Part shown: positions 1-46,992 of the stretch, in pieces | Numbering within the stretch: position 1 is the first letter of the stretch | Layout: each line of letters starts with the position of its first letter | Assembly: GCF_000169175.1 (NCBI RefSeq) | Contig: NZ_AAWS01000066.1 | Coordinates: 1 to 46,992 of the forward strand | Direction of reading: 5' to 3' | From: Microscilla marina ATCC 23134 | GTDB lineage: Bacteria; Bacteroidota; Bacteroidia; Cytophagales; Microscillaceae | Length of the DNA: 46,992 nucleotides | Made by a program: the position numbers and the translations under genes | Notes under the pieces: generated by a model | Seen by the model: the letters and a program-made list of their open reading frames with translations, nothing else | What the model was told of the DNA's origin: nothing | The model's database searches: none

Positions 1-1
1 A

Positions 2-2458
2 CTATATCCCTAAAATGCTTTTTACCTTGGTAGTCCCCACAAAATTTAACGTCAAGGTAGAGCCTACCTTGTAGGCATTCTCTATCACATCTATTACATA
101 ACGCCCCCCATCTGGTTTGGCACTTACTACACCCACAGGAATACTTCTAGTTTCTTTTGCTACTCCCTCAAGTTTCCCCTTTTCCTTCTCCAACCCTTTA
201 TCGTGCACCACGTGTTGATTTTCGCGGTCTACCTTGGGGTCATCTTCTTTGCCCTTTTTTATGGTAGGGTCCAGGGTGCGGGCACAAGCCCCCTCTAGCT
301 TCGCCAGGTAGTCGTCCATCGTGCCTTTAGTGGTTTTTTGGGCAGCTTGGCTATACTCCCGGGCGGTTTTGCTTATGTCCAGCTCATCGCCATACTTTTG
401 GGCAATACGTACCAACGCCTGGGCGTGTTGCAGGGTAAAGTCGGCAAAAAAAGCGTCGTGGGTTCCCCGTAAAATGGCCTCGGCAAGCAGGGTTTGCCAC
501 AAGGCTTTGGCCTGAAGGTTAGAAAAAACCACCTTCATTATCTCCTCTCGGTTGCCGTTGCCGTGTTTGTCGTGGGGTTTGGTGGGGCTGGTTTTGCCCT
601 TGCCCACTACCGTGTCGCCCGTTGCCTCCTGGCGGGTGCGGGCAGCGGCTTTGCCCTTGCCTGCCTTGTTTTGGTCGCTGGTGGCAGCCTTGCGCCAGTC
701 GGTGGTGCCGTGCGCACTGTTTTCCTGGTCGCCTTCGGGCAGGTCTTGCGCCAGTAGCAGCAGCATGTCGGTGGCGCTTATGGTGTTTTTGCTGTTAAAG
801 ATGTGGGTGGCACGGTCGGGCTTGATCAAAAAGGCAAGCAACAGCGCCAAGCCGTCTATGGTGTCCATGGCGAGGTTGAGGTGAGCCACCACCCGGGCAA
901 ACTGCACTGCCCTTGCCCCCATCTTTTTGCCGTATTTGGTGCTATACTCTCCCGCTATTTTTTCTACATCGGCCAGGTGCTGTTTTGTTGCTGCCTTGAG
1001 CCTTTTAAGTTCTTTAGCCTGGTTTTTAGCTTTTTTGCTCAGGGCTTTTTGCTGGGCTATGAGCTGTTTTTGCGAGGGTATGTCGGCGTCCAGCCCCAGC
1101 TTTTTGGCCAGCTTGTTTTCTTCGGCGCGCATTTGGGCGTTGAGTTGCTTTAGTTTATTTTGCTCTATGGTGCGGTCTATCGAGGTCAGGTTTACATCTT
1201 GGCGCACGGCTTGCCCAAACTTTTTTTTGGGCACCTCTTTCCATTTTTTACGCGGCGTGTTGGCGAGGTCTTTTCGGCTTTGGCGCGCCAGCTGGTGGTC
1301 TTGGTTGAGTTGGTCTATTTTTTTCTGTTGTGCCTTCAGGTCTTCCATTAGCTGGTGTAGCTTGGGGTCTTTTTTTATTGCCCGGTTGAGCTGGTGGCGT
1401 TGCTTGCCCAGTTTCTTGAGCTTGCGTTGTTTTTCTGGGTGGGTGCTGGCTTGGGCCTCTAGCCCTATTTGTTGGCGTTTGCTGGTTTCCAGCTTTTTGA
1501 GGGCTTCTTTTTGGGCTTTTACCTTGCCATACTCCATAAAACCTATAGTAGGCGATATTTTGAGCGCCCCTACTATGTCTATAGTAATGCCCGATGCCAA
1601 TGCCTGCTTTACCAAAGGCAAATGCGATATAAACCCAAATATTTCGTTTTGGGGGCTGTTTTTGTGGAGCCTGCCCGTTACTTTCAACGAGATATTGAAG
1701 GGGTCAAAATCAAAGCCCATGCCCATTACGCCCTTGCCTACACGGGCAGTGTGGGGGTTTACTCCGTTGGCGAGGTTGCTTTGAGGGTTGGTTTTCAGTT
1801 TTTTGGCATCTTTCATCGAGGTTTTAAACTCCATAAAGCCTGCGCTCAACTTGAGCTTAATCCCGCCCATTACTGCCTCTTGGGTGTTCAGGTCAAACAA
1901 CTTGCTAGAGTACTTGCCCAGGGTTTTTTGCCCCTTGGGGCTGTGCACTTCTTTGATGGTGGTGCCCCCACCCGAACGCGACGCTTTTACATACTTGTCG
2001 AGCGTCGTACCCGTGGGTATGGGTTGGGTGGTGCGCTTAGGAATCATGATAGCCACCTCGCCGCTCAGCTTAAAGGGCAGCTTTTTGCCACCACGGGTGG
2101 TGTCGGTTTCCAAAAACACCCATTTATACAAAGTAATGTCTCCGGTAAGACCCACGGGGAGGGTTGGCTCTTTGCGTTGTTCCTCCGTCATTCGCCGGGT
2201 ATAGTCGCTGGTATGCGGCAACTGTGGGCGGCTTTGGTAGGGCGTTTGTTTTGCCTTGTGGTTTTTGTAATTGCTGCGGTGGGGTAGGTGCTTGCTCTCT
2301 ATGGGGGGCAAGTCGCCGCCTACCGTGGGTATGCCATGGGTAGTACCCTGGCTTTGCCCGGTTTTTTTCTCAGGCGCTTTTGTTTTTTTCTGTACAGGTT
2401 GCGGTGCCTGCGTTTGATCCTGGGCTTGGTTGTCATCTGCTTGCGTTTTTTTGTGCAT
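2..2458 (-). CDS. Large Lys-rich coiled-coil protein, function unknown
   Basis: 818 residues, complete: the stop is the second base of the window. I do not recognise the family. The first ~90 residues are a Gln/Lys/Pro/His-rich, low-complexity, probably disordered tail with no signal peptide. Residues ~100-310 contain short hydrophobic alternating stretches that may form beta structure. Residues ~315-520 are a very Lys/Gln-rich predicted coiled coil. A hydrophobic helical patch follows near 535-560 (AMDTIDGLALLLAFLIKP), then a Gly/Lys-rich linker and a helical C-terminal part ending in a short beta-like segment. The hydrophilic start with a QPVQKK-type stretch is reminiscent of cargo proteins of extracellular contractile injection systems in this phylum, but no injection-system gene is present, so that is only a guess. 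Two small genes on the same strand lie upstream. Confidence 0.75.
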   Translation of the reverse strand: MHKKTQADDNQAQDQTQAPQPVQKKTKAPEKKTGQSQGTTHGIPTVGGDLPPIESKHLPHRSNYKNHKAKQTPYQSRPQLPHTSDYTRRMTEEQRKEPTLPVGLTGDITLYKWVFLETDTTRGGKKLPFKLSGEVAIMIPKRTTQPIPTGTTLDKYVKASRSGGGTTIKEVHSPKGQKTLGKYSSKLFDLNTQEAVMGGIKLKLSAGFMEFKTSMKDAKKLKTNPQSNLANGVNPHTARVGKGVMGMGFDFDPFNISLKVTGRLHKNSPQNEIFGFISHLPLVKQALASGITIDIVGALKISPTIGFMEYGKVKAQKEALKKLETSKRQQIGLEAQASTHPEKQRKLKKLGKQRHQLNRAIKKDPKLHQLMEDLKAQQKKIDQLNQDHQLARQSRKDLANTPRKKWKEVPKKKFGQAVRQDVNLTSIDRTIEQNKLKQLNAQMRAEENKLAKKLGLDADIPSQKQLIAQQKALSKKAKNQAKELKRLKAATKQHLADVEKIAGEYSTKYGKKMGARAVQFARVVAHLNLAMDTIDGLALLLAFLIKPDRATHIFNSKNTISATDMLLLLAQDLPEGDQENSAHGTTDWRKAATSDQNKAGKGKAAARTRQEATGDTVVGKGKTSPTKPHDKHGNGNREEIMKVVFSNLQAKALWQTLLAEAILRGTHDAFFADFTLQHAQALVRIAQKYGDELDISKTAREYSQAAQKTTKGTMDDYLAKLEGACARTLDPTIKKGKEDDPKVDRENQHVVHDKGLEKEKGKLEGVAKETRSIPVGVVSAKPDGGRYVIDVIENAYKVGSTLTLNFVGTTKVKSILGI

Positions 2459-2461
2459 GGG

Positions 2462-2727
2462 TTAAGTTTGATAAGGTATAAAGTTAATATTTTTTTCAAA
2501 AAATCACGAATGAGGGAATTACGAGTGAATCAATTACGAGTTTGAGAATTACGAATTAGCTAAAGCAGAGCTTGACCTAAAGGTCTGCGGTTACGAATTG
2601 GGCGAAGCCATTAGTAATTAGCTAAAGCAGCGCTCCCTCTGGTCGGTTTACTCATTCGTAATTAGCTTCGCAGAGCTCCCTCTGGTCGGTTCGTAATTGA
2701 ACCATTCGTAATTAAACCAATTTGTAA
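2462..2727. repeat. Intergenic cluster of GTAATTACGAATT-type repeats
   Basis: This stretch consists of short alternating copies of CGTAATTGA/ATTACGAATT-like words mixed with CAGAGCTCCCTCTGGTCGGT and AGCTAAAGCAGAGCT-like words. The same vocabulary recurs at about 3240-3420 and 45530-45680, so this is a dispersed, self-complementary intergenic family. No ORF is supported here. Confidence 0.6.
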
Positions 2728-3009
2728 TTAACAAGCTTCTTCTGAGTGCATTTCTATTACCTGATGACGACTCACACTGAAGTGCTCGCATACCTCATTG
2801 TAAAAAGCGCCCCGGGCTTGCTGGCTGGCAAAAGCAATGCGGTGTTGGCTGCCGTTGGTCAGACTGAGCCGCACGGCGGGTTGCTCCCACCACATATCAG
2901 GCAATATGCTTACTATAGCCTCTAGTTTTATGAGGGTAGGCGCCTGGTGGGGGCGCTCTAGTTCTACGGCGGCAAGTTGCCGCGCCTGGTATTGTTGTTT
3001 GTTTGTCAT
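2728..3009 (-). CDS. Small hypothetical protein (93 aa)
   Basis: Not recognised. It is a soluble 93-residue protein with an ATG start. The middle (residues ~25-70) alternates hydrophobic and polar residues (TLIKLEAIVSILPDMWWE, then VRLSLTNGSQHRIAFAS), suggesting a small beta-rich fold. The end is more helical and holds a terminal cysteine. It sits between the large coiled-coil gene and another small gene on the same strand. Its upstream leader resembles that of the 90-aa gene at 3402-3674. The context hints at a common regulon but gives no function. Confidence 0.6.
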   Translation of the reverse strand: MTNKQQYQARQLAAVELERPHQAPTLIKLEAIVSILPDMWWEQPAVRLSLTNGSQHRIAFASQQARGAFYNEVCEHFSVSRHQVIEMHSEEAC

Positions 3010-3401
3010 TTTATTTAGATTGTGTAATGGTTTGATTGTTTGATGGTTTGTGAGGCGTAGCCACTCCCGACTATGAACTCTCGTCTCTCGACTAAAAAGC
3101 TAAAGGGCAGCCAAAAGCTACCCTCTAAGCAGCGATCATTAACTAAACCTCTGGCAGGGCTTACTATTATCCCTAACTAAGTTTGACCACTTATTGGGTG
3201 CTAACCATGCCTGCCAGGGTCTCCCTGTTTACCATCATTTATAGTAATTACAAATTTGAGAATTACGAACTTGAGAATTACGAATTACGAATTGGGCGAA
3301 GCCATTCATACTTTAGTCCGGAGTTGGTAGTCGGTAGACCGTAGTTTTTAGCCTCGCTTTGCGAACATTCGTAATTCGTAATTAAACCATTCGTAATTGA
3401 C
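3010..3401. other. Intergenic region: shared leader plus repeats
   Basis: Between about 3040 and 3140 lies a leader (CTCGACTA... CTAAAGGGCAGCCA) that also precedes the 3402-3674 gene. From about 3240 on there are GTAATTACGAATT-type repeats. No coding sequence is supported. Confidence 0.5.
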
Positions 3402-3674
3402 TCACTCGTAATTAAAACGACTATTAATCAACTCCTGAATGGCTATTTGAGTACGTGCCTGGTCGTAAGGGGTAAGTTTTTCGCCGTTGCGCAGTTTGGC
3501 TATTACCTCGTCGCAGGTAGCGCGCAAATGGGCAAGCTTGGCTTCGCGTACTTGAGCGGCTTGGTCTATGGGCAACAGCACCGGGGGCAGTTCTACTTTG
3601 TTTTTTTTGTTGCCTGTTTTTTTACCTTTGCCCGGCAACAGGCGTTTTTTGAGTTGGTCTAAGATCTTTTTCAT
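3402..3674 (-). CDS. Small basic hypothetical protein (90 aa)
   Basis: Not recognised. The first ~28 residues are strongly basic (MKKILDQLKKRLLPGKGKK, then TGNKKNK). A Pro/Leu-rich linker follows, then an amphipathic helical half (residues ~38-90) ending INSRFNYE. There is no signal peptide or membrane segment. The basic start could bind nucleic acid or an acidic partner, which is speculation. It is upstream of, and on the same strand as, the 93-aa and 818-aa genes, and shares leader sequence with the former. Confidence 0.55.
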   Translation of the reverse strand: MKKILDQLKKRLLPGKGKKTGNKKNKVELPPVLLPIDQAAQVREAKLAHLRATCDEVIAKLRNGEKLTPYDQARTQIAIQELINSRFNYE

Positions 3675-4325
3675 TTGTTTGAGTTTTTATATTGTTTGAC
3701 TGTTTGATGCTTTTCTTCTCCCGACTATCGTCTACTGACTCTCGACTATAAGCTAAAGGGCAGCCAGCAGCCACCCCTTAAGCCATACCTAATACAACAA
3801 CACCACACTACGGGCGCTGTATGCTTCAAGGGAAAGAAGGCGCTGAACGCCTTCTGGTTTTTAGAAAAACCGATGCCGAAAGTAGGACGCGCTGCGGTTA
3901 ATCAGCGCCCCAAAATCAGCAACTCTGATGCAACAAAAGTAGGGGGGCAAAACATACAAAACAAGGGCTAAAGGGAGACTAAATTTTTGACTTTAGAACC
4001 GTTACCTGAGCAAAATAAAGTAACAAAATAGTCACATTTTATTTTAAACCACTTGTTTTCAAGGGGTTAATATTTAGCGGGCTAAACACAATTTACAGGC
4101 AAAAAAAAATTGAAAGTTACCTGTTTTTTTTGTGACTATTTTTTTCAAGTGCCCACTTATGGTCGTTTCAGGCGAAAAATGACCCCCAAAAGCAATATTT
4201 GTATATATGATTTTTTGAAGGTAAATATTGTATGTACCCTTTTTGGAGCAAGGCAAAACATCTGATCGAGCAACCCCGTAAATAAACATAATTCAATAAA
4301 TTTTAACCCCTTAAACAACAACATT
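3675..4325. other. Divergent intergenic region with hairpins
   Basis: About 650 bp between a minus-strand and a plus-strand gene. It holds the leader copy at ~3690-3780, a GC-rich hairpin at 3836-3854 (GAAGGCG/CGCCTTC) followed by a second small one (GGTTTTT/AAAAACC), and an 11-bp inverted repeat, AAAATAGTCAC (4025-4035) with GTGACTATTTT (4132-4142). Small minus-strand ORFs at 4074-4354 look spurious. This region presumably carries the promoter of the HU-like gene. Confidence 0.45.
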
Positions 4326-5021
4326 ATGGCAATCAAATATGCCCTGTACGACAATCAAATGACCAGTGATCCCGACGACCACATGGCACAAGTACAGCAT
4401 GACCAAACCCTTACTCTAGACAATATCATAGAAACCATGATAGGGCGAGGCTCTACCATTACCAAAGCCGAGGCACTATCGGTATTAGAGGAGTTTTTTG
4501 ATGCCATTACCGAAGCCATCAAAAACGGACAGGCCATCAATACCGAATTGATTAATATATCGGTGAGCCTCAAGGGGGTGTTTACCGACAGCAACGACCG
4601 CTACGACAGCAACCGCCACCACGCCAAAATAAACGTACAAGCAGGTACCCGTCTCAAAAAGGTTTTGAGTGAGTTGTCGTTTACCAAAACCGAAGCCAGC
4701 AAACCTGTGCCTACTTTGCTCAATTTTAAAGACGTGGCAAGCGACTCTAGCAATGACACCCTCACGGCGGGTGGGGTAGGGCAACTAAACGGCAGCCGCC
4801 TAAAAATAGACCCTGCCGACAACGACCAGGGTGTTTTTTTTATTGCCAGCAATGGCACCGAAACCAAATCGCCTACTACTATTCGTAACAAACCCTCTGA
4901 GCTTATTTTTATGGTGCCGGCCGGGCTTGCCAGTGGCAACTACAAGCTAGAGGTAAGGGCTAAGCTTGGCGGCAAGGGCATAAGAAAGGGGCAATTGCTC
5001 GACGAGCTGGTGGTAAACTAA
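4326..5021 (+). CDS. HU-like DNA-binding protein with DUF4469 domain
   Basis: 231 residues. Residues ~1-125 match the atypical HU/IHF-like domain of Bacteroidota: a helical pair around TLDNIIETMIGRG and TKAEALSVLEEFFDAITEAI, then a beta region ending in the RLKKVL segment. Residues ~128-229 form the immunoglobulin-like DUF4469 domain, including PSELIFMVPAGLASGNYKLE. Such proteins are often annotated as DNA-binding domain-containing proteins and are thought to be nucleoid-associated; the exact role is unknown. It is a single-gene unit followed by two terminator-like hairpins. The start is the ATG after an A-rich leader with no Shine-Dalgarno, usual for this phylum. Confidence 0.85.
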   Translation: MAIKYALYDNQMTSDPDDHMAQVQHDQTLTLDNIIETMIGRGSTITKAEALSVLEEFFDAITEAIKNGQAINTELINISVSLKGVFTDSNDRYDSNRHHAKINVQAGTRLKKVLSELSFTKTEASKPVPTLLNFKDVASDSSNDTLTAGGVGQLNGSRLKIDPADNDQGVFFIASNGTETKSPTTIRNKPSELIFMVPAGLASGNYKLEVRAKLGGKGIRKGQLLDELVVN

Positions 5022-5070
5022 AGCATAGTGATCTGGAAGAAATAAGCTGTGCCAATTTAAGAAAATATAT

Positions 5071-5134
5071 TGTTCTCAGACAATTCAAAAAAAACGGTGC
5101 ATAGCCAAAGCTATGAGGCTTTTTTTTTGAGAAG
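5071..5134 (+). terminator. Hairpin with T-run after HU-like gene
   Basis: CATAGC (5100-5105) pairs with GCTATG (5110-5115). The outer A8 and T9 runs and TTCTCA/TGAGAA extend the pairing. Placed 80 bp after the stop codon, it is a plausible intrinsic terminator. Confidence 0.5.
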
Positions 5135-5213
5135 AATGAGGGCAATAGATACACTTTAATGGCTCAAATTATTTATGAAAGATCACTAAGGCTTGTAGTA
5201 AATTACATAAGCA

Positions 5214-5253
5214 TAAAAAAAGCACTGAGAAACCTTTCTCAGTGCTTTTTTTA
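5214..5253. terminator. Strong bidirectional terminator
   Basis: AGCACTGAGAAA (5221-5232) and TTTCTCAGTGCT (5235-5246) form a perfect 12-bp stem with a 2-nt gap, flanked by A7 and T7. It lies between convergent genes (HU-like on plus, TPR regulator on minus) and can serve both. Confidence 0.85.
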
Positions 5254-5258
5254 TGTTT

Positions 5259-5398
5259 CCCTATAGGGGTTGACGCTGTAGCCCTATAGGGTTTGATGCT
5301 GTAGCCCTATAGGGGTTTGATGCTGTAGCCCTATAGGGGTTGACGCTGTAGCCCTGTAGGGGTTTGATGCTATAGCCCTATAGGGGTTGACGCTGTAG
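5259..5398. repeat. Tandem repeat, six units of 23/24 bp
   Basis: Six head-to-tail copies begin at 5259, 5282, 5305, 5329, 5352 and 5376. The unit starts CCCTATAGGGGTTTGATGCT and ends GTAG. Units vary by TTGACGC/TTTGATGC and a one-base length change, and each contains the palindrome CCCTATAGGG. The array ends 2 bp before the stop codon of the TPR regulator, so it would be its 3' untranslated region. Confidence 0.9.
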
Positions 5399-5400
5399 CC

Positions 5401-6981
5401 CTACATCAACTCTTGAAAACTATGTACCTTTAAGCGTTCTTTGAGCCGTTGTGCCCTCATTTTTGTGGCACCTTCGCTTATCTTTAGCTCCTCAGCTATG
5501 CGTTTGTAGGCACAGCCCCGCACCACTAGCACCAACAGCTTTACTTCGTCGGGCTCTAGGGGGCGTTGCAGGCGGTGGGCTGCCTCTTGTAGCAGGTGGG
5601 TTTCCTGGGGTTTTATGTCTCCAAGCCCCTCTATAGGGCTTGCCTTCATTGCCTCCACAAAATCGGCTTGGGCTTGTACTTGTTCGGCTTGGGCTTGTAC
5701 TCGTTCGGTTTCGGCTTGCACCTCTTGTATACGGGCTTTTATTGTTTGGGCGCGTGCCTTGTATAGCCACAACCCCCCTATAGCTATAGTGGCTGCTATC
5801 ACCACCCACCACCAAGGAGATATTTGCCGCACTACCCGCACTTGGGTTTTGGGTTGGGTGCGGGCTATCACCAACGAGTCGCGCGCGTGTACCCTTAGCT
5901 GTATTTCTTCGTAAAGCTGTTGGCTGTATTGCAGGCGTTCGGCAAACCATTGTTTGTGGGGGGCAAAACGGGCGCGTTGCTCACTATAAAAACACAAATG
6001 CTTTAAGAGTTGGTAGCCGCTCTGGTTGATCTCGTAGGCAAGCTTACGGGCAAACTTTTGCTGGATGGGGTGGCTTGAGCGTTGGCGCAAATGCTTCAGC
6101 AGGGTATCGCTGCGCCCTATGGCTTGGCGGGCTTCAGGCTCTTGCCGCTCTACAAACAGCAATAGCCCATGGGTGGCTTGTAGCATAATGTGGCTCACGG
6201 GGCTGGTTTGCTTAAGCGCCAGGGCTTGGTTGAGGTGCTGCCGGGCTTGGCGGGCGTTTTGGTTGAGCATATAATACCAACTTAGCCGCACCAAACGAGT
6301 ACATTTTCGGGCGGCATTGGGTTCGGCAAAGCGCTCCAGGGCAAGGCGTTGGTAATGTATTGCTGAATCGTACTGGGTTTGGTTTTCTTTGAGGCGGGCA
6401 AGGTCGTCGTAGATATTTGCTAATTTGGCTTTGTGTTTTCCTTGAGTAAGTTGTATCGCTTTTTTAAAAGTTTCACTGGTATTGCCAAAGTTATCCTGAA
6501 CAGTATAACAGTTTGCTAGTAAGTTAAATGCTTCAATTAAGTTAGTTGTATCTTGTAGTGTTGTAAAGTTCTGCACTGTTTTCTTAGCTATAGATGTGGC
6601 TTTTTCATAGTTGCCTGCATTTTTGTAACAAAAAGCTATGTTTTTGAGCATTACCGCTTTTTGGCTAGGTTGCTTATACAAATCATACGCTTTTTGGTAG
6701 TGTTTGATAGCAAGGGCATAATAGCCTTGATTTAGCGCATAAAAAGCCAATAAGTTATGAGCATTGGCTTGTTCTTCTGGTTTTTGGCTGGCTCTTGTGG
6801 CTTGGCTGGCGTAGTGTATCGCCGAGTCGGGTTGGGCATTGCCCACTTGGTAGGCTTTGGCGTAGAGGCTGTCAAAGGGGCTTTTTGTTTTTTTTGAGGG
6901 GGTGGTTTGGGCGTAGGTAGCTTGGGCAAAGGCAAGGCACAACGCCAGCCCCGCAAGACGTAGGGTAGTGGATAACAACAT
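5401..6981 (-). CDS. TPR-transmembrane-HTH regulator
   Basis: 526 residues. Signal peptide 1-24 (ending ATYAQ); tetratricopeptide-like helical repeats ~35-290 (e.g. ALNQGYYALAIKHYQKAYDLY, split by eye into repeats); one transmembrane segment ~388-408 (WWWVVIAATIAIGGLWLY); a cytoplasmic coiled coil ~412-442 with three VQAQAE-like units; and a LuxR/GerE-like helix-turn-helix at ~474-526 (EPDEVKLLVLVVRGCAYKRI, then AEELKISEGATKMRAQRLKE). This layout is common in Bacteroidota and is thought to couple a periplasmic signal to transcription. It is divergent from the GG-leader peptide gene at 7113, with only 131 bp between them, so it may regulate that gene (inference). The tandem-repeat array directly follows its stop. 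Confidence 0.85.
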   Translation of the reverse strand: MLLSTTLRLAGLALCLAFAQATYAQTTPSKKTKSPFDSLYAKAYQVGNAQPDSAIHYASQATRASQKPEEQANAHNLLAFYALNQGYYALAIKHYQKAYDLYKQPSQKAVMLKNIAFCYKNAGNYEKATSIAKKTVQNFTTLQDTTNLIEAFNLLANCYTVQDNFGNTSETFKKAIQLTQGKHKAKLANIYDDLARLKENQTQYDSAIHYQRLALERFAEPNAARKCTRLVRLSWYYMLNQNARQARQHLNQALALKQTSPVSHIMLQATHGLLLFVERQEPEARQAIGRSDTLLKHLRQRSSHPIQQKFARKLAYEINQSGYQLLKHLCFYSEQRARFAPHKQWFAERLQYSQQLYEEIQLRVHARDSLVIARTQPKTQVRVVRQISPWWWVVIAATIAIGGLWLYKARAQTIKARIQEVQAETERVQAQAEQVQAQADFVEAMKASPIEGLGDIKPQETHLLQEAAHRLQRPLEPDEVKLLVLVVRGCAYKRIAEELKISEGATKMRAQRLKERLKVHSFQELM

Positions 6982-7056
6982 AACTTATAGGTTAGATATA
7001 ATTTAGTAGTTGGGTGTAATAATGTTTAGATGTTTCGTTTTTTGTGCCCAAGGCAG

Positions 7057-7072
7057 TATTTTTGCAAATATA
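7057..7072. promoter_or_regulatory. Back-to-back -7 elements (TAnnTTTG|CAAAnnTA)
   Basis: TATTTTTG (7057-7064) fits the Bacteroidota -7 consensus on plus. The adjoining CAAATATA (7065-7072) fits it on minus. They could drive the peptide gene and the TPR regulator respectively. No well-spaced -33 TTG was found for either, so this is tentative. Confidence 0.35.
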
Positions 7073-7112
7073 CCTAATATTACAACACTTTTTTTTGAGG
7101 ATACAAAAGAAT

Positions 7113-7310
7113 ATGAAAAAGCAGAAAAAAACAAACCAGGGGCTGCAACATTTTCGCAAAGTGGCGCTTAGCCCACTTGCCCAAGCCCAACTCCGCGGAG
7201 GCTGCGGCTGTGGTCCTGACAGCGGAGGAGTAACCCCACCGCCACCACCGCCTGCAGCTATGGCAAGGCAAACAGGGGCAACCACCGTTTTTTGGGCGTG
7301 GGGAGGCTAA
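7113..7310 (+). CDS. GG-leader peptide precursor A (putative RiPP)
   Basis: 65 residues. The leader, MKKQKKTNQGLQHFRK then VALSPLAQAQLRGG, is basic then amphipathic and ends in Gly-Gly at 29-30, the classic cleavage site of peptidase-containing ABC exporters and of many Bacteroidota ribosomal peptide precursors. The putative core starts CGCGPDSGG, has a six-proline run, and ends TTVFWAWGG. The start ATG lies 12 nt after GAGG and a T8 tract; longer upstream in-frame starts are not shared usefully between copies. No maturase or exporter is visible nearby. It could instead be an unmodified secreted peptide. The family call rests on leader style only. Confidence 0.7.
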   Translation: MKKQKKTNQGLQHFRKVALSPLAQAQLRGGCGCGPDSGGVTPPPPPPAAMARQTGATTVFWAWGG

Positions 7311-7339
7311 GCAAGGGAATTTTTTATAGGTTTAAAGGT

Positions 7340-7363
7340 AGGGGCTTGGCAAGCCCCTTTTTT
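7340..7363 (+). terminator. Intrinsic terminator of peptide gene A
   Basis: GGGGCTT (7341-7347), loop GGC, AAGCCCC (7351-7357), then T6. It lies 30 bp after the stop codon. Confidence 0.85.
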
Positions 7364-7482
7364 GTTGGTTACTCCCTATATACCTGGCAATAGAGGCAAG
7401 TTGGCAACTTGTGATTGCACGAAAGTTGAAAAACTTTCTTCTATTCGGAGGCATAAGTTAAAAAAACTTAAGCCAGTGGGTT

Positions 7483-7902
7483 TTATGAACTGACCTTTCG
7501 TAGCACGTATTTTTGTTTTTAAGCCAAAAAATACAGCATAGGACTAAGGTCGCGTCAGCTAGATTCAGCCTTAGTTTGTTGCCGTTAAGAATCTGTGAAA
7601 CGAAGCCGTAAAACCGAGGCTGCAGCTTTGCTGCGCCGAGCTCTGCGTAAGCTAAACAGATCACTGTTTGAGCGAAGCGAGTTTGAGCTGTTTCGGCGTA
7701 GTGTAACAGATTTAGGCAAAACAAACTACAGCTGTGGGGTTTTTGGTTACTTTTTTACCTATAGAAAATCCATGATCCCGAACTTGATTCGGGGAAGTAA
7801 CGGCTCACAGATACTCGAATCATTGTGTTTTATTAGCTTGTTTGAAGACTGGTATAATATTTTGTTAAACAAATTTTTGACCTGCGAAAGGTCAGTTATG
7901 AA
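7483..7902. mobile_element. Possible IR-bounded non-coding insertion
   Basis: The segment between the two peptide copies is bounded by inverted repeats with core ACTGACCTTTCG at left (7489-7500) and its complement CGAAAGGTCAGT at right (7885-7896), inside imperfect ~21-bp ends. It encodes no protein with family signatures. Inside are a dispersed-repeat copy (~7605-7660) and a CCCGAA/TTCGGG hairpin (~7773-7795). It may be a MITE-like element or a patchwork of repeats. Confidence 0.35.
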
Positions 7903-8056
7903 TTTAAAAACTGTTAAATTGGGTCTTTAGGCATAAAACCGAAACACTTTTAAAAATAAAGTGAGTACGCAATCTTCGTATAAAATACTGGTTTACAGTA
8001 TTTAACAAGTGGGCTATTGTAATATACAACACTTTTTTTTGAGGATACAAAAGAAT

Positions 8057-8257
8057 ATGAAAAAGCAGAAAAAAACAAACCAGGGGCTGCAACATTTTCG
8101 CAAAGTGGCGCTTAGCCCACTTGCCCAAGCCCAACTGCGCGGGGGCTGCGGCTGTGGTCCTAATGATGGAGGGTCAACCCCACCGCCACCACCACCGCCT
8201 GCAGCTATGGCAAGGCAAACAGGGGCAACCACCGTTTTTTGGGCGTGGGGAGGTTAA
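8057..8257 (+). CDS. GG-leader peptide precursor B (putative RiPP)
   Basis: 66 residues. The 30-residue leader is identical to precursor A. The core differs at PNDGGS in place of PDSGGV and has seven prolines instead of six; the MARQTGATTVFWAWGG end is unchanged. Cys31 and Cys33 directly follow the Gly-Gly. It has its own terminator. Near-identity at the DNA level points to recent duplication or ongoing gene conversion. The role is unknown; antimicrobial, signalling or toxin peptides are all possible. Confidence 0.7.
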   Translation: MKKQKKTNQGLQHFRKVALSPLAQAQLRGGCGCGPNDGGSTPPPPPPPAAMARQTGATTVFWAWGG

Positions 8258-8286
8258 GCAAGGGAATTTTTTATAGGTTTAAAGGT

Positions 8287-8310
8287 AGGGGCTTGGTAAG
8301 CCCCTTTTTT
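8287..8310 (+). terminator. Intrinsic terminator of peptide gene B
   Basis: GGGGCTT (8288-8294), loop GGT, AAGCCCC (8298-8304), T6. Same hairpin as copy A with one loop change. Confidence 0.85.
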
Positions 8311-8435
8311 GTTGGTTACTCCCTTATACCTGGCAATAGAGGCAAGTTGGCAACTTGTGATTGCACGAAAGTTGAAAAACTTTCTTCTATTCGGAGGCAT
8401 AAGTTAAAAAAACTTAAGCCAGTGGGGGACTATTG

Positions 8436-9503
8436 TTATTTGGGCTGTAGTATTTTTTCGTCTACCAATGTCTGAAAGGTATCTTCCATAGTAACTTTGA
8501 GCGGAGTAAACTCAATGTCTAGTTCTTCTTTGATTTTTGAGTGATCGGCTGCCCACGCGTGGTTTACATTGTTGCGGATAAACTTACGGGTAAACAATTT
8601 GTTGGTCATAGGTCCCACCAGCATTAACAACCATTTGGGCAGGGCTTTTTTGGGCAAAGGAAACTTTTTGCCGTACTTGGGCAACAAGGTAGTACCCAGC
8701 TCCAGAAAATTGGTATTATGCCCTGAGGTAATATAACGCCCTTTGGCGGTGGGTTTAAACCCTGCATTGTAATGTGCTTCGGCTACATCGCGTACATCTA
8801 CCAAACCAATGCCTATTTTGGGGGCACCCATTTTCATGGTGCCATCTCCCAACTGTCTCAATATATTGAAACTCTCTGAAGTAACACTTTGGGGGTTTAG
8901 TGGAGGCCCTAACACCAACGACGGGTTAATAGTCACGAGGTCCCAGCGTGCCTGGGCTTTGTTAATTTCCCAGGCTTTTTTTTCGGCCAGGGTTTTTGAG
9001 TAAGCATAAGGCTGGTAGTTTAACGACGATGTAGTGTTCCAAACCTCTTCGGTCAATACTCCGCCAGGTGCGTTTTGGCAGTCTATAGCATCGGTATAAA
9101 TGGCAGCACAACTACTGGTAACCACTACCCGTTTGACCGAGGGGGTGTTGTTGGCGGTTTCGAGCACGTTTTGTGTCCCTTTTACCGCCGGGTCAATCAA
9201 GTCTTTTTGTGGGTCGTTTACATCAGTCACAAAAGGCGAGGCAGTATGGTATACCAGCTCACAACCCGCCATTGCTTCGGCGTAGGAGCCTTCCTGCAGC
9301 AAGTCTGACTTAAAGTATTTGATAGAGCCACTCGACTTGGCAGCAAGCTGATTGAGGTGTTGCAGTTTTTCTTGTTTTTGCGGGTTTCTTACTGCAGCGT
9401 GTACCGTGATCCCTTTTTCCAATAGTTTTTTTACCAACCATCCGGCTACATATCCGGTGGCACCAGTTACTAATACAGGTTTTGTTTTATCTATCTGATT
9501 CAT
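8436..9503 (-). CDS. NAD(P)-dependent SDR reductase/epimerase, dihydroflavonol-reductase-like
   Basis: 355 residues, an extended short-chain dehydrogenase. The Rossmann motif TGATGYVAG is at 13-21, SS at 130-131, and the catalytic YxxxK is Tyr166-Lys170 (YAYSK). Substrate-side features (WNTTSSLNYQPYAYSK, NPSLVLGPPL) match the dihydroflavonol-4-reductase/aldehyde-reductase group, which reduces aldehydes or ketones with NADPH. The true substrate cannot be read from sequence. It is cytosolic, with no signal peptide. The AraC-type gene lies upstream on the same strand, 124 bp away, and may control it. Its 3' end abuts repeat copy B. Confidence 0.85.
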   Translation of the reverse strand: MNQIDKTKPVLVTGATGYVAGWLVKKLLEKGITVHAAVRNPQKQEKLQHLNQLAAKSSGSIKYFKSDLLQEGSYAEAMAGCELVYHTASPFVTDVNDPQKDLIDPAVKGTQNVLETANNTPSVKRVVVTSSCAAIYTDAIDCQNAPGGVLTEEVWNTTSSLNYQPYAYSKTLAEKKAWEINKAQARWDLVTINPSLVLGPPLNPQSVTSESFNILRQLGDGTMKMGAPKIGIGLVDVRDVAEAHYNAGFKPTAKGRYITSGHNTNFLELGTTLLPKYGKKFPLPKKALPKWLLMLVGPMTNKLFTRKFIRNNVNHAWAADHSKIKEELDIEFTPLKVTMEDTFQTLVDEKILQPK

Positions 9504-9627
9504 AGTTTTTCAAGGAATGTATCGAAAAATAATTTTTAGGCATAGGCAATAGGCTACAAGTTGACTTGAATACTCAAAGCATCGCCTATTGATGTACTGG
9601 TATTTACAGATTTGTAACGGGGGCTGG

Positions 9628-10536
9628 TTAGCCCACCTCGCGGTATTTTTGGGGAGTAAACCCCGTTTTGTTTTTGAACAAACGACTAAAGTAATGTGGG
9701 TAATTAAACCCCAGCGTGTAGGCAATCTCTGATACCGAGTCTTCGGTACTTAAGAGCAAAGTTTTGGCTTTGTCGACCAAAAAATCGTTGATATGATCTT
9801 TGGCGCTGCGCCCGGTTTCTTTCTTGAGCAAGTCGCTTAGATAAGTAGGCGACAAGTGCACCTTATCGGCAATATAATGAATAGAAGGTGCCCCATATTC
9901 GGGCAGTTGCCCTGTTTTGTAGTAATCTTTCAGGGTGTTTTCTACTTGGCTTACAATGTCTTTATTTTTGGCGGTGCGGGTGTTGAACTGCCGCTCATAA
10001 AACCGCAGGCAATAGTTGAGCAATAACTCTAGGGTAGATACAATGACCCGATGGCTGTGATTATCGATGCGCTCGTTGTACTCTTCTTTTATTTTCTCTA
10101 CGCAGTCGTTCAAGGTTTTCTTTTCTTTGTCCGACAGGTGCAAGGCTTCGTGTACATCGTAAGAGAAAAAAGAGTAATCTTCTATATTTTCACCCAGGGG
10201 AGTGGTACGGATCAGGTCGGGGTGAAAAAACAACATCCAACCCTGTTCTTTGTCAAACTCGGTTTCAGAGGTAACAGCTACTACTTGATGTGGACTTTGA
10301 AAAGCGAGTACTCCCTCCGAAAAATCATAATGATTGCGCCCATACTGTATTCCACAGTCGGCATTTTTGAGCCCAATATAATACAAATTAGGCGACAGCT
10401 TTACATTGAGCAAGTCTTTGTTGATTTTGATCTTTGACACATCAACTACACTAATCAGTGGGTGTTTGGGCTTCTCGAAGCCTGCCATATCGTGTAATTG
10501 ACTAATTGATTGTATTTTGATTATTTCCTGCCCCAT
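9628..10536 (-). CDS. AraC-family transcriptional regulator
   Basis: 302 residues. The N-terminal ~190 residues form a cupin-like sensing domain. The C-terminal ~100 residues are a double helix-turn-helix: first HTH around IHYIADKVHLSPTYLSDLLK, second around VSEIAYTLGFNYPHYFSRLF, then the family signature FKNKTGFTPQKYR. It probably activates the neighbouring reductase gene in response to a small molecule (inference from adjacency). No clear -7 element was found upstream. Confidence 0.88.
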   Translation of the reverse strand: MGQEIIKIQSISQLHDMAGFEKPKHPLISVVDVSKIKINKDLLNVKLSPNLYYIGLKNADCGIQYGRNHYDFSEGVLAFQSPHQVVAVTSETEFDKEQGWMLFFHPDLIRTTPLGENIEDYSFFSYDVHEALHLSDKEKKTLNDCVEKIKEEYNERIDNHSHRVIVSTLELLLNYCLRFYERQFNTRTAKNKDIVSQVENTLKDYYKTGQLPEYGAPSIHYIADKVHLSPTYLSDLLKKETGRSAKDHINDFLVDKAKTLLLSTEDSVSEIAYTLGFNYPHYFSRLFKNKTGFTPQKYREVG

Positions 10537-11048
10537 ATTTCTTTATTTTGATGTTAGAGCTTATTTAAAATTCATTGATTAGGTCTTTTACGTGACTTTT
10601 CTGATTATATATTGTCAAATTTAGCTAAAGCAGAGCTCACCGTAGCAAAGCTACAGGTTCGGTTATCGGCAATAGCGCTGCTATTTAGCTTCGCAGAGCT
10701 TGGCAGAGCATAGCTCTAGCCATCGGTTCTTCAAAATTTGACGCATCTAATCCAAAAATTCATCATAAAATCTCCTGTAAACGAAAATTTAAACAAGCTC
10801 TTACAAATATCTACAAAATATTTATCACCGAATAACACAAATCCCTTAAGCACTAACACTGTTTCCTTAATGAGTGTTTTTTACATTAAAAAAGAGCGCA
10901 AGGTGTTGGATTTGGTCGTGTTTAGCCAAGGCAAGGGCAACAGGTAAACAAAAAGCAAACGATTGTGAGGCAATAAAGGTAGGAGCGTGGTGTAGAACAA
11001 GAAGAAAAAAGGGAGAGTCAGCATTGCCCTAAAAGGAGCATTTATCTG
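10537..11048. other. Intergenic region with dispersed AGCTAAAGCAGAGCT repeat
   Basis: Positions ~10622-10735 hold a long self-complementary repeat (AGCTAAAGCAGAGCT... TTTAGCTTCGCAGAGCT... GCCATCGGTTCTT) of the family also seen near 7608, 22493, 29347, 32478 and 36200. The rest is A+T-rich. A 69-codon plus ORF at 10738-10947 has no recognisable features and is not called. Confidence 0.5.
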
Positions 11049-11654
11049 CTATTGTGTTACTTTGAGGTAGTCTACGGCTATCTTCATATTGTGCGCCAGT
11101 GTAAACCCTATTTTATCACCAAAAAACGGGTAATTATCTGAGACAAAAAGTAGCTCTTGATTGATATAAAATAACATACTATTGCCTGCTTTTTTTATAG
11201 TGAAAGTATTTTCGTTGTTTCCTTGATTGATGTAAACATTGGGAGCCCAGGATTTAATATCTTTGATTTTGCCTGCTTCTACTTTTCTGATGGTATAAAA
11301 GCCCAAACTGGTGACAATGAAAAAATACTTGTTTTCGAGGTCGTTTGCGCCCCAGATAATACCATAACCGTGTTTGTCGAACCCGCCCAAAAAACGAATT
11401 TTGGCTTCGATGCTAAAGTTTTTAGTTTCATCTATCTTGACCGTATTCCACAAAGACCAAGACCCTTTAGTGCGATGATGCGAAAAAAAAAGCTGCCCTT
11501 TTTCTATCTTCCCGGTGGCTTCCTTTTCATCAAACTCATACCAACCGTGCTGATTGTTGTCAAAGTCGTCGAAAAAAGGGGCTTGTTTTAACGAATCTTG
11601 TGCGTATACAACGCTCGTCAATAAACAAACCAGCAGGGTAAAACAATACTTCAT
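11049..11654 (-). CDS. Secreted ConA-like (LamG/DUF1080-type) domain protein
   Basis: 201 residues. Signal peptide 1-18 (ending VVYAQ). The mature part reads as one concanavalin-A-like jelly-roll: FFDDFDNNQHGWYEFDE start, FSIEAKIRFLGGFDKHGYGI middle, and an IAVDYLKVTQ end typical of such sandwiches. These domains bind sugars or act as passive modules; no catalytic acid pair is evident. It follows the outer-membrane barrel gene by 18 bp on the same strand, so the two are almost certainly co-transcribed. Confidence 0.7.
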   Translation of the reverse strand: MKYCFTLLVCLLTSVVYAQDSLKQAPFFDDFDNNQHGWYEFDEKEATGKIEKGQLFFSHHRTKGSWSLWNTVKIDETKNFSIEAKIRFLGGFDKHGYGIIWGANDLENKYFFIVTSLGFYTIRKVEAGKIKDIKSWAPNVYINQGNNENTFTIKKAGNSMLFYINQELLFVSDNYPFFGDKIGFTLAHNMKIAVDYLKVTQ

Positions 11655-11672
11655 GGTAAAAAAAGGGTTGGG

Positions 11673-13121
11673 TTATAAGTCGGCGCTAAAGGTAATATAA
11701 AATCCATGCTCAAGCCCAGAGTTGAGCGCATAATTGCAACGAATGATCATGTTGTAGTAGGTTACAATGTCTACGCCCACTCCTGTGCCATAAATAAAAC
11801 GGTTGGTAAAGCGGTTGTTAATTTCAGTAAAAAACCTATCGGACACATAGCCAGTGTCGAAATAAAAAGTAAAGTACATTGCCAAAGGTAAAGTTCTAAA
11901 CTGAGGAATGGGTATAAAGCCTAGTTCTTTGCGTGTGTTTACAAAACGAAACTTAAGTGTGTTACGGTTCAAAACAAAGTGCTGCCCATCAAGTACGTAA
12001 AACTCATACCCCCTCAGCAGGTTATTGCCATAGCCCAACCCTCTGGATATAGAATAAGGTTGCCGTTGGTGCAATAAATAACGCCCACGCAACAATACAT
12101 CGGCAAAAAAACCACGCCCCAAACGTTTGTATTTGGCCATTGTAAAGGTAGTAGCGAGCATGTCTACATCGTTGAAAAAACCCAGCCCATACTTTTCAAT
12201 AGATCCCCTGTAAATAGAACCATTCAGCGGATAGGCATTGATGTCGGTTTTGTTGTGTTCAAACGTATACTGAAGCTTGAAATACTTTTGGGTGTTTTTG
12301 CCATCTAAAAAATACAATGGGTTAATTTGGGGAATGGTATCGGCAAGCTTAGACTGATGGTACGAAAGGGCTATTGTATGAAAGTCGTAAAACTTGCTAC
12401 GTCTGCGCAACGATACCGCAGACGAAAACTGTTCTTTGAGAATTTTTTCACTTTCCAAAAAGTCCAATTGGTGTCCTTCGGTACGGTAAGGAATAGACTT
12501 GTTTTGGGTATAAGATACTTGAAAACTTAACCCCATTTTTTGCGCCCGGTCTATATAGGGCATTCTGTAGCTCAAGCTGTATTGATTGATAAAACCAGTC
12601 AGGAAAAGTAGTTCTAGTTTTTGGTTGAGTCCAAATACATTGTCTTGAGTAAGCCGAAGGCCATAACGTACCCTGGTGAGGTCGCGGTTGCGTTGATGCC
12701 ACCATTCGTTGAAGTTGCGGTCTACCAGTTCAAACAAAGGAGCAGGAAAAAAATACCATCGTTCTTTGAGTTTAATATGCAAGTCGGCCACATTTCCTTC
12801 TTTGTTTTGTAGACTCAAATCTACAGTAATGAACAGGTTGGTATTAAAAATCTTATTTTTATTGGACAGCAACACCGTGTCGATGCGGTGATTGAGCAAG
12901 CTGTCACCTGGGTGAACATCTAACTCTCTTAATATAATTCTACGTTTGGTTTTCTTGTTTCCGGTAATGGTAATGGTACGAATAATAGTATAAGGTGTAG
13001 CTTTGGTACTATCGCTTGCAGGAGTAACACGACATGACGCAGGGTATGCATGAGGCTGAGGCAGACAGGGGTTGGACAGGAGGCAGAAGTCTAAAATAAA
13101 GCTTAAGAGTGCTAAAAACAT
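11673..13121 (-). CDS. Outer-membrane beta-barrel with POTRA (BamA/TamA-like)
   Basis: 482 residues. An N-terminal hydrophobic segment (1-28) looks like a signal sequence, though the cleavage site is unclear. One POTRA domain lies at ~44-117 (IRTITITGNKKTKRRIILRE, then LDVHPGDSLL). The rest is a 16-strand-type barrel rich in aromatic strand ends, finishing FYITFSADL. With a single POTRA it is shorter than BamA (five) and resembles the surface-antigen proteins common in Bacteroidota. It may translocate or anchor the co-transcribed ConA-like protein (inference). Confidence 0.8.
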   Translation of the reverse strand: MFLALLSFILDFCLLSNPCLPQPHAYPASCRVTPASDSTKATPYTIIRTITITGNKKTKRRIILRELDVHPGDSLLNHRIDTVLLSNKNKIFNTNLFITVDLSLQNKEGNVADLHIKLKERWYFFPAPLFELVDRNFNEWWHQRNRDLTRVRYGLRLTQDNVFGLNQKLELLFLTGFINQYSLSYRMPYIDRAQKMGLSFQVSYTQNKSIPYRTEGHQLDFLESEKILKEQFSSAVSLRRRSKFYDFHTIALSYHQSKLADTIPQINPLYFLDGKNTQKYFKLQYTFEHNKTDINAYPLNGSIYRGSIEKYGLGFFNDVDMLATTFTMAKYKRLGRGFFADVLLRGRYLLHQRQPYSISRGLGYGNNLLRGYEFYVLDGQHFVLNRNTLKFRFVNTRKELGFIPIPQFRTLPLAMYFTFYFDTGYVSDRFFTEINNRFTNRFIYGTGVGVDIVTYYNMIIRCNYALNSGLEHGFYITFSADL

Positions 13122-13147
13122 GGGTAATTTAGATATAAGTAAAACTG

Positions 13148-13180
13148 CAAAAATAACCTAACCACAGATCTTCAGGTCAA
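13148..13180 (-). promoter_or_regulatory. Promoter of barrel/ConA operon
   Basis: On the minus strand, TATTTTTG (13148-13155) matches the -7 consensus. TTG (13178-13180) lies 22 nt upstream as -33. The predicted start of transcription is about 20 nt before the ATG at 13121. Confidence 0.5.
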
Positions 13181-13913
13181 GCCCTACGCAGCTAATCCAC
13201 TGAACTTTGTCTCTGATTGTTGTACTTCTTCAAATATTCAATCCTTAAGAGACTTCTGTAGCCAAGGCTGTGCAAATATTTCTTTCATTGTTTAATCAAA
13301 GATGTGCAAGGCAGAACAAGTGAAAATATTTGGTGATAATCAGTCAGTCAACCCCTATTTATAGGAGCATTTATGGTGTAAATACAAACACTTCAAAAAA
13401 GAATTGAGTAAACAAAATCACTTTCACCCTTTGATTATCAAGCAAGTAAGGTGAGCATTTATTCGAGTCTGCTTCTAACTAATAAATTTATAACCCATTG
13501 AAGATAAGTGTGTTAGTTGCCTATGAACCGAATCTACAGCAGCTTGCTGTGATGAGCTCAACGGAGTTAAACAAGGTTGTACCTAGAACCTTGCACCTAG
13601 TCGCCAGAACCTTGTCGGTGCTGCGAACTATTGATTTTGAGTTCATTATAACTTTTCACACAAACCAGGTTTTCTGTAATATTTTTTAGTCAGAATAGTA
13701 AATTTATGCAAAAAATCAACAAAAAACACAGTATATAGTTTTTCATTCATTGGTATTTTCAAACGGTTGTCAGAAGCTGAATGGCAAAACTGCCTAAAGT
13801 ACTTTTGGGCAGGGTACATATTGAGCTTCTGCTGGTTTAGACACGAAACAGTAAGCCTCACCCTATTTGCCAAGGTATATTTACTTCTACGCACCAACCT
13901 AATATAGTGATAC

Positions 13914-13946
13914 AAAAAAAAGCTGCGTAACAATGAAGTACGCAGC
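13914..13946 (-). terminator. Intrinsic terminator of ppa
   Basis: Reading minus: GCTGCGTA, 9-nt loop, TACGCAGC, then T8. It lies 50 bp past the ppa stop codon. Confidence 0.8.
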
Positions 13947-13996
13947 CTGAAAAGTCGTGTATGTGATACAATTGCCTAGTAATCAGTGTACTAGTA

Positions 13997-14515
13997 CTAG
14001 TGCTTTTGTTTTTTCCACTTGCTCTCTAAATATCTTTGTTGAGCCTCTTTGATTGCCTTAATGGCAGAGGTTTCGTCTTCCCAACCTTCTACCCCTACTT
14101 TTTTCTTTTCTAGGTCTTTGTACACTTGAAAGAAGTGCTCAATTTCAAGCTTCATGTGGGGAGGAATTTCATCCAGGCGTTTGATATGATTCCAAATAGG
14201 ATCACTTATCGGAACACATAATATCTTCTTATCTGGTCCTTTTTCGTCTCTCATGTTAAACACACCTATTGGACGAACTTCGATCAAACATCCAGGAAAG
14301 GTAGGCTCGGTTACCAATACCAACGCATCTAGCGAGTCGCCATCTAGTGCCAATGTTTCAGGAAAAAATCCATAGTCACTAGGATAGTGCATAGCAGAGA
14401 AAAGCATTCGATCATAACGAATCATTTTTTTGTCATAATCATATTCATACTTATTGCGGCTACCTTTGGGAATTTCTACCACTACATCGATAGAAAAATC
14501 TGTTTGTTCTTGCAT
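13997..14515 (-). CDS. ppa: Inorganic pyrophosphatase, family I
   Basis: 172 residues, the usual length of the soluble hexameric family. It hydrolyses PPi to two phosphates with Mg2+, pulling biosynthetic reactions forward in the cytosol. Visible active-site motifs are EIPKGSRNKYE near the start, YPSDYGFFP, and DGDSLDALVL (metal-binding aspartates), followed by DEKGPDKKI. The canonical signature is DGDPLD; here a Ser replaces Pro, which leaves all acidic residues. The gene is monocistronic with its own promoter and terminator. Confidence 0.95.
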   Translation of the reverse strand: MQEQTDFSIDVVVEIPKGSRNKYEYDYDKKMIRYDRMLFSAMHYPSDYGFFPETLALDGDSLDALVLVTEPTFPGCLIEVRPIGVFNMRDEKGPDKKILCVPISDPIWNHIKRLDEIPPHMKLEIEHFFQVYKDLEKKKVGVEGWEDETSAIKAIKEAQQRYLESKWKKQKH

Positions 14516-14546
14516 TATTTTCAGTTTTATCTTTTTCTAATTTCCG

Positions 14547-14580
14547 CAAATCTAGCAAAAAGAAGCATAGCAATTGGCAA
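14547..14580 (-). promoter_or_regulatory. Candidate ppa promoter
   Basis: On minus, TAGATTTG (14547-14554) is a -7 match. TTG at 14578-14580 (23 nt spacer) or 14571-14573 (16 nt) can serve as -33. The predicted leader is ~25 nt. Confidence 0.45.
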
Positions 14581-14827
14581 TGCCTTAGAGAAAAAAAACA
14601 CGCCATTGTCACAGTACAAACTATCATTAAAATATTGCAACTATAGTTTTATAGCAAGTTACTTTTTGTCAAATTGTATTTAATCAATATGGCCAAAACC
14701 CAGACCTTCCTAAGGGACAAAACATTAGGCAAACCACTTAGGTACTCTGCTCATTGCTGTTGCAAGTGTGTTTGGGCGGTGTTGATAATCCACTACTGTG
14801 TTTAACTTAATTATCAGACAAAAAAGA

Positions 14828-14914
14828 AGGGCTGCCTCATCATTCAAACCTTACCAGGTTTTCTTTAAGAAAAAATGGGCTTTAAGGTATTTGAAATTAT
14901 GATGAGACAACCCT
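14828..14914. mobile_element. 87-bp MITE-like inverted-repeat element
   Basis: Ends are AGGGCTGCCTCATCAT (from 14828) and ATGATGAGACAACCCT (to 14914), extended inward by TCAAA/TTTGA and CCTTA/TAAGG. The end sequence GGTTGTCTCATCAT resembles IS termini. It has no coding capacity. It could double as a terminator for the lipocalin gene. Confidence 0.5.
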
Positions 14915-14967
14915 GGTTTTACTCTAAATGTTGATTGTCATATATAGTATAGTGAGGCTACTTACAT

Positions 14968-15840
14968 TTACAAGTTACAGTTTTCCTGGTTGGTCACCTG
15001 AAGCTTGTCAAGGTCAAACTTTTGCTTTTTTAGTTTATTCAAAATATCCTGATAAATGGCTTTTTCTTCATCGGTTTCTAGTGTAGGCTTTCGGCTAAGA
15101 ATAAACAAACTACTTCTGAACGGATTACTTACTACGGCAAATGTGTAAGGTTTGTCTGAGGAAGCTTCGCGTACTTCTAAAATCCAGTACAAGCCAGGAA
15201 CAGGTACCAATGGTTCTTGCAATGTAAGCAATAAACGGGAGTTGGCTCCAGGGTTCATTACAAAGGCGGTTCCTCTTGCCTGCCCCGATCCTTCGGTAGA
15301 GTTACACTGGTTAAATACTTTGACAATTCCTCGAAGGGCACCAGGCGAATAATTGGCAGTAGTACATTCACAGTCGGTGCTGAAGTCTTGCGGAAAACTG
15401 GCGAGTTCATACCATTTTCCTACATAGCGGTCAAGGTCTACAAAATCTGCCGTTTGTACAGGGTTAAAAAGGAAATCAAGAAATTTAGCTTTTGTTCCTT
15501 TGAAGTATTCCACAAACTCTACGCGGTCATCTTGATTTATTTTTTGTAGTTCTTCCGAAGATATATCAGCACTAAATGCCAGTTTACCTTGGTCTGACAA
15601 AACAGTTACTTTGGGTGATTTGGTGGTATAATCTTTTATCACCTCCTGAGCGATTTTTTCGGTGTTTTGCCCGCTTAATCGGCGACTCAATTTGTCTTTC
15701 AGAACAATTACATACCCCTCAATTTTTTCACTTTGATTGGTTGCTGGTGCTGGAAGGTTTTGTTTTTCTTTGGTATTACAAGCCACCATTAGGCTACTAA
15801 GTAATAAAGCCAACAATGCATAGGTGTTTATGATTTTCAT
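14968..15840 (-). CDS. Lipoprotein: I9-like domain fused to a lipocalin
   Basis: 290 residues. A lipoprotein signal ends at Cys21 (LMVAC). Residues ~40-115 resemble a peptidase-inhibitor-I9/propeptide fold (EGYVIVLKDKLSRR, then DRVEFVEYF). Residues ~133-285 are a bacterial lipocalin of the Blc/apolipoprotein-D type, with the hallmark DLDRYVGKWYELASFPQDF and later FAVVSNPFRSSLFILSRKP. Lipocalins bind lipids at the outer membrane. The I9 fusion is unusual, since no subtilase is encoded nearby. Tentative roles are lipid handling with a folding or anti-protease module. Confidence 0.85.
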   Translation of the reverse strand: MKIINTYALLALLLSSLMVACNTKEKQNLPAPATNQSEKIEGYVIVLKDKLSRRLSGQNTEKIAQEVIKDYTTKSPKVTVLSDQGKLAFSADISSEELQKINQDDRVEFVEYFKGTKAKFLDFLFNPVQTADFVDLDRYVGKWYELASFPQDFSTDCECTTANYSPGALRGIVKVFNQCNSTEGSGQARGTAFVMNPGANSRLLLTLQEPLVPVPGLYWILEVREASSDKPYTFAVVSNPFRSSLFILSRKPTLETDEEKAIYQDILNKLKKQKFDLDKLQVTNQENCNL

Positions 15841-16165
15841 AGATTTAAAAATTCTCGTTTTGTGAATTATTATTTTGGTTTACAATCAAACAATCAACGC
15901 TTCAAGAACTTTTACAACCAAGGATTGTTTCTGTGTTAATGGGTAAAATTGGGTAAAAACGAGAAAATAAATGTTTAACAAAATAGTTTTAAAATTTAGT
16001 TATTAAATCTATTAAGCACTTCTTCGATTGAGCGTTACTCTTAATATTAATTACCTTATAATCAGTTGTTTACAATCCTTGCAGAACTATCTTGACAAAA
16101 TAGCGATTGTACAAGTGATGGTCTACTATTCTTTATCGTCGTTACTAATACAACAATATTTTACC
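15841..16165. other. Divergent intergenic region
   Basis: A+T-rich spacer between the lipocalin (minus) and the Rof-like gene (plus). It presumably holds both promoters, but no convincing TAnnTTTG element was found. Confidence 0.35.
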
Positions 16166-16420
16166 ATGAATAAAGCAAAGCCTTATAACCCCATTAATTG
16201 TAGTTTGTATGACTATCTTGAAGCTTGGGCAGTTACACAAACTCCTTGTAAAGTAACTTACCTTGATGCCCAAAATAAGGAAGCGTATTTTACCAAAACC
16301 ATTGTAGATTTGTACATCAAAGACAAGGTAGAGTATGTAAAATGGAACGATGGCTCGTCGTTGCGTCTCGATCAGTTGATTGAAATCAATGGGGTGCGTT
16401 TTTGGGGAATGACTTGTTGA
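16166..16420 (+). CDS. rof: Rof-like Rho-binding antiterminator
   Basis: 84 residues from the ATG at 16166; the longer in-frame extension back to 16028 is not conserved-looking. The pattern YNPINCSLYDYLEAWA, then a beta-barrel-like CKVTYLDAQNKEAYFTKTIV and KVEYVKWNDGSSLRLDQLIE, matches the Sm-fold Rof (YaeO) family, which binds Rho and blocks its RNA loading, relieving termination. Bacteroidota homologues are less studied. It converges on the Crp/Fnr gene with only 22 bp between the stop codons. Confidence 0.75.
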   Translation: MNKAKPYNPINCSLYDYLEAWAVTQTPCKVTYLDAQNKEAYFTKTIVDLYIKDKVEYVKWNDGSSLRLDQLIEINGVRFWGMTC

Positions 16421-16442
16421 CCTTCACCACCGATGGTACACT

Positions 16443-17030
16443 TTACCTGTATACTTTACGCCCAATAATCTGTACTTCTTGCTGGGCTTCCAGGTTCTTG
16501 ATTGCCCTGATCACGGTCTCGACCCGTAACCCTGTCAAGTCGGCTATTTGTTGTCGGGTAAGTTTCACCTCAAACCGATCAGTGGTTGTAGTATGTTTTT
16601 TCAGATAATCTATCAGGGTAAGTATGCGGTGTTCGGGCGAATGGCTGGAAATTTCTTTCATAATCATTGCCTTGTAACGCAAACGTTGCGAAAGAGTAGA
16701 GGTAAGTTGCCAATGCACTTCAAAATTATTTTGCAGCAATTCAATAAAGCGGTTCAGGGGTAACCTGTACACTGTGGTGGTTTTTAAAGCCTGTGAAGTA
16801 GCCGGATAAGGAAAGTTACCCAATAAAGGTGGCTCACCAAAGCTTTGTTTTTCATAAAAAATGCCCTGCATAAACTCTTTGCCCTCATTGTTGTAATTGG
16901 AAACCTTGATTTCTCCTTCTTTGATCTGGTAATAATGACGAGGCATTTCCCCCTCCATAAACAAAATATCGCCTTTGTTCAAAACTTGTACTTCAGCCTC
17001 ATACTGTTGTAAAATAGATTCTTTAATCAT
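16443..17030 (-). CDS. Crp/Fnr-family transcriptional regulator
   Basis: 195 residues. A cyclic-nucleotide-binding-like beta barrel covers ~5-115 (GDILFMEGEMPRHYYQIKEG, then FGEPPLLGNFPYPATSQAL). A long dimer helix follows, then a winged helix at ~140-195 with RQQIADLTGLRVETVIRAIK. The phosphate-binding segment is GEPPLL rather than the GE(x)ALL...R(T/S)A of true cAMP receptors, so the ligand is uncertain; no FNR cysteines are present. A 340-bp leader separates it from the next minus-strand ORF. Confidence 0.88.
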   Translation of the reverse strand: MIKESILQQYEAEVQVLNKGDILFMEGEMPRHYYQIKEGEIKVSNYNNEGKEFMQGIFYEKQSFGEPPLLGNFPYPATSQALKTTTVYRLPLNRFIELLQNNFEVHWQLTSTLSQRLRYKAMIMKEISSHSPEHRILTLIDYLKKHTTTTDRFEVKLTRQQIADLTGLRVETVIRAIKNLEAQQEVQIIGRKVYR

Positions 17031-17369
17031 TACCTGTTAGTGGTCTTTATTTGTTTGTGTGCCAAGCGCCCTCAAATAAACAGTTGCATTGCGGTGAAAT
17101 GCTTATGTATAAGTAGCAGCAAGTAATGAGCTATAAGTAAGGGTAATTCATTCATTATATGGTTGTTACACCTACTCATTAGGTATATTTCATTCTGCCT
17201 CGGTACTTATGTCGGAATAAACTGACAAAGTTAAAAAAGTGGAGGAGTATTGTATGCTTATAAAAAAAAATATTCAAAATTTTATACTTCTACATCCCTA
17301 AAAACCAAGGCGAGTTCTATATAAAAATGTAGTTATGCCAACAAATGTATATATTTCAATTGTGCAATT

Positions 17370-17564
17370 TTAATATTTATTAAACATTCCTTGCTGGTCT
17401 TGTGATTTATTTACTCCAAAACAACTTTGAAAAACCAATTCACTTCGCTTTCTTTTATTGTTTCCACCGTGCGGGCTACCCAAACACCCCCTGAAGAGAG
17501 TGTCGTAAGACGCTGATTTTAAGGTGTTTATTTGTGTTGATATCGGTTGTATATTTTTATTCAT
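17370..17564 (-). CDS. Possible small peptide (64 aa)
   Basis: A weak call. The ATG is directly preceded by GGAAGG. The peptide has a polar Asn/Gln-rich start, then FRGCLGSPHGG near residues 24-34, a basic stretch and a second Cys (QSCFGVNKSQ). It has no signal peptide. The Cys/Gly pattern loosely recalls peptide precursors, but there is no family evidence and it may be chance. Confidence 0.25.
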   Translation of the reverse strand: MNKNIQPISTQINTLKSASYDTLFRGCLGSPHGGNNKRKRSELVFQSCFGVNKSQDQQGMFNKY

Positions 17565-17630
17565 CCTTCCACAGTCTTATAAACCCAAACTCACCATTCG
17601 TGAAGTTAAAACTACCGTTTATGAATTGCC

Positions 17631-17663
17631 TTGAATTTTGATGTAAGTTTTCATCTAGGTTTG
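17631..17663 (+). promoter_or_regulatory. Promoter of the T9SS-sorted protein
   Basis: TTG (17631-17633), 22-nt spacer, TAGGTTTG (17656-17663), a good Bacteroidota -33/-7 pair. It predicts a ~50-nt leader before the ATG at 17723. Confidence 0.55.
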
Positions 17664-17722
17664 TAGCACAAAACAAAACATAATATCACAAAATAATTCT
17701 AAACCTTTAATAGTAACTAACT

Positions 17723-19135
17723 ATGAAACGACAATTTGTTCAATTGATCGCTTTGCTTTTTTTTGCTGTCATCAGCATAAACAGTTATGCACAGAGTAAT
17801 GGTAGTTTTGAGTCTTTGACGGGCACAAACTATGGCAGTGCTTTTGCCAGCGGACAAGTAACCGACTGGAAACAATCGCATGGAACGCCCAGTATTTTTG
17901 GAGGAGCACCTGGTGAAGGGCTTCGCTCTGCCTGGATGTGGTCTTACCACGGACGAGGCGAAGGTATTGTGCAAAACTATACCTTTACTCCTGGCACAGT
18001 ATACACGGTAAATTTTTGGGTGAAAACCAATAACCCTGATGGTAAATTTTATGTACAGGCTGCCAACGGTGTACCCAATGGTACCAGCAGCGCCAGTACT
18101 TTCCCATCAGTAAGCAGTAAACAAACTATCTTCTCTAATGGCTTGGTATACAATAACTGGAAATACATCTCAGTTACTTTTACCCCAAGTACAAGTTATG
18201 CCCAACTATGGATTTACCCTTATTTGGCAGGTGCTCCTACCAATGGGCAAGCCGAAGTACAAGTAGATGGAATCAAAATTACTGCTTGTACCCCTATGAG
18301 CATTGCTGTGCCTAACTACAGCTTTGAAGAAAGAAAGGGAACCGACCGGGTACGTCCTTTTTCAAGTGGTTTGGTATATGGCTGGGCTCAGTCTCACGGA
18401 ACCCCAAGTATGTTTGGTGGTGCACCAGGCCAAGGTTCAAACTCTGCCTGGATGTGGTCTTACTATGGACGCGGCGAAGGTATAGTAACCAATGTAAATT
18501 TTGTGGCAGGTAAAACTTATAAAGTCAAATTCTGGGTGCGTACTTCTAACCCTGATGGGGCATTTTATGTAAAGGCTGCCAACGGTGTACCTAGCGGAAC
18601 GACTACTTCGGTAGTGATTCCTTCAGTGAATAGTCAACAAACTATTTTTACCGACGGGTTGAACTATCCAAAATGGGTAGAAAAAACAGTGGTTTTCACT
18701 GCTTCGGCTAACTTCTCTCAACTATGGATTTATCCATTACTAAAAACGGCTCCTAACAATGGACAAGCTGAGTTGCAGGTAGACGCTATTCGCATAGAAA
18801 CTGTTTGTGGGCGAGTGCCTCTTCCTATAGGCGAAGAGATTCTTCCTATCAAAAAAACGAAGCTAACCAACGCTCAAAAAACATTGGATGTAAAGGTTTA
18901 CCCTAACCCTACAACCAACCAGGTAAATGTAAAACTGGCTGACCATGTAGAAAAAGCAGAGGTAGTATTGTATGATATGATGACCGGAAAAAAGGTGGGA
19001 AGCTTTACTGCTACTCAAAGCAATAACACCTGGATGGTACCTGCCAGTGTAAAAGCTGGTACTTACCAAATGGTAGTAATTGACCCAACCACCAACACTC
19101 GAAAAACAACACGTTTGGTGATCAACAAGAAGTAA
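17723..19135 (+). CDS. Secreted two-repeat protein with T9SS type A sorting domain
   Basis: 470 residues. Signal peptide 1-23 (ending SYAQ). Two ~165-residue repeats (~24-190 and ~195-360) share SHGTPS(I/M)FGGAPG, SAWMWSY, GRGEGIV and NPDG(K/A)FYV; each looks like a carbohydrate-binding-like jelly roll. Residues ~390-470 are the Por/type IX secretion C-terminal domain (VYPNPTTNQVNV, LYDMMTGKKV, AGTYQMVV). It is therefore exported by SprA-type T9SS and attached or released at the surface. The ligand is unknown; polysaccharide is likely by fold. It is a single-gene unit with a promoter upstream and a hairpin downstream. Confidence 0.88.
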   Translation: MKRQFVQLIALLFFAVISINSYAQSNGSFESLTGTNYGSAFASGQVTDWKQSHGTPSIFGGAPGEGLRSAWMWSYHGRGEGIVQNYTFTPGTVYTVNFWVKTNNPDGKFYVQAANGVPNGTSSASTFPSVSSKQTIFSNGLVYNNWKYISVTFTPSTSYAQLWIYPYLAGAPTNGQAEVQVDGIKITACTPMSIAVPNYSFEERKGTDRVRPFSSGLVYGWAQSHGTPSMFGGAPGQGSNSAWMWSYYGRGEGIVTNVNFVAGKTYKVKFWVRTSNPDGAFYVKAANGVPSGTTTSVVIPSVNSQQTIFTDGLNYPKWVEKTVVFTASANFSQLWIYPLLKTAPNNGQAELQVDAIRIETVCGRVPLPIGEEILPIKKTKLTNAQKTLDVKVYPNPTTNQVNVKLADHVEKAEVVLYDMMTGKKVGSFTATQSNNTWMVPASVKAGTYQMVVIDPTTNTRKTTRLVINKK

Positions 19136-19156
19136 AATTGGCTGATATATAATTTC

Positions 19157-19184
19157 AGGAGAGTGGAGATTTTATTCACTCTCC
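19157..19184 (+). terminator. Hairpin after the T9SS gene
   Basis: AGGAGAGTG pairs with CACTCTCCT around a 10-nt loop, 20 bp after the stop. The T-run is poor, so it may be an mRNA-stabilising hairpin rather than an efficient terminator. Confidence 0.45.
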
Positions 19185-19371
19185 TAAATTCATGCATAAA
19201 TAATTCTCGAAAGGTTGGGGGTATTAAATGCTAAATAACCCTTGAAAACAAATAATTGCACGATTGGGTTTAAACAACTATTTTTTCAATGTAAGTGCCA
19301 AGGCAGAATTAAATATATCTAATGAGTAGATGTAACAGATTTATAATGAGTGGGTTATTCTTACTTGTAGC

Positions 19372-19400
19372 ACCGATATACATCGGTATCTAAGGACTTA
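19372..19400. repeat. Dispersed hairpin repeat
   Basis: ACCGATATACATCGGT followed by ATCTAAGGACTTA. An almost identical copy lies at 41159-41188, and a degraded one near 36408-36432. Confidence 0.5.
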
Positions 19401-19425
19401 TAGCTAATTACTTGCTGCTACTTAT

Positions 19426-22119
19426 TTACCATCCCCTCCCCCTAAAGTGGGTTTGTACCCATACTATCAGACGCTCGGCAAACTGAAAAGAGGTGTTGCC
19501 ATGCACAAACTCATCTTTTAAAGCGCTGAGTTGACTTTGCTGGATGCCCATTTGATCGAGCAGATCAAAAAAACCCGCCACATTATTGGTATTAATCAAG
19601 TAAAACAAACGCCGGGTGTGGTCTTCTTTATTATCCAAGATACCTTCCAGCATGGATTGAATAGATACCTCTTCTACTGATTTGTCGCATACCCGCTTGC
19701 TTTTTCCTTTTGCCTGAAACTTACGCAGGGTTTGGTAATCGTGTAGGTGCGGCTTGGTTTTGTGTGGGCAGCCCACCGGACACACACAAGGCACTTTTTC
19801 TTGCAAGGGAGGATAATTAAGTTTTTCGTGGATGTGTTCGAGGTGGTTTCGGATCAAAAATAAGAGTTTATCAGCTTTAGGTCCCCACACTTCAATGGCA
19901 ATCGTTTTGCGAATGTCTGTATCATCCCATAATACCTTCGCATAACTTTGTTCGTAGGCAAGTACCACCCCATATTTCCAGAAAAGCTCTTCGTGAATAA
20001 GCCTATGTATACGACAAATAAAGCGACTAAGTACCCCTTTGGGCATAAATTCATAGTGGTATTCAAAGTGTAAATGTCGGGCTTCATCGGCAGTTGGCTG
20101 AAGGTAAATAACCCGAGAGGGCATTTCAATGGGCAACAGTTCAGGAATGATGTACTTGATGTCGTCGTGGAGCTGAAAAATAAGTTCAAACTGTTCCATC
20201 AAATGTAACAGAAACATGTGCTTATCGTCAAAACGCTCTTCTGGCCAGATGTTGTCCAGGTCATGCAGACTAAACCTGCCCTGTACTACATGTTTGCTAT
20301 CGCGCAGCAAATAAGCAGCTTCAGTTGCCCATTGAGGCTTAAGCACTACTGTATTTTTAAGCTTGGCTTCATTGCCAAAATGCAAAATTGCGCCAATGTC
20401 GTGCAGTTGGTTACTCAAAAAGCCTGCATCGGTTCGGTTTACCCGGTGTTCCGCACAAACCTTAAGATATTCGCGTTTAGAGATACAGTCGACGCTGTAT
20501 TGCTCTAACGTTTTGCGCACAGCAAATCGGTGTTTGTTCCATACCTCACGGATATGGGGCAACGCCAACAGTTCATCTATCACAGTCTCACGCAAAATAT
20601 CAATGCCTTGCCCGGTTTTACACGAAGTTTTTAAAAAGCCTACAATGTTGTGAAAGCGCTTTTTCCAGTTTTTTTGGTCTATTTCACTTTCATATACATC
20701 TACTTTGTTTTGCACCACTATAATAGGCGCATTGTCTGAAAGTAGCGATACAATGCGCAACCAATAGTTAAACGCTTCGGTTTGCTCACCTTTGCGGGTT
20801 TCCCACACAAACACATACACCGAATTTTTAGTTAAAAAAAACTGGTGGGTACCATAGTTGATCTCCTGCCCGGCAAAGTCCCAAATATTGGCAGTAAAGT
20901 CAATCACCTCGTCGTCTAACTCACAATTAGGCGGTTGCCACTGCTTGATACAAATGCCTTGAGTGGTAGTCCTGTGTTGCTCAAAAGAATAGGCTGGATT
21001 ACTGATTGCCTCGGCCAATTCGGTTTTACCCACATCGCCCACCCCTACAAATATGAGTTTAGCTTCGTGCAGAGGGCGGCGGTCTGCCTTGTTTTCTATA
21101 GATTGTAGGTAGTTACGTAGTTTAGGCAATACATTTCCTTCTTGTTTGGCAAACCATCGGGCAATAAAGTCTGCTTTGTGTTTGCCACCAATGATACTGG
21201 AGGGAATATTTTCAATCGGATTATTGTGTAAGTATAAAATGTGCAGGCCAATCAGCGGCTTTAAAAAATCGTGTGGAAACTCTCTGATCTTATTGAAGTT
21301 TAAATCAAGGAGGGTGAGGTTTTGGAGTTGATGAAACAATGGTAAATAAACAATGTTGTTATGATCTAAATATAAACGGTTTAGTAAAGCTAAGTTTTCT
21401 AAAGGGGTTATATCTACAATGGTGTTGTTACTTAGGTTCAGCTGCCTTATGTTTACAAGGTTTTCCAAAGGATGAATACCTGTAATAAGATTGTCACTTA
21501 GATCAATCGCTTTTAAGTTAGCCAGTTGAGCCAAAGGTGCCAGGTCAGTTATTTTATTCGTATTAAGGGCTAGTTTTTCCAGTTTACCTAAGTGCTGCAA
21601 AGGAGTTAAATCATTGATAGCACAATCTACCGCAGTAAATTTTCTCAACTGCTTGAGGGTAGCCAAAGGGGTGATATTTACAACATTGTTGAAACTAACA
21701 TCTAGCACTTGCAAGTTTACTAAGTGACCCAAAGGGGCTAAATTTGTGATATTATTATTGGCCAGATACAACTGCTGCAGGGAGGTCAAATTTTGCAAAG
21801 GAGATAAATCTTGTATGCCCCATTTTTCTACTATACATCCTGCAACCAATCGCTTCAGGTTTTTGGGTAATAACAAAGGAAGTTGCCTTAAGTTATTTGG
21901 GTAGTTGTCATTATCTGTATTTTGGGTAAACTCAAATGTGCTGATTTGAGAGACATCTTCAAACCAGGAGTTTCCCAAAATCAATGTCTCCAAATGGTTA
22001 CACTCTTCAAGACGTTCAAGTAGGGATTCAGTGCCATCCAGTCCACAATTGCCAAGGTCAAGGATAGAGTTTTTGGTGTGCAAATTTTCTTCGATCAGTC
22101 TTTTCGCCAGGTTGTTCAT
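19426..22119 (-). CDS. LRR-Roc-COR (Roco) GTPase
   Basis: 897 residues. Leucine-rich repeats of the 22-residue type cover ~40-305 (LQQLYLANNNITNLAPLGHL). The Roc GTPase domain covers ~352-520: P-loop GVGDVGKT 359-366, switch-II DFAGQE 414-419, NKVD 471-474. The COR dimerisation domain covers ~525-760. After COR come CVCPVGCPHKTKPHLH (778-793) and Cys811, a likely zinc-binding patch, then a helical ~60-residue tail (~835-893) resembling death-fold-like effector-associated domains. Bacterial Rocos cycle between GTP-bound monomer and dimer; targets are unknown. It has no clear operon partner. Confidence 0.92.
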   Translation of the reverse strand: MNNLAKRLIEENLHTKNSILDLGNCGLDGTESLLERLEECNHLETLILGNSWFEDVSQISTFEFTQNTDNDNYPNNLRQLPLLLPKNLKRLVAGCIVEKWGIQDLSPLQNLTSLQQLYLANNNITNLAPLGHLVNLQVLDVSFNNVVNITPLATLKQLRKFTAVDCAINDLTPLQHLGKLEKLALNTNKITDLAPLAQLANLKAIDLSDNLITGIHPLENLVNIRQLNLSNNTIVDITPLENLALLNRLYLDHNNIVYLPLFHQLQNLTLLDLNFNKIREFPHDFLKPLIGLHILYLHNNPIENIPSSIIGGKHKADFIARWFAKQEGNVLPKLRNYLQSIENKADRRPLHEAKLIFVGVGDVGKTELAEAISNPAYSFEQHRTTTQGICIKQWQPPNCELDDEVIDFTANIWDFAGQEINYGTHQFFLTKNSVYVFVWETRKGEQTEAFNYWLRIVSLLSDNAPIIVVQNKVDVYESEIDQKNWKKRFHNIVGFLKTSCKTGQGIDILRETVIDELLALPHIREVWNKHRFAVRKTLEQYSVDCISKREYLKVCAEHRVNRTDAGFLSNQLHDIGAILHFGNEAKLKNTVVLKPQWATEAAYLLRDSKHVVQGRFSLHDLDNIWPEERFDDKHMFLLHLMEQFELIFQLHDDIKYIIPELLPIEMPSRVIYLQPTADEARHLHFEYHYEFMPKGVLSRFICRIHRLIHEELFWKYGVVLAYEQSYAKVLWDDTDIRKTIAIEVWGPKADKLLFLIRNHLEHIHEKLNYPPLQEKVPCVCPVGCPHKTKPHLHDYQTLRKFQAKGKSKRVCDKSVEEVSIQSMLEGILDNKEDHTRRLFYLINTNNVAGFFDLLDQMGIQQSQLSALKDEFVHGNTSFQFAERLIVWVQTHFRGRGW

Positions 22120-22779
22120 TAGGGGGTATTAAATAATATGTGAGTGTCAGCTCGTATTTTTAAAACATAAATTAACCTAAAATAATATTTTTACAGTATA
22201 AAACATCAATATTTATAGGGCTTTCGCCCAATGATCAATTTTGGCAGATGAATAGCCAAGTTAGTTGAAGGAATAAATAAAAAATAGATTTTCCCCGACA
22301 AGTCGCGGCTTTAAGCAGTTTGAAGGCAATTGAGCTAACTCAGTCAAGACCAAATTTATCAGGAGATGCTTGCGGAATAGTGTTTTTCTTATTGGTTGTT
22401 AGCCAGATTATTTCCGCCTCGCCTGCTCTTCCGAATCAAGTTCGGAACAGGCGAGCTTGTCCTAGTACCTCAACTACTAAATACCTAACCCATAAGCTAA
22501 AGCAGAGGTCGGCACAGTAGAACTGTAGCCTCGGTTATTTCGGCGATTTTTGAAGTGCGTCAGAAAACAAAACTCATCCCAAATAATAGCGCATTTACTT
22601 AACTAGGAGGGTTGTGTCCTCACTTCCTACCTTAACTAATCTCTTGTGTTTTGGGATTTCGATCAGCCCTTGGAGACACAATCTGAGGTGAGGGCGGTAT
22701 TTTTAGAACCCGTTTTTAGAGGTACGCAAAGCGTTATTCTCAGAAAAGTTGGTTGAGATGAGTTCGTGCCCTAAATGGC
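22120..22779. other. Intergenic region with repeats
   Basis: Contains a strong hairpin at 22418-22455 (CTCGCCTG... CCGAA/TTCGG... CAGGCGAG, with a small bulge) and an AGCTAAAGCAGAGGTCGG dispersed repeat at ~22493-22540. No gene is seen; the 66-codon ORF over it is spurious. Confidence 0.5.
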
Positions 22780-23364
22780 TCACTTGTCCGACTTACCACT
22801 TTTTTTGCCATACCCCAGCCAAACCAAAGCACCGGTTACTAGCATAACTACCATTTGTGAAAGAAATACCGTCAGATTAAAATCTATCACTTGCAGCAGC
22901 AATAGCAAAACACAAGCAATAAGTGCAACCCTTTCGGCACTTTCTGACTGATACCAGTGGCTAAGCCCCAGCACTATAGCAGCACTGCTGTAGCCCCAAA
23001 TAATCATTCCAGGCGAAGCCAAAGGCACTGCCTGGGTACTTAGCAACATAAAACTCACTCCACCTACAATGCTTGATAGTAGCATGAGCCCAATCACATG
23101 AAGGGGTTGGCGTATTTGTTTTTCTATGACTGCCCCCAACAACAAAAGTATAATGCTTTGTACCAACCAGTTTTGTAATCCTTTGATGTATAGTGAGTAG
23201 CTCAATAACTTGTACCAATGGGTAGGTGTAGCCAAGTCAGATTTTTGTAAAATAAGGTAAGGGCTAATGGTGGGCACAAAAGCCACAAGCAAGGCAAACC
23301 CCAGTAATAAAGCAATAAAAACAATGGAAATAAAAGGAGGGTGTTGTTTTAAGTAAGATTTCAT
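22780..23364 (-). CDS. Rhomboid-like membrane protein, probably inactive
   Basis: 194 residues with five to six membrane segments (~12-32, 64-82, 88-108, 118-135, 146-160, 164-184). The order WYKLLSYSLY, loop, helix pair, then WGYSSAAIVLGL (Ser at 125 or 126 in the GxSx position) resembles rhomboid intramembrane proteases. The partner histidine of the last helix is missing (FLSQMVVMLVTG), and the N-terminal half also lacks the usual HxxxN. It therefore looks like a pseudo-rhomboid, which may bind but not cut clients. The assignment is moderate; it could be an unrelated small membrane protein. Confidence 0.55.
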   Translation of the reverse strand: MKSYLKQHPPFISIVFIALLLGFALLVAFVPTISPYLILQKSDLATPTHWYKLLSYSLYIKGLQNWLVQSIILLLLGAVIEKQIRQPLHVIGLMLLSSIVGGVSFMLLSTQAVPLASPGMIIWGYSSAAIVLGLSHWYQSESAERVALIACVLLLLLQVIDFNLTVFLSQMVVMLVTGALVWLGYGKKSGKSDK

Positions 23365-23699
23365 GAATACGATTATTTTAGGCAGGCAATTTAGGGAAGT
23401 ATTGCTACAATGTGATGTTTTTAGGGCAAGGTTTTTTTGATAGAACGAATGCTTGGTTTGATGGAGTGGTGCTCAAGGTTGGGTTAAAACTAGCCCAAAA
23501 GATAGGGCTTGTACCTCGTTTTTTGGTTTTCAACCCCGTTATTTAATAACAATTAAATGCGGTAGACCATTTTTTTCAAAACTTATCAAATGGCCTGTTT
23601 GTTTTATACCTGAAAACGTAAAAAACTGGCTCAGTCTATTACTTTTGTAATCATTATCTATAGGCTTAACCAATCACCACTTCTAAACTATTTTAAATA
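23365..23699. other. Divergent intergenic region
   Basis: A+T-rich. TACTTTTG at 23640-23647 is a possible -7 element for the APP1 gene (leader ~50 nt) but lacks a well-spaced -33. Nothing else is seen. Confidence 0.35.
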
Positions 23700-24623
23700 A
23701 TGCATGTATGGCAATTTGCAGCAGTTCAATTCAATCAAAAAGTACTCATTACTGGTACCCTACTACAGGGCAAACCACGCAGTAGTACTACATCTTCTAC
23801 TTGGCTTGGGCACTTTATCCGCATGATGCGCTCTTACTTTCGTCCGGTTTGCAAACACCAGTCAGTTACCATTCATTTGGCCAACCAACAACAAGTATCT
23901 GTTACTACCAACTACAAGGGGTATTTCTCGACAATGGTAGCAGGGCAGGTTACCCCTGAGTTAAGGCTAGAGGTAGCAGGGCAATCGCTTGAACTTCCTA
24001 CACATTATCCGGTGGTATTTGACCGCACCAATGCCAACATAGAAGTTGTGTCAGACATTGACGATACCATTCTGCTTTCACACACGGCTTCTTTTATCAA
24101 ACGCATTGGCACCATACTTTTTCGGCGCCCAAAAAAACGTCGCACCATTGTTTTTTCACACGGCTTGTTTAAACAGTTTAAAAACTTTGGTACCAGGGTG
24201 ATTTATTTGTCCAAAAGTGAGAGCAACTTATTTGGGTTGATTTCGGCGGTAGTTCAATACCAACAACTGCCCGAGGGACCTCTGTTACTCACCCCTTATT
24301 TGAGCCTAAGGCAATTATTTAATGCTAAAAAGGGCAAAGATTATAAGCTCGATTTCTTAAAGTTAATTTGTGAAAACCTACCCAATAAAAAGTTGGTTTT
24401 AATGGGCGATGACTCACAGCGGGATATGGAGATATATACTCAGGTGGCAAAAATGCATCCCGACAAGATTCTAAAAGTGTATATCAGACAAACCAGGTTT
24501 AGCAGAAACGAGGAGCAATGGCAAAAACTTCAAGAGACAGGAGTAAATGCGATGTATTTTAATGATGCTGACTCGGCAGAAAAAGAATCAGAGTTACTTA
24601 AGGAACTAAAACAGGCAACCTAA
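23700..24623 (+). CDS. APP1-type phosphatidate phosphatase (DUF2183)
   Basis: 307 residues, a HAD-superfamily enzyme of the yeast App1 catalytic-domain family, which dephosphorylates phosphatidate to diacylglycerol. A ~105-residue N-terminal beta region precedes the catalytic part. Motif I is SDIDDTILL (Asp119, Asp121, Thr123); motif II is LSKSE; a Lys follows in YKLDFLK; motif IV is MGDDSQRDMEIY. The usual motif II is VSNSP-like, so Ser-Lys-Ser here is a variant. It has no signal peptide. It starts an operon with the lipid kinase, whose ATG lies 5 bp after this stop codon. Confidence 0.85.
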   Translation: MHVWQFAAVQFNQKVLITGTLLQGKPRSSTTSSTWLGHFIRMMRSYFRPVCKHQSVTIHLANQQQVSVTTNYKGYFSTMVAGQVTPELRLEVAGQSLELPTHYPVVFDRTNANIEVVSDIDDTILLSHTASFIKRIGTILFRRPKKRRTIVFSHGLFKQFKNFGTRVIYLSKSESNLFGLISAVVQYQQLPEGPLLLTPYLSLRQLFNAKKGKDYKLDFLKLICENLPNKKLVLMGDDSQRDMEIYTQVAKMHPDKILKVYIRQTRFSRNEEQWQKLQETGVNAMYFNDADSAEKESELLKELKQAT

Positions 24624-24628
24624 CATTT

Positions 24629-25522
24629 ATGAAGCTTTTATTTTTAGTAAACCCTATTTCGGGTGGGGTAGACAAAACCCCTTTTATGGAAGTAGCCAAT
24701 CAGTTGTGCAACAAGTATGGCATAGACTTTCAAGTATTTGAAACTACCGGAAATAATGACAAAGAGTGTTTTGAAAAACAATTAAATGATTATCAACCAG
24801 ATAGGGTAGCAGTAGTAGGGGGAGATGGTACCGTACAATTTGCGTCGATTGCTTTGCAAAGCACTCATTATGCTATGGGCATTGTACCCTTGGGCTCTGC
24901 CAATGGCATGGCAGAAGAGTTAGGCGTAAATAATGACCCTACCGAAGCGTTTAAAGATTTACTATTGTCACACCTGATCGTACCCTTAGACCTATTGCAG
25001 GTAAATAAAGCGCATCAATTGTTGCATATTGGCGATGTAGGCACCAATGCTGAATTGGTAAATAAATATGAAAATGACTCGCGCCGGGGAATGATGACCT
25101 ATGCCAAGTATTTGTTGAGCGAACTGGTAAACCTGACTCCCTTTGAAGTAAAGATAGAGGCCAACGGAGAGGTAATAGAAAAATCGGCCATTATGGTGGC
25201 TATATGCAATGCCCAAAAGTATGGTACAGGTATACCGCTCAATTTGTCGGGCAACCCTTTAGACGGGCAGTTTGAACTGGTAGTCATAGAAAAAGTAGGG
25301 GTTAAATCATTGATAAATGCAGGATTGTCTAAATTTGATCCTAGGTTTTTCGACGATGAGCACAGCACCATCATCACCACCAAAGAAGCCCGCATTTGCT
25401 TAGAAAAATCCAGACTACTACAGTTAGACGGTGAAGTAATAGGTGAGGTAGAAACCATTGATGTGGGCATTTTGCCTGGTGTAGTGCAGCTGATTACTAA
25501 CAAAGACAACCCACACGTATAG
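24629..25522 (+). CDS. Diacylglycerol/lipid kinase family protein
   Basis: 297 residues, the DagK/YegS/sphingosine-kinase fold. NPISGG at 8-13, nucleotide-binding GGDGTV at 64-69, PLGSANGMA near 90-98, and the C-terminal LQLDGEV motif near the end. It transfers ATP phosphate to a lipid hydroxyl such as diacylglycerol. It is co-transcribed with the APP1 phosphatase (5-bp gap), so the pair may run opposing steps between phosphatidate and diacylglycerol. The exact lipid is not readable from sequence. Confidence 0.9.
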   Translation: MKLLFLVNPISGGVDKTPFMEVANQLCNKYGIDFQVFETTGNNDKECFEKQLNDYQPDRVAVVGGDGTVQFASIALQSTHYAMGIVPLGSANGMAEELGVNNDPTEAFKDLLLSHLIVPLDLLQVNKAHQLLHIGDVGTNAELVNKYENDSRRGMMTYAKYLLSELVNLTPFEVKIEANGEVIEKSAIMVAICNAQKYGTGIPLNLSGNPLDGQFELVVIEKVGVKSLINAGLSKFDPRFFDDEHSTIITTKEARICLEKSRLLQLDGEVIGEVETIDVGILPGVVQLITNKDNPHV

Positions 25523-25554
25523 TTGTTGTTGGTAAAATATTTTTTAAAAGCTAG

Positions 25555-25601
25555 ACTATCCTTTACAGGTTTTTGAAAAATCAGTCGGGGATAGTTTTTT
25601 T
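25555..25601 (+). terminator. Terminator of the APP1-kinase operon
   Basis: ACTATCC (25555-25561) pairs with GGATAGT (25589-25595) around a loop with its own TTTTT/AAAAA pairing, followed by T7. It lies ~30 bp past the kinase stop. Confidence 0.5.
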
Positions 25602-25692
25602 ATAGTACTTGATGCAAAGCCCTATTTAGCAAACGTTCATAGATGCTACATAAGGCTAAGTTTTAGCTTAAACGATAGTGGGGAGGGAAGTT

Positions 25693-26730
25693 TTACATCA
25701 AAATCCCTTTTTTAGCCTCAATAGGCGCAGGCAGGTCAGTTTCTCCCAACATTTCTCTGAGGTCAATCTCTATAGTGCGACACAACGACAACATTGGAAT
25801 ATCGTTTGCCATTCCCTGAAAAGGATTTTCAGAATATTCGCCCACCAGTTCCATGACAATGTATACCCAAGATACCAGTGTACCAAAAGGAATAGACAAC
25901 CATATCCCTAGCTCGCCCAGTTTGCTAAACTCAGAAATCATCCCGAAAGGGAGCAAAAGAATAAATATACCTACAAAGGTCAGACTCATATTATTGTATT
26001 GACGGGGCAACGGAAATTTTTTGATGCGTTCGCATTTGCCCTGCTGAGTATAAAAGTCTTTAAGAATTGTCTGCAGCTCCATATGCCTAAAATGATCTGT
26101 CAAACCTTTTTGCTGCAAGGCAGCAAGTTCGGTAGCTTGCTGGTTGATGAGTTGGGTGGCAGGATTGGCATATTGGCTCATGCGCTGTTGCTCTTCGGCA
26201 GACACAAAATTATCGAGTGTGCTCTGGTTGTGTTCTTCCTCCACAAGCCCCACCCCCGTAGTTTTTCTATACATTCGACCTTGCTTGCCTACCAAGCCCG
26301 ATTGATTGGCGTGCTCCCAAGGGGTTACTACCAGTAACTGCTGCCTTAAGGTATACAGCCATCCTATATGACGATAAATCAAGGCTTTTTTTACTTCATG
26401 GAGTTGTTGAGGCGATACAGCCTGTGCCGCAAACTGGTTGCTAATAAAACTGTTGACATACATGCTCCACGAACGGCTTGAGTTGACTATAGCCCCCCAT
26501 ATTTTGCGGGCTTCCCACATACGGGCATAGGCACTGTTGTTTTTAAATCCCAGGTAAAAGGCAACCGCCGTACCCACGATTGACAAGGGTAGCCAAGGTA
26601 CCACCAACCAGTTTAATTTGGCATACCTGTATACCAGAACTACGGTGGTCATCCAAGTGGCAATCCAAACGATGTGATGCCCGGTAAATTGAATCACTTT
26701 TTTAAATCCTAGGGTTTTTACAACATACAT
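25693..26730 (-). CDS. Bestrophin-family anion channel (UPF0187)
   Basis: 345 residues. Two hydrophobic segments near the start (~18-36 and ~42-62) precede the family's NNSAYARMWEARKIWGAIVN region (~65-84). A cytoplasmic helical section and a second hydrophobic pair (~230-275, FVGIFILLLPFGMI and GTLVSWVYIVMELVG) follow, and EYSENPFQGMANDIPM matches the conserved tail of bacterial bestrophins. Homologues form pentameric channels for chloride or cations in the inner membrane. It is transcribed alone, convergent with the lipid-kinase operon. Confidence 0.9.
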   Translation of the reverse strand: MYVVKTLGFKKVIQFTGHHIVWIATWMTTVVLVYRYAKLNWLVVPWLPLSIVGTAVAFYLGFKNNSAYARMWEARKIWGAIVNSSRSWSMYVNSFISNQFAAQAVSPQQLHEVKKALIYRHIGWLYTLRQQLLVVTPWEHANQSGLVGKQGRMYRKTTGVGLVEEEHNQSTLDNFVSAEEQQRMSQYANPATQLINQQATELAALQQKGLTDHFRHMELQTILKDFYTQQGKCERIKKFPLPRQYNNMSLTFVGIFILLLPFGMISEFSKLGELGIWLSIPFGTLVSWVYIVMELVGEYSENPFQGMANDIPMLSLCRTIEIDLREMLGETDLPAPIEAKKGILM

Positions 26731-26934
26731 GGGTTTGACAAAAAATTAGGGTGAGTAAAATTTCTGCTTGTTTTGTGGGCAATATAGCAAAGATTTATAA
26801 AAATAAAGCGGGTGGCTTTGAAGAGGGCTAGACGGGAAAGGTGAACTACTAAGGTGATTTTTTGTAGAAAAACGATTATTTAGTGACTCATTTTACGTTA
26901 TTTAGCACACTATAATAACTAACGTTTTTATTTT

Positions 26935-27729
26935 ATGAAAAATCAATTATCAATTTACACGCTATTTACTTTTATCCTATTGACTGGCTTAAGCCTGCAT
27001 ACTTACGCCCAAAACAAGTTGCCAAAGGGCGAGTGGATTTATCAGCGAAGCATGGGAACGATGAGTATAAAGATGACCGCTGTTTTTACCAAAGACCAAG
27101 TGGTATATGCGGTGGCAACCAATGGCCAAGAAATGAAAGAGAGAAGTAAAACATTTAAAGTGCTGAAGTCGGTGGTAAAGAATGGCAAAGGAAAAATGTT
27201 ATTGCAAGAATTAGACAAAGAAAAATATTCTATAGGTTTCTTCAATCAAAAAAGTAAAGATGAGTTGATCATGATGCCCGCTGATCCTGGAATGAATGAT
27301 CGGTCAAAGGCAGAAAATATGTTTAAAAACGCCGAAAAGGCCATTGCCGAAGAAATGGAACATCGTGTGCCTGGTACGCCAAAACAAATGAAGTTTGATC
27401 CTTATGAGTTTGGTTGGTTGTGGCGCAGCAAAAAAATGGTAGATGAATTATCAGCTTTGCCCACTATGCCTGAGCTTGACAAAAAAGGACTCATAGAGAT
27501 GATGGATGACATGATCGTGGCGATGAAAAAGACAAAAGGTGCTAAAGCTGAAATGGTAAATGCGATGGCTATGATGCAAAACATGGAAACCATGTTAATC
27601 AATAAGGGGTACAATCCTTATACATCGATGGGGGCATTGATGAAGTCACAAATGAAGTTTGCCAGTGATCCAGAGGTGCAGAAAAAAGCGCAGGAGCTTC
27701 AAAAAATACAGATGAGCAAAAAGAAGTAA
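26935..27729 (+). CDS. Secreted Met/Lys-rich protein, function unknown
   Basis: 264 residues. Signal peptide 1-25 (ending HTYAQ). Residues ~30-115 look like a beta-rich, lipocalin-like sheet (GEWIYQRSMGTMSIKMTAVF, KYSIGFFNQKS). The C-terminal half is helical and very Met-rich (IEMMDDMIVAMKK, NAMAMMQNMETMLI). The Met clusters could bind copper or simply reflect exported helical structure; no CxxC or His cluster supports metal binding. Single-gene unit with a strong terminator. Confidence 0.65.
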   Translation: MKNQLSIYTLFTFILLTGLSLHTYAQNKLPKGEWIYQRSMGTMSIKMTAVFTKDQVVYAVATNGQEMKERSKTFKVLKSVVKNGKGKMLLQELDKEKYSIGFFNQKSKDELIMMPADPGMNDRSKAENMFKNAEKAIAEEMEHRVPGTPKQMKFDPYEFGWLWRSKKMVDELSALPTMPELDKKGLIEMMDDMIVAMKKTKGAKAEMVNAMAMMQNMETMLINKGYNPYTSMGALMKSQMKFASDPEVQKKAQELQKIQMSKKK

Positions 27730-27746
27730 TAGTAATTTTTCTTGGC

Positions 27747-27784
27747 AACAAAGCCAGCCTCAAGAGATGGAGGCTGGCTTTGTT
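27747..27784 (+). terminator. Intrinsic terminator, 15-bp stem
   Basis: AACAAAGCCAGCCTC (27747-27761) pairs perfectly with GAGGCTGGCTTTGTT (27770-27784) around an 8-nt loop, 17 bp after the stop. Confidence 0.85.
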
Positions 27785-28198
27785 GTATAAGCTTTTGTGG
27801 GAAAATACCTCTAAATAAATCTGGGGACTTTTTCGCCATAGTGTAATAAATTGTACAACAATACCTTTGTATCAAGCGTGTGCTTCAGGGCTAAATAGTC
27901 AAACTTCATAAACCTGCCTTTGGGTATTTTTAGATCAGTTACTTAGTATATTTCGCATAGCCTGCCTATTATTGCATTTTATTTACACAATAAGTTCAAT
28001 GAGGGCTTTCTGATAAGGACTTGTTTAAAGCATTCGTGTTTAGGTGGTTTTCGCTGAGTGTTGTTCTCAGATGCATTAAACCGAGCTTTAGCGAGTGGCT
28101 AAACCCTCCAAATTAAGTGTTAGAGGGCTCAGTCTTTCGGCTAACCCTTAAACAAGCACTCAAAACAAGGAGGAGAAAGCAACAAGTTGCGATTAATT
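27785..28198. other. Intergenic region
   Basis: After the terminator there is A+T-rich sequence, then a partly self-complementary stretch at ~28075-28150 with TTTAGC/GCTAAA words and AGGGCTC. AGGAGG at 28168-28173 precedes the EEP gene and is one of few strong Shine-Dalgarno-like sites in the window. Confidence 0.4.
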
Positions 28199-29293
28199 AT
28201 GCGGAAATTTTTTAAATGGTTTATGATCACAGTATTGGTCTTAACGGGTGTATTTTTTACTTGGGTATATTTGGCTACCTACCACCCCAATGCTGTTCAA
28301 CAAGAGCAAGTAACCTGTGGCAAAGATGCCCCCACTCTTAAAGCAGGGCAATCACTCAAAGTATTGAGCTGGAACGTGCAGTATATGGCAGGCAAAGGCT
28401 ATGTGTTTTTTTATGATCTGCTCGATAACTCTGGTCCGGACACACGCCCTTCAAAAGACTCTATTTCCTTAACAATCAAAGAAGTAGCCCGAATTATCAC
28501 TCAAGAAGACCCCGATATTATTTTACTACAAGAAATAGACGAAGGCGCTGCCCGTACCGACAAAGAAGATCAACTCAAGCGATTGTTGGGCTTGATCAAC
28601 AAAGCGTATCAATGCCATTGCTCAGCCTTTTACTGGAAAGCTTCTTTTGTGCCCGACCCTCACGTAATGGGCTCGGTGGGAATGAAACTATCTACCATTT
28701 CTAAATATAAAATAAGTGAAGGCATTCGTCATCAGTTGCCCCTGATTCCTCAAAACTTTTTAGTGCAGCAGTTTTACCTCAAGCGTGCTGTATTGGAAAC
28801 AAAAATGCCCGTAGAAGGCAACAAAGACTTGTTAGTGTTAAACACCCATCTTTCGGCATTTGCCCAAGGCACCAATACCATGGAACAACAAGTAGTCCAT
28901 GTAAACAAAATGCTAAAAGAGCGTACCAAACAGGGACATCCCTGGTTATTGGGGGGAGACTTTAACCTGTTGCCAGTGGGCAATGCCTATAGAACGTTGC
29001 CCAAATACCAGAAAAAGTATTACAAGCCAAAAACCGAAATTGCCTCATTTTTTAACGACTACCAGGCAGTGCCCAACATAGAGCAAACTCGTGGCGAAAA
29101 TCGAGCAGAATGGTTTACGCACTTTCCCAACGACCCCAGAGTAAAGCAGCCCGATAGAACCATCGACTACATATTTTTTTCTAAAAATATTGATCTGGGA
29201 AAAACAGGTATTGGACAGAAAGATACGTGGAGTATTTCCGATCACTTGCCACTAATGGCTGAGTTTAGCCTTAAGGGAGCAATTAAAAAATAG
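28199..29293 (+). CDS. Endonuclease/exonuclease/phosphatase (EEP) family hydrolase
   Basis: 364 residues from ATG 28199. An in-frame TTG at 28187 sits 13 nt after AGGAGG, so the start could be 4 codons longer. One N-terminal membrane anchor (~6-26) places the domain outside the cytoplasm. EEP motifs: LSWNVQYMAG (Asn), LLQEID (metal Glu), LNTHLSAF, LGGDFNLLP (Asp/Asn), and DHLPLMAEF at the end. The family includes sphingomyelinases, inositol phosphatases and nucleases; the substrate is not readable. A possible phospholipid or glycolipid phosphodiesterase. Confidence 0.85.
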   Translation: MRKFFKWFMITVLVLTGVFFTWVYLATYHPNAVQQEQVTCGKDAPTLKAGQSLKVLSWNVQYMAGKGYVFFYDLLDNSGPDTRPSKDSISLTIKEVARIITQEDPDIILLQEIDEGAARTDKEDQLKRLLGLINKAYQCHCSAFYWKASFVPDPHVMGSVGMKLSTISKYKISEGIRHQLPLIPQNFLVQQFYLKRAVLETKMPVEGNKDLLVLNTHLSAFAQGTNTMEQQVVHVNKMLKERTKQGHPWLLGGDFNLLPVGNAYRTLPKYQKKYYKPKTEIASFFNDYQAVPNIEQTRGENRAEWFTHFPNDPRVKQPDRTIDYIFFSKNIDLGKTGIGQKDTWSISDHLPLMAEFSLKGAIKK

Positions 29294-29344
29294 GATCCCC
29301 GTTCTTTGATAGCTATTTTATTCTGAGACACGGCACTTTTTAAA

Positions 29345-29425
29345 GTCATAGCAGAGCTACGGCTGCAAACCAAGGCTAAAGCTTTGCTGTGCCGAGCTCT
29401 ACCAAAGGCTAAAAGTAACAAAGTA
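29345..29425. repeat. Dispersed intergenic repeat copy
   Basis: ATAGCAGAGCTACGG... GGCTAAAGCTTTGCTGTGCC... CAAAGGCTAAAAGTAAC. Same family as the copies near 32478 and 36200, and complementary to them in parts. Confidence 0.5.
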
Positions 29426-29560
29426 TCGGGGCAAAAGAGTAGCTACAAAATGGGTAGGTTATTTCTTGTTTGCTCCCTAAATAGCATCAGATAGTTTTGA
29501 TAAGTGCAAGCTGCTCTAGACAAAAGAAGTCCACAAACTTTAAATAAAGGCGGGTTCACC

Positions 29561-30484
29561 TCAATATTTCTTTTGGGTAAGCTTGCGCTGAAACTCACTG
29601 GGCGAGGCCTTTTTTTTCCGTTTAAACAATCGGGTAAAATACGACATACTATTGAAGCCACACTCCAGATACACCTCTTTTATTTTTTTGTGGGGGTCAT
29701 GCAACAATCGAGTGGCAAGCTTGATGCGTTCATCGTTGATAAAGTCAGTGGGTGATACCCCTAGCTCATTTTTAAAAACCCTATAAAAATTAGACTCACT
29801 CATGTGTACCTGGTCGCTCAAGTGTTGAATGCTCAACGGTTGGTCAAGGTTTTCTTTAATGTACTTGATCACATACGTCAACCTGTGGTCGTCTGGTTGG
29901 CTTTGTACACTACTAAAGTGTTCGCGGTTTTCTTTTTGCAAAATCCGGATAATGAGCTCCTTCAGCATAAAATCGGCAAAAATATCTTTAGATGGATGGT
30001 TTTCGGTAAACAAAAACAAGAGTCGTTGAATGATGCCATGAATGGCAACATCGTTGGTAAAGTGAAAATTAAAATCAATAAAACGCCACTCATTACCATC
30101 TATTTTAGGCATATTTTCATTGAGCAAAGCCGCTATTTTTTTAATCTTATCTTCATTAATTGCCATCGCCAAACATCGGGTAGGTTTTTGTAGGCTTGCC
30201 TCCGGAAAATCAATACACATGGTTTCATTGCCAGGTAAAATGAGCGATTCTCCCGGCAAAAAATCAAATGACTTGGTATGTTCAAAATACATGATTTTTT
30301 TGCCAGTAAGCATACTTGCAAGTATGGGTTGTTTAAACTGTAGGGCTACCTTTTCGGCCTGTTGATGGGTTTCGAACACGTGCATTTCGGCATTGTTCAA
30401 AGTATAACTGGTTTGGTTTTCTACCAAGGTCTCAAGGGTACGGTTTTCGTAAAATTTTTGAGGTATACGCATATTCGTGTGCAT
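29561..30484 (-). CDS. AraC-family transcriptional regulator (ALDH-linked)
   Basis: 307 residues. N-terminal cupin-like domain of the AraC_N type (~20-180; FDFLPGESLILPGNETMCID). C-terminal tandem HTH ~205-305: LSIQHLSDQVHMSESNFYRV, FKNELGVSPTDFINDERIK, and IKEVYLECGFNSMSYFTRLF. Divergent from the aldehyde dehydrogenase gene across 383 bp. Regulators of this kind usually activate adjacent aldehyde dehydrogenase or alcohol genes. A perfect 17-bp palindrome lies 40 bp upstream of its start. Confidence 0.88.
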   Translation of the reverse strand: MHTNMRIPQKFYENRTLETLVENQTSYTLNNAEMHVFETHQQAEKVALQFKQPILASMLTGKKIMYFEHTKSFDFLPGESLILPGNETMCIDFPEASLQKPTRCLAMAINEDKIKKIAALLNENMPKIDGNEWRFIDFNFHFTNDVAIHGIIQRLLFLFTENHPSKDIFADFMLKELIIRILQKENREHFSSVQSQPDDHRLTYVIKYIKENLDQPLSIQHLSDQVHMSESNFYRVFKNELGVSPTDFINDERIKLATRLLHDPHKKIKEVYLECGFNSMSYFTRLFKRKKKASPSEFQRKLTQKKY

Positions 30485-30867
30485 TTTTCTGATACCCCAA
30501 TTTACATAAAATAGGACGCTTATACAGGTAATTTACCTGTTATTTTACAAATAATGCTAGGATTGTTCATATTGTTAAGAGGATAATGCAATTATTTTGT
30601 TTTTTAATTGAATAATTTTGAGAAGTGAATTTTTACAGACTATTGTTCTTGAATTGACCTTTTCATAAAAATATCATTACACTGTTAATTAAGTAAATTG
30701 TTGATTAGTTCGGATTTATTTTGTTTTCTGATGATTATAAAAAATAGAGCATAGCCACCAGCTACGTGATATTTTTTATGAGAAATCAAGGGGCAAAAGA
30801 AACCGAAAAAAGCATAATATATTTAGTTTAATAGTGTAATTATTTCAAACAAAAACAACCTTGTATC
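30485..30867. other. Divergent control region of araC-type/ALDH pair
   Basis: 383 bp, very A+T-rich. The palindrome at 30524-30540 is the only strong motif; no clear TAnnTTTG was found towards ALDH. Confidence 0.4.
30524..30540. promoter_or_regulatory. Perfect palindrome, candidate operator
   Basis: ACAGGTAA-T-TTACCTGT: 8-bp arms with a single central base, placed 40 bp before the AraC gene's start. It may bind that regulator or another dimeric protein. Confidence 0.4.
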
Positions 30868-32391
30868 ATGAGTGATGTATTGACCGAAGCCGGAAACCTG
30901 GTAGCAAAACCCGATTTTAAAGCCCAGTACGAAAATTTTATTGGGGGCAAATGGACAGCACCTGTTAAGGGCGAGTATTTCGACAACGTATCGCCCGTAG
31001 ATGGCAATACCTTTACTAAAGTAGCACGTTCTACTGCCGAAGATGTAGAGCTGGCTATAGACGCCGCCTGGGAAGCTGCCCCTCAGTGGAACAACTCTTC
31101 GGCAGCCTACCGCAGTAATTTATTGCTTAAAATAGCGGATGTAATGGAGCAAAACCTGGAAGCATTGGCAAGAGCCGAAACCTGGGACAATGGCAAAGCC
31201 ATCCGTGAAACAATGGCGGCTGATTTGCCATTGGCAATTGACCACTTTAGATATTTTGCCGGAGTAATAAGGGCAGAAGAAGGCTCTATGAGCGAGCTAG
31301 ATTCGTCTACTGTGTCTATGAATGTACTAGAGCCATTGGGGGTAGTAGGACAAATTATCCCCTGGAACTTTCCTATCCTTATGGCTACTTGGAAAGTAGC
31401 ACCTGCCCTGGCTGCTGGCAACTGTGTAGTGCTTAAGCCAGCCGAGCAAACCCCGGTAGGTATTTTGGTACTCTTGGAAATGATCGAAGACATCTTACCC
31501 GCAGGAGTGCTCAACGTAGTCAATGGTTTTGGGGTAGAGGCTGGCAAACCCTTGGCAAGCAGTAGCCGCATTAATAAGGTGGCATTTACCGGGGAAACCA
31601 CCACTGGGCAGTTGATTATGCAATATGCCTCTAAAAATATTATTCCGGTAACCTTGGAACTGGGAGGAAAGTCGCCCAACATTTTCTTCGAAAGTGTCAT
31701 GGATGCCGATGATGACTTTTTTGATAAATGCCTGGAAGGAGCAGTAATGTTTGCCCTCAATCAAGGCGAAGTATGTACCTGCCCATCGCGTTTGCTGGTG
31801 CAAGAAAGCATTTACGATGCTTTTATAGAAAGAGTAGTCGCACGTACCGAAGCCATTAAGTTAGGGCACCCACTGAGCCCCGATACTATGATGGGAGCAC
31901 AAGCATCAAACGACCAATACGAAAAGATCTTGAACTACATCAACATTGGCAAAGAAGAAGGTTGCGAAGTGCTCACTGGAGGCGAAGCTGCCCACAACGA
32001 CGGCTTGTCGGGTGGTTTTTATATTCAACCTACCATACTTAAGGGCAACAACAAAATGCGGGTGTTCCAGGAAGAAATATTTGGGCCGGTAGTATGTGTC
32101 ACTACCTTTAAAGACGAAGCCGAAGCCATAGAGATAGCCAACGACACTCTGTATGGTTTGGGGGCGGGCGTATGGACACGCGACACCCACCAGGCTTACC
32201 AAATATCGAGGGCAGTACAAGCCGGACGGGTTTGGGTAAACTGTTACCATGCCTATCCTGCCCACGCACCATTTGGCGGGTACAAAAAATCAGGTATTGG
32301 ACGCGAAACGCATAAAATGATGTTAAATCATTATCGACAAACCAAAAATATGTTGATTTCTTATGACAAGAATGCGCTAGGCTTTTTTTAG
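30868..32391 (+). CDS. NAD-dependent aldehyde dehydrogenase (ExaC/AldB type)
   Basis: 507 residues, the usual length. It oxidises acetaldehyde or other short aldehydes to the acid. Catalytic residues: Asn167 (PWNFP), Glu264 (LELGGKSPN) and Cys303 in GEVCTCPSR, the double-Cys pattern typical of the ExaC/AldB group linked to DUF779. NAD-binding region around [11 protein letters not shown]. Cytosolic. The AraC gene is divergent upstream and DUF779 follows 397 bp downstream, so together they look like an aldehyde-detoxification module. Confidence 0.93.
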
Positions 32392-32788
32392 CCAGGATAA
32401 AAAACTTTTATCCTTTGCTAAGTAACGTGTTCAAAATAAGTTTCTGGTTTTTAGGGCAAATACGTGCAACTGACTGAGGCATTTAGCCTTTGGCAGAGCT
32501 CGGCAAAGCGAAGCTTTAGCCATCGGTTTTTGCGCTCAAGGCAACATCCGAGGGATGTTGAGCCAGACCGTGGGACGGTACTACGGGCAATAAAAATAAC
32601 GAAAAGCAGTAAAGCGGATTTATTCTAAGTCGGACAGTTATTGTTGAGGGCTGCGCCCGAAATCCCGTTTACGGGGCGAACACGTTACTAAGGAAATGTG
32701 ATCATAACTCATTGATATATTTAAATTTATCAAGCATTGGGTAGCCAAAAACTCCCAATGCTTTTATTGATTTAAAAAAGACTAAACG
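32392..32788. other. Intergenic region between ALDH and DUF779
   Basis: Contains a dispersed repeat (~32478-32532, TTTAGCCTTTGGCAGAGCTC... GCCATCGGTTTTTG), a CATCC/GGATG stem near 32545-32560, CCCGTTTACGGGG near 32663-32678, and a terminator-like hairpin at 32732-32763. Confidence 0.5.
32732..32763 (+). terminator. Terminator-like hairpin before DUF779
   Basis: AAGCATTGGG (32732-32741) pairs with CCCAATGCTT (32754-32763), followed by TTATT. Ending 25 bp before the DUF779 start, it may end the ALDH transcript or act as a leader attenuator. Confidence 0.5.
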
Positions 32789-33139
32789 ATGACCCACCGA
32801 GTAGTAGTAACCCCAGAAGCTGAAGAAGTAATTCACCAACTGAAAGCCAAACACGGCGAGCTTATGTTTCACCAAAGTGGCGGCTGTTGTGATGGTTCTT
32901 CGCCCATGTGTTTTCCCAAAGGTGAACTCATGACCAACGAAACCGACGTATTATTGGGAAGCATTGCAGACTGCGAGTTTTATATAGCCAAAGACCAGTT
33001 TGAATATTGGAAACATACCCAGCTCATTATCAATGTAGTAAAAGGCAGAGGTGCCAGTTTTTCGCTCGAAATTCCCCTGGGCTTGCGTTTTGTGACCGAG
33101 TCGAGAGTATACACCGAAGCAGAGCTGGCATCGCTTTAG
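32789..33139 (+). CDS. DUF779 family protein
   Basis: 116 residues. The family is found next to ExaC-type aldehyde dehydrogenases across bacteria; function unproven, thought to assist the enzyme. The hallmark is LMFHQSGGCCDGSSPMCF, with Cys33-Cys34 and Cys41, a possible metal or thiol site. The rest is a small beta fold (DCEFYIAKDQFEYWKHTQL, FSLEIPLGLRFVTESRVYTE). Same strand as ALDH. Convergent with the PBP4-like gene, 31 bp apart. Confidence 0.88.
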   Translation: MTHRVVVTPEAEEVIHQLKAKHGELMFHQSGGCCDGSSPMCFPKGELMTNETDVLLGSIADCEFYIAKDQFEYWKHTQLIINVVKGRGASFSLEIPLGLRFVTESRVYTEAELASL

Positions 33140-33170
33140 AAAAGGAATCACCTTATTCATCATTGACCAT

Positions 33171-34718
33171 TCAAACTTCTACCATAGCCACCATAAGCCT
33201 TGCCAGTTTTGCCTTTATGATGTTATACTTGCAAGTATACTGGTTGGCTACCAAAGCAAAACTTCGCAGTTGCCCTGCCCGGTTTTTAAAGTAGCCAGTA
33301 AAAGAAATGACCCGGGTCATTCCCCCGGTTTTCGCCCTCAGGTTGTTTTGGGCGCGGGTGCCCCTGCACAAGCCCCGCATGGTGCCCGATACCCCTGCTA
33401 CAGGCAAAGATTGATAATAGTCATTAAAGTAACTTTGTTTGGCAGTCAGGCGTTGTACCTGCGCCAATTGGTAGGCTGTGATCCCGTTAGACTGTGCCAA
33501 ACCACTGCCATCTTCAATATATAAACCACTGGTAGACAAGCCCTTTGCTTTCCAATATTGGGTGATTGCCTTTGCCCCGGCAGCTGTGCTTCCTTCGGCC
33601 TGTTGTTTTATACCAATGGCCTTGAGCACCGCCTCGGCATACAGATTTATACTATACAAGTTAATCCATTTTACCAAGCTTTTGAGTGTGGTCGAACGGT
33701 GTGTGTATACTAGGGTACGCCTATAATTGATCCGTTGTTTGTCAAGCTTCATCATCCGGGTAGTGGTGGCCTTATTTTTATTCGTCATTAACCCGTTTTG
33801 AATCAGTTTTTTGCGAAAAGCTATCCCCAGATAAAAACCTGGGTCAGGTAGAGCGCCTTTGATAGAAAAGGTGCTTCCCATAGGAATGGTACCATTGATA
33901 TAACGTACGTGGTCGTAAGGTGCCCCGTGGATATAGGCTTGATCGCCCGTGCCGGCTGCCGCAGTTTTCAAATGGTTGACAAACTGAATGCGGGGTACCC
34001 AAGGGCTGGTACGCAATACCTTGGGTGTAGTGTTGAGCCGATTGGCGGGTTGTAGATATAACTTATAAGTATTGTCTAATACATTAATAGCTCCGGCAGG
34101 TGCTGCATAATAGTTGCCCATATCTGCCCAAATCCAGCTCGAAGGAGTAACGTTTTCCTCAAATAGCGTCTCATCTATAATTAGCTGCCCTTTTATCCTC
34201 CGAATCCCTGCTTTTTTCATAGCTGCTATCCATTCGTTCATCGTTCTATCCAGCGAGTACCCCAGCAAAGGTGAGCCCAGGGTAGGGTCGCCTCCTCCTT
34301 TGATATATACATTGCCATTGATTACCCCACCATTCAAAGCCCCATCGTATTGAATTTGGGTAGCAAACTTATAATTGCTCCCCAAAATGCCCAAGCCTGC
34401 CGAGGTAGTCACGGTTTTGAGACTCGATGCTACCGTCATTGTTTGATAAGGGTTTACCTGTACCAACTGCCTGCCCGATGTTACATCTTGCACCGATAGC
34501 GCCCAGCTTCCGTGGCGTAGTACTGCATCGCGGTTGAGCTGGTCTATCAGCTGCTTAAGGGCAACTGGGATCGATGCAGGGTTGGTAGTTTTAGGTGCGT
34601 GATTGTTGTCGGGTAAATGAGAAGGCATATCAGCGGCTTGTTTTTGTTGTGAATGGCTACATGTAACCAACGTAATAAGCATAAATGCGGCAATATAAAG
34701 CAGTAGTTTTTGAGACAT
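33171..34718 (-). CDS. dacB: D-Ala-D-Ala carboxypeptidase/endopeptidase, PBP4 class C (S13)
   Basis: 515 residues from ATG 34718; ATG 34724 and an upstream TTG at 34739 are alternatives, but 34718 gives the cleanest lipoprotein signal (LITLVTC). Serine peptidase motifs: SSLK (SxxK nucleophile, ~residue 98), SIN (SxN) in YSINLYAEA, and KTG in LRAKTGGM. Between SxxK and SxN lies the long inserted region typical of PBP4 (YIKGGGDPTLGS). It trims peptide side chains or cuts cross-links in peptidoglycan in the periplasm. Single gene. Confidence 0.9.
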   Translation of the reverse strand: MSQKLLLYIAAFMLITLVTCSHSQQKQAADMPSHLPDNNHAPKTTNPASIPVALKQLIDQLNRDAVLRHGSWALSVQDVTSGRQLVQVNPYQTMTVASSLKTVTTSAGLGILGSNYKFATQIQYDGALNGGVINGNVYIKGGGDPTLGSPLLGYSLDRTMNEWIAAMKKAGIRRIKGQLIIDETLFEENVTPSSWIWADMGNYYAAPAGAINVLDNTYKLYLQPANRLNTTPKVLRTSPWVPRIQFVNHLKTAAAGTGDQAYIHGAPYDHVRYINGTIPMGSTFSIKGALPDPGFYLGIAFRKKLIQNGLMTNKNKATTTRMMKLDKQRINYRRTLVYTHRSTTLKSLVKWINLYSINLYAEAVLKAIGIKQQAEGSTAAGAKAITQYWKAKGLSTSGLYIEDGSGLAQSNGITAYQLAQVQRLTAKQSYFNDYYQSLPVAGVSGTMRGLCRGTRAQNNLRAKTGGMTRVISFTGYFKNRAGQLRSFALVANQYTCKYNIIKAKLARLMVAMVEV

Positions 34719-34869
34719 GGTCATAGTGACAAGGCACAAGCAATGAGCAGCAAGTGGCTCGTTGTGTTTAGAGATTGGTGATAAAAAATGATCAAGCTTT
34801 TAGGGAGCAACCAGTAAATAAAGTACGTGTTTTCAGTGTACTCCCTTAGTTTTACTTCGGTATTTACAT

Positions 34870-34901
34870 AAAAAAAAGCCAACCCACGAATGGATTGGCT
34901 T
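34870..34901 (-). terminator. Terminator of the HesB/IscA gene
   Basis: Reading minus: AAGCCAA, 12-nt gap, TTGGCTT, then T8. It lies 20 bp past the stop codon of the 34921-35247 gene. Confidence 0.75.
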
Positions 34902-34920
34902 GCAAAATAAGTTGAATCAG

Positions 34921-35247
34921 TTAAACCGCAAAACTTTCGCCACAACCACAAGTGCGGCTGGCGTTGGGGTTTACAAAATGAAACCCTTTGCCGTTCAGTC
35001 CGTCGGTAAAGTCAAGGGTAGTACCTAACAAATACAACAGGCTTTTTTTATCTACCAATATTTTGACTTCTTTATCTTCGAAAATTTCATCTTTATCTTT
35101 GACTTCGGCATCAAAGTTCAAGTCATACATTAAACCAGAACATCCACCACCTTTTACCGATACTCTTATATTGTGGGCAGTGTCCAATCCATCTTTTTGA
35201 CGGAGTTCTACAATTTTGTCTTTTGCTCTTTCTGTTATTTGAACCAT
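34921..35247 (-). CDS. HesB/IscA-type iron-sulfur assembly protein
   Basis: 108 residues, the normal A-type carrier length. The three cluster-binding cysteines are present: Cys36 in KGGGCSGLMYDL, and the TCGCGESF pair at the C-terminus. It delivers Fe-S clusters to apoproteins. No isc or suf genes are adjacent, so IscA, ErpA and SufA cannot be told apart by context. Confidence 0.92.
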   Translation of the reverse strand: MVQITERAKDKIVELRQKDGLDTAHNIRVSVKGGGCSGLMYDLNFDAEVKDKDEIFEDKEVKILVDKKSLLYLLGTTLDFTDGLNGKGFHFVNPNASRTCGCGESFAV

Positions 35248-35649
35248 TGTCTGGAGAATTATTTTAGTGTTAAGTTCAAAGTTTAAACCAAATAATTACA
35301 ATTTTGGCGATTGATATAAGTAAAACGAAAAAAATAAAATGTTCCAATAGAAACACAACATTCAGAGACGGTGTGCTACGGAGCAGTATATTTTTGTAGT
35401 TTTACTAAGAGTACTTGAGTCCTCTTATTTATAAATACGTTTTTTTTGCAAGTTAAGTAAAAAAAATGGTAGTATAACTATCATAATGTCTTGTTAAATT
35501 TGCGTCGGTTATTTTTTAAATAAGTACTAAGACAAGCATTCAATAGGTCTAACAAGTAGGTAGGATGAGCTGATGATAAATGAGTGAGCCTACTTGTGGC
35601 TAACAACCATTGTTTGTTACTACTTATAGTCATACAAACCATTCAAAAA
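35248..35649. other. Divergent intergenic region
   Basis: A+T-rich. TAAATTTG at 35495-35502 is a possible -7 element for the epimerase but has no clear -33. Nothing else is seen. Confidence 0.35.
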
Positions 35650-36051
35650 ATGTTAAAAGTAGAACACATAGGCATTGCCGTAAAGTCATTAAAAGAGTCT
35701 AACGACTTGTTTACCAAGCTGTTTGCCCGCCCTCCCTACAAAACCGAAGCTGTAGAGTCAGAAGGTGTAAGCACCTCGTTTTTTCAAATGGGCGAGTCTA
35801 AAATAGAGTTATTGGAAGCCACCAACGAAGATAGCGCCATTGCTAAGTTTATAGCCAAAAGGGGAGAGGGTATTCATCATATTGCCTATGAGGTAGAAGA
35901 CATTCTGAAAGAAATGGAACGCCTAAGCAAGGAGGGGTTTACCTTGCTCAACAAGGAGCCCAAAAAAGGAGCTGATAATAAATTAGTGTGTTTTCTGCAC
36001 CCAAAAACTACCAACGGGGTATTGATAGAACTTTGTCAGGAGATAAAGTAG
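35650..36051 (+). CDS. mce: Methylmalonyl-CoA epimerase
   Basis: 133 residues from ATG 35650; the upstream in-frame GTG at 35584 adds a hydrophobic tail absent from the family. Vicinal-oxygen-chelate fold with two beta-alpha-beta modules. Metal ligands: His in VEHIGIAV, His in GEGIHHIAYE, Glu in VLIELCQ. It interconverts (R)- and (S)-methylmalonyl-CoA in the propionate/succinate pathway. The mutase genes are not in the window. Confidence 0.93.
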   Translation: MLKVEHIGIAVKSLKESNDLFTKLFARPPYKTEAVESEGVSTSFFQMGESKIELLEATNEDSAIAKFIAKRGEGIHHIAYEVEDILKEMERLSKEGFTLLNKEPKKGADNKLVCFLHPKTTNGVLIELCQEIK

Positions 36052-36079
36052 TAGCAGCTTCAGAGCGCAACATTTTGGC

Positions 36080-36124
36080 AACAAGCCCGGTTCAGTAAAT
36101 GCCTGAACTGGGCTTGTTTATTTT
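36080..36124 (+). terminator. Terminator of mce
   Basis: AACAAGCCC...GTTCAG, loop TAAATGC, CTGAAC...GGGCTTGTT, then TTATTTT. A ~15-bp stem with one mismatch, 30 bp past the stop. Confidence 0.8.
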
Positions 36125-36438
36125 CATAAGGAATGGTGAGAAATTAAATTACCATTCTTGAGGTAGAGGTTTTGTTTTGAGACGAGGCTATTTTTTGCGC
36201 CCATAGCAGCGCTACGGGCAAAAACCGATGGCTACAGCTACGCTGTGCCAAAGGCTAAAAATAACGAAGTATCAAGGCAATAAATCACCTCTCAGAGTGT
36301 AAATTTATTTTTGAACAATTCCTAAGAGTAGTGACAAACTGTTCGTTATTTTATTGGTTTAAGTTTGGGCAAAGCAGTAACTTAAACCAGTGAGTTTACT
36401 ACACAGTTATACATCAGCACCTAAAGACTTACTACTAC
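36125..36438. other. Intergenic region with dispersed repeats
   Basis: Positions ~36200-36270 hold a dispersed repeat copy (GCAGCGCTACGGGC... CAAAGGCTAAAAATAACG). Near 36408-36432 is a degraded TACATCAGCACCTAAAGACTTA, related to the 19372 hairpin repeat. No gene is seen. Confidence 0.45.
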
Positions 36439-37164
36439 TTAAGCCACCAAAAACAGAGGCTTATACTCTACATTGCGTTGCACCTCTAGTTGGTTAGAGT
36501 TAAGCTCCAGCGCCAGTAGATTGCCCATTCCGCCTGAACCTTCGTATACACAGCCATTGTCTAAAGGAATGGTCAGGCTACGGTTGTTAATGCACTGTTT
36601 GATATAGTCGAGCGACTTGGGGTCGTGCCCGTGTACCAGTTTGCGGTGTTCAATTTTTTCTGCTTCTACAGCAAAATTTTTAATCCACAACATAGACTCA
36701 ATGTCTAAAAAAGGATTGGTATGGCGAAAGTTGAGCCCTGCGTGTACCAACACGTGGTTGTTGAGCAGGTAATAATAACGTAGATTTTCTAAGAACTGAA
36801 CGTAATGAGAAGGGATTTGGCCGAGGGCTTGTACACCAAAGCTCTGCAAGGTAGCCTTGCCTCCGTGCCTTATCCAGCCAGCAAACAGTTCCTCTATTTC
36901 GAGAGTCCACTGCTTAGACTGTAGCGCCCAATAACAACGCAAGAGTACGTCTTCGTGGTTGCCTCTAAGTGTATATATTTTATACCCCGATTCTTGCAGG
37001 TTTACAATATAATCGATGATCTCTTTGCTACCTGATCCACGATCAATATAATCTCCCAATAAAAATAATTGATCGTCCTGTGATAACTGTACTTTATATT
37101 CTAATAGATTGACAAACGTTTTATAGCAGCCGTGAATGTCGGCAATGACCCATTGTTTATGCAT
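36439..37164 (-). CDS. PPP-type metallophosphoesterase (diadenosine tetraphosphatase/phosphatase-like)
   Basis: 241 residues from ATG 37164; the in-frame TTG at 37179 is less likely. The calcineurin-like metal motifs are complete: DIHG, GDYIDRG, RGNHE, VHAG and HGHD. This set fits the Ser/Thr phosphatase/ApaH/PrpE group, acting on phosphoproteins or Ap4A. The substrate cannot be decided from sequence. Cytosolic and monocistronic. Confidence 0.9.
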   Translation of the reverse strand: MHKQWVIADIHGCYKTFVNLLEYKVQLSQDDQLFLLGDYIDRGSGSKEIIDYIVNLQESGYKIYTLRGNHEDVLLRCYWALQSKQWTLEIEELFAGWIRHGGKATLQSFGVQALGQIPSHYVQFLENLRYYYLLNNHVLVHAGLNFRHTNPFLDIESMLWIKNFAVEAEKIEHRKLVHGHDPKSLDYIKQCINNRSLTIPLDNGCVYEGSGGMGNLLALELNSNQLEVQRNVEYKPLFLVA

Positions 37165-37627
37165 GGTGTATTGTTCCAAGTAACATTTAATTTTTTCTGA
37201 TAATATATGTGTAATAATGCACCTTCAACTTGTATATTTGTTAGGCTGATTTTGGCAGTTTTCAATGTAGTTAACGTGTAAATAGAGTGATTGTTATAAA
37301 GGGCAGTATTCCAAATTTATGACATATTTTTTTTAAAAACAGGATACTGTACTTATAGTCACAAAAGTTCTTGAATAATTATAAATAAAACTGAAAATCA
37401 CGAATACTGTTTTGTGAAATTTCGCTAAAAGAGTTTTTTCTCTATTAAAAACTTACAGCATTCTTACAAGGCAAAAACACGCTCAAACGGTTTTAGCGCA
37501 TAATACCCTGGTACGATTTGTATAATAAAAATGTAGCACTGGTGGAGTAAAAAAAACTACCCAATACCAACAAGCCCAAAAAATGCCTAACTTGCCCCTT
37601 CGATACACCAAAAGTTGACAAGTGCGT
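37165..37627. other. Divergent intergenic region
   Basis: A+T-rich spacer between the phosphoesterase (minus) and the nuclease-helicase (plus). No confident promoter, repeat or hairpin was seen. Confidence 0.3.
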
Positions 37628-40600
37628 ATGTATTTTATAGTATCTCCCATTGCCGCCAATTTCTTTTACAACAGCCTTACGGTAATAGCCCAAGGCATAC
37701 AACTAGAGCACGTAACCACAGAAGAAGCTCCCCCTACACCTACCACCGAAGAGTTGCACGACTTGCGTTCGGCTACTATTCAATTGAATGCACTTTTTTA
37801 TAACCTTATCAAAGAAATTACGGCGAAGGAATCCCAGATTTTTTACAGCCATTTTGCCCAAATTAGTTTTGTGTGCGAAGCCTACGATCTTGACAAAAGC
37901 TTTGAAGACGAGATTCATAGCTGGCGTATTTTGTGCCGCCGTACCCAGCGCCAAGACAGCTTTGCGCCTGCACCCTGGCAGGTAATGGCAGGAGTGCAAA
38001 TAGTGGCAGGTTTGGTGTATCATTTTTCGCAAGAAACTGTGCCCTCCGAGCTATTGAATTTATACAAAGATGCTGACTTGCCCTCGTTGTATCAACGCAA
38101 CGACCCGGCAGAGAAAATAGACTTGTTGCGGGCGGTTATTTTGCGTACTACAGGCTATGAACTGCTCAACAATGGCAAAGGGCGCTGTATGCTGATATGC
38201 GAAACCGAACACTTTGGCAGGGCGTGTATTCAAGTGACCGACACCAATTATAAAGCCATTAGTCAGTTTGGGAGGTTTGCCCAGCCTTACCAAACCATTC
38301 ATGTGACCGACCTGGCAGTGCAACCCATCAGCGAAAGCGACGAAGATACTCCCAAACCACTGGCAAGTAATTTTCGCACTACCGAAAGCTCCAACCTGGT
38401 ACTTGAACCTGATTATTTGGTAGATGCTTCGGCTATAGCCCGCTGTGTAGATCGATTTGGGGGGCGGTCGTCTTACAACTATTTGTTGGGCAATTTGCGG
38501 TTTTTCACTGGGTCGGAAGCCACCTTTACAGGAAACCTGATCAATGAAATGCTTGACCAATTGATTGACAATGAAGAAATAAGCTACGAAGATGCCTTCA
38601 AGGGGGCGTTATACAAGAGTTTCTTAGAGGCGGTTTTTTTAAAGGACAAACTCCGGGCAATTTACCTCAACCTCAAAACCCAGTTTACTACGCTCAAGCA
38701 ATTTGTGAAAAAATACCACCAGCAAAGGCTCACTACCGAGCCCACTTTTTTGTCGTCTACTTATGGGTTACAGGGGCGGCTCGATGTGTTGATTGAGCAC
38801 GAAGAAGACCAGGACAAACAAAACCTGAAGGAAATTATAGAGTTAAAAAGCACCAAAAGTGTGCCCCCGGTGCGCTCTAAAGCCTGGGCAAACGACTTGG
38901 TACAGGTGGCTTGTTACAATCTTTTGTTGGATGACACCTTCGAGGCACGACGGGGCATTAGTGCCATTTTGTACTCGCAAGCCGAAGAGGGAGAGCATTT
39001 GCGTAACTGTGGCAAGCTCAATTTTGAACAACAAGATGCCTTGCTATTACGCAACCAGATGGTGTTTCTGGATTTTATGATTGCCCGCGAGAACTCTAGG
39101 ATTTTTGATCAATTGCTCAATCGGATTCAGGCGGGTAAGCTGCCTTTTTATGTGATAGATGACGCCAAGATATTTGACGAAATGTGGCGCAGTTGCCGTG
39201 AAATAGACAAAGCGTATTTTACGGCTTTTGCCGGATTGGTGGTGCGCGAAAACATAGCGGCTAAGATTGGGCTTACCGAAAACGACTTTCAGAATGGGTT
39301 TGCCAACCTGTGGAAAAACTCGCGAGAAGACAAAACAGCCAACTTTAGTCTGCTCGAAAACCTGAGCCTTGACTTTACCCGTTCCGACCTCGACACGTCT
39401 ACCTTGGTTTTTCAGCGTAACCAAACCCGTACCAGTGTTACTACCTTTCGTAAGGGCGATATTGCCGTGCTGTACCCCATGAATTCCGATGGTAGCCTGT
39501 CGGCACTGAAATATCAATTGCTCAAATGCAACATTGTGCACATCAACGCAGCCGAGGTGAGCGTACAGGCGTGGAACAAGCACATCGACGAGCAGTTTTT
39601 GCAAAAACACCGCCACTGGGTGCTAGAGCCCAATTTATTAGAGAGCGGCAACCGCGACTTGCTGGCGTCGTTGGCTTATTACTTGTCTATTCCCGACAAA
39701 CGCAAAGATATGTTGTTGGGGCAAAGTCAGCCACGTTTTGGCAACTTGCCAGGCATTGAGATTGAACGCCTCAATGCAGAACAAAACCATATTTTGAATC
39801 AGGCTTTAGCTGCTCAAGATTATTTTTTGCTACAAGGACCTCCGGGCACGGGCAAAACTTCGGCAATGCTGGCGCAAATGGTCAATCATTTATTCCACCA
39901 CACCGAAGAAAACATATTTTTGCTGGCTTTTACCAATCGGGCAGTAGATGAAATTTGCAAGAAGATTTACCCTATATGCCAACAACGAATGATTAGACTG
40001 GGCAGCAGCAAAGAAAATGCGCCTTATAGCCTGAGCAACATCAGCAAGGGCAAGTTGGTCAAGGAAATGCATCAGGTTTTGGTCGAAACCAACGTATTTG
40101 TTTCTACCGTGGCATCATTTTACAAACATTTGAACTTGTTCAGTATTAAAAGCTTCGATACGGTGATCATAGACGAAGCATCGCAACTGTTAGAGCCGCA
40201 TTTGTGTGGGGTGCTGCCTCGTTTTAAACGGTTTATCTTGATTGGCGACGAAAAACAGTTGCCCGCCGTGGTCACCCAGGATGCCGAAAAGTGCCAAACT
40301 CAACAAACCGATTTGCACGAAATGGGCATCAAAGATTTGAGCATTTCTATGTTTGAGCGGCTGCTGACCAATGCCCAAAACCGAGGCTGGCACGATTGCT
40401 ACGCTATGCTTACTACCCAGTTTCGCATGCACCAAGACATTACCCAGTTTGTGAATGAGCATTTTTACAAAAAACTAAAAATAGGCACTGAGCGACAAAA
40501 GGCAAGCTTGCAGCACCCCCAGGGACACACCCAAAGCGAGCTAGAGCCCTGGCTCAACCAACATAGATTGTTGTTTTGGGCGTCACCGCTAGAGCCCCAT

Positions 40601-41017
40601 AATAAGATTAACCGGGTAGAAGCCCAACGAGTGGTACAATTGCTTCACGTGGTAAGAGAGATGTATGGAGAGACCTTTACTGCCGAAACTGTAGGCGTTA
40701 TTACGCCTTATCGTGCCCAAATTGCCGAGATTTATGGGCAACTCGACGAAGACCTGCAAAACAAAGTGAGCATTGATACCGTGGAGCGTTACCAAGGCAG
40801 CGAACGTGAAATCATCATTATCTCTATGGCAGTAAACCATCCCGAACAACTCAAAAACCTACAGGCTTTTAATGCTGAGCAAACCGTAGACAAAAAACTA
40901 AACGTGGCGCTTACCCGTGCCCGTGAACAAGTGGTGTTGTTGGGCAATGAAGAGGTATTACGAGAAGGGGTATTTTACGCAAAATTGATTGATTTTATGC
41001 AGCATAAAGAAGGGTAG
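37628..41017 (+). CDS. Dna2-like nuclease-helicase (PD-(D/E)XK + SF1 helicase)
   Basis: About 1129 residues from ATG 37628; a GTG 6 bp earlier is possible. N-terminal ~350 residues are not recognised. A Cas4/Dna2-like nuclease covers ~380-440: GRLDVLIE (Asp) and EIIELKS (ExK), then a Gln in VQVACYN. The C-terminal superfamily-1B helicase carries GPPGTGKTSA (~740), IIDEASQ (~847), TTQFRMH (~933), ITPYRAQI, VERYQGSERE (~1053) and NVALTRAREQ (~1093). Unlike eukaryotic Dna2 and Cas4, no clear four-Cys iron-sulfur set is seen. A role in DNA repair or defence is plausible; neighbours do not help. Confidence 0.88.
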   Translation: MYFIVSPIAANFFYNSLTVIAQGIQLEHVTTEEAPPTPTTEELHDLRSATIQLNALFYNLIKEITAKESQIFYSHFAQISFVCEAYDLDKSFEDEIHSWRILCRRTQRQDSFAPAPWQVMAGVQIVAGLVYHFSQETVPSELLNLYKDADLPSLYQRNDPAEKIDLLRAVILRTTGYELLNNGKGRCMLICETEHFGRACIQVTDTNYKAISQFGRFAQPYQTIHVTDLAVQPISESDEDTPKPLASNFRTTESSNLVLEPDYLVDASAIARCVDRFGGRSSYNYLLGNLRFFTGSEATFTGNLINEMLDQLIDNEEISYEDAFKGALYKSFLEAVFLKDKLRAIYLNLKTQFTTLKQFVKKYHQQRLTTEPTFLSSTYGLQGRLDVLIEHEEDQDKQNLKEIIELKSTKSVPPVRSKAWANDLVQVACYNLLLDDTFEARRGISAILYSQAEEGEHLRNCGKLNFEQQDALLLRNQMVFLDFMIARENSRIFDQLLNRIQAGKLPFYVIDDAKIFDEMWRSCREIDKAYFTAFAGLVVRENIAAKIGLTENDFQNGFANLWKNSREDKTANFSLLENLSLDFTRSDLDTSTLVFQRNQTRTSVTTFRKGDIAVLYPMNSDGSLSALKYQLLKCNIVHINAAEVSVQAWNKHIDEQFLQKHRHWVLEPNLLESGNRDLLASLAYYLSIPDKRKDMLLGQSQPRFGNLPGIEIERLNAEQNHILNQALAAQDYFLLQGPPGTGKTSAMLAQMVNHLFHHTEENIFLLAFTNRAVDEICKKIYPICQQRMIRLGSSKENAPYSLSNISKGKLVKEMHQVLVETNVFVSTVASFYKHLNLFSIKSFDTVIIDEASQLLEPHLCGVLPRFKRFILIGDEKQLPAVVTQDAEKCQTQQTDLHEMGIKDLSISMFERLLTNAQNRGWHDCYAMLTTQFRMHQDITQFVNEHFYKKLKIGTERQKASLQHPQGHTQSELEPWLNQHRLLFWASPLEPHNKINRVEAQRVVQLLHVVREMYGETFTAETVGVITPYRAQIAEIYGQLDEDLQNKVSIDTVERYQGSEREIIIISMAVNHPEQLKNLQAFNAEQTVDKKLNVALTRAREQVVLLGNEEVLREGVFYAKLIDFMQHKEG

Positions 41018-41485
41018 GGACTTTTTTAAATGCTTGTATGGTTTGCGAAGCGTGGCTAGTACCTAAAACCTTGTCAGCGTTCCCCTCTACATATTTCATA
41101 AGCCATTAAAAATCAATGTGCTATAAAACCATGGTAGTTTATAGAACAGGTTTGCAGTACCGATATACATTGGTATCTAAGGACTTACTTTTACAAAGGC
41201 TACTTGCATAACATGGGGCACTTGTGGCTTATCGCTTGAGTCTTGTAGATATTTCCGGTTGCTAATTAGGAGTGTGCGAAGTCTTGTAAATTACTGATAA
41301 TAAGCATTTTATAGGGTTAAAGCGAGTTCAAATAAGATCGTTTATTCCTTTAAAAGACGTTTTATACGCTCATGTTTGCTCTTCGTGTGGGCAACCACAA
41401 GGGATTGCCCCTACATTTAGCCCCTTGATTTAGATATAAATCCTTGTATATCAAAGATTTTTAAAACTTCGTACAGCCCTAATTG
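41018..41485. other. Convergent intergenic region
   Basis: Holds a copy of the ACCGATATACATTGGT hairpin repeat at 41159-41188 and an ACCTAAAACCTTGTCAGCG word near 41070 related to ~13585. No gene is seen. Confidence 0.4.
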
Positions 41486-42193
41486 CTAATAATACCTAAA
41501 AAAGCTAATATTGGTGTACGACAACCACTCTTGTATTTGTTTGATTGCCCTCTCAGAAAAGGCATTATCGGCAATGTTGAGGTGTTCCAGACATTGCAGG
41601 TTTTTTAACTCTGGCGATAACTCTTTGATCTGATTGCTCTCAATGCTGAGCCCAATAAGGTTGGTGAGCTGATAAATTTCGGGGGGCAAGGTGGTCAACT
41701 TATTTTTTTCTAAAGTAAAATACTGTAGGTTCTGCAATTGCCCTATTTCAGCAGGCAAAGCAGTCAGTTGGTTGCCGCTCAAATTCAATGTTTGCAAGTT
41801 GGTCAATTGCCCAATCTCGGCAGGCACCGCAGTCAGTTGATTGTGCCTGAGGCTTAAATATTCCAGGCGGGTCAATTGTGTGATTTCTAGAGGTATTTGC
41901 GTAATTTTATTTTGGTTCAGGCTTATTTCTTTGAGGGCAAACATTTGTAAAGCTTCTTCCGGAAACTTGTCCAGGCGCTCCATAATGAGGTAAAGCTCGG
42001 TGAGGTCTTGCCAAAAGTCCAGTTCTAGCCCGTGCCTTACACACAACACTGGGTATTTTCGCAAGGCTATCCGCACCCTTGAGCCATAGTTGCCTCCAAG
42101 CCCTACGCAAAGCTGAAACGCAAGCTCAATGTTGTTTTTATCTGCCGACCGCAGCAAATGTTCAATCTTGGTATTTACTTCCTGTTCATCCAT
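41486..42193 (-). CDS. Leucine-rich-repeat protein
   Basis: 235 residues from ATG 42193; an in-frame GTG 9 bp upstream is possible. Residues ~1-65 are a helical cap (VNTKIEHLLRSADKNNIELA). About seven LRRs of the 23-residue bacterial type follow (LTRLEYLSLRHNQLTAVPAE, then IGQLTNLQTLNLSGNQLTAL), ending at a short C-terminal helix. No signal peptide or enzymatic domain. Probably a cytosolic protein-protein scaffold. Similar helical-cap LRR proteins are abundant in Microscilla-like genomes. CAAATATA at 42255-42262 is a possible minus-strand -7 element. Confidence 0.85.
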   Translation of the reverse strand: MDEQEVNTKIEHLLRSADKNNIELAFQLCVGLGGNYGSRVRIALRKYPVLCVRHGLELDFWQDLTELYLIMERLDKFPEEALQMFALKEISLNQNKITQIPLEITQLTRLEYLSLRHNQLTAVPAEIGQLTNLQTLNLSGNQLTALPAEIGQLQNLQYFTLEKNKLTTLPPEIYQLTNLIGLSIESNQIKELSPELKNLQCLEHLNIADNAFSERAIKQIQEWLSYTNISFFRYY

Positions 42194-42339
42194 TGAAAAC
42201 ACCTACACTATGTGTTTTGGTTTACAAAATTGGTACAATGAAACACTCAAACCACAAATATATAATTTTGCATCACTTATAAAACTATTTGGGAGGCAAT
42301 TCTACCTTGCATAAACCTTTGGCACAAAGCCTGACTTAC

Positions 42340-43125
42340 TTACCTCGGTCTTTCCAACCATTCCAGAAAAGGAGTGACCTTTAAACGACTGACAATGGCC
42401 TTGTCAGGAATAGCAAAGTGGAGGTTTACCACCATTTTTCGGTTAAAGTAAGGTTCAATATCTTTGACAGCCACCCGGTTTACAATCATCTGGCGGTTGA
42501 TCCTAAAAAACAGCTGACGATCAATGACGGCCTCAATCTCGTCAAGGCGTTTAAAAATGGCTTGCTTTTCTCCATCAAACCCATACACATGAACAGTGTC
42601 ATTGTCTAAATGAAAAAAAGCAATCTTTGTTACCTCTACCGGAACCATTTTATCGCGGTAACGCACTAAAAAAGACCTTTGCAAGGTGGGTTGGTCAGCA
42701 GGGTAGGGGGCTTGTGCCAATATTTGCTGGGCTACCTGTGGTATATTTGGGTGGTTTTTGCCCAATGCCTGCTGTAGGTTTTGAACCTTGGCAAGCGATT
42801 GGTAAATGTCTTGCTCTTTGAAAGGCTTCAGAATATAGTCAATGCCATTGTTTTTGAGCGCTTTCATGACAAACTCATCGTAAGCTGTGCAAAAAATCAC
42901 AGGTATGGTTACCTCTACCTGTTCAAACACCACAAAACTTTGTCCGTCGGCAAGCTGAATGTCCAAAAACATAATATCAATTTGTGTCTGGTGTTTTTTT
43001 AAGTAATTTACTGTAGCTTCTACGCTGTCGAGCACCTGCACCACCAGGTAGGTTGCTTTGGCTTCTATAAACTCAGTAAGCAATTCAGCAGTTCGTCGTT
43101 CATCTTCTACTACCAATACATTCAT
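42340..43125 (-). CDS. LytTR-family response regulator
   Basis: 261 residues. Receiver domain ~1-120 with acidic pocket (VEDE), phospho-acceptor Asp55 (MFLDIQLADG), Thr/Ser switch and Lys in YILKPFKEQD. LytTR DNA-binding domain ~150-255 (FFRINRQMIVNRVAVKDIEP, then LKVTPFLEWLE). Follows the kinase gene by 3 bp on the same strand, so it is its cognate partner. Such regulators bind direct repeats in target promoters; targets are unknown. Confidence 0.93.
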   Translation of the reverse strand: MNVLVVEDERRTAELLTEFIEAKATYLVVQVLDSVEATVNYLKKHQTQIDIMFLDIQLADGQSFVVFEQVEVTIPVIFCTAYDEFVMKALKNNGIDYILKPFKEQDIYQSLAKVQNLQQALGKNHPNIPQVAQQILAQAPYPADQPTLQRSFLVRYRDKMVPVEVTKIAFFHLDNDTVHVYGFDGEKQAIFKRLDEIEAVIDRQLFFRINRQMIVNRVAVKDIEPYFNRKMVVNLHFAIPDKAIVSRLKVTPFLEWLERPR

Positions 43126-43128
43126 TTT

Positions 43129-44163
43129 TTAATATAAATTAAGGGTGACCGCATATTCGTGTTCGTTTTGGCTAACCGTGAGTCCATTGTCGAGCCCCAT
43201 CAACTGATAACGGTTGCGGAGGTTGTCAAGTCCCACCCCCAGCGAATCTTCTTGTGGGGCTTTGGGTTGGTAATTGTTAGCCACAGTTACACTACTGGGC
43301 TTTTGTTGATAAATTTTGATAGTCAATGGACGGCTCGTCGATACAATATTATGCTTGATGCAGTTTTCTACCAATAGTTGCAAGGCGTATGCTGGCAAAC
43401 TGTAAGCCAAGGCATCAGGGGCAAGTTGAATGTCTACATGCAGGGCGTCTTCGTGCCTTACCTTGAGCAAATAAATATATGCATTCAAAAAATCCACCTC
43501 CTCTTTAAGCGTCACGGTGTTGGTAGCACGTGTTTGCAATATTTGGCGGTACACATCGGACAAGTTCATTACAAAATCTTCTGAATTGGCGTTGTTTGAC
43601 CTGATCATGGTGCGTAAAGTACTGAGCGAATTAAACAGAAAATGAGGGTTTACCTGTTTGCGAAGCTGGTCTAGTTCGGCTTTGTATTTTTCAGATTTTA
43701 GGGCAAGGTTTTCGGCTTTGAGCGTAGCCACCGACTTAGTGGTTTTGAGGGTGTGTTGAATAGCGGTAAACAACCACGAAGCCAGTAAAAATTTAAGCCC
43801 GGCTGCCCAACCAAGTGGAGTAGAAAGAAATTGAAAATTGACTGAAAAAAAACGGGAAAGAATGAACAGGTAAAAGGCGGTAAGCCCCAGGTTGCCCAGC
43901 AAAAAAGTGAACAAAAACTTACCTCCTTTAGTAGGTGCTATTTGGTTGTTGAAGTACCATAAAATAAGCAAAAACAAACTAATGCATACCCAACGAGGCA
44001 AAAACTCTATGATATCCAGTGATTTTTGCCGGGCAACATCGCCTATAAAGTTGAGTAATGGCAGCAAAAAAGCAATCACAAAAGGCAAGGCTCTTTCTAT
44101 AGAACTGGTTTGGGTATTTTTGTCCAACATCTGTGTTTTATTTTTGGCTAATTGGGTGGTCAT
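43129..44163 (-). CDS. LytS/YehU-type sensor histidine kinase
   Basis: 344 residues. Four predicted membrane helices (~27-43, 56-71, 82-103, 117-135), a short coiled coil, then the His_kinase motif QVNPHFLFNSL (His174), and an ATPase domain with LLVENCIKHNI (N box) and GVGLDNLRNRYQ (G box). No separate periplasmic sensor domain, so the membrane part is the sensor. It phosphorylates the LytTR regulator encoded immediately downstream. Confidence 0.93.
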   Translation of the reverse strand: MTTQLAKNKTQMLDKNTQTSSIERALPFVIAFLLPLLNFIGDVARQKSLDIIEFLPRWVCISLFLLILWYFNNQIAPTKGGKFLFTFLLGNLGLTAFYLFILSRFFSVNFQFLSTPLGWAAGLKFLLASWLFTAIQHTLKTTKSVATLKAENLALKSEKYKAELDQLRKQVNPHFLFNSLSTLRTMIRSNNANSEDFVMNLSDVYRQILQTRATNTVTLKEEVDFLNAYIYLLKVRHEDALHVDIQLAPDALAYSLPAYALQLLVENCIKHNIVSTSRPLTIKIYQQKPSSVTVANNYQPKAPQEDSLGVGLDNLRNRYQLMGLDNGLTVSQNEHEYAVTLNLY

Positions 44164-44180
44164 TGCTTGAGCAAGTTTGT

Positions 44181-44209
44181 CAAAAATAAGACTCGATTAT
44201 TAAAAACAA
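44181..44209 (-). promoter_or_regulatory. Promoter of the kinase-regulator operon
   Basis: On minus: TTG (44207-44209), 18-nt spacer, TATTTTTG (44181-44188). Predicted leader about 10-15 nt before ATG 44163. Confidence 0.5.
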
Positions 44210-44331
44210 GTGCCTACTCTAAGAAAAAAATAGATGTAAAGGGGTAAGTCGGGCAATGTTTGGGAACATTTTATGCCAAAACCTGCGCGTGCTACGGCAT
44301 TAGTTGCGATATTTGCCCGAATTTGCTAATA

Positions 44332-44363
44332 TTGATATACGTTTGACGAGATGCCTACTTTTG
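44332..44363 (+). promoter_or_regulatory. Promoter of the lipoprotein gene
   Basis: TTG (44332-44334), 21-nt spacer, TACTTTTG (44356-44363). Because the -7 element lies downstream of the first in-frame ATG (44351), translation more likely begins at ATG 44384. Confidence 0.5.
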
Positions 44364-44383
44364 AGATTGATAAACACATAATA

Positions 44384-45265
44384 ATGCTTAAAAATCTGTT
44401 TTTTTTATGTTTGCTGGCCACCATTGGCTATAGCTGTACCGGGCTCAGAAATAGCCGCAAACAGGCACTGGATGAGAATATCATAGCGACCACCTCACAG
44501 TTGAATATCATAAAAACGCTCGAAAACAAGATTCAAAATAAGTTGGTAGACGACTCAAACAATGCCATTAAAAGCTACCTGCCCATACTCAAAGCACTTG
44601 AAACTGAGCTCAAAGCCCGTAAAACAATGCTTGCGTCGCTGGATATAAAAAAAGACTCGGAAAAAATAGAAAAACTTACCCGTGAGTACCGCAAAAAGCG
44701 TGATGAGGAAATTAACCTATTGCTCATGATGAACGATTTTGTAAACGTAGGTACTGGTACCGTAAAATCAGAAGGTACTTTCGAGTCAGGAGAGTTTGCC
44801 TTGAGTGCAGATGTAAAGTCACGTATCAATTTGTTTGTCAAGCAGGTAAAAGACTCTCTGGGCAAGTATGAAGGCAAGTTAGATGCTACCCAATCGCTTC
44901 AGATAGAAATAACCACCACCGGATACAGCGACGCAGAACCATTGCGTCGACCTAACCTTATTGCCTTGCTAAAACAAAATGCTCCTGGACCTATGCCGAG
45001 CCCCAAAAAGGGCATTAACTACCCCCAAAACAGAAAATACCTCAATAAAGTACTGTCGCGTTTGCGTGCCAAGTCAGTATACAAGTACCTTGACAAGGCG
45101 CTCAAAGAGGTGGGTAAAGCCAACATAGTACGCCAACCTGACAATGTGATTGGTTTGGGCGAAACTTACCCTTACCGCGATATTAAAGACTACCTGGAAG
45201 TAGACGAGCGCCGTCGTATTTGTAAGTTTTCAGTGGCAATTATTCCTGTCAAAAGCAGCGAGTGA
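44384..45265 (+). CDS. Lipoprotein with divergent OmpA-like C-terminus
   Basis: 293 residues from ATG 44384, chosen over 44351 because of the promoter position and because it places the lipoprotein signal (LLATIGYSC) at the very start. A long helical, probably coiled-coil part (~20-125) is followed by a beta/alpha region where ALKEVGK, GLGETYPYRD and YLEVDERRRICKFSVAI resemble the OmpA peptidoglycan-binding fold, including the (R)RRI strand. It may tie the outer membrane to the cell wall. Divergent from the LytTR system, which may regulate it (inference). Confidence 0.75.
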   Translation: MLKNLFFLCLLATIGYSCTGLRNSRKQALDENIIATTSQLNIIKTLENKIQNKLVDDSNNAIKSYLPILKALETELKARKTMLASLDIKKDSEKIEKLTREYRKKRDEEINLLLMMNDFVNVGTGTVKSEGTFESGEFALSADVKSRINLFVKQVKDSLGKYEGKLDATQSLQIEITTTGYSDAEPLRRPNLIALLKQNAPGPMPSPKKGINYPQNRKYLNKVLSRLRAKSVYKYLDKALKEVGKANIVRQPDNVIGLGETYPYRDIKDYLEVDERRRICKFSVAIIPVKSSE

Positions 45266-45775
45266 TTAGTCGGGAGTCAGTAGACTGTAGTTTTTAGCCT
45301 TTTGATGAGCTTTTAGCTTTTTTTGGCTGTTTGTAGGGGGCTTTTAGCTTTTGTTTAACTGTCTGTAGGGAGCCTTTAGCTTTTTCTTGAGCTACGATGA
45401 GTTTTTAGCCTTTGTTTAACTGTTTGTAGGGAGCTTTTAGCCTTTAGCCTTTTCTTGAGCTACGATTGGCTTTTAGCTTTTGTTTAACTGTTTGTAGGGA
45501 GCTCTTAGCCTTTAGCTTTAAATTATCATATTTGCGAATTAGTTAGGAGTTGGTAATTCGTAGCTTTAGCGTCGCTTCGCGCCCATTCGTAATTCGTAAT
45601 TCACCAATTCGTAATTAGCTTACGCAGAGCTCCCTGCGGTCGGTTCGTAATTGACTCATTCGTCATTCGTAATTAAATAATTGCCATACATAAGCATTGC
45701 CTTAGAAAGTACTTTATTTTACAAAGTGTATGTACAAAAAAAATACACTTTTATAATGAGTGATTTTTTTGAGGG
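45266..45775. repeat. Intergenic repeats: ~65-bp tandem array plus GTAATT repeats
   Basis: 45295-45520 is a degenerate tandem array; TTTAACTGT(C/T)TGTAGGGAGC occurs at 45354, 45415 and 45483, linked by TTTAGCCTTT/TCTTGAGCTACGAT words. 45540-45680 holds GTAATTACGAATT-type repeats as near 2462-2727. No gene is seen. Confidence 0.7.
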
Positions 45776-45833
45776 TCAAAAACCCTTTAAAAGCTTTTCA
45801 AGGGCATTTAAGTGTGCCTGAATTCTTTTTTGC

Positions 45834-46067
45834 CTAGCTAGTTGCCTGATAAGAAGTTCGAGGCTTGCGTCCCACAAATTCTTTTTTTAGCCTAATGTAT
45901 TCTTTTTTTTCAAGGGCTGTCAAATGACTCGCCAGGTTTCCATCCGACGCTTCCAGTAGTTTTTTGAGAGTGTTAAAGTCCACCCAATCGTTTACTACCA
46001 GAATAGCCATAGTGCCAATTCTGAATTTATTTTCAAACGCCTTATTTAATCCTTCTATAATGCTCAT
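45834..46067 (-). CDS. Winged-helix regulator (HTH_34 type), 3' end frameshifted
   Basis: 77 residues as it stands: MSIIEGLNKAFENKFRIGTM is a helix, then a winged-helix HTH with FNTLKKLLEASDGNLASHLT and the wing EYIRLKKEFVGRKPRTSYQAT. The family normally runs ~95-100 residues. Shifting one frame just before the stop continues as LARQKRIQAHLNALEKLLKG to a stop at 45776, which is the expected family tail. So the gene is frameshifted, or the sequence has an error. It is followed closely on the same strand by its upstream partner, the membrane gene at 46118, which such regulators often accompany. Confidence 0.75.
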   Translation of the reverse strand: MSIIEGLNKAFENKFRIGTMAILVVNDWVDFNTLKKLLEASDGNLASHLTALEKKEYIRLKKEFVGRKPRTSYQATS

Positions 46068-46117
46068 AATACCCCCTTAAACCCTTGTTTTGCTGTGTTT
46101 TACGCCTTGGTGTGTGC

Positions 46118-46750
46118 CTATCTTTCGTGGCGGTACCACATCAGTGCTCCATACACAATATGCAATACTCCAAAACCAATCGCCCAAAATAACAAACCGT
46201 AGCCGATTAGAAAAGAAGAAATTAACCCTAAAGCAATTTCGGTGATGCCCAGGTAGCGAATTTCGTTGAGGGTGTATCGGCTACCATTTACTAAAGCCAG
46301 CCCGTAAAAAATAAGTGTACAGGGAGCCACTAAAGCAAAGTATCCATGATAACCCAGTACCACACAAAAAAGCCCTCCCGTAGCAAGCGGAATCATGAGG
46401 TTCCAAAAAAGACGCACGGCAGGCTTGGGCATGAGCTTTAATCCTTTACGTTTGGCCTTGCGCCAGGTAAAATAAACCCCGGCACTCAATGAAAGTACTA
46501 ATACACTTAAAGCGTCGATGATGAAAAAGGTAAGAAAATCTATATTGATACTATCGTCTGCATTGATTGCCCGTGTGTAATAGTCTGCGTAAGGTGCTTT
46601 AAGATATACAAAGGCAGCACCTGCACCCAAGAGGGCAAATACGCCAGCAAAAATGCCCGAAAGCCCGCTTAATGATAAAAAACGGGAAGATTTTTCCATC
46701 AATGATCTAATCTCAGTCAGGGTTTCTACGTACTCTTGTTGTTCTTTCAT
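46118..46750 (-). CDS. Multi-pass membrane protein, regulator-associated
   Basis: 210 residues with about six membrane helices (~30-48, 75-93, 112-128, 132-150, 165-182, 186-203) after a ~28-residue cytoplasmic helix (EQQEYVETLTEIRSLMEKSS). It matches a widely distributed Bacteroidota membrane protein found beside HTH_34-type winged-helix genes; function unknown. The 50-bp gap and shared strand with the regulator suggest one operon, with this gene first. Confidence 0.75.
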   Translation of the reverse strand: MKEQQEYVETLTEIRSLMEKSSRFLSLSGLSGIFAGVFALLGAGAAFVYLKAPYADYYTRAINADDSINIDFLTFFIIDALSVLVLSLSAGVYFTWRKAKRKGLKLMPKPAVRLFWNLMIPLATGGLFCVVLGYHGYFALVAPCTLIFYGLALVNGSRYTLNEIRYLGITEIALGLISSFLIGYGLLFWAIGFGVLHIVYGALMWYRHER

Positions 46751-46992
46751 TGGTTTTGTATAAAGTACTTTGAGTTGAAAAGTACGATCATTGTAAACAA
46801 TAACACAAGTTTTCAGACAGATTTATTATGCTTGTTTATGAAGTAGGTGTTTTCCACCGTTGTATTATTGGGTTACAGCCTGACTACCTGATACACCTAT
46901 AGCCAAAGGTGAGGTGTTTGCCAGTATACACCAAGTAGAGGAGCACCTGCCAGACAAGGTTAAATCACTTCTTCCCACAAAATCTTCCCGGG
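46751..46992. other. Terminal intergenic sequence
   Basis: 242 bp after the membrane-protein start. Non-coding as far as can be seen, with no clear promoter or repeat. Confidence 0.3.

What the first reader, a model, noticed from the sequence alone, without database searches (positions are those of the whole stretch)
7081..8426. Duplicated double-glycine-leader peptide genes: candidate undescribed RiPP or bacteriocin-like system
Two genes for 65- and 66-residue peptides share a basic leader ending LRGG, a CGCG start to the putative core, a proline run and a VFWAWGG end. Each has its own intrinsic terminator and sits in a ~400-bp direct repeat. Leader plus Gly-Gly plus Cys/Gly core is the style of Bacteroidota ribosomal peptide precursors, but the Pro6-7 and FWAWGG end fit no class I know. 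No maturase or ABC-peptidase exporter is in the window, so it would rely on enzymes elsewhere or be unmodified.
Basis: partly seen in the sequence, partly recalled or inferred. Interest (0 to 1): 0.85.

Follow-up and report, generated by a model that had tools for sequence, protein, structure and literature searches.

The report
Secreted peptide paired with membrane regulator
A marine bacterium carries repeated genes for small, probably exported peptides, nearly all next to a gene for a membrane protein that looks built to sense a peptide and switch genes, which suggests an undescribed kind of bacterial peptide signalling, though nothing has been tested in the laboratory.

Summary
Two genes (7113-7310, 8057-8257, +) encode 65- and 66-aa peptides with a basic Gly-Gly leader, a CGCG core start, a Pro6-7 run and a VFWAWGG end, each with a conserved terminator hairpin, in a tandem repeat of about 400 bp. 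They belong to a paralogous family (leader-GG-Cys pair-PPPPP-variable tail) found full-length only in two Microscilla genomes among those sampled.

The divergent neighbour (5401-6981, -) is a predicted signal peptide-TPR-TM-HTH protein. Six of 6 own-genome loci with intact peptides, and 6 of 6 such readable loci in a second Microscilla, sit head-to-head with a TPR-TM gene. A promoter box recurs at 7 of 13 loci; its exact form occurs only at peptide promoters.

No maturase or exporter was found in the window ORFs scanned. C39-ABC exporters lie elsewhere; LanC loci have their own precursors. A RiPP reading lacks support.

Best explanation: the peptide is cleaved and exported at Gly-Gly, bound by the periplasmic TPR superhelix, and the HTH controls the divergent cassette: functionally RRNPP-like, but not a member. 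Ligand binding is inferred, not shown; the HTH match is weak in most paralogues.

The parts
5401..6981 (-). Divergent regulator, 526 aa: predicted signal peptide (~1-24), TPR superhelix (~35-375), transmembrane helix (~383-405), helix/coiled coil, C-terminal GerE/sigma70-r4-like HTH (~458-525)
   Evidence: Pfam TPR_12 2e-13, GerE 22.4 bits, just under its 23.5 cut-off; AF2 model mean pLDDT 76, high for ~35-300 and ~460-525, low (38-58) for ~370-450; hydropathy; Foldseek TPR hits
7113..7310 (+). Peptide gene 1 (65 aa): leader of 30 aa ending LRGG, core of 35 aa
8057..8257 (+). Peptide gene 2 (66 aa): identical leader, core of 36 aa
7051..7064 (+). Promoter box AGGCAGTATTTTTG, including a TAnnTTTG-type -7 element (consensus recalled); absent upstream of copy 2
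   Evidence: AGGCAGTATTTTTG occurs 3 times in this genome and 3 times in the relative, all at peptide promoters
7081..7480 (+). Direct-repeat unit 1
8025..8426 (+). Direct-repeat unit 2
7340..7358 (+). Intrinsic terminator-like hairpin of copy 1, followed by T's
8287..8305 (+). Intrinsic terminator-like hairpin of copy 2, followed by T's
7488..7898 (.). Dispersed repeat of about 410 bp with imperfect 31-bp terminal inverted repeats (MITE-like), between the peptide copies
   Evidence: 10 other near-full copies at 69-90% identity (a lower bound: 40 of 362 candidates were scored)
7891..8009 (.). 119-bp dispersed repeat lying where the promoter of copy 2 would be
   Evidence: 22 other matches at 92-95% identity (lower bound)
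4326..5021 (+). HU-like DNA-binding/DUF4469 gene; a gene with the same start and end sequence lies at the matching place beside the regulator at G001 C103
   Evidence: Pfam run on the window gene only

Best explanation
A two-gene peptide-sensing cassette. The peptide is made as a precursor, cleaved after Gly-Gly and exported by a C39-ABC transporter encoded elsewhere (C6 and C21 are candidates). The core, with a Cys pair at its N-terminus, a poly-Pro stiffener and a variable tail, is bound by the periplasmic TPR superhelix of the divergently encoded membrane regulator. Binding is passed through the single TM helix to the cytoplasmic HTH, which controls the shared intergenic region, so the peptide autoregulates its cassette and perhaps neighbouring genes. 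Shown by tools: the ORFs, the pairing, domain architecture and model, the promoter box, mostly purifying selection, C39-ABC proteins in the genome. Inferred: export, cleavage, periplasmic topology, ligand binding, DNA target.
For: Pairing: 6 of 6 own-genome loci with an intact peptide (C66, C10, C7, C16, C14, C17) and 6 of 6 readable such loci in G001 (C103, C276, C317, C23, C117, C123) are head-to-head with a TPR-TM gene; a seventh, G001 C1, is too, but its peptide has no clear full-leader start. Thirty of the 46 own-genome TPR matches were fetched: the four with a family peptide are the four best hits, and my pattern scan saw none beside the other 26 (24 distinct genes). Co-distribution: in order-wide samples the full-length peptides and the close regulators (E <= 1e-25) occur only in the two Microscilla genomes (2 of 291; 2 of 148). 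The exact promoter box occurs 6 times in two genomes, 6 of 6 at peptide promoters. The TPR part models well to about residue 300 and matches peptide-binding TPR folds (LGN, KLC1, RapH at rank 35) among generic TPR hits. One TM segment in 14 of 14 regulators and an N-terminal hydrophobic segment in 11 of 14. Modular divergence of TPR and HTH segments among otherwise similar regulators. C39-ABC proteins in both species.
Against: The pairing would also follow if the regulator merely controls a secreted effector peptide in response to something else. Peptide tails do not track the regulator's variable TPR segments: C103, C276 and C317 share a tail although their TPR segments differ, and C10/C103 share a TPR segment (~234-354) but not a tail. 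Tandem multi-copy peptides are unusual for a signal (recalled). Of 7 own-genome regulators scanned, only C10's HTH passes a Pfam cut-off; the window's is just under, C7 and C15 weaker, C16, C17 and C14 have no HTH match, and C14's orthologue has none either. C15 is such a regulator with no peptide found beside it. The box is found at 7 of 13 loci only (exact at 5, variants at C7 and C23), and 10 of the 20 sites of the looser pattern are elsewhere. No exporter was seen beside a peptide locus. The loci are paralogous, so they are not independent events.
Confidence: 0.45

Rival explanations
1. Secreted effector or bacteriocin-like peptide under one-component control: the TPR-TM-HTH protein senses another cue (envelope or competitor) and switches on the divergent peptide, whose own role is antimicrobial or structural. 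The peptide is an output, not the ligand.
For: Tandem copies with a near-constant leader and diversified cores at C66, C10, C103, C117; tails not tracking TPR segments; a paralogue (C14) has a weak, below-cut-off match to a 'bacteriocin-like' leader model.
Against: I saw no recurring immunity-like gene at the loci (by eye); no core matched a bacteriocin family in NCBIfam or Pfam (window peptides).
Confidence: 0.35
2. RiPP precursor modified in trans by a maturase encoded elsewhere (radical-SAM/SPASM, ATP-grasp or LanB/C).
For: Two paralogues pass the TIGR04149 RiPP leader cut-off; the genome has four LanC loci.
Against: Each of the six LanC loci seen in the two genomes has its own Gly-Gly precursor just upstream, with a shared leader pattern (L.[LIVM]K) that 0 of 21 family leaders have; this pattern was shaped on those six leaders. 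Several cores have only one or two Ser/Thr. Radical-SAM and ATP-grasp enzymes were not searched genome-wide.
Confidence: 0.13
3. Non-coding or selfish repeat: the ORFs are by-products of a dispersed repeat.
For: The spacer is made of dispersed repeats.
Against: The repeats found cover only the spacer; leader changes are mostly synonymous; the ORF family is conserved in two species with a partner gene and, at 7 of 13 loci, a promoter box.
Confidence: 0.03

Closest known systems
RRNPP (Rap/Rgg/NprR/PlcR/PrgX) peptide quorum-sensing pairs of Firmicutes (PMC10075063: abstract start and passages seen)
   Same: Adjacent genes for a small propeptide and a TPR receptor; RapH is among the Foldseek hits (rank 35)
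   Different: Here the receptor has a predicted signal peptide and TM with a C-terminal HTH, so sensing would be periplasmic; the peptide has a Gly-Gly leader; the host is a Gram-negative Bacteroidota
TIGR04149 / Gly-Gly Bacteroidota RiPP precursors
   Same: Basic Gly-Gly leader; paralogues at C7 and C14 pass the curated cut-off
   Different: Window copies score below the cut-off; no maturase found in the window; Cys-pair/PPPPP core
Class I lanthipeptides of Bacteroidota (pinensin type; PMC7268733, passages seen)
   Same: Gly-Gly leader, C39 processing expected
   Different: No LanB/LanC found beside them; the published LxLxKx5L leader motif is absent, though it is also absent from this genome's LanC-locus leaders
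TPR genes noted in Bacteroidales RiPP clusters BGC2 and BGC9 (PMC10352776, section 3.2 read)
   Same: TPR gene near a precursor; the paper recalls that TPR domains act in regulation after pheromone binding in other bacteria
   Different: Those clusters carry radical-SAM or LanM maturases and exporters; here the pair stands alone and recurs as a divergon
[quoted passage not shown] 2004; seen only as a reference entry in PMC8939145)
   Same: Gly-Gly peptides of Gram-negatives as candidate signals, sought with their transporters
   Different: I have not seen its text and cannot say whether it covered this genus or any TPR partner

Membership tests
TIGR04149 Gly-Gly RiPP precursors | Leader scores above the curated 25-bit cut-off | tested here: not met
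   Window peptides 12.3 and 16.7 bits; paralogues C7 49.5 and C14 26.6 bits meet it
TIGR04149 Gly-Gly RiPP precursors | Encoded next to a SPASM-family maturase (as described in PMC8939145, passage) | tested here: not met
   No such domain in 29 window ORFs scanned; other loci judged by eye; genome-wide search not done
Class I lanthipeptide | LxLxKx5L leader motif (PMC7268733, passage) | tested here: inconclusive
   Literal motif: 0 of 21 family leaders, but also 0 of 6 LanC-locus leaders. A looser pattern shaped on the latter: 0 of 21 against 6 of 6
Class I lanthipeptide | Linked LanB/LanC | tested here: not met
   LanC matches are at C9, C84, C16 (90 kb) and C4, each with its own precursor, none at a family peptide locus
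RRNPP | TPR receptor gene adjacent to the propeptide gene | tested here: met
   Window 5401-6981 beside 7113, and 12 further loci including one with an unclear peptide start
RRNPP | Cytoplasmic receptor without TM, N-terminal HTH if any (recalled) | tested here: not met
   Signal peptide-TPR-TM-C-terminal HTH by prediction
RRNPP | Peptide binding controls receptor output | not testable with these tools
   Needs binding and transcription assays
Double-glycine peptides exported by C39-ABC transporters | Gly-Gly site after a basic leader, and a C39-ABC in the genome | tested here: met
   GG invariant in 18 of 18 aligned; C39 domain over its cut-off in ABC proteins at C6 and C21. C21 passes the NHLM exporter cut-off; C6 passes none of the named exporter models shown. 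G001 has three C39 proteins
Double-glycine peptides exported by C39-ABC transporters | Cleavage and export by that transporter | not testable with these tools
   Needs peptidomics and an exporter mutant

The most novel reading that the evidence does not exclude
A membrane-anchored, periplasm-facing analogue of RRNPP: Bacteroidota Gly-Gly peptides act as autoinducers read directly by a co-encoded one-component TPR-TM-HTH receptor, with no kinase and no re-import, multiplied into several loci whose receptors shuffle TPR and DNA-binding modules.
Probability: 0.38. Interest if true: 0.85.

Novelty: new variant of a known kind. Interest (0 to 1): 0.6.

Why it matters
TPR-TM-HTH regulators look to be common in Bacteroidota and I know of no established ligand (recalled). 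A genetically linked candidate ligand makes that directly testable. If confirmed it would be a peptide-signalling architecture without a histidine kinase or peptide re-import in a Gram-negative phylum. My eight literature searches listed no paper that I recognised as describing it; only listings were seen for most, and one search returned nothing.

Tried and rejected
Lanthipeptide reading: not primary, because the LanC loci have their own precursors; the published leader motif turned out not to discriminate. RNA element: Rfam gave 0 matches at gathering thresholds. tRNA-linked element: 0. Sigma-70 promoter scan: 1 site against 2.1 expected, uninformative. Genus-external relatives: the peptide model hit 25 further order genomes weakly at E <= 0.05 and 3 class genomes besides the own one at E <= 0.001, one of them among those 25. 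The loci fetched for the order hits show mostly generic Gly-Gly leaders with different cores, some look like chance matches, and I saw none in the divergent arrangement; neighbours there were judged by eye from ORF ends, not by profile, so a TPR gene nearby cannot be excluded. Regulon targets beyond the peptides: the looser box AGGCARTDTTTTTG has 20 sites in the two genomes (1 for the reversed control), of which 10 are peptide promoters; the other 10 gave no convincing target. Co-variation of peptide tail with receptor TPR module: not seen. Scan of genome contigs with the peptide: 0 relatives confirmed. Pfam on the peptides: nothing credible. Alignment A1 held 18 of the 22 family peptides eventually known; left out were the fourth C10 copy, whose leader frame is interrupted near its start, one C103 copy, and the C123 and G001 C1 copies found later.

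Full report
OBSERVATION. Both ORFs are present as described. P0001 (7113-7310) and P0002 (8057-8257) share an identical 30-residue leader ending LRGG, a CGCG core start, six or seven prolines and a VFWAWGG end. They lie in a tandem repeat of about 400 bp and each is followed by a conserved terminator-like hairpin. The window is one whole contig, C66, of a 9.77-Mb genome. The nearest relative, G001, is of the same genus, and its contigs are titled uncultured Microscilla sp., so I take the window to be Microscilla.

REAL GENES. Between the two copies the leader has 2 synonymous and 0 nonsynonymous changes, and the core about 6 and 5. Of nine peptide pairs compared, leader dN/dS was 0-0.18 in six, 0.53 in one (3 nonsynonymous, 1 synonymous) and could not be estimated in two (saturation). 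Core dN/dS was 0.16-0.63 in eight and 1.0 in one pair of 16 codons. All rest on few sites. The leader is constrained and the core more relaxed, with tails most variable.

FAMILY. Homologues occur at C10 (4 copies), C7, C16, C14 and C17 of the same genome and at C103 (3), C276, C317, C23, C117 (2), C74 (2), C123 and C1 of G001: 22 peptides with the two of the window. In 18 aligned members the invariant columns are the Gly-Gly and two prolines; one Cys and two further prolines are nearly invariant. One C10 copy has its leader frame interrupted near the start, and the G001 C1 copy has no clear start for a full leader. Two further own-genome hits lie outside the pattern: an orphan leader at C1 with no Cys or Pro run, and a degenerate copy with stops at C20; no regulator was seen beside either. 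Profile searches found full-length members only in the two Microscilla genomes among 291 genomes of the order. Of 395 genomes of the class, the only full-length matches were in the window's own genome.

THE PARTNER. The gene head-to-head with copy 1 (5401-6981) has TPR repeats (TPR_12, E 2e-13) and a C-terminal GerE-like HTH just under its cut-off (22.4 of 23.5 bits). The AlphaFold model, built on 5 sequences (mean pLDDT 76, pTM 0.57), gives an N-terminal helix, a TPR superhelix at about 35-375 (best to about 300), a poorly predicted helix through the membrane segment and a well-predicted HTH region at about 458-525. Foldseek matches are generic TPR folds, many of them solved with bound peptides, with RapH at rank 35. 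Simple hydropathy gives a single TM in 14 of 14 regulators, marginal in the window one, and an N-terminal hydrophobic segment in 11 of 14. Periplasmic placement of the TPR domain is inferred from this. Across 7 own-genome regulators only C10's HTH passes a Pfam cut-off, and C16, C17 and C14 have no HTH match.

PAIRING. Six of 6 own-genome loci with an intact peptide are divergent from such a TPR gene, as are 6 of 6 in G001 whose flank is readable, plus C1 with its unclear start; C74 begins 114 bases from its contig end and cannot be judged. Of 46 TPR matches in the own genome 30 were fetched; the four with a family peptide are the four best hits. One regulator, C15, the apparent orthologue of the C117 gene, has no peptide that I could find. 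Regulators close to the window's (E <= 1e-25) were found only in the two Microscilla genomes among 148 of the order. The loci are paralogous, so these counts are not independent trials.

PROMOTER. Upstream of copy 1, two C10 copies, three C103 copies, C276 and C317 there is a conserved block, and C7/C23 carry a related box: 7 of 13 loci; C16, C14, C17, C117, C123 and G001 C1 do not show it. AGGCAGTATTTTTG, which includes a Bacteroidota-type TAnnTTTG -7 element (recalled consensus), occurs 3 times in each genome, always at peptide promoters. The looser pattern has 20 sites in the two genomes, of which 10 are peptide promoters, against 1 for the reversed control. Copy 2 lacks the box: a 119-bp dispersed repeat lies in its place, so copy 2 may be silent or differently driven.

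EXPORT AND MODIFICATION. No C39 transporter or maturase domain was found in the 29 window ORFs scanned. The genome has C39-ABC proteins at C21 (over the NHLM exporter cut-off, beside an HlyD-like and an NHLP-like gene by eye) and C6 (standalone, below all named exporter cut-offs shown), and a C39-VKOR-like protein at C65; G001 also has three C39 proteins. The four LanC loci of this genome and the two of G001 each have a Gly-Gly precursor just upstream. The published lanthipeptide leader motif is absent from 21 of 21 family leaders but also from 6 of 6 of those precursors, so it does not decide; a pattern shaped on the latter separates them, 6 of 6 against 0 of 21. Radical-SAM and ATP-grasp enzymes were not searched genome-wide.

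MECHANISM. The most economical reading is a peptide-sensing cassette: Gly-Gly export, periplasmic TPR binding, HTH control of the divergent promoter. The principal rival is that the peptide is only the regulated output. In favour of signalling: the recurrent pairing, a peptide-binding type of fold, no recurring immunity-like gene seen, and modular divergence of TPR and HTH segments among regulators. Against: tails do not track TPR modules, peptides come in tandem copies, several regulators lack a recognisable HTH, the box is at about half the loci, and exporters are unlinked.

NOVELTY. RRNPP pairs are the functional parallel but membership fails (TM, signal peptide, C-terminal HTH). The leader family is known (TIGR04149-like). 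TPR genes in Bacteroidales RiPP clusters were noted, with a remark on pheromone binding elsewhere, in PMC10352776 (section 3.2 read). Gram-negative Gly-Gly peptide screens exist (Dirix 2004, seen only as a reference). My eight literature searches listed nothing that I recognised as this divergon; most subscription papers are not in that library.

Corrected on review: number of window ORFs scanned (29), nearly invariant prolines (two), the G001 C1 peptide start, the share of loci with the box, the HTH cut-offs, and the leader-motif test.

Noticed in passing
window 7488-7898 and 7891-8009: Two kinds of dispersed repeat fill the spacer between the peptide copies: a MITE-like element of about 410 bp with imperfect 31-bp terminal inverted repeats, and a 119-bp repeat with at least 22 other matches at 92-95% identity.
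   Followed up: partly
window 2-2458 (-); L012 14274-15284; L071 292-1491; L072 4816-6258: Genes near four of these cassettes share an N-terminal stretch (M..K.Q...Q.Q....PVQKK.KA) with different downstream regions (HELKH metallopeptidase-like and LysM-like by eye; Pfam found nothing in the two scanned): a polymorphic secreted-protein look, possibly a regulated neighbour.
   Followed up: partly
window 19426-22119 (-): ROCO-type protein (LRR-Roc-COR-A/B), bacterial relative of LRRK2-like GTPases (recalled).
   Followed up: no
L119 983-1971, L126 1260-1912: Clusters of 3-4 short Gly-Gly ORFs (MKNFKK..-KGG type, mostly Cys-containing cores) unlike the Pro-rich family.
   Followed up: no
L129, L131, L133, L134: Four compact LanC loci, each with its own Gly-Gly precursor just upstream and a signal-peptide-like gene of about 430 aa just downstream (by eye).
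   Followed up: no
window 42340-44163 (-): Histidine kinase/LytTR response-regulator pair on the same contig; not linked to the peptides, but a conceivable alternative receptor.
   Followed up: no
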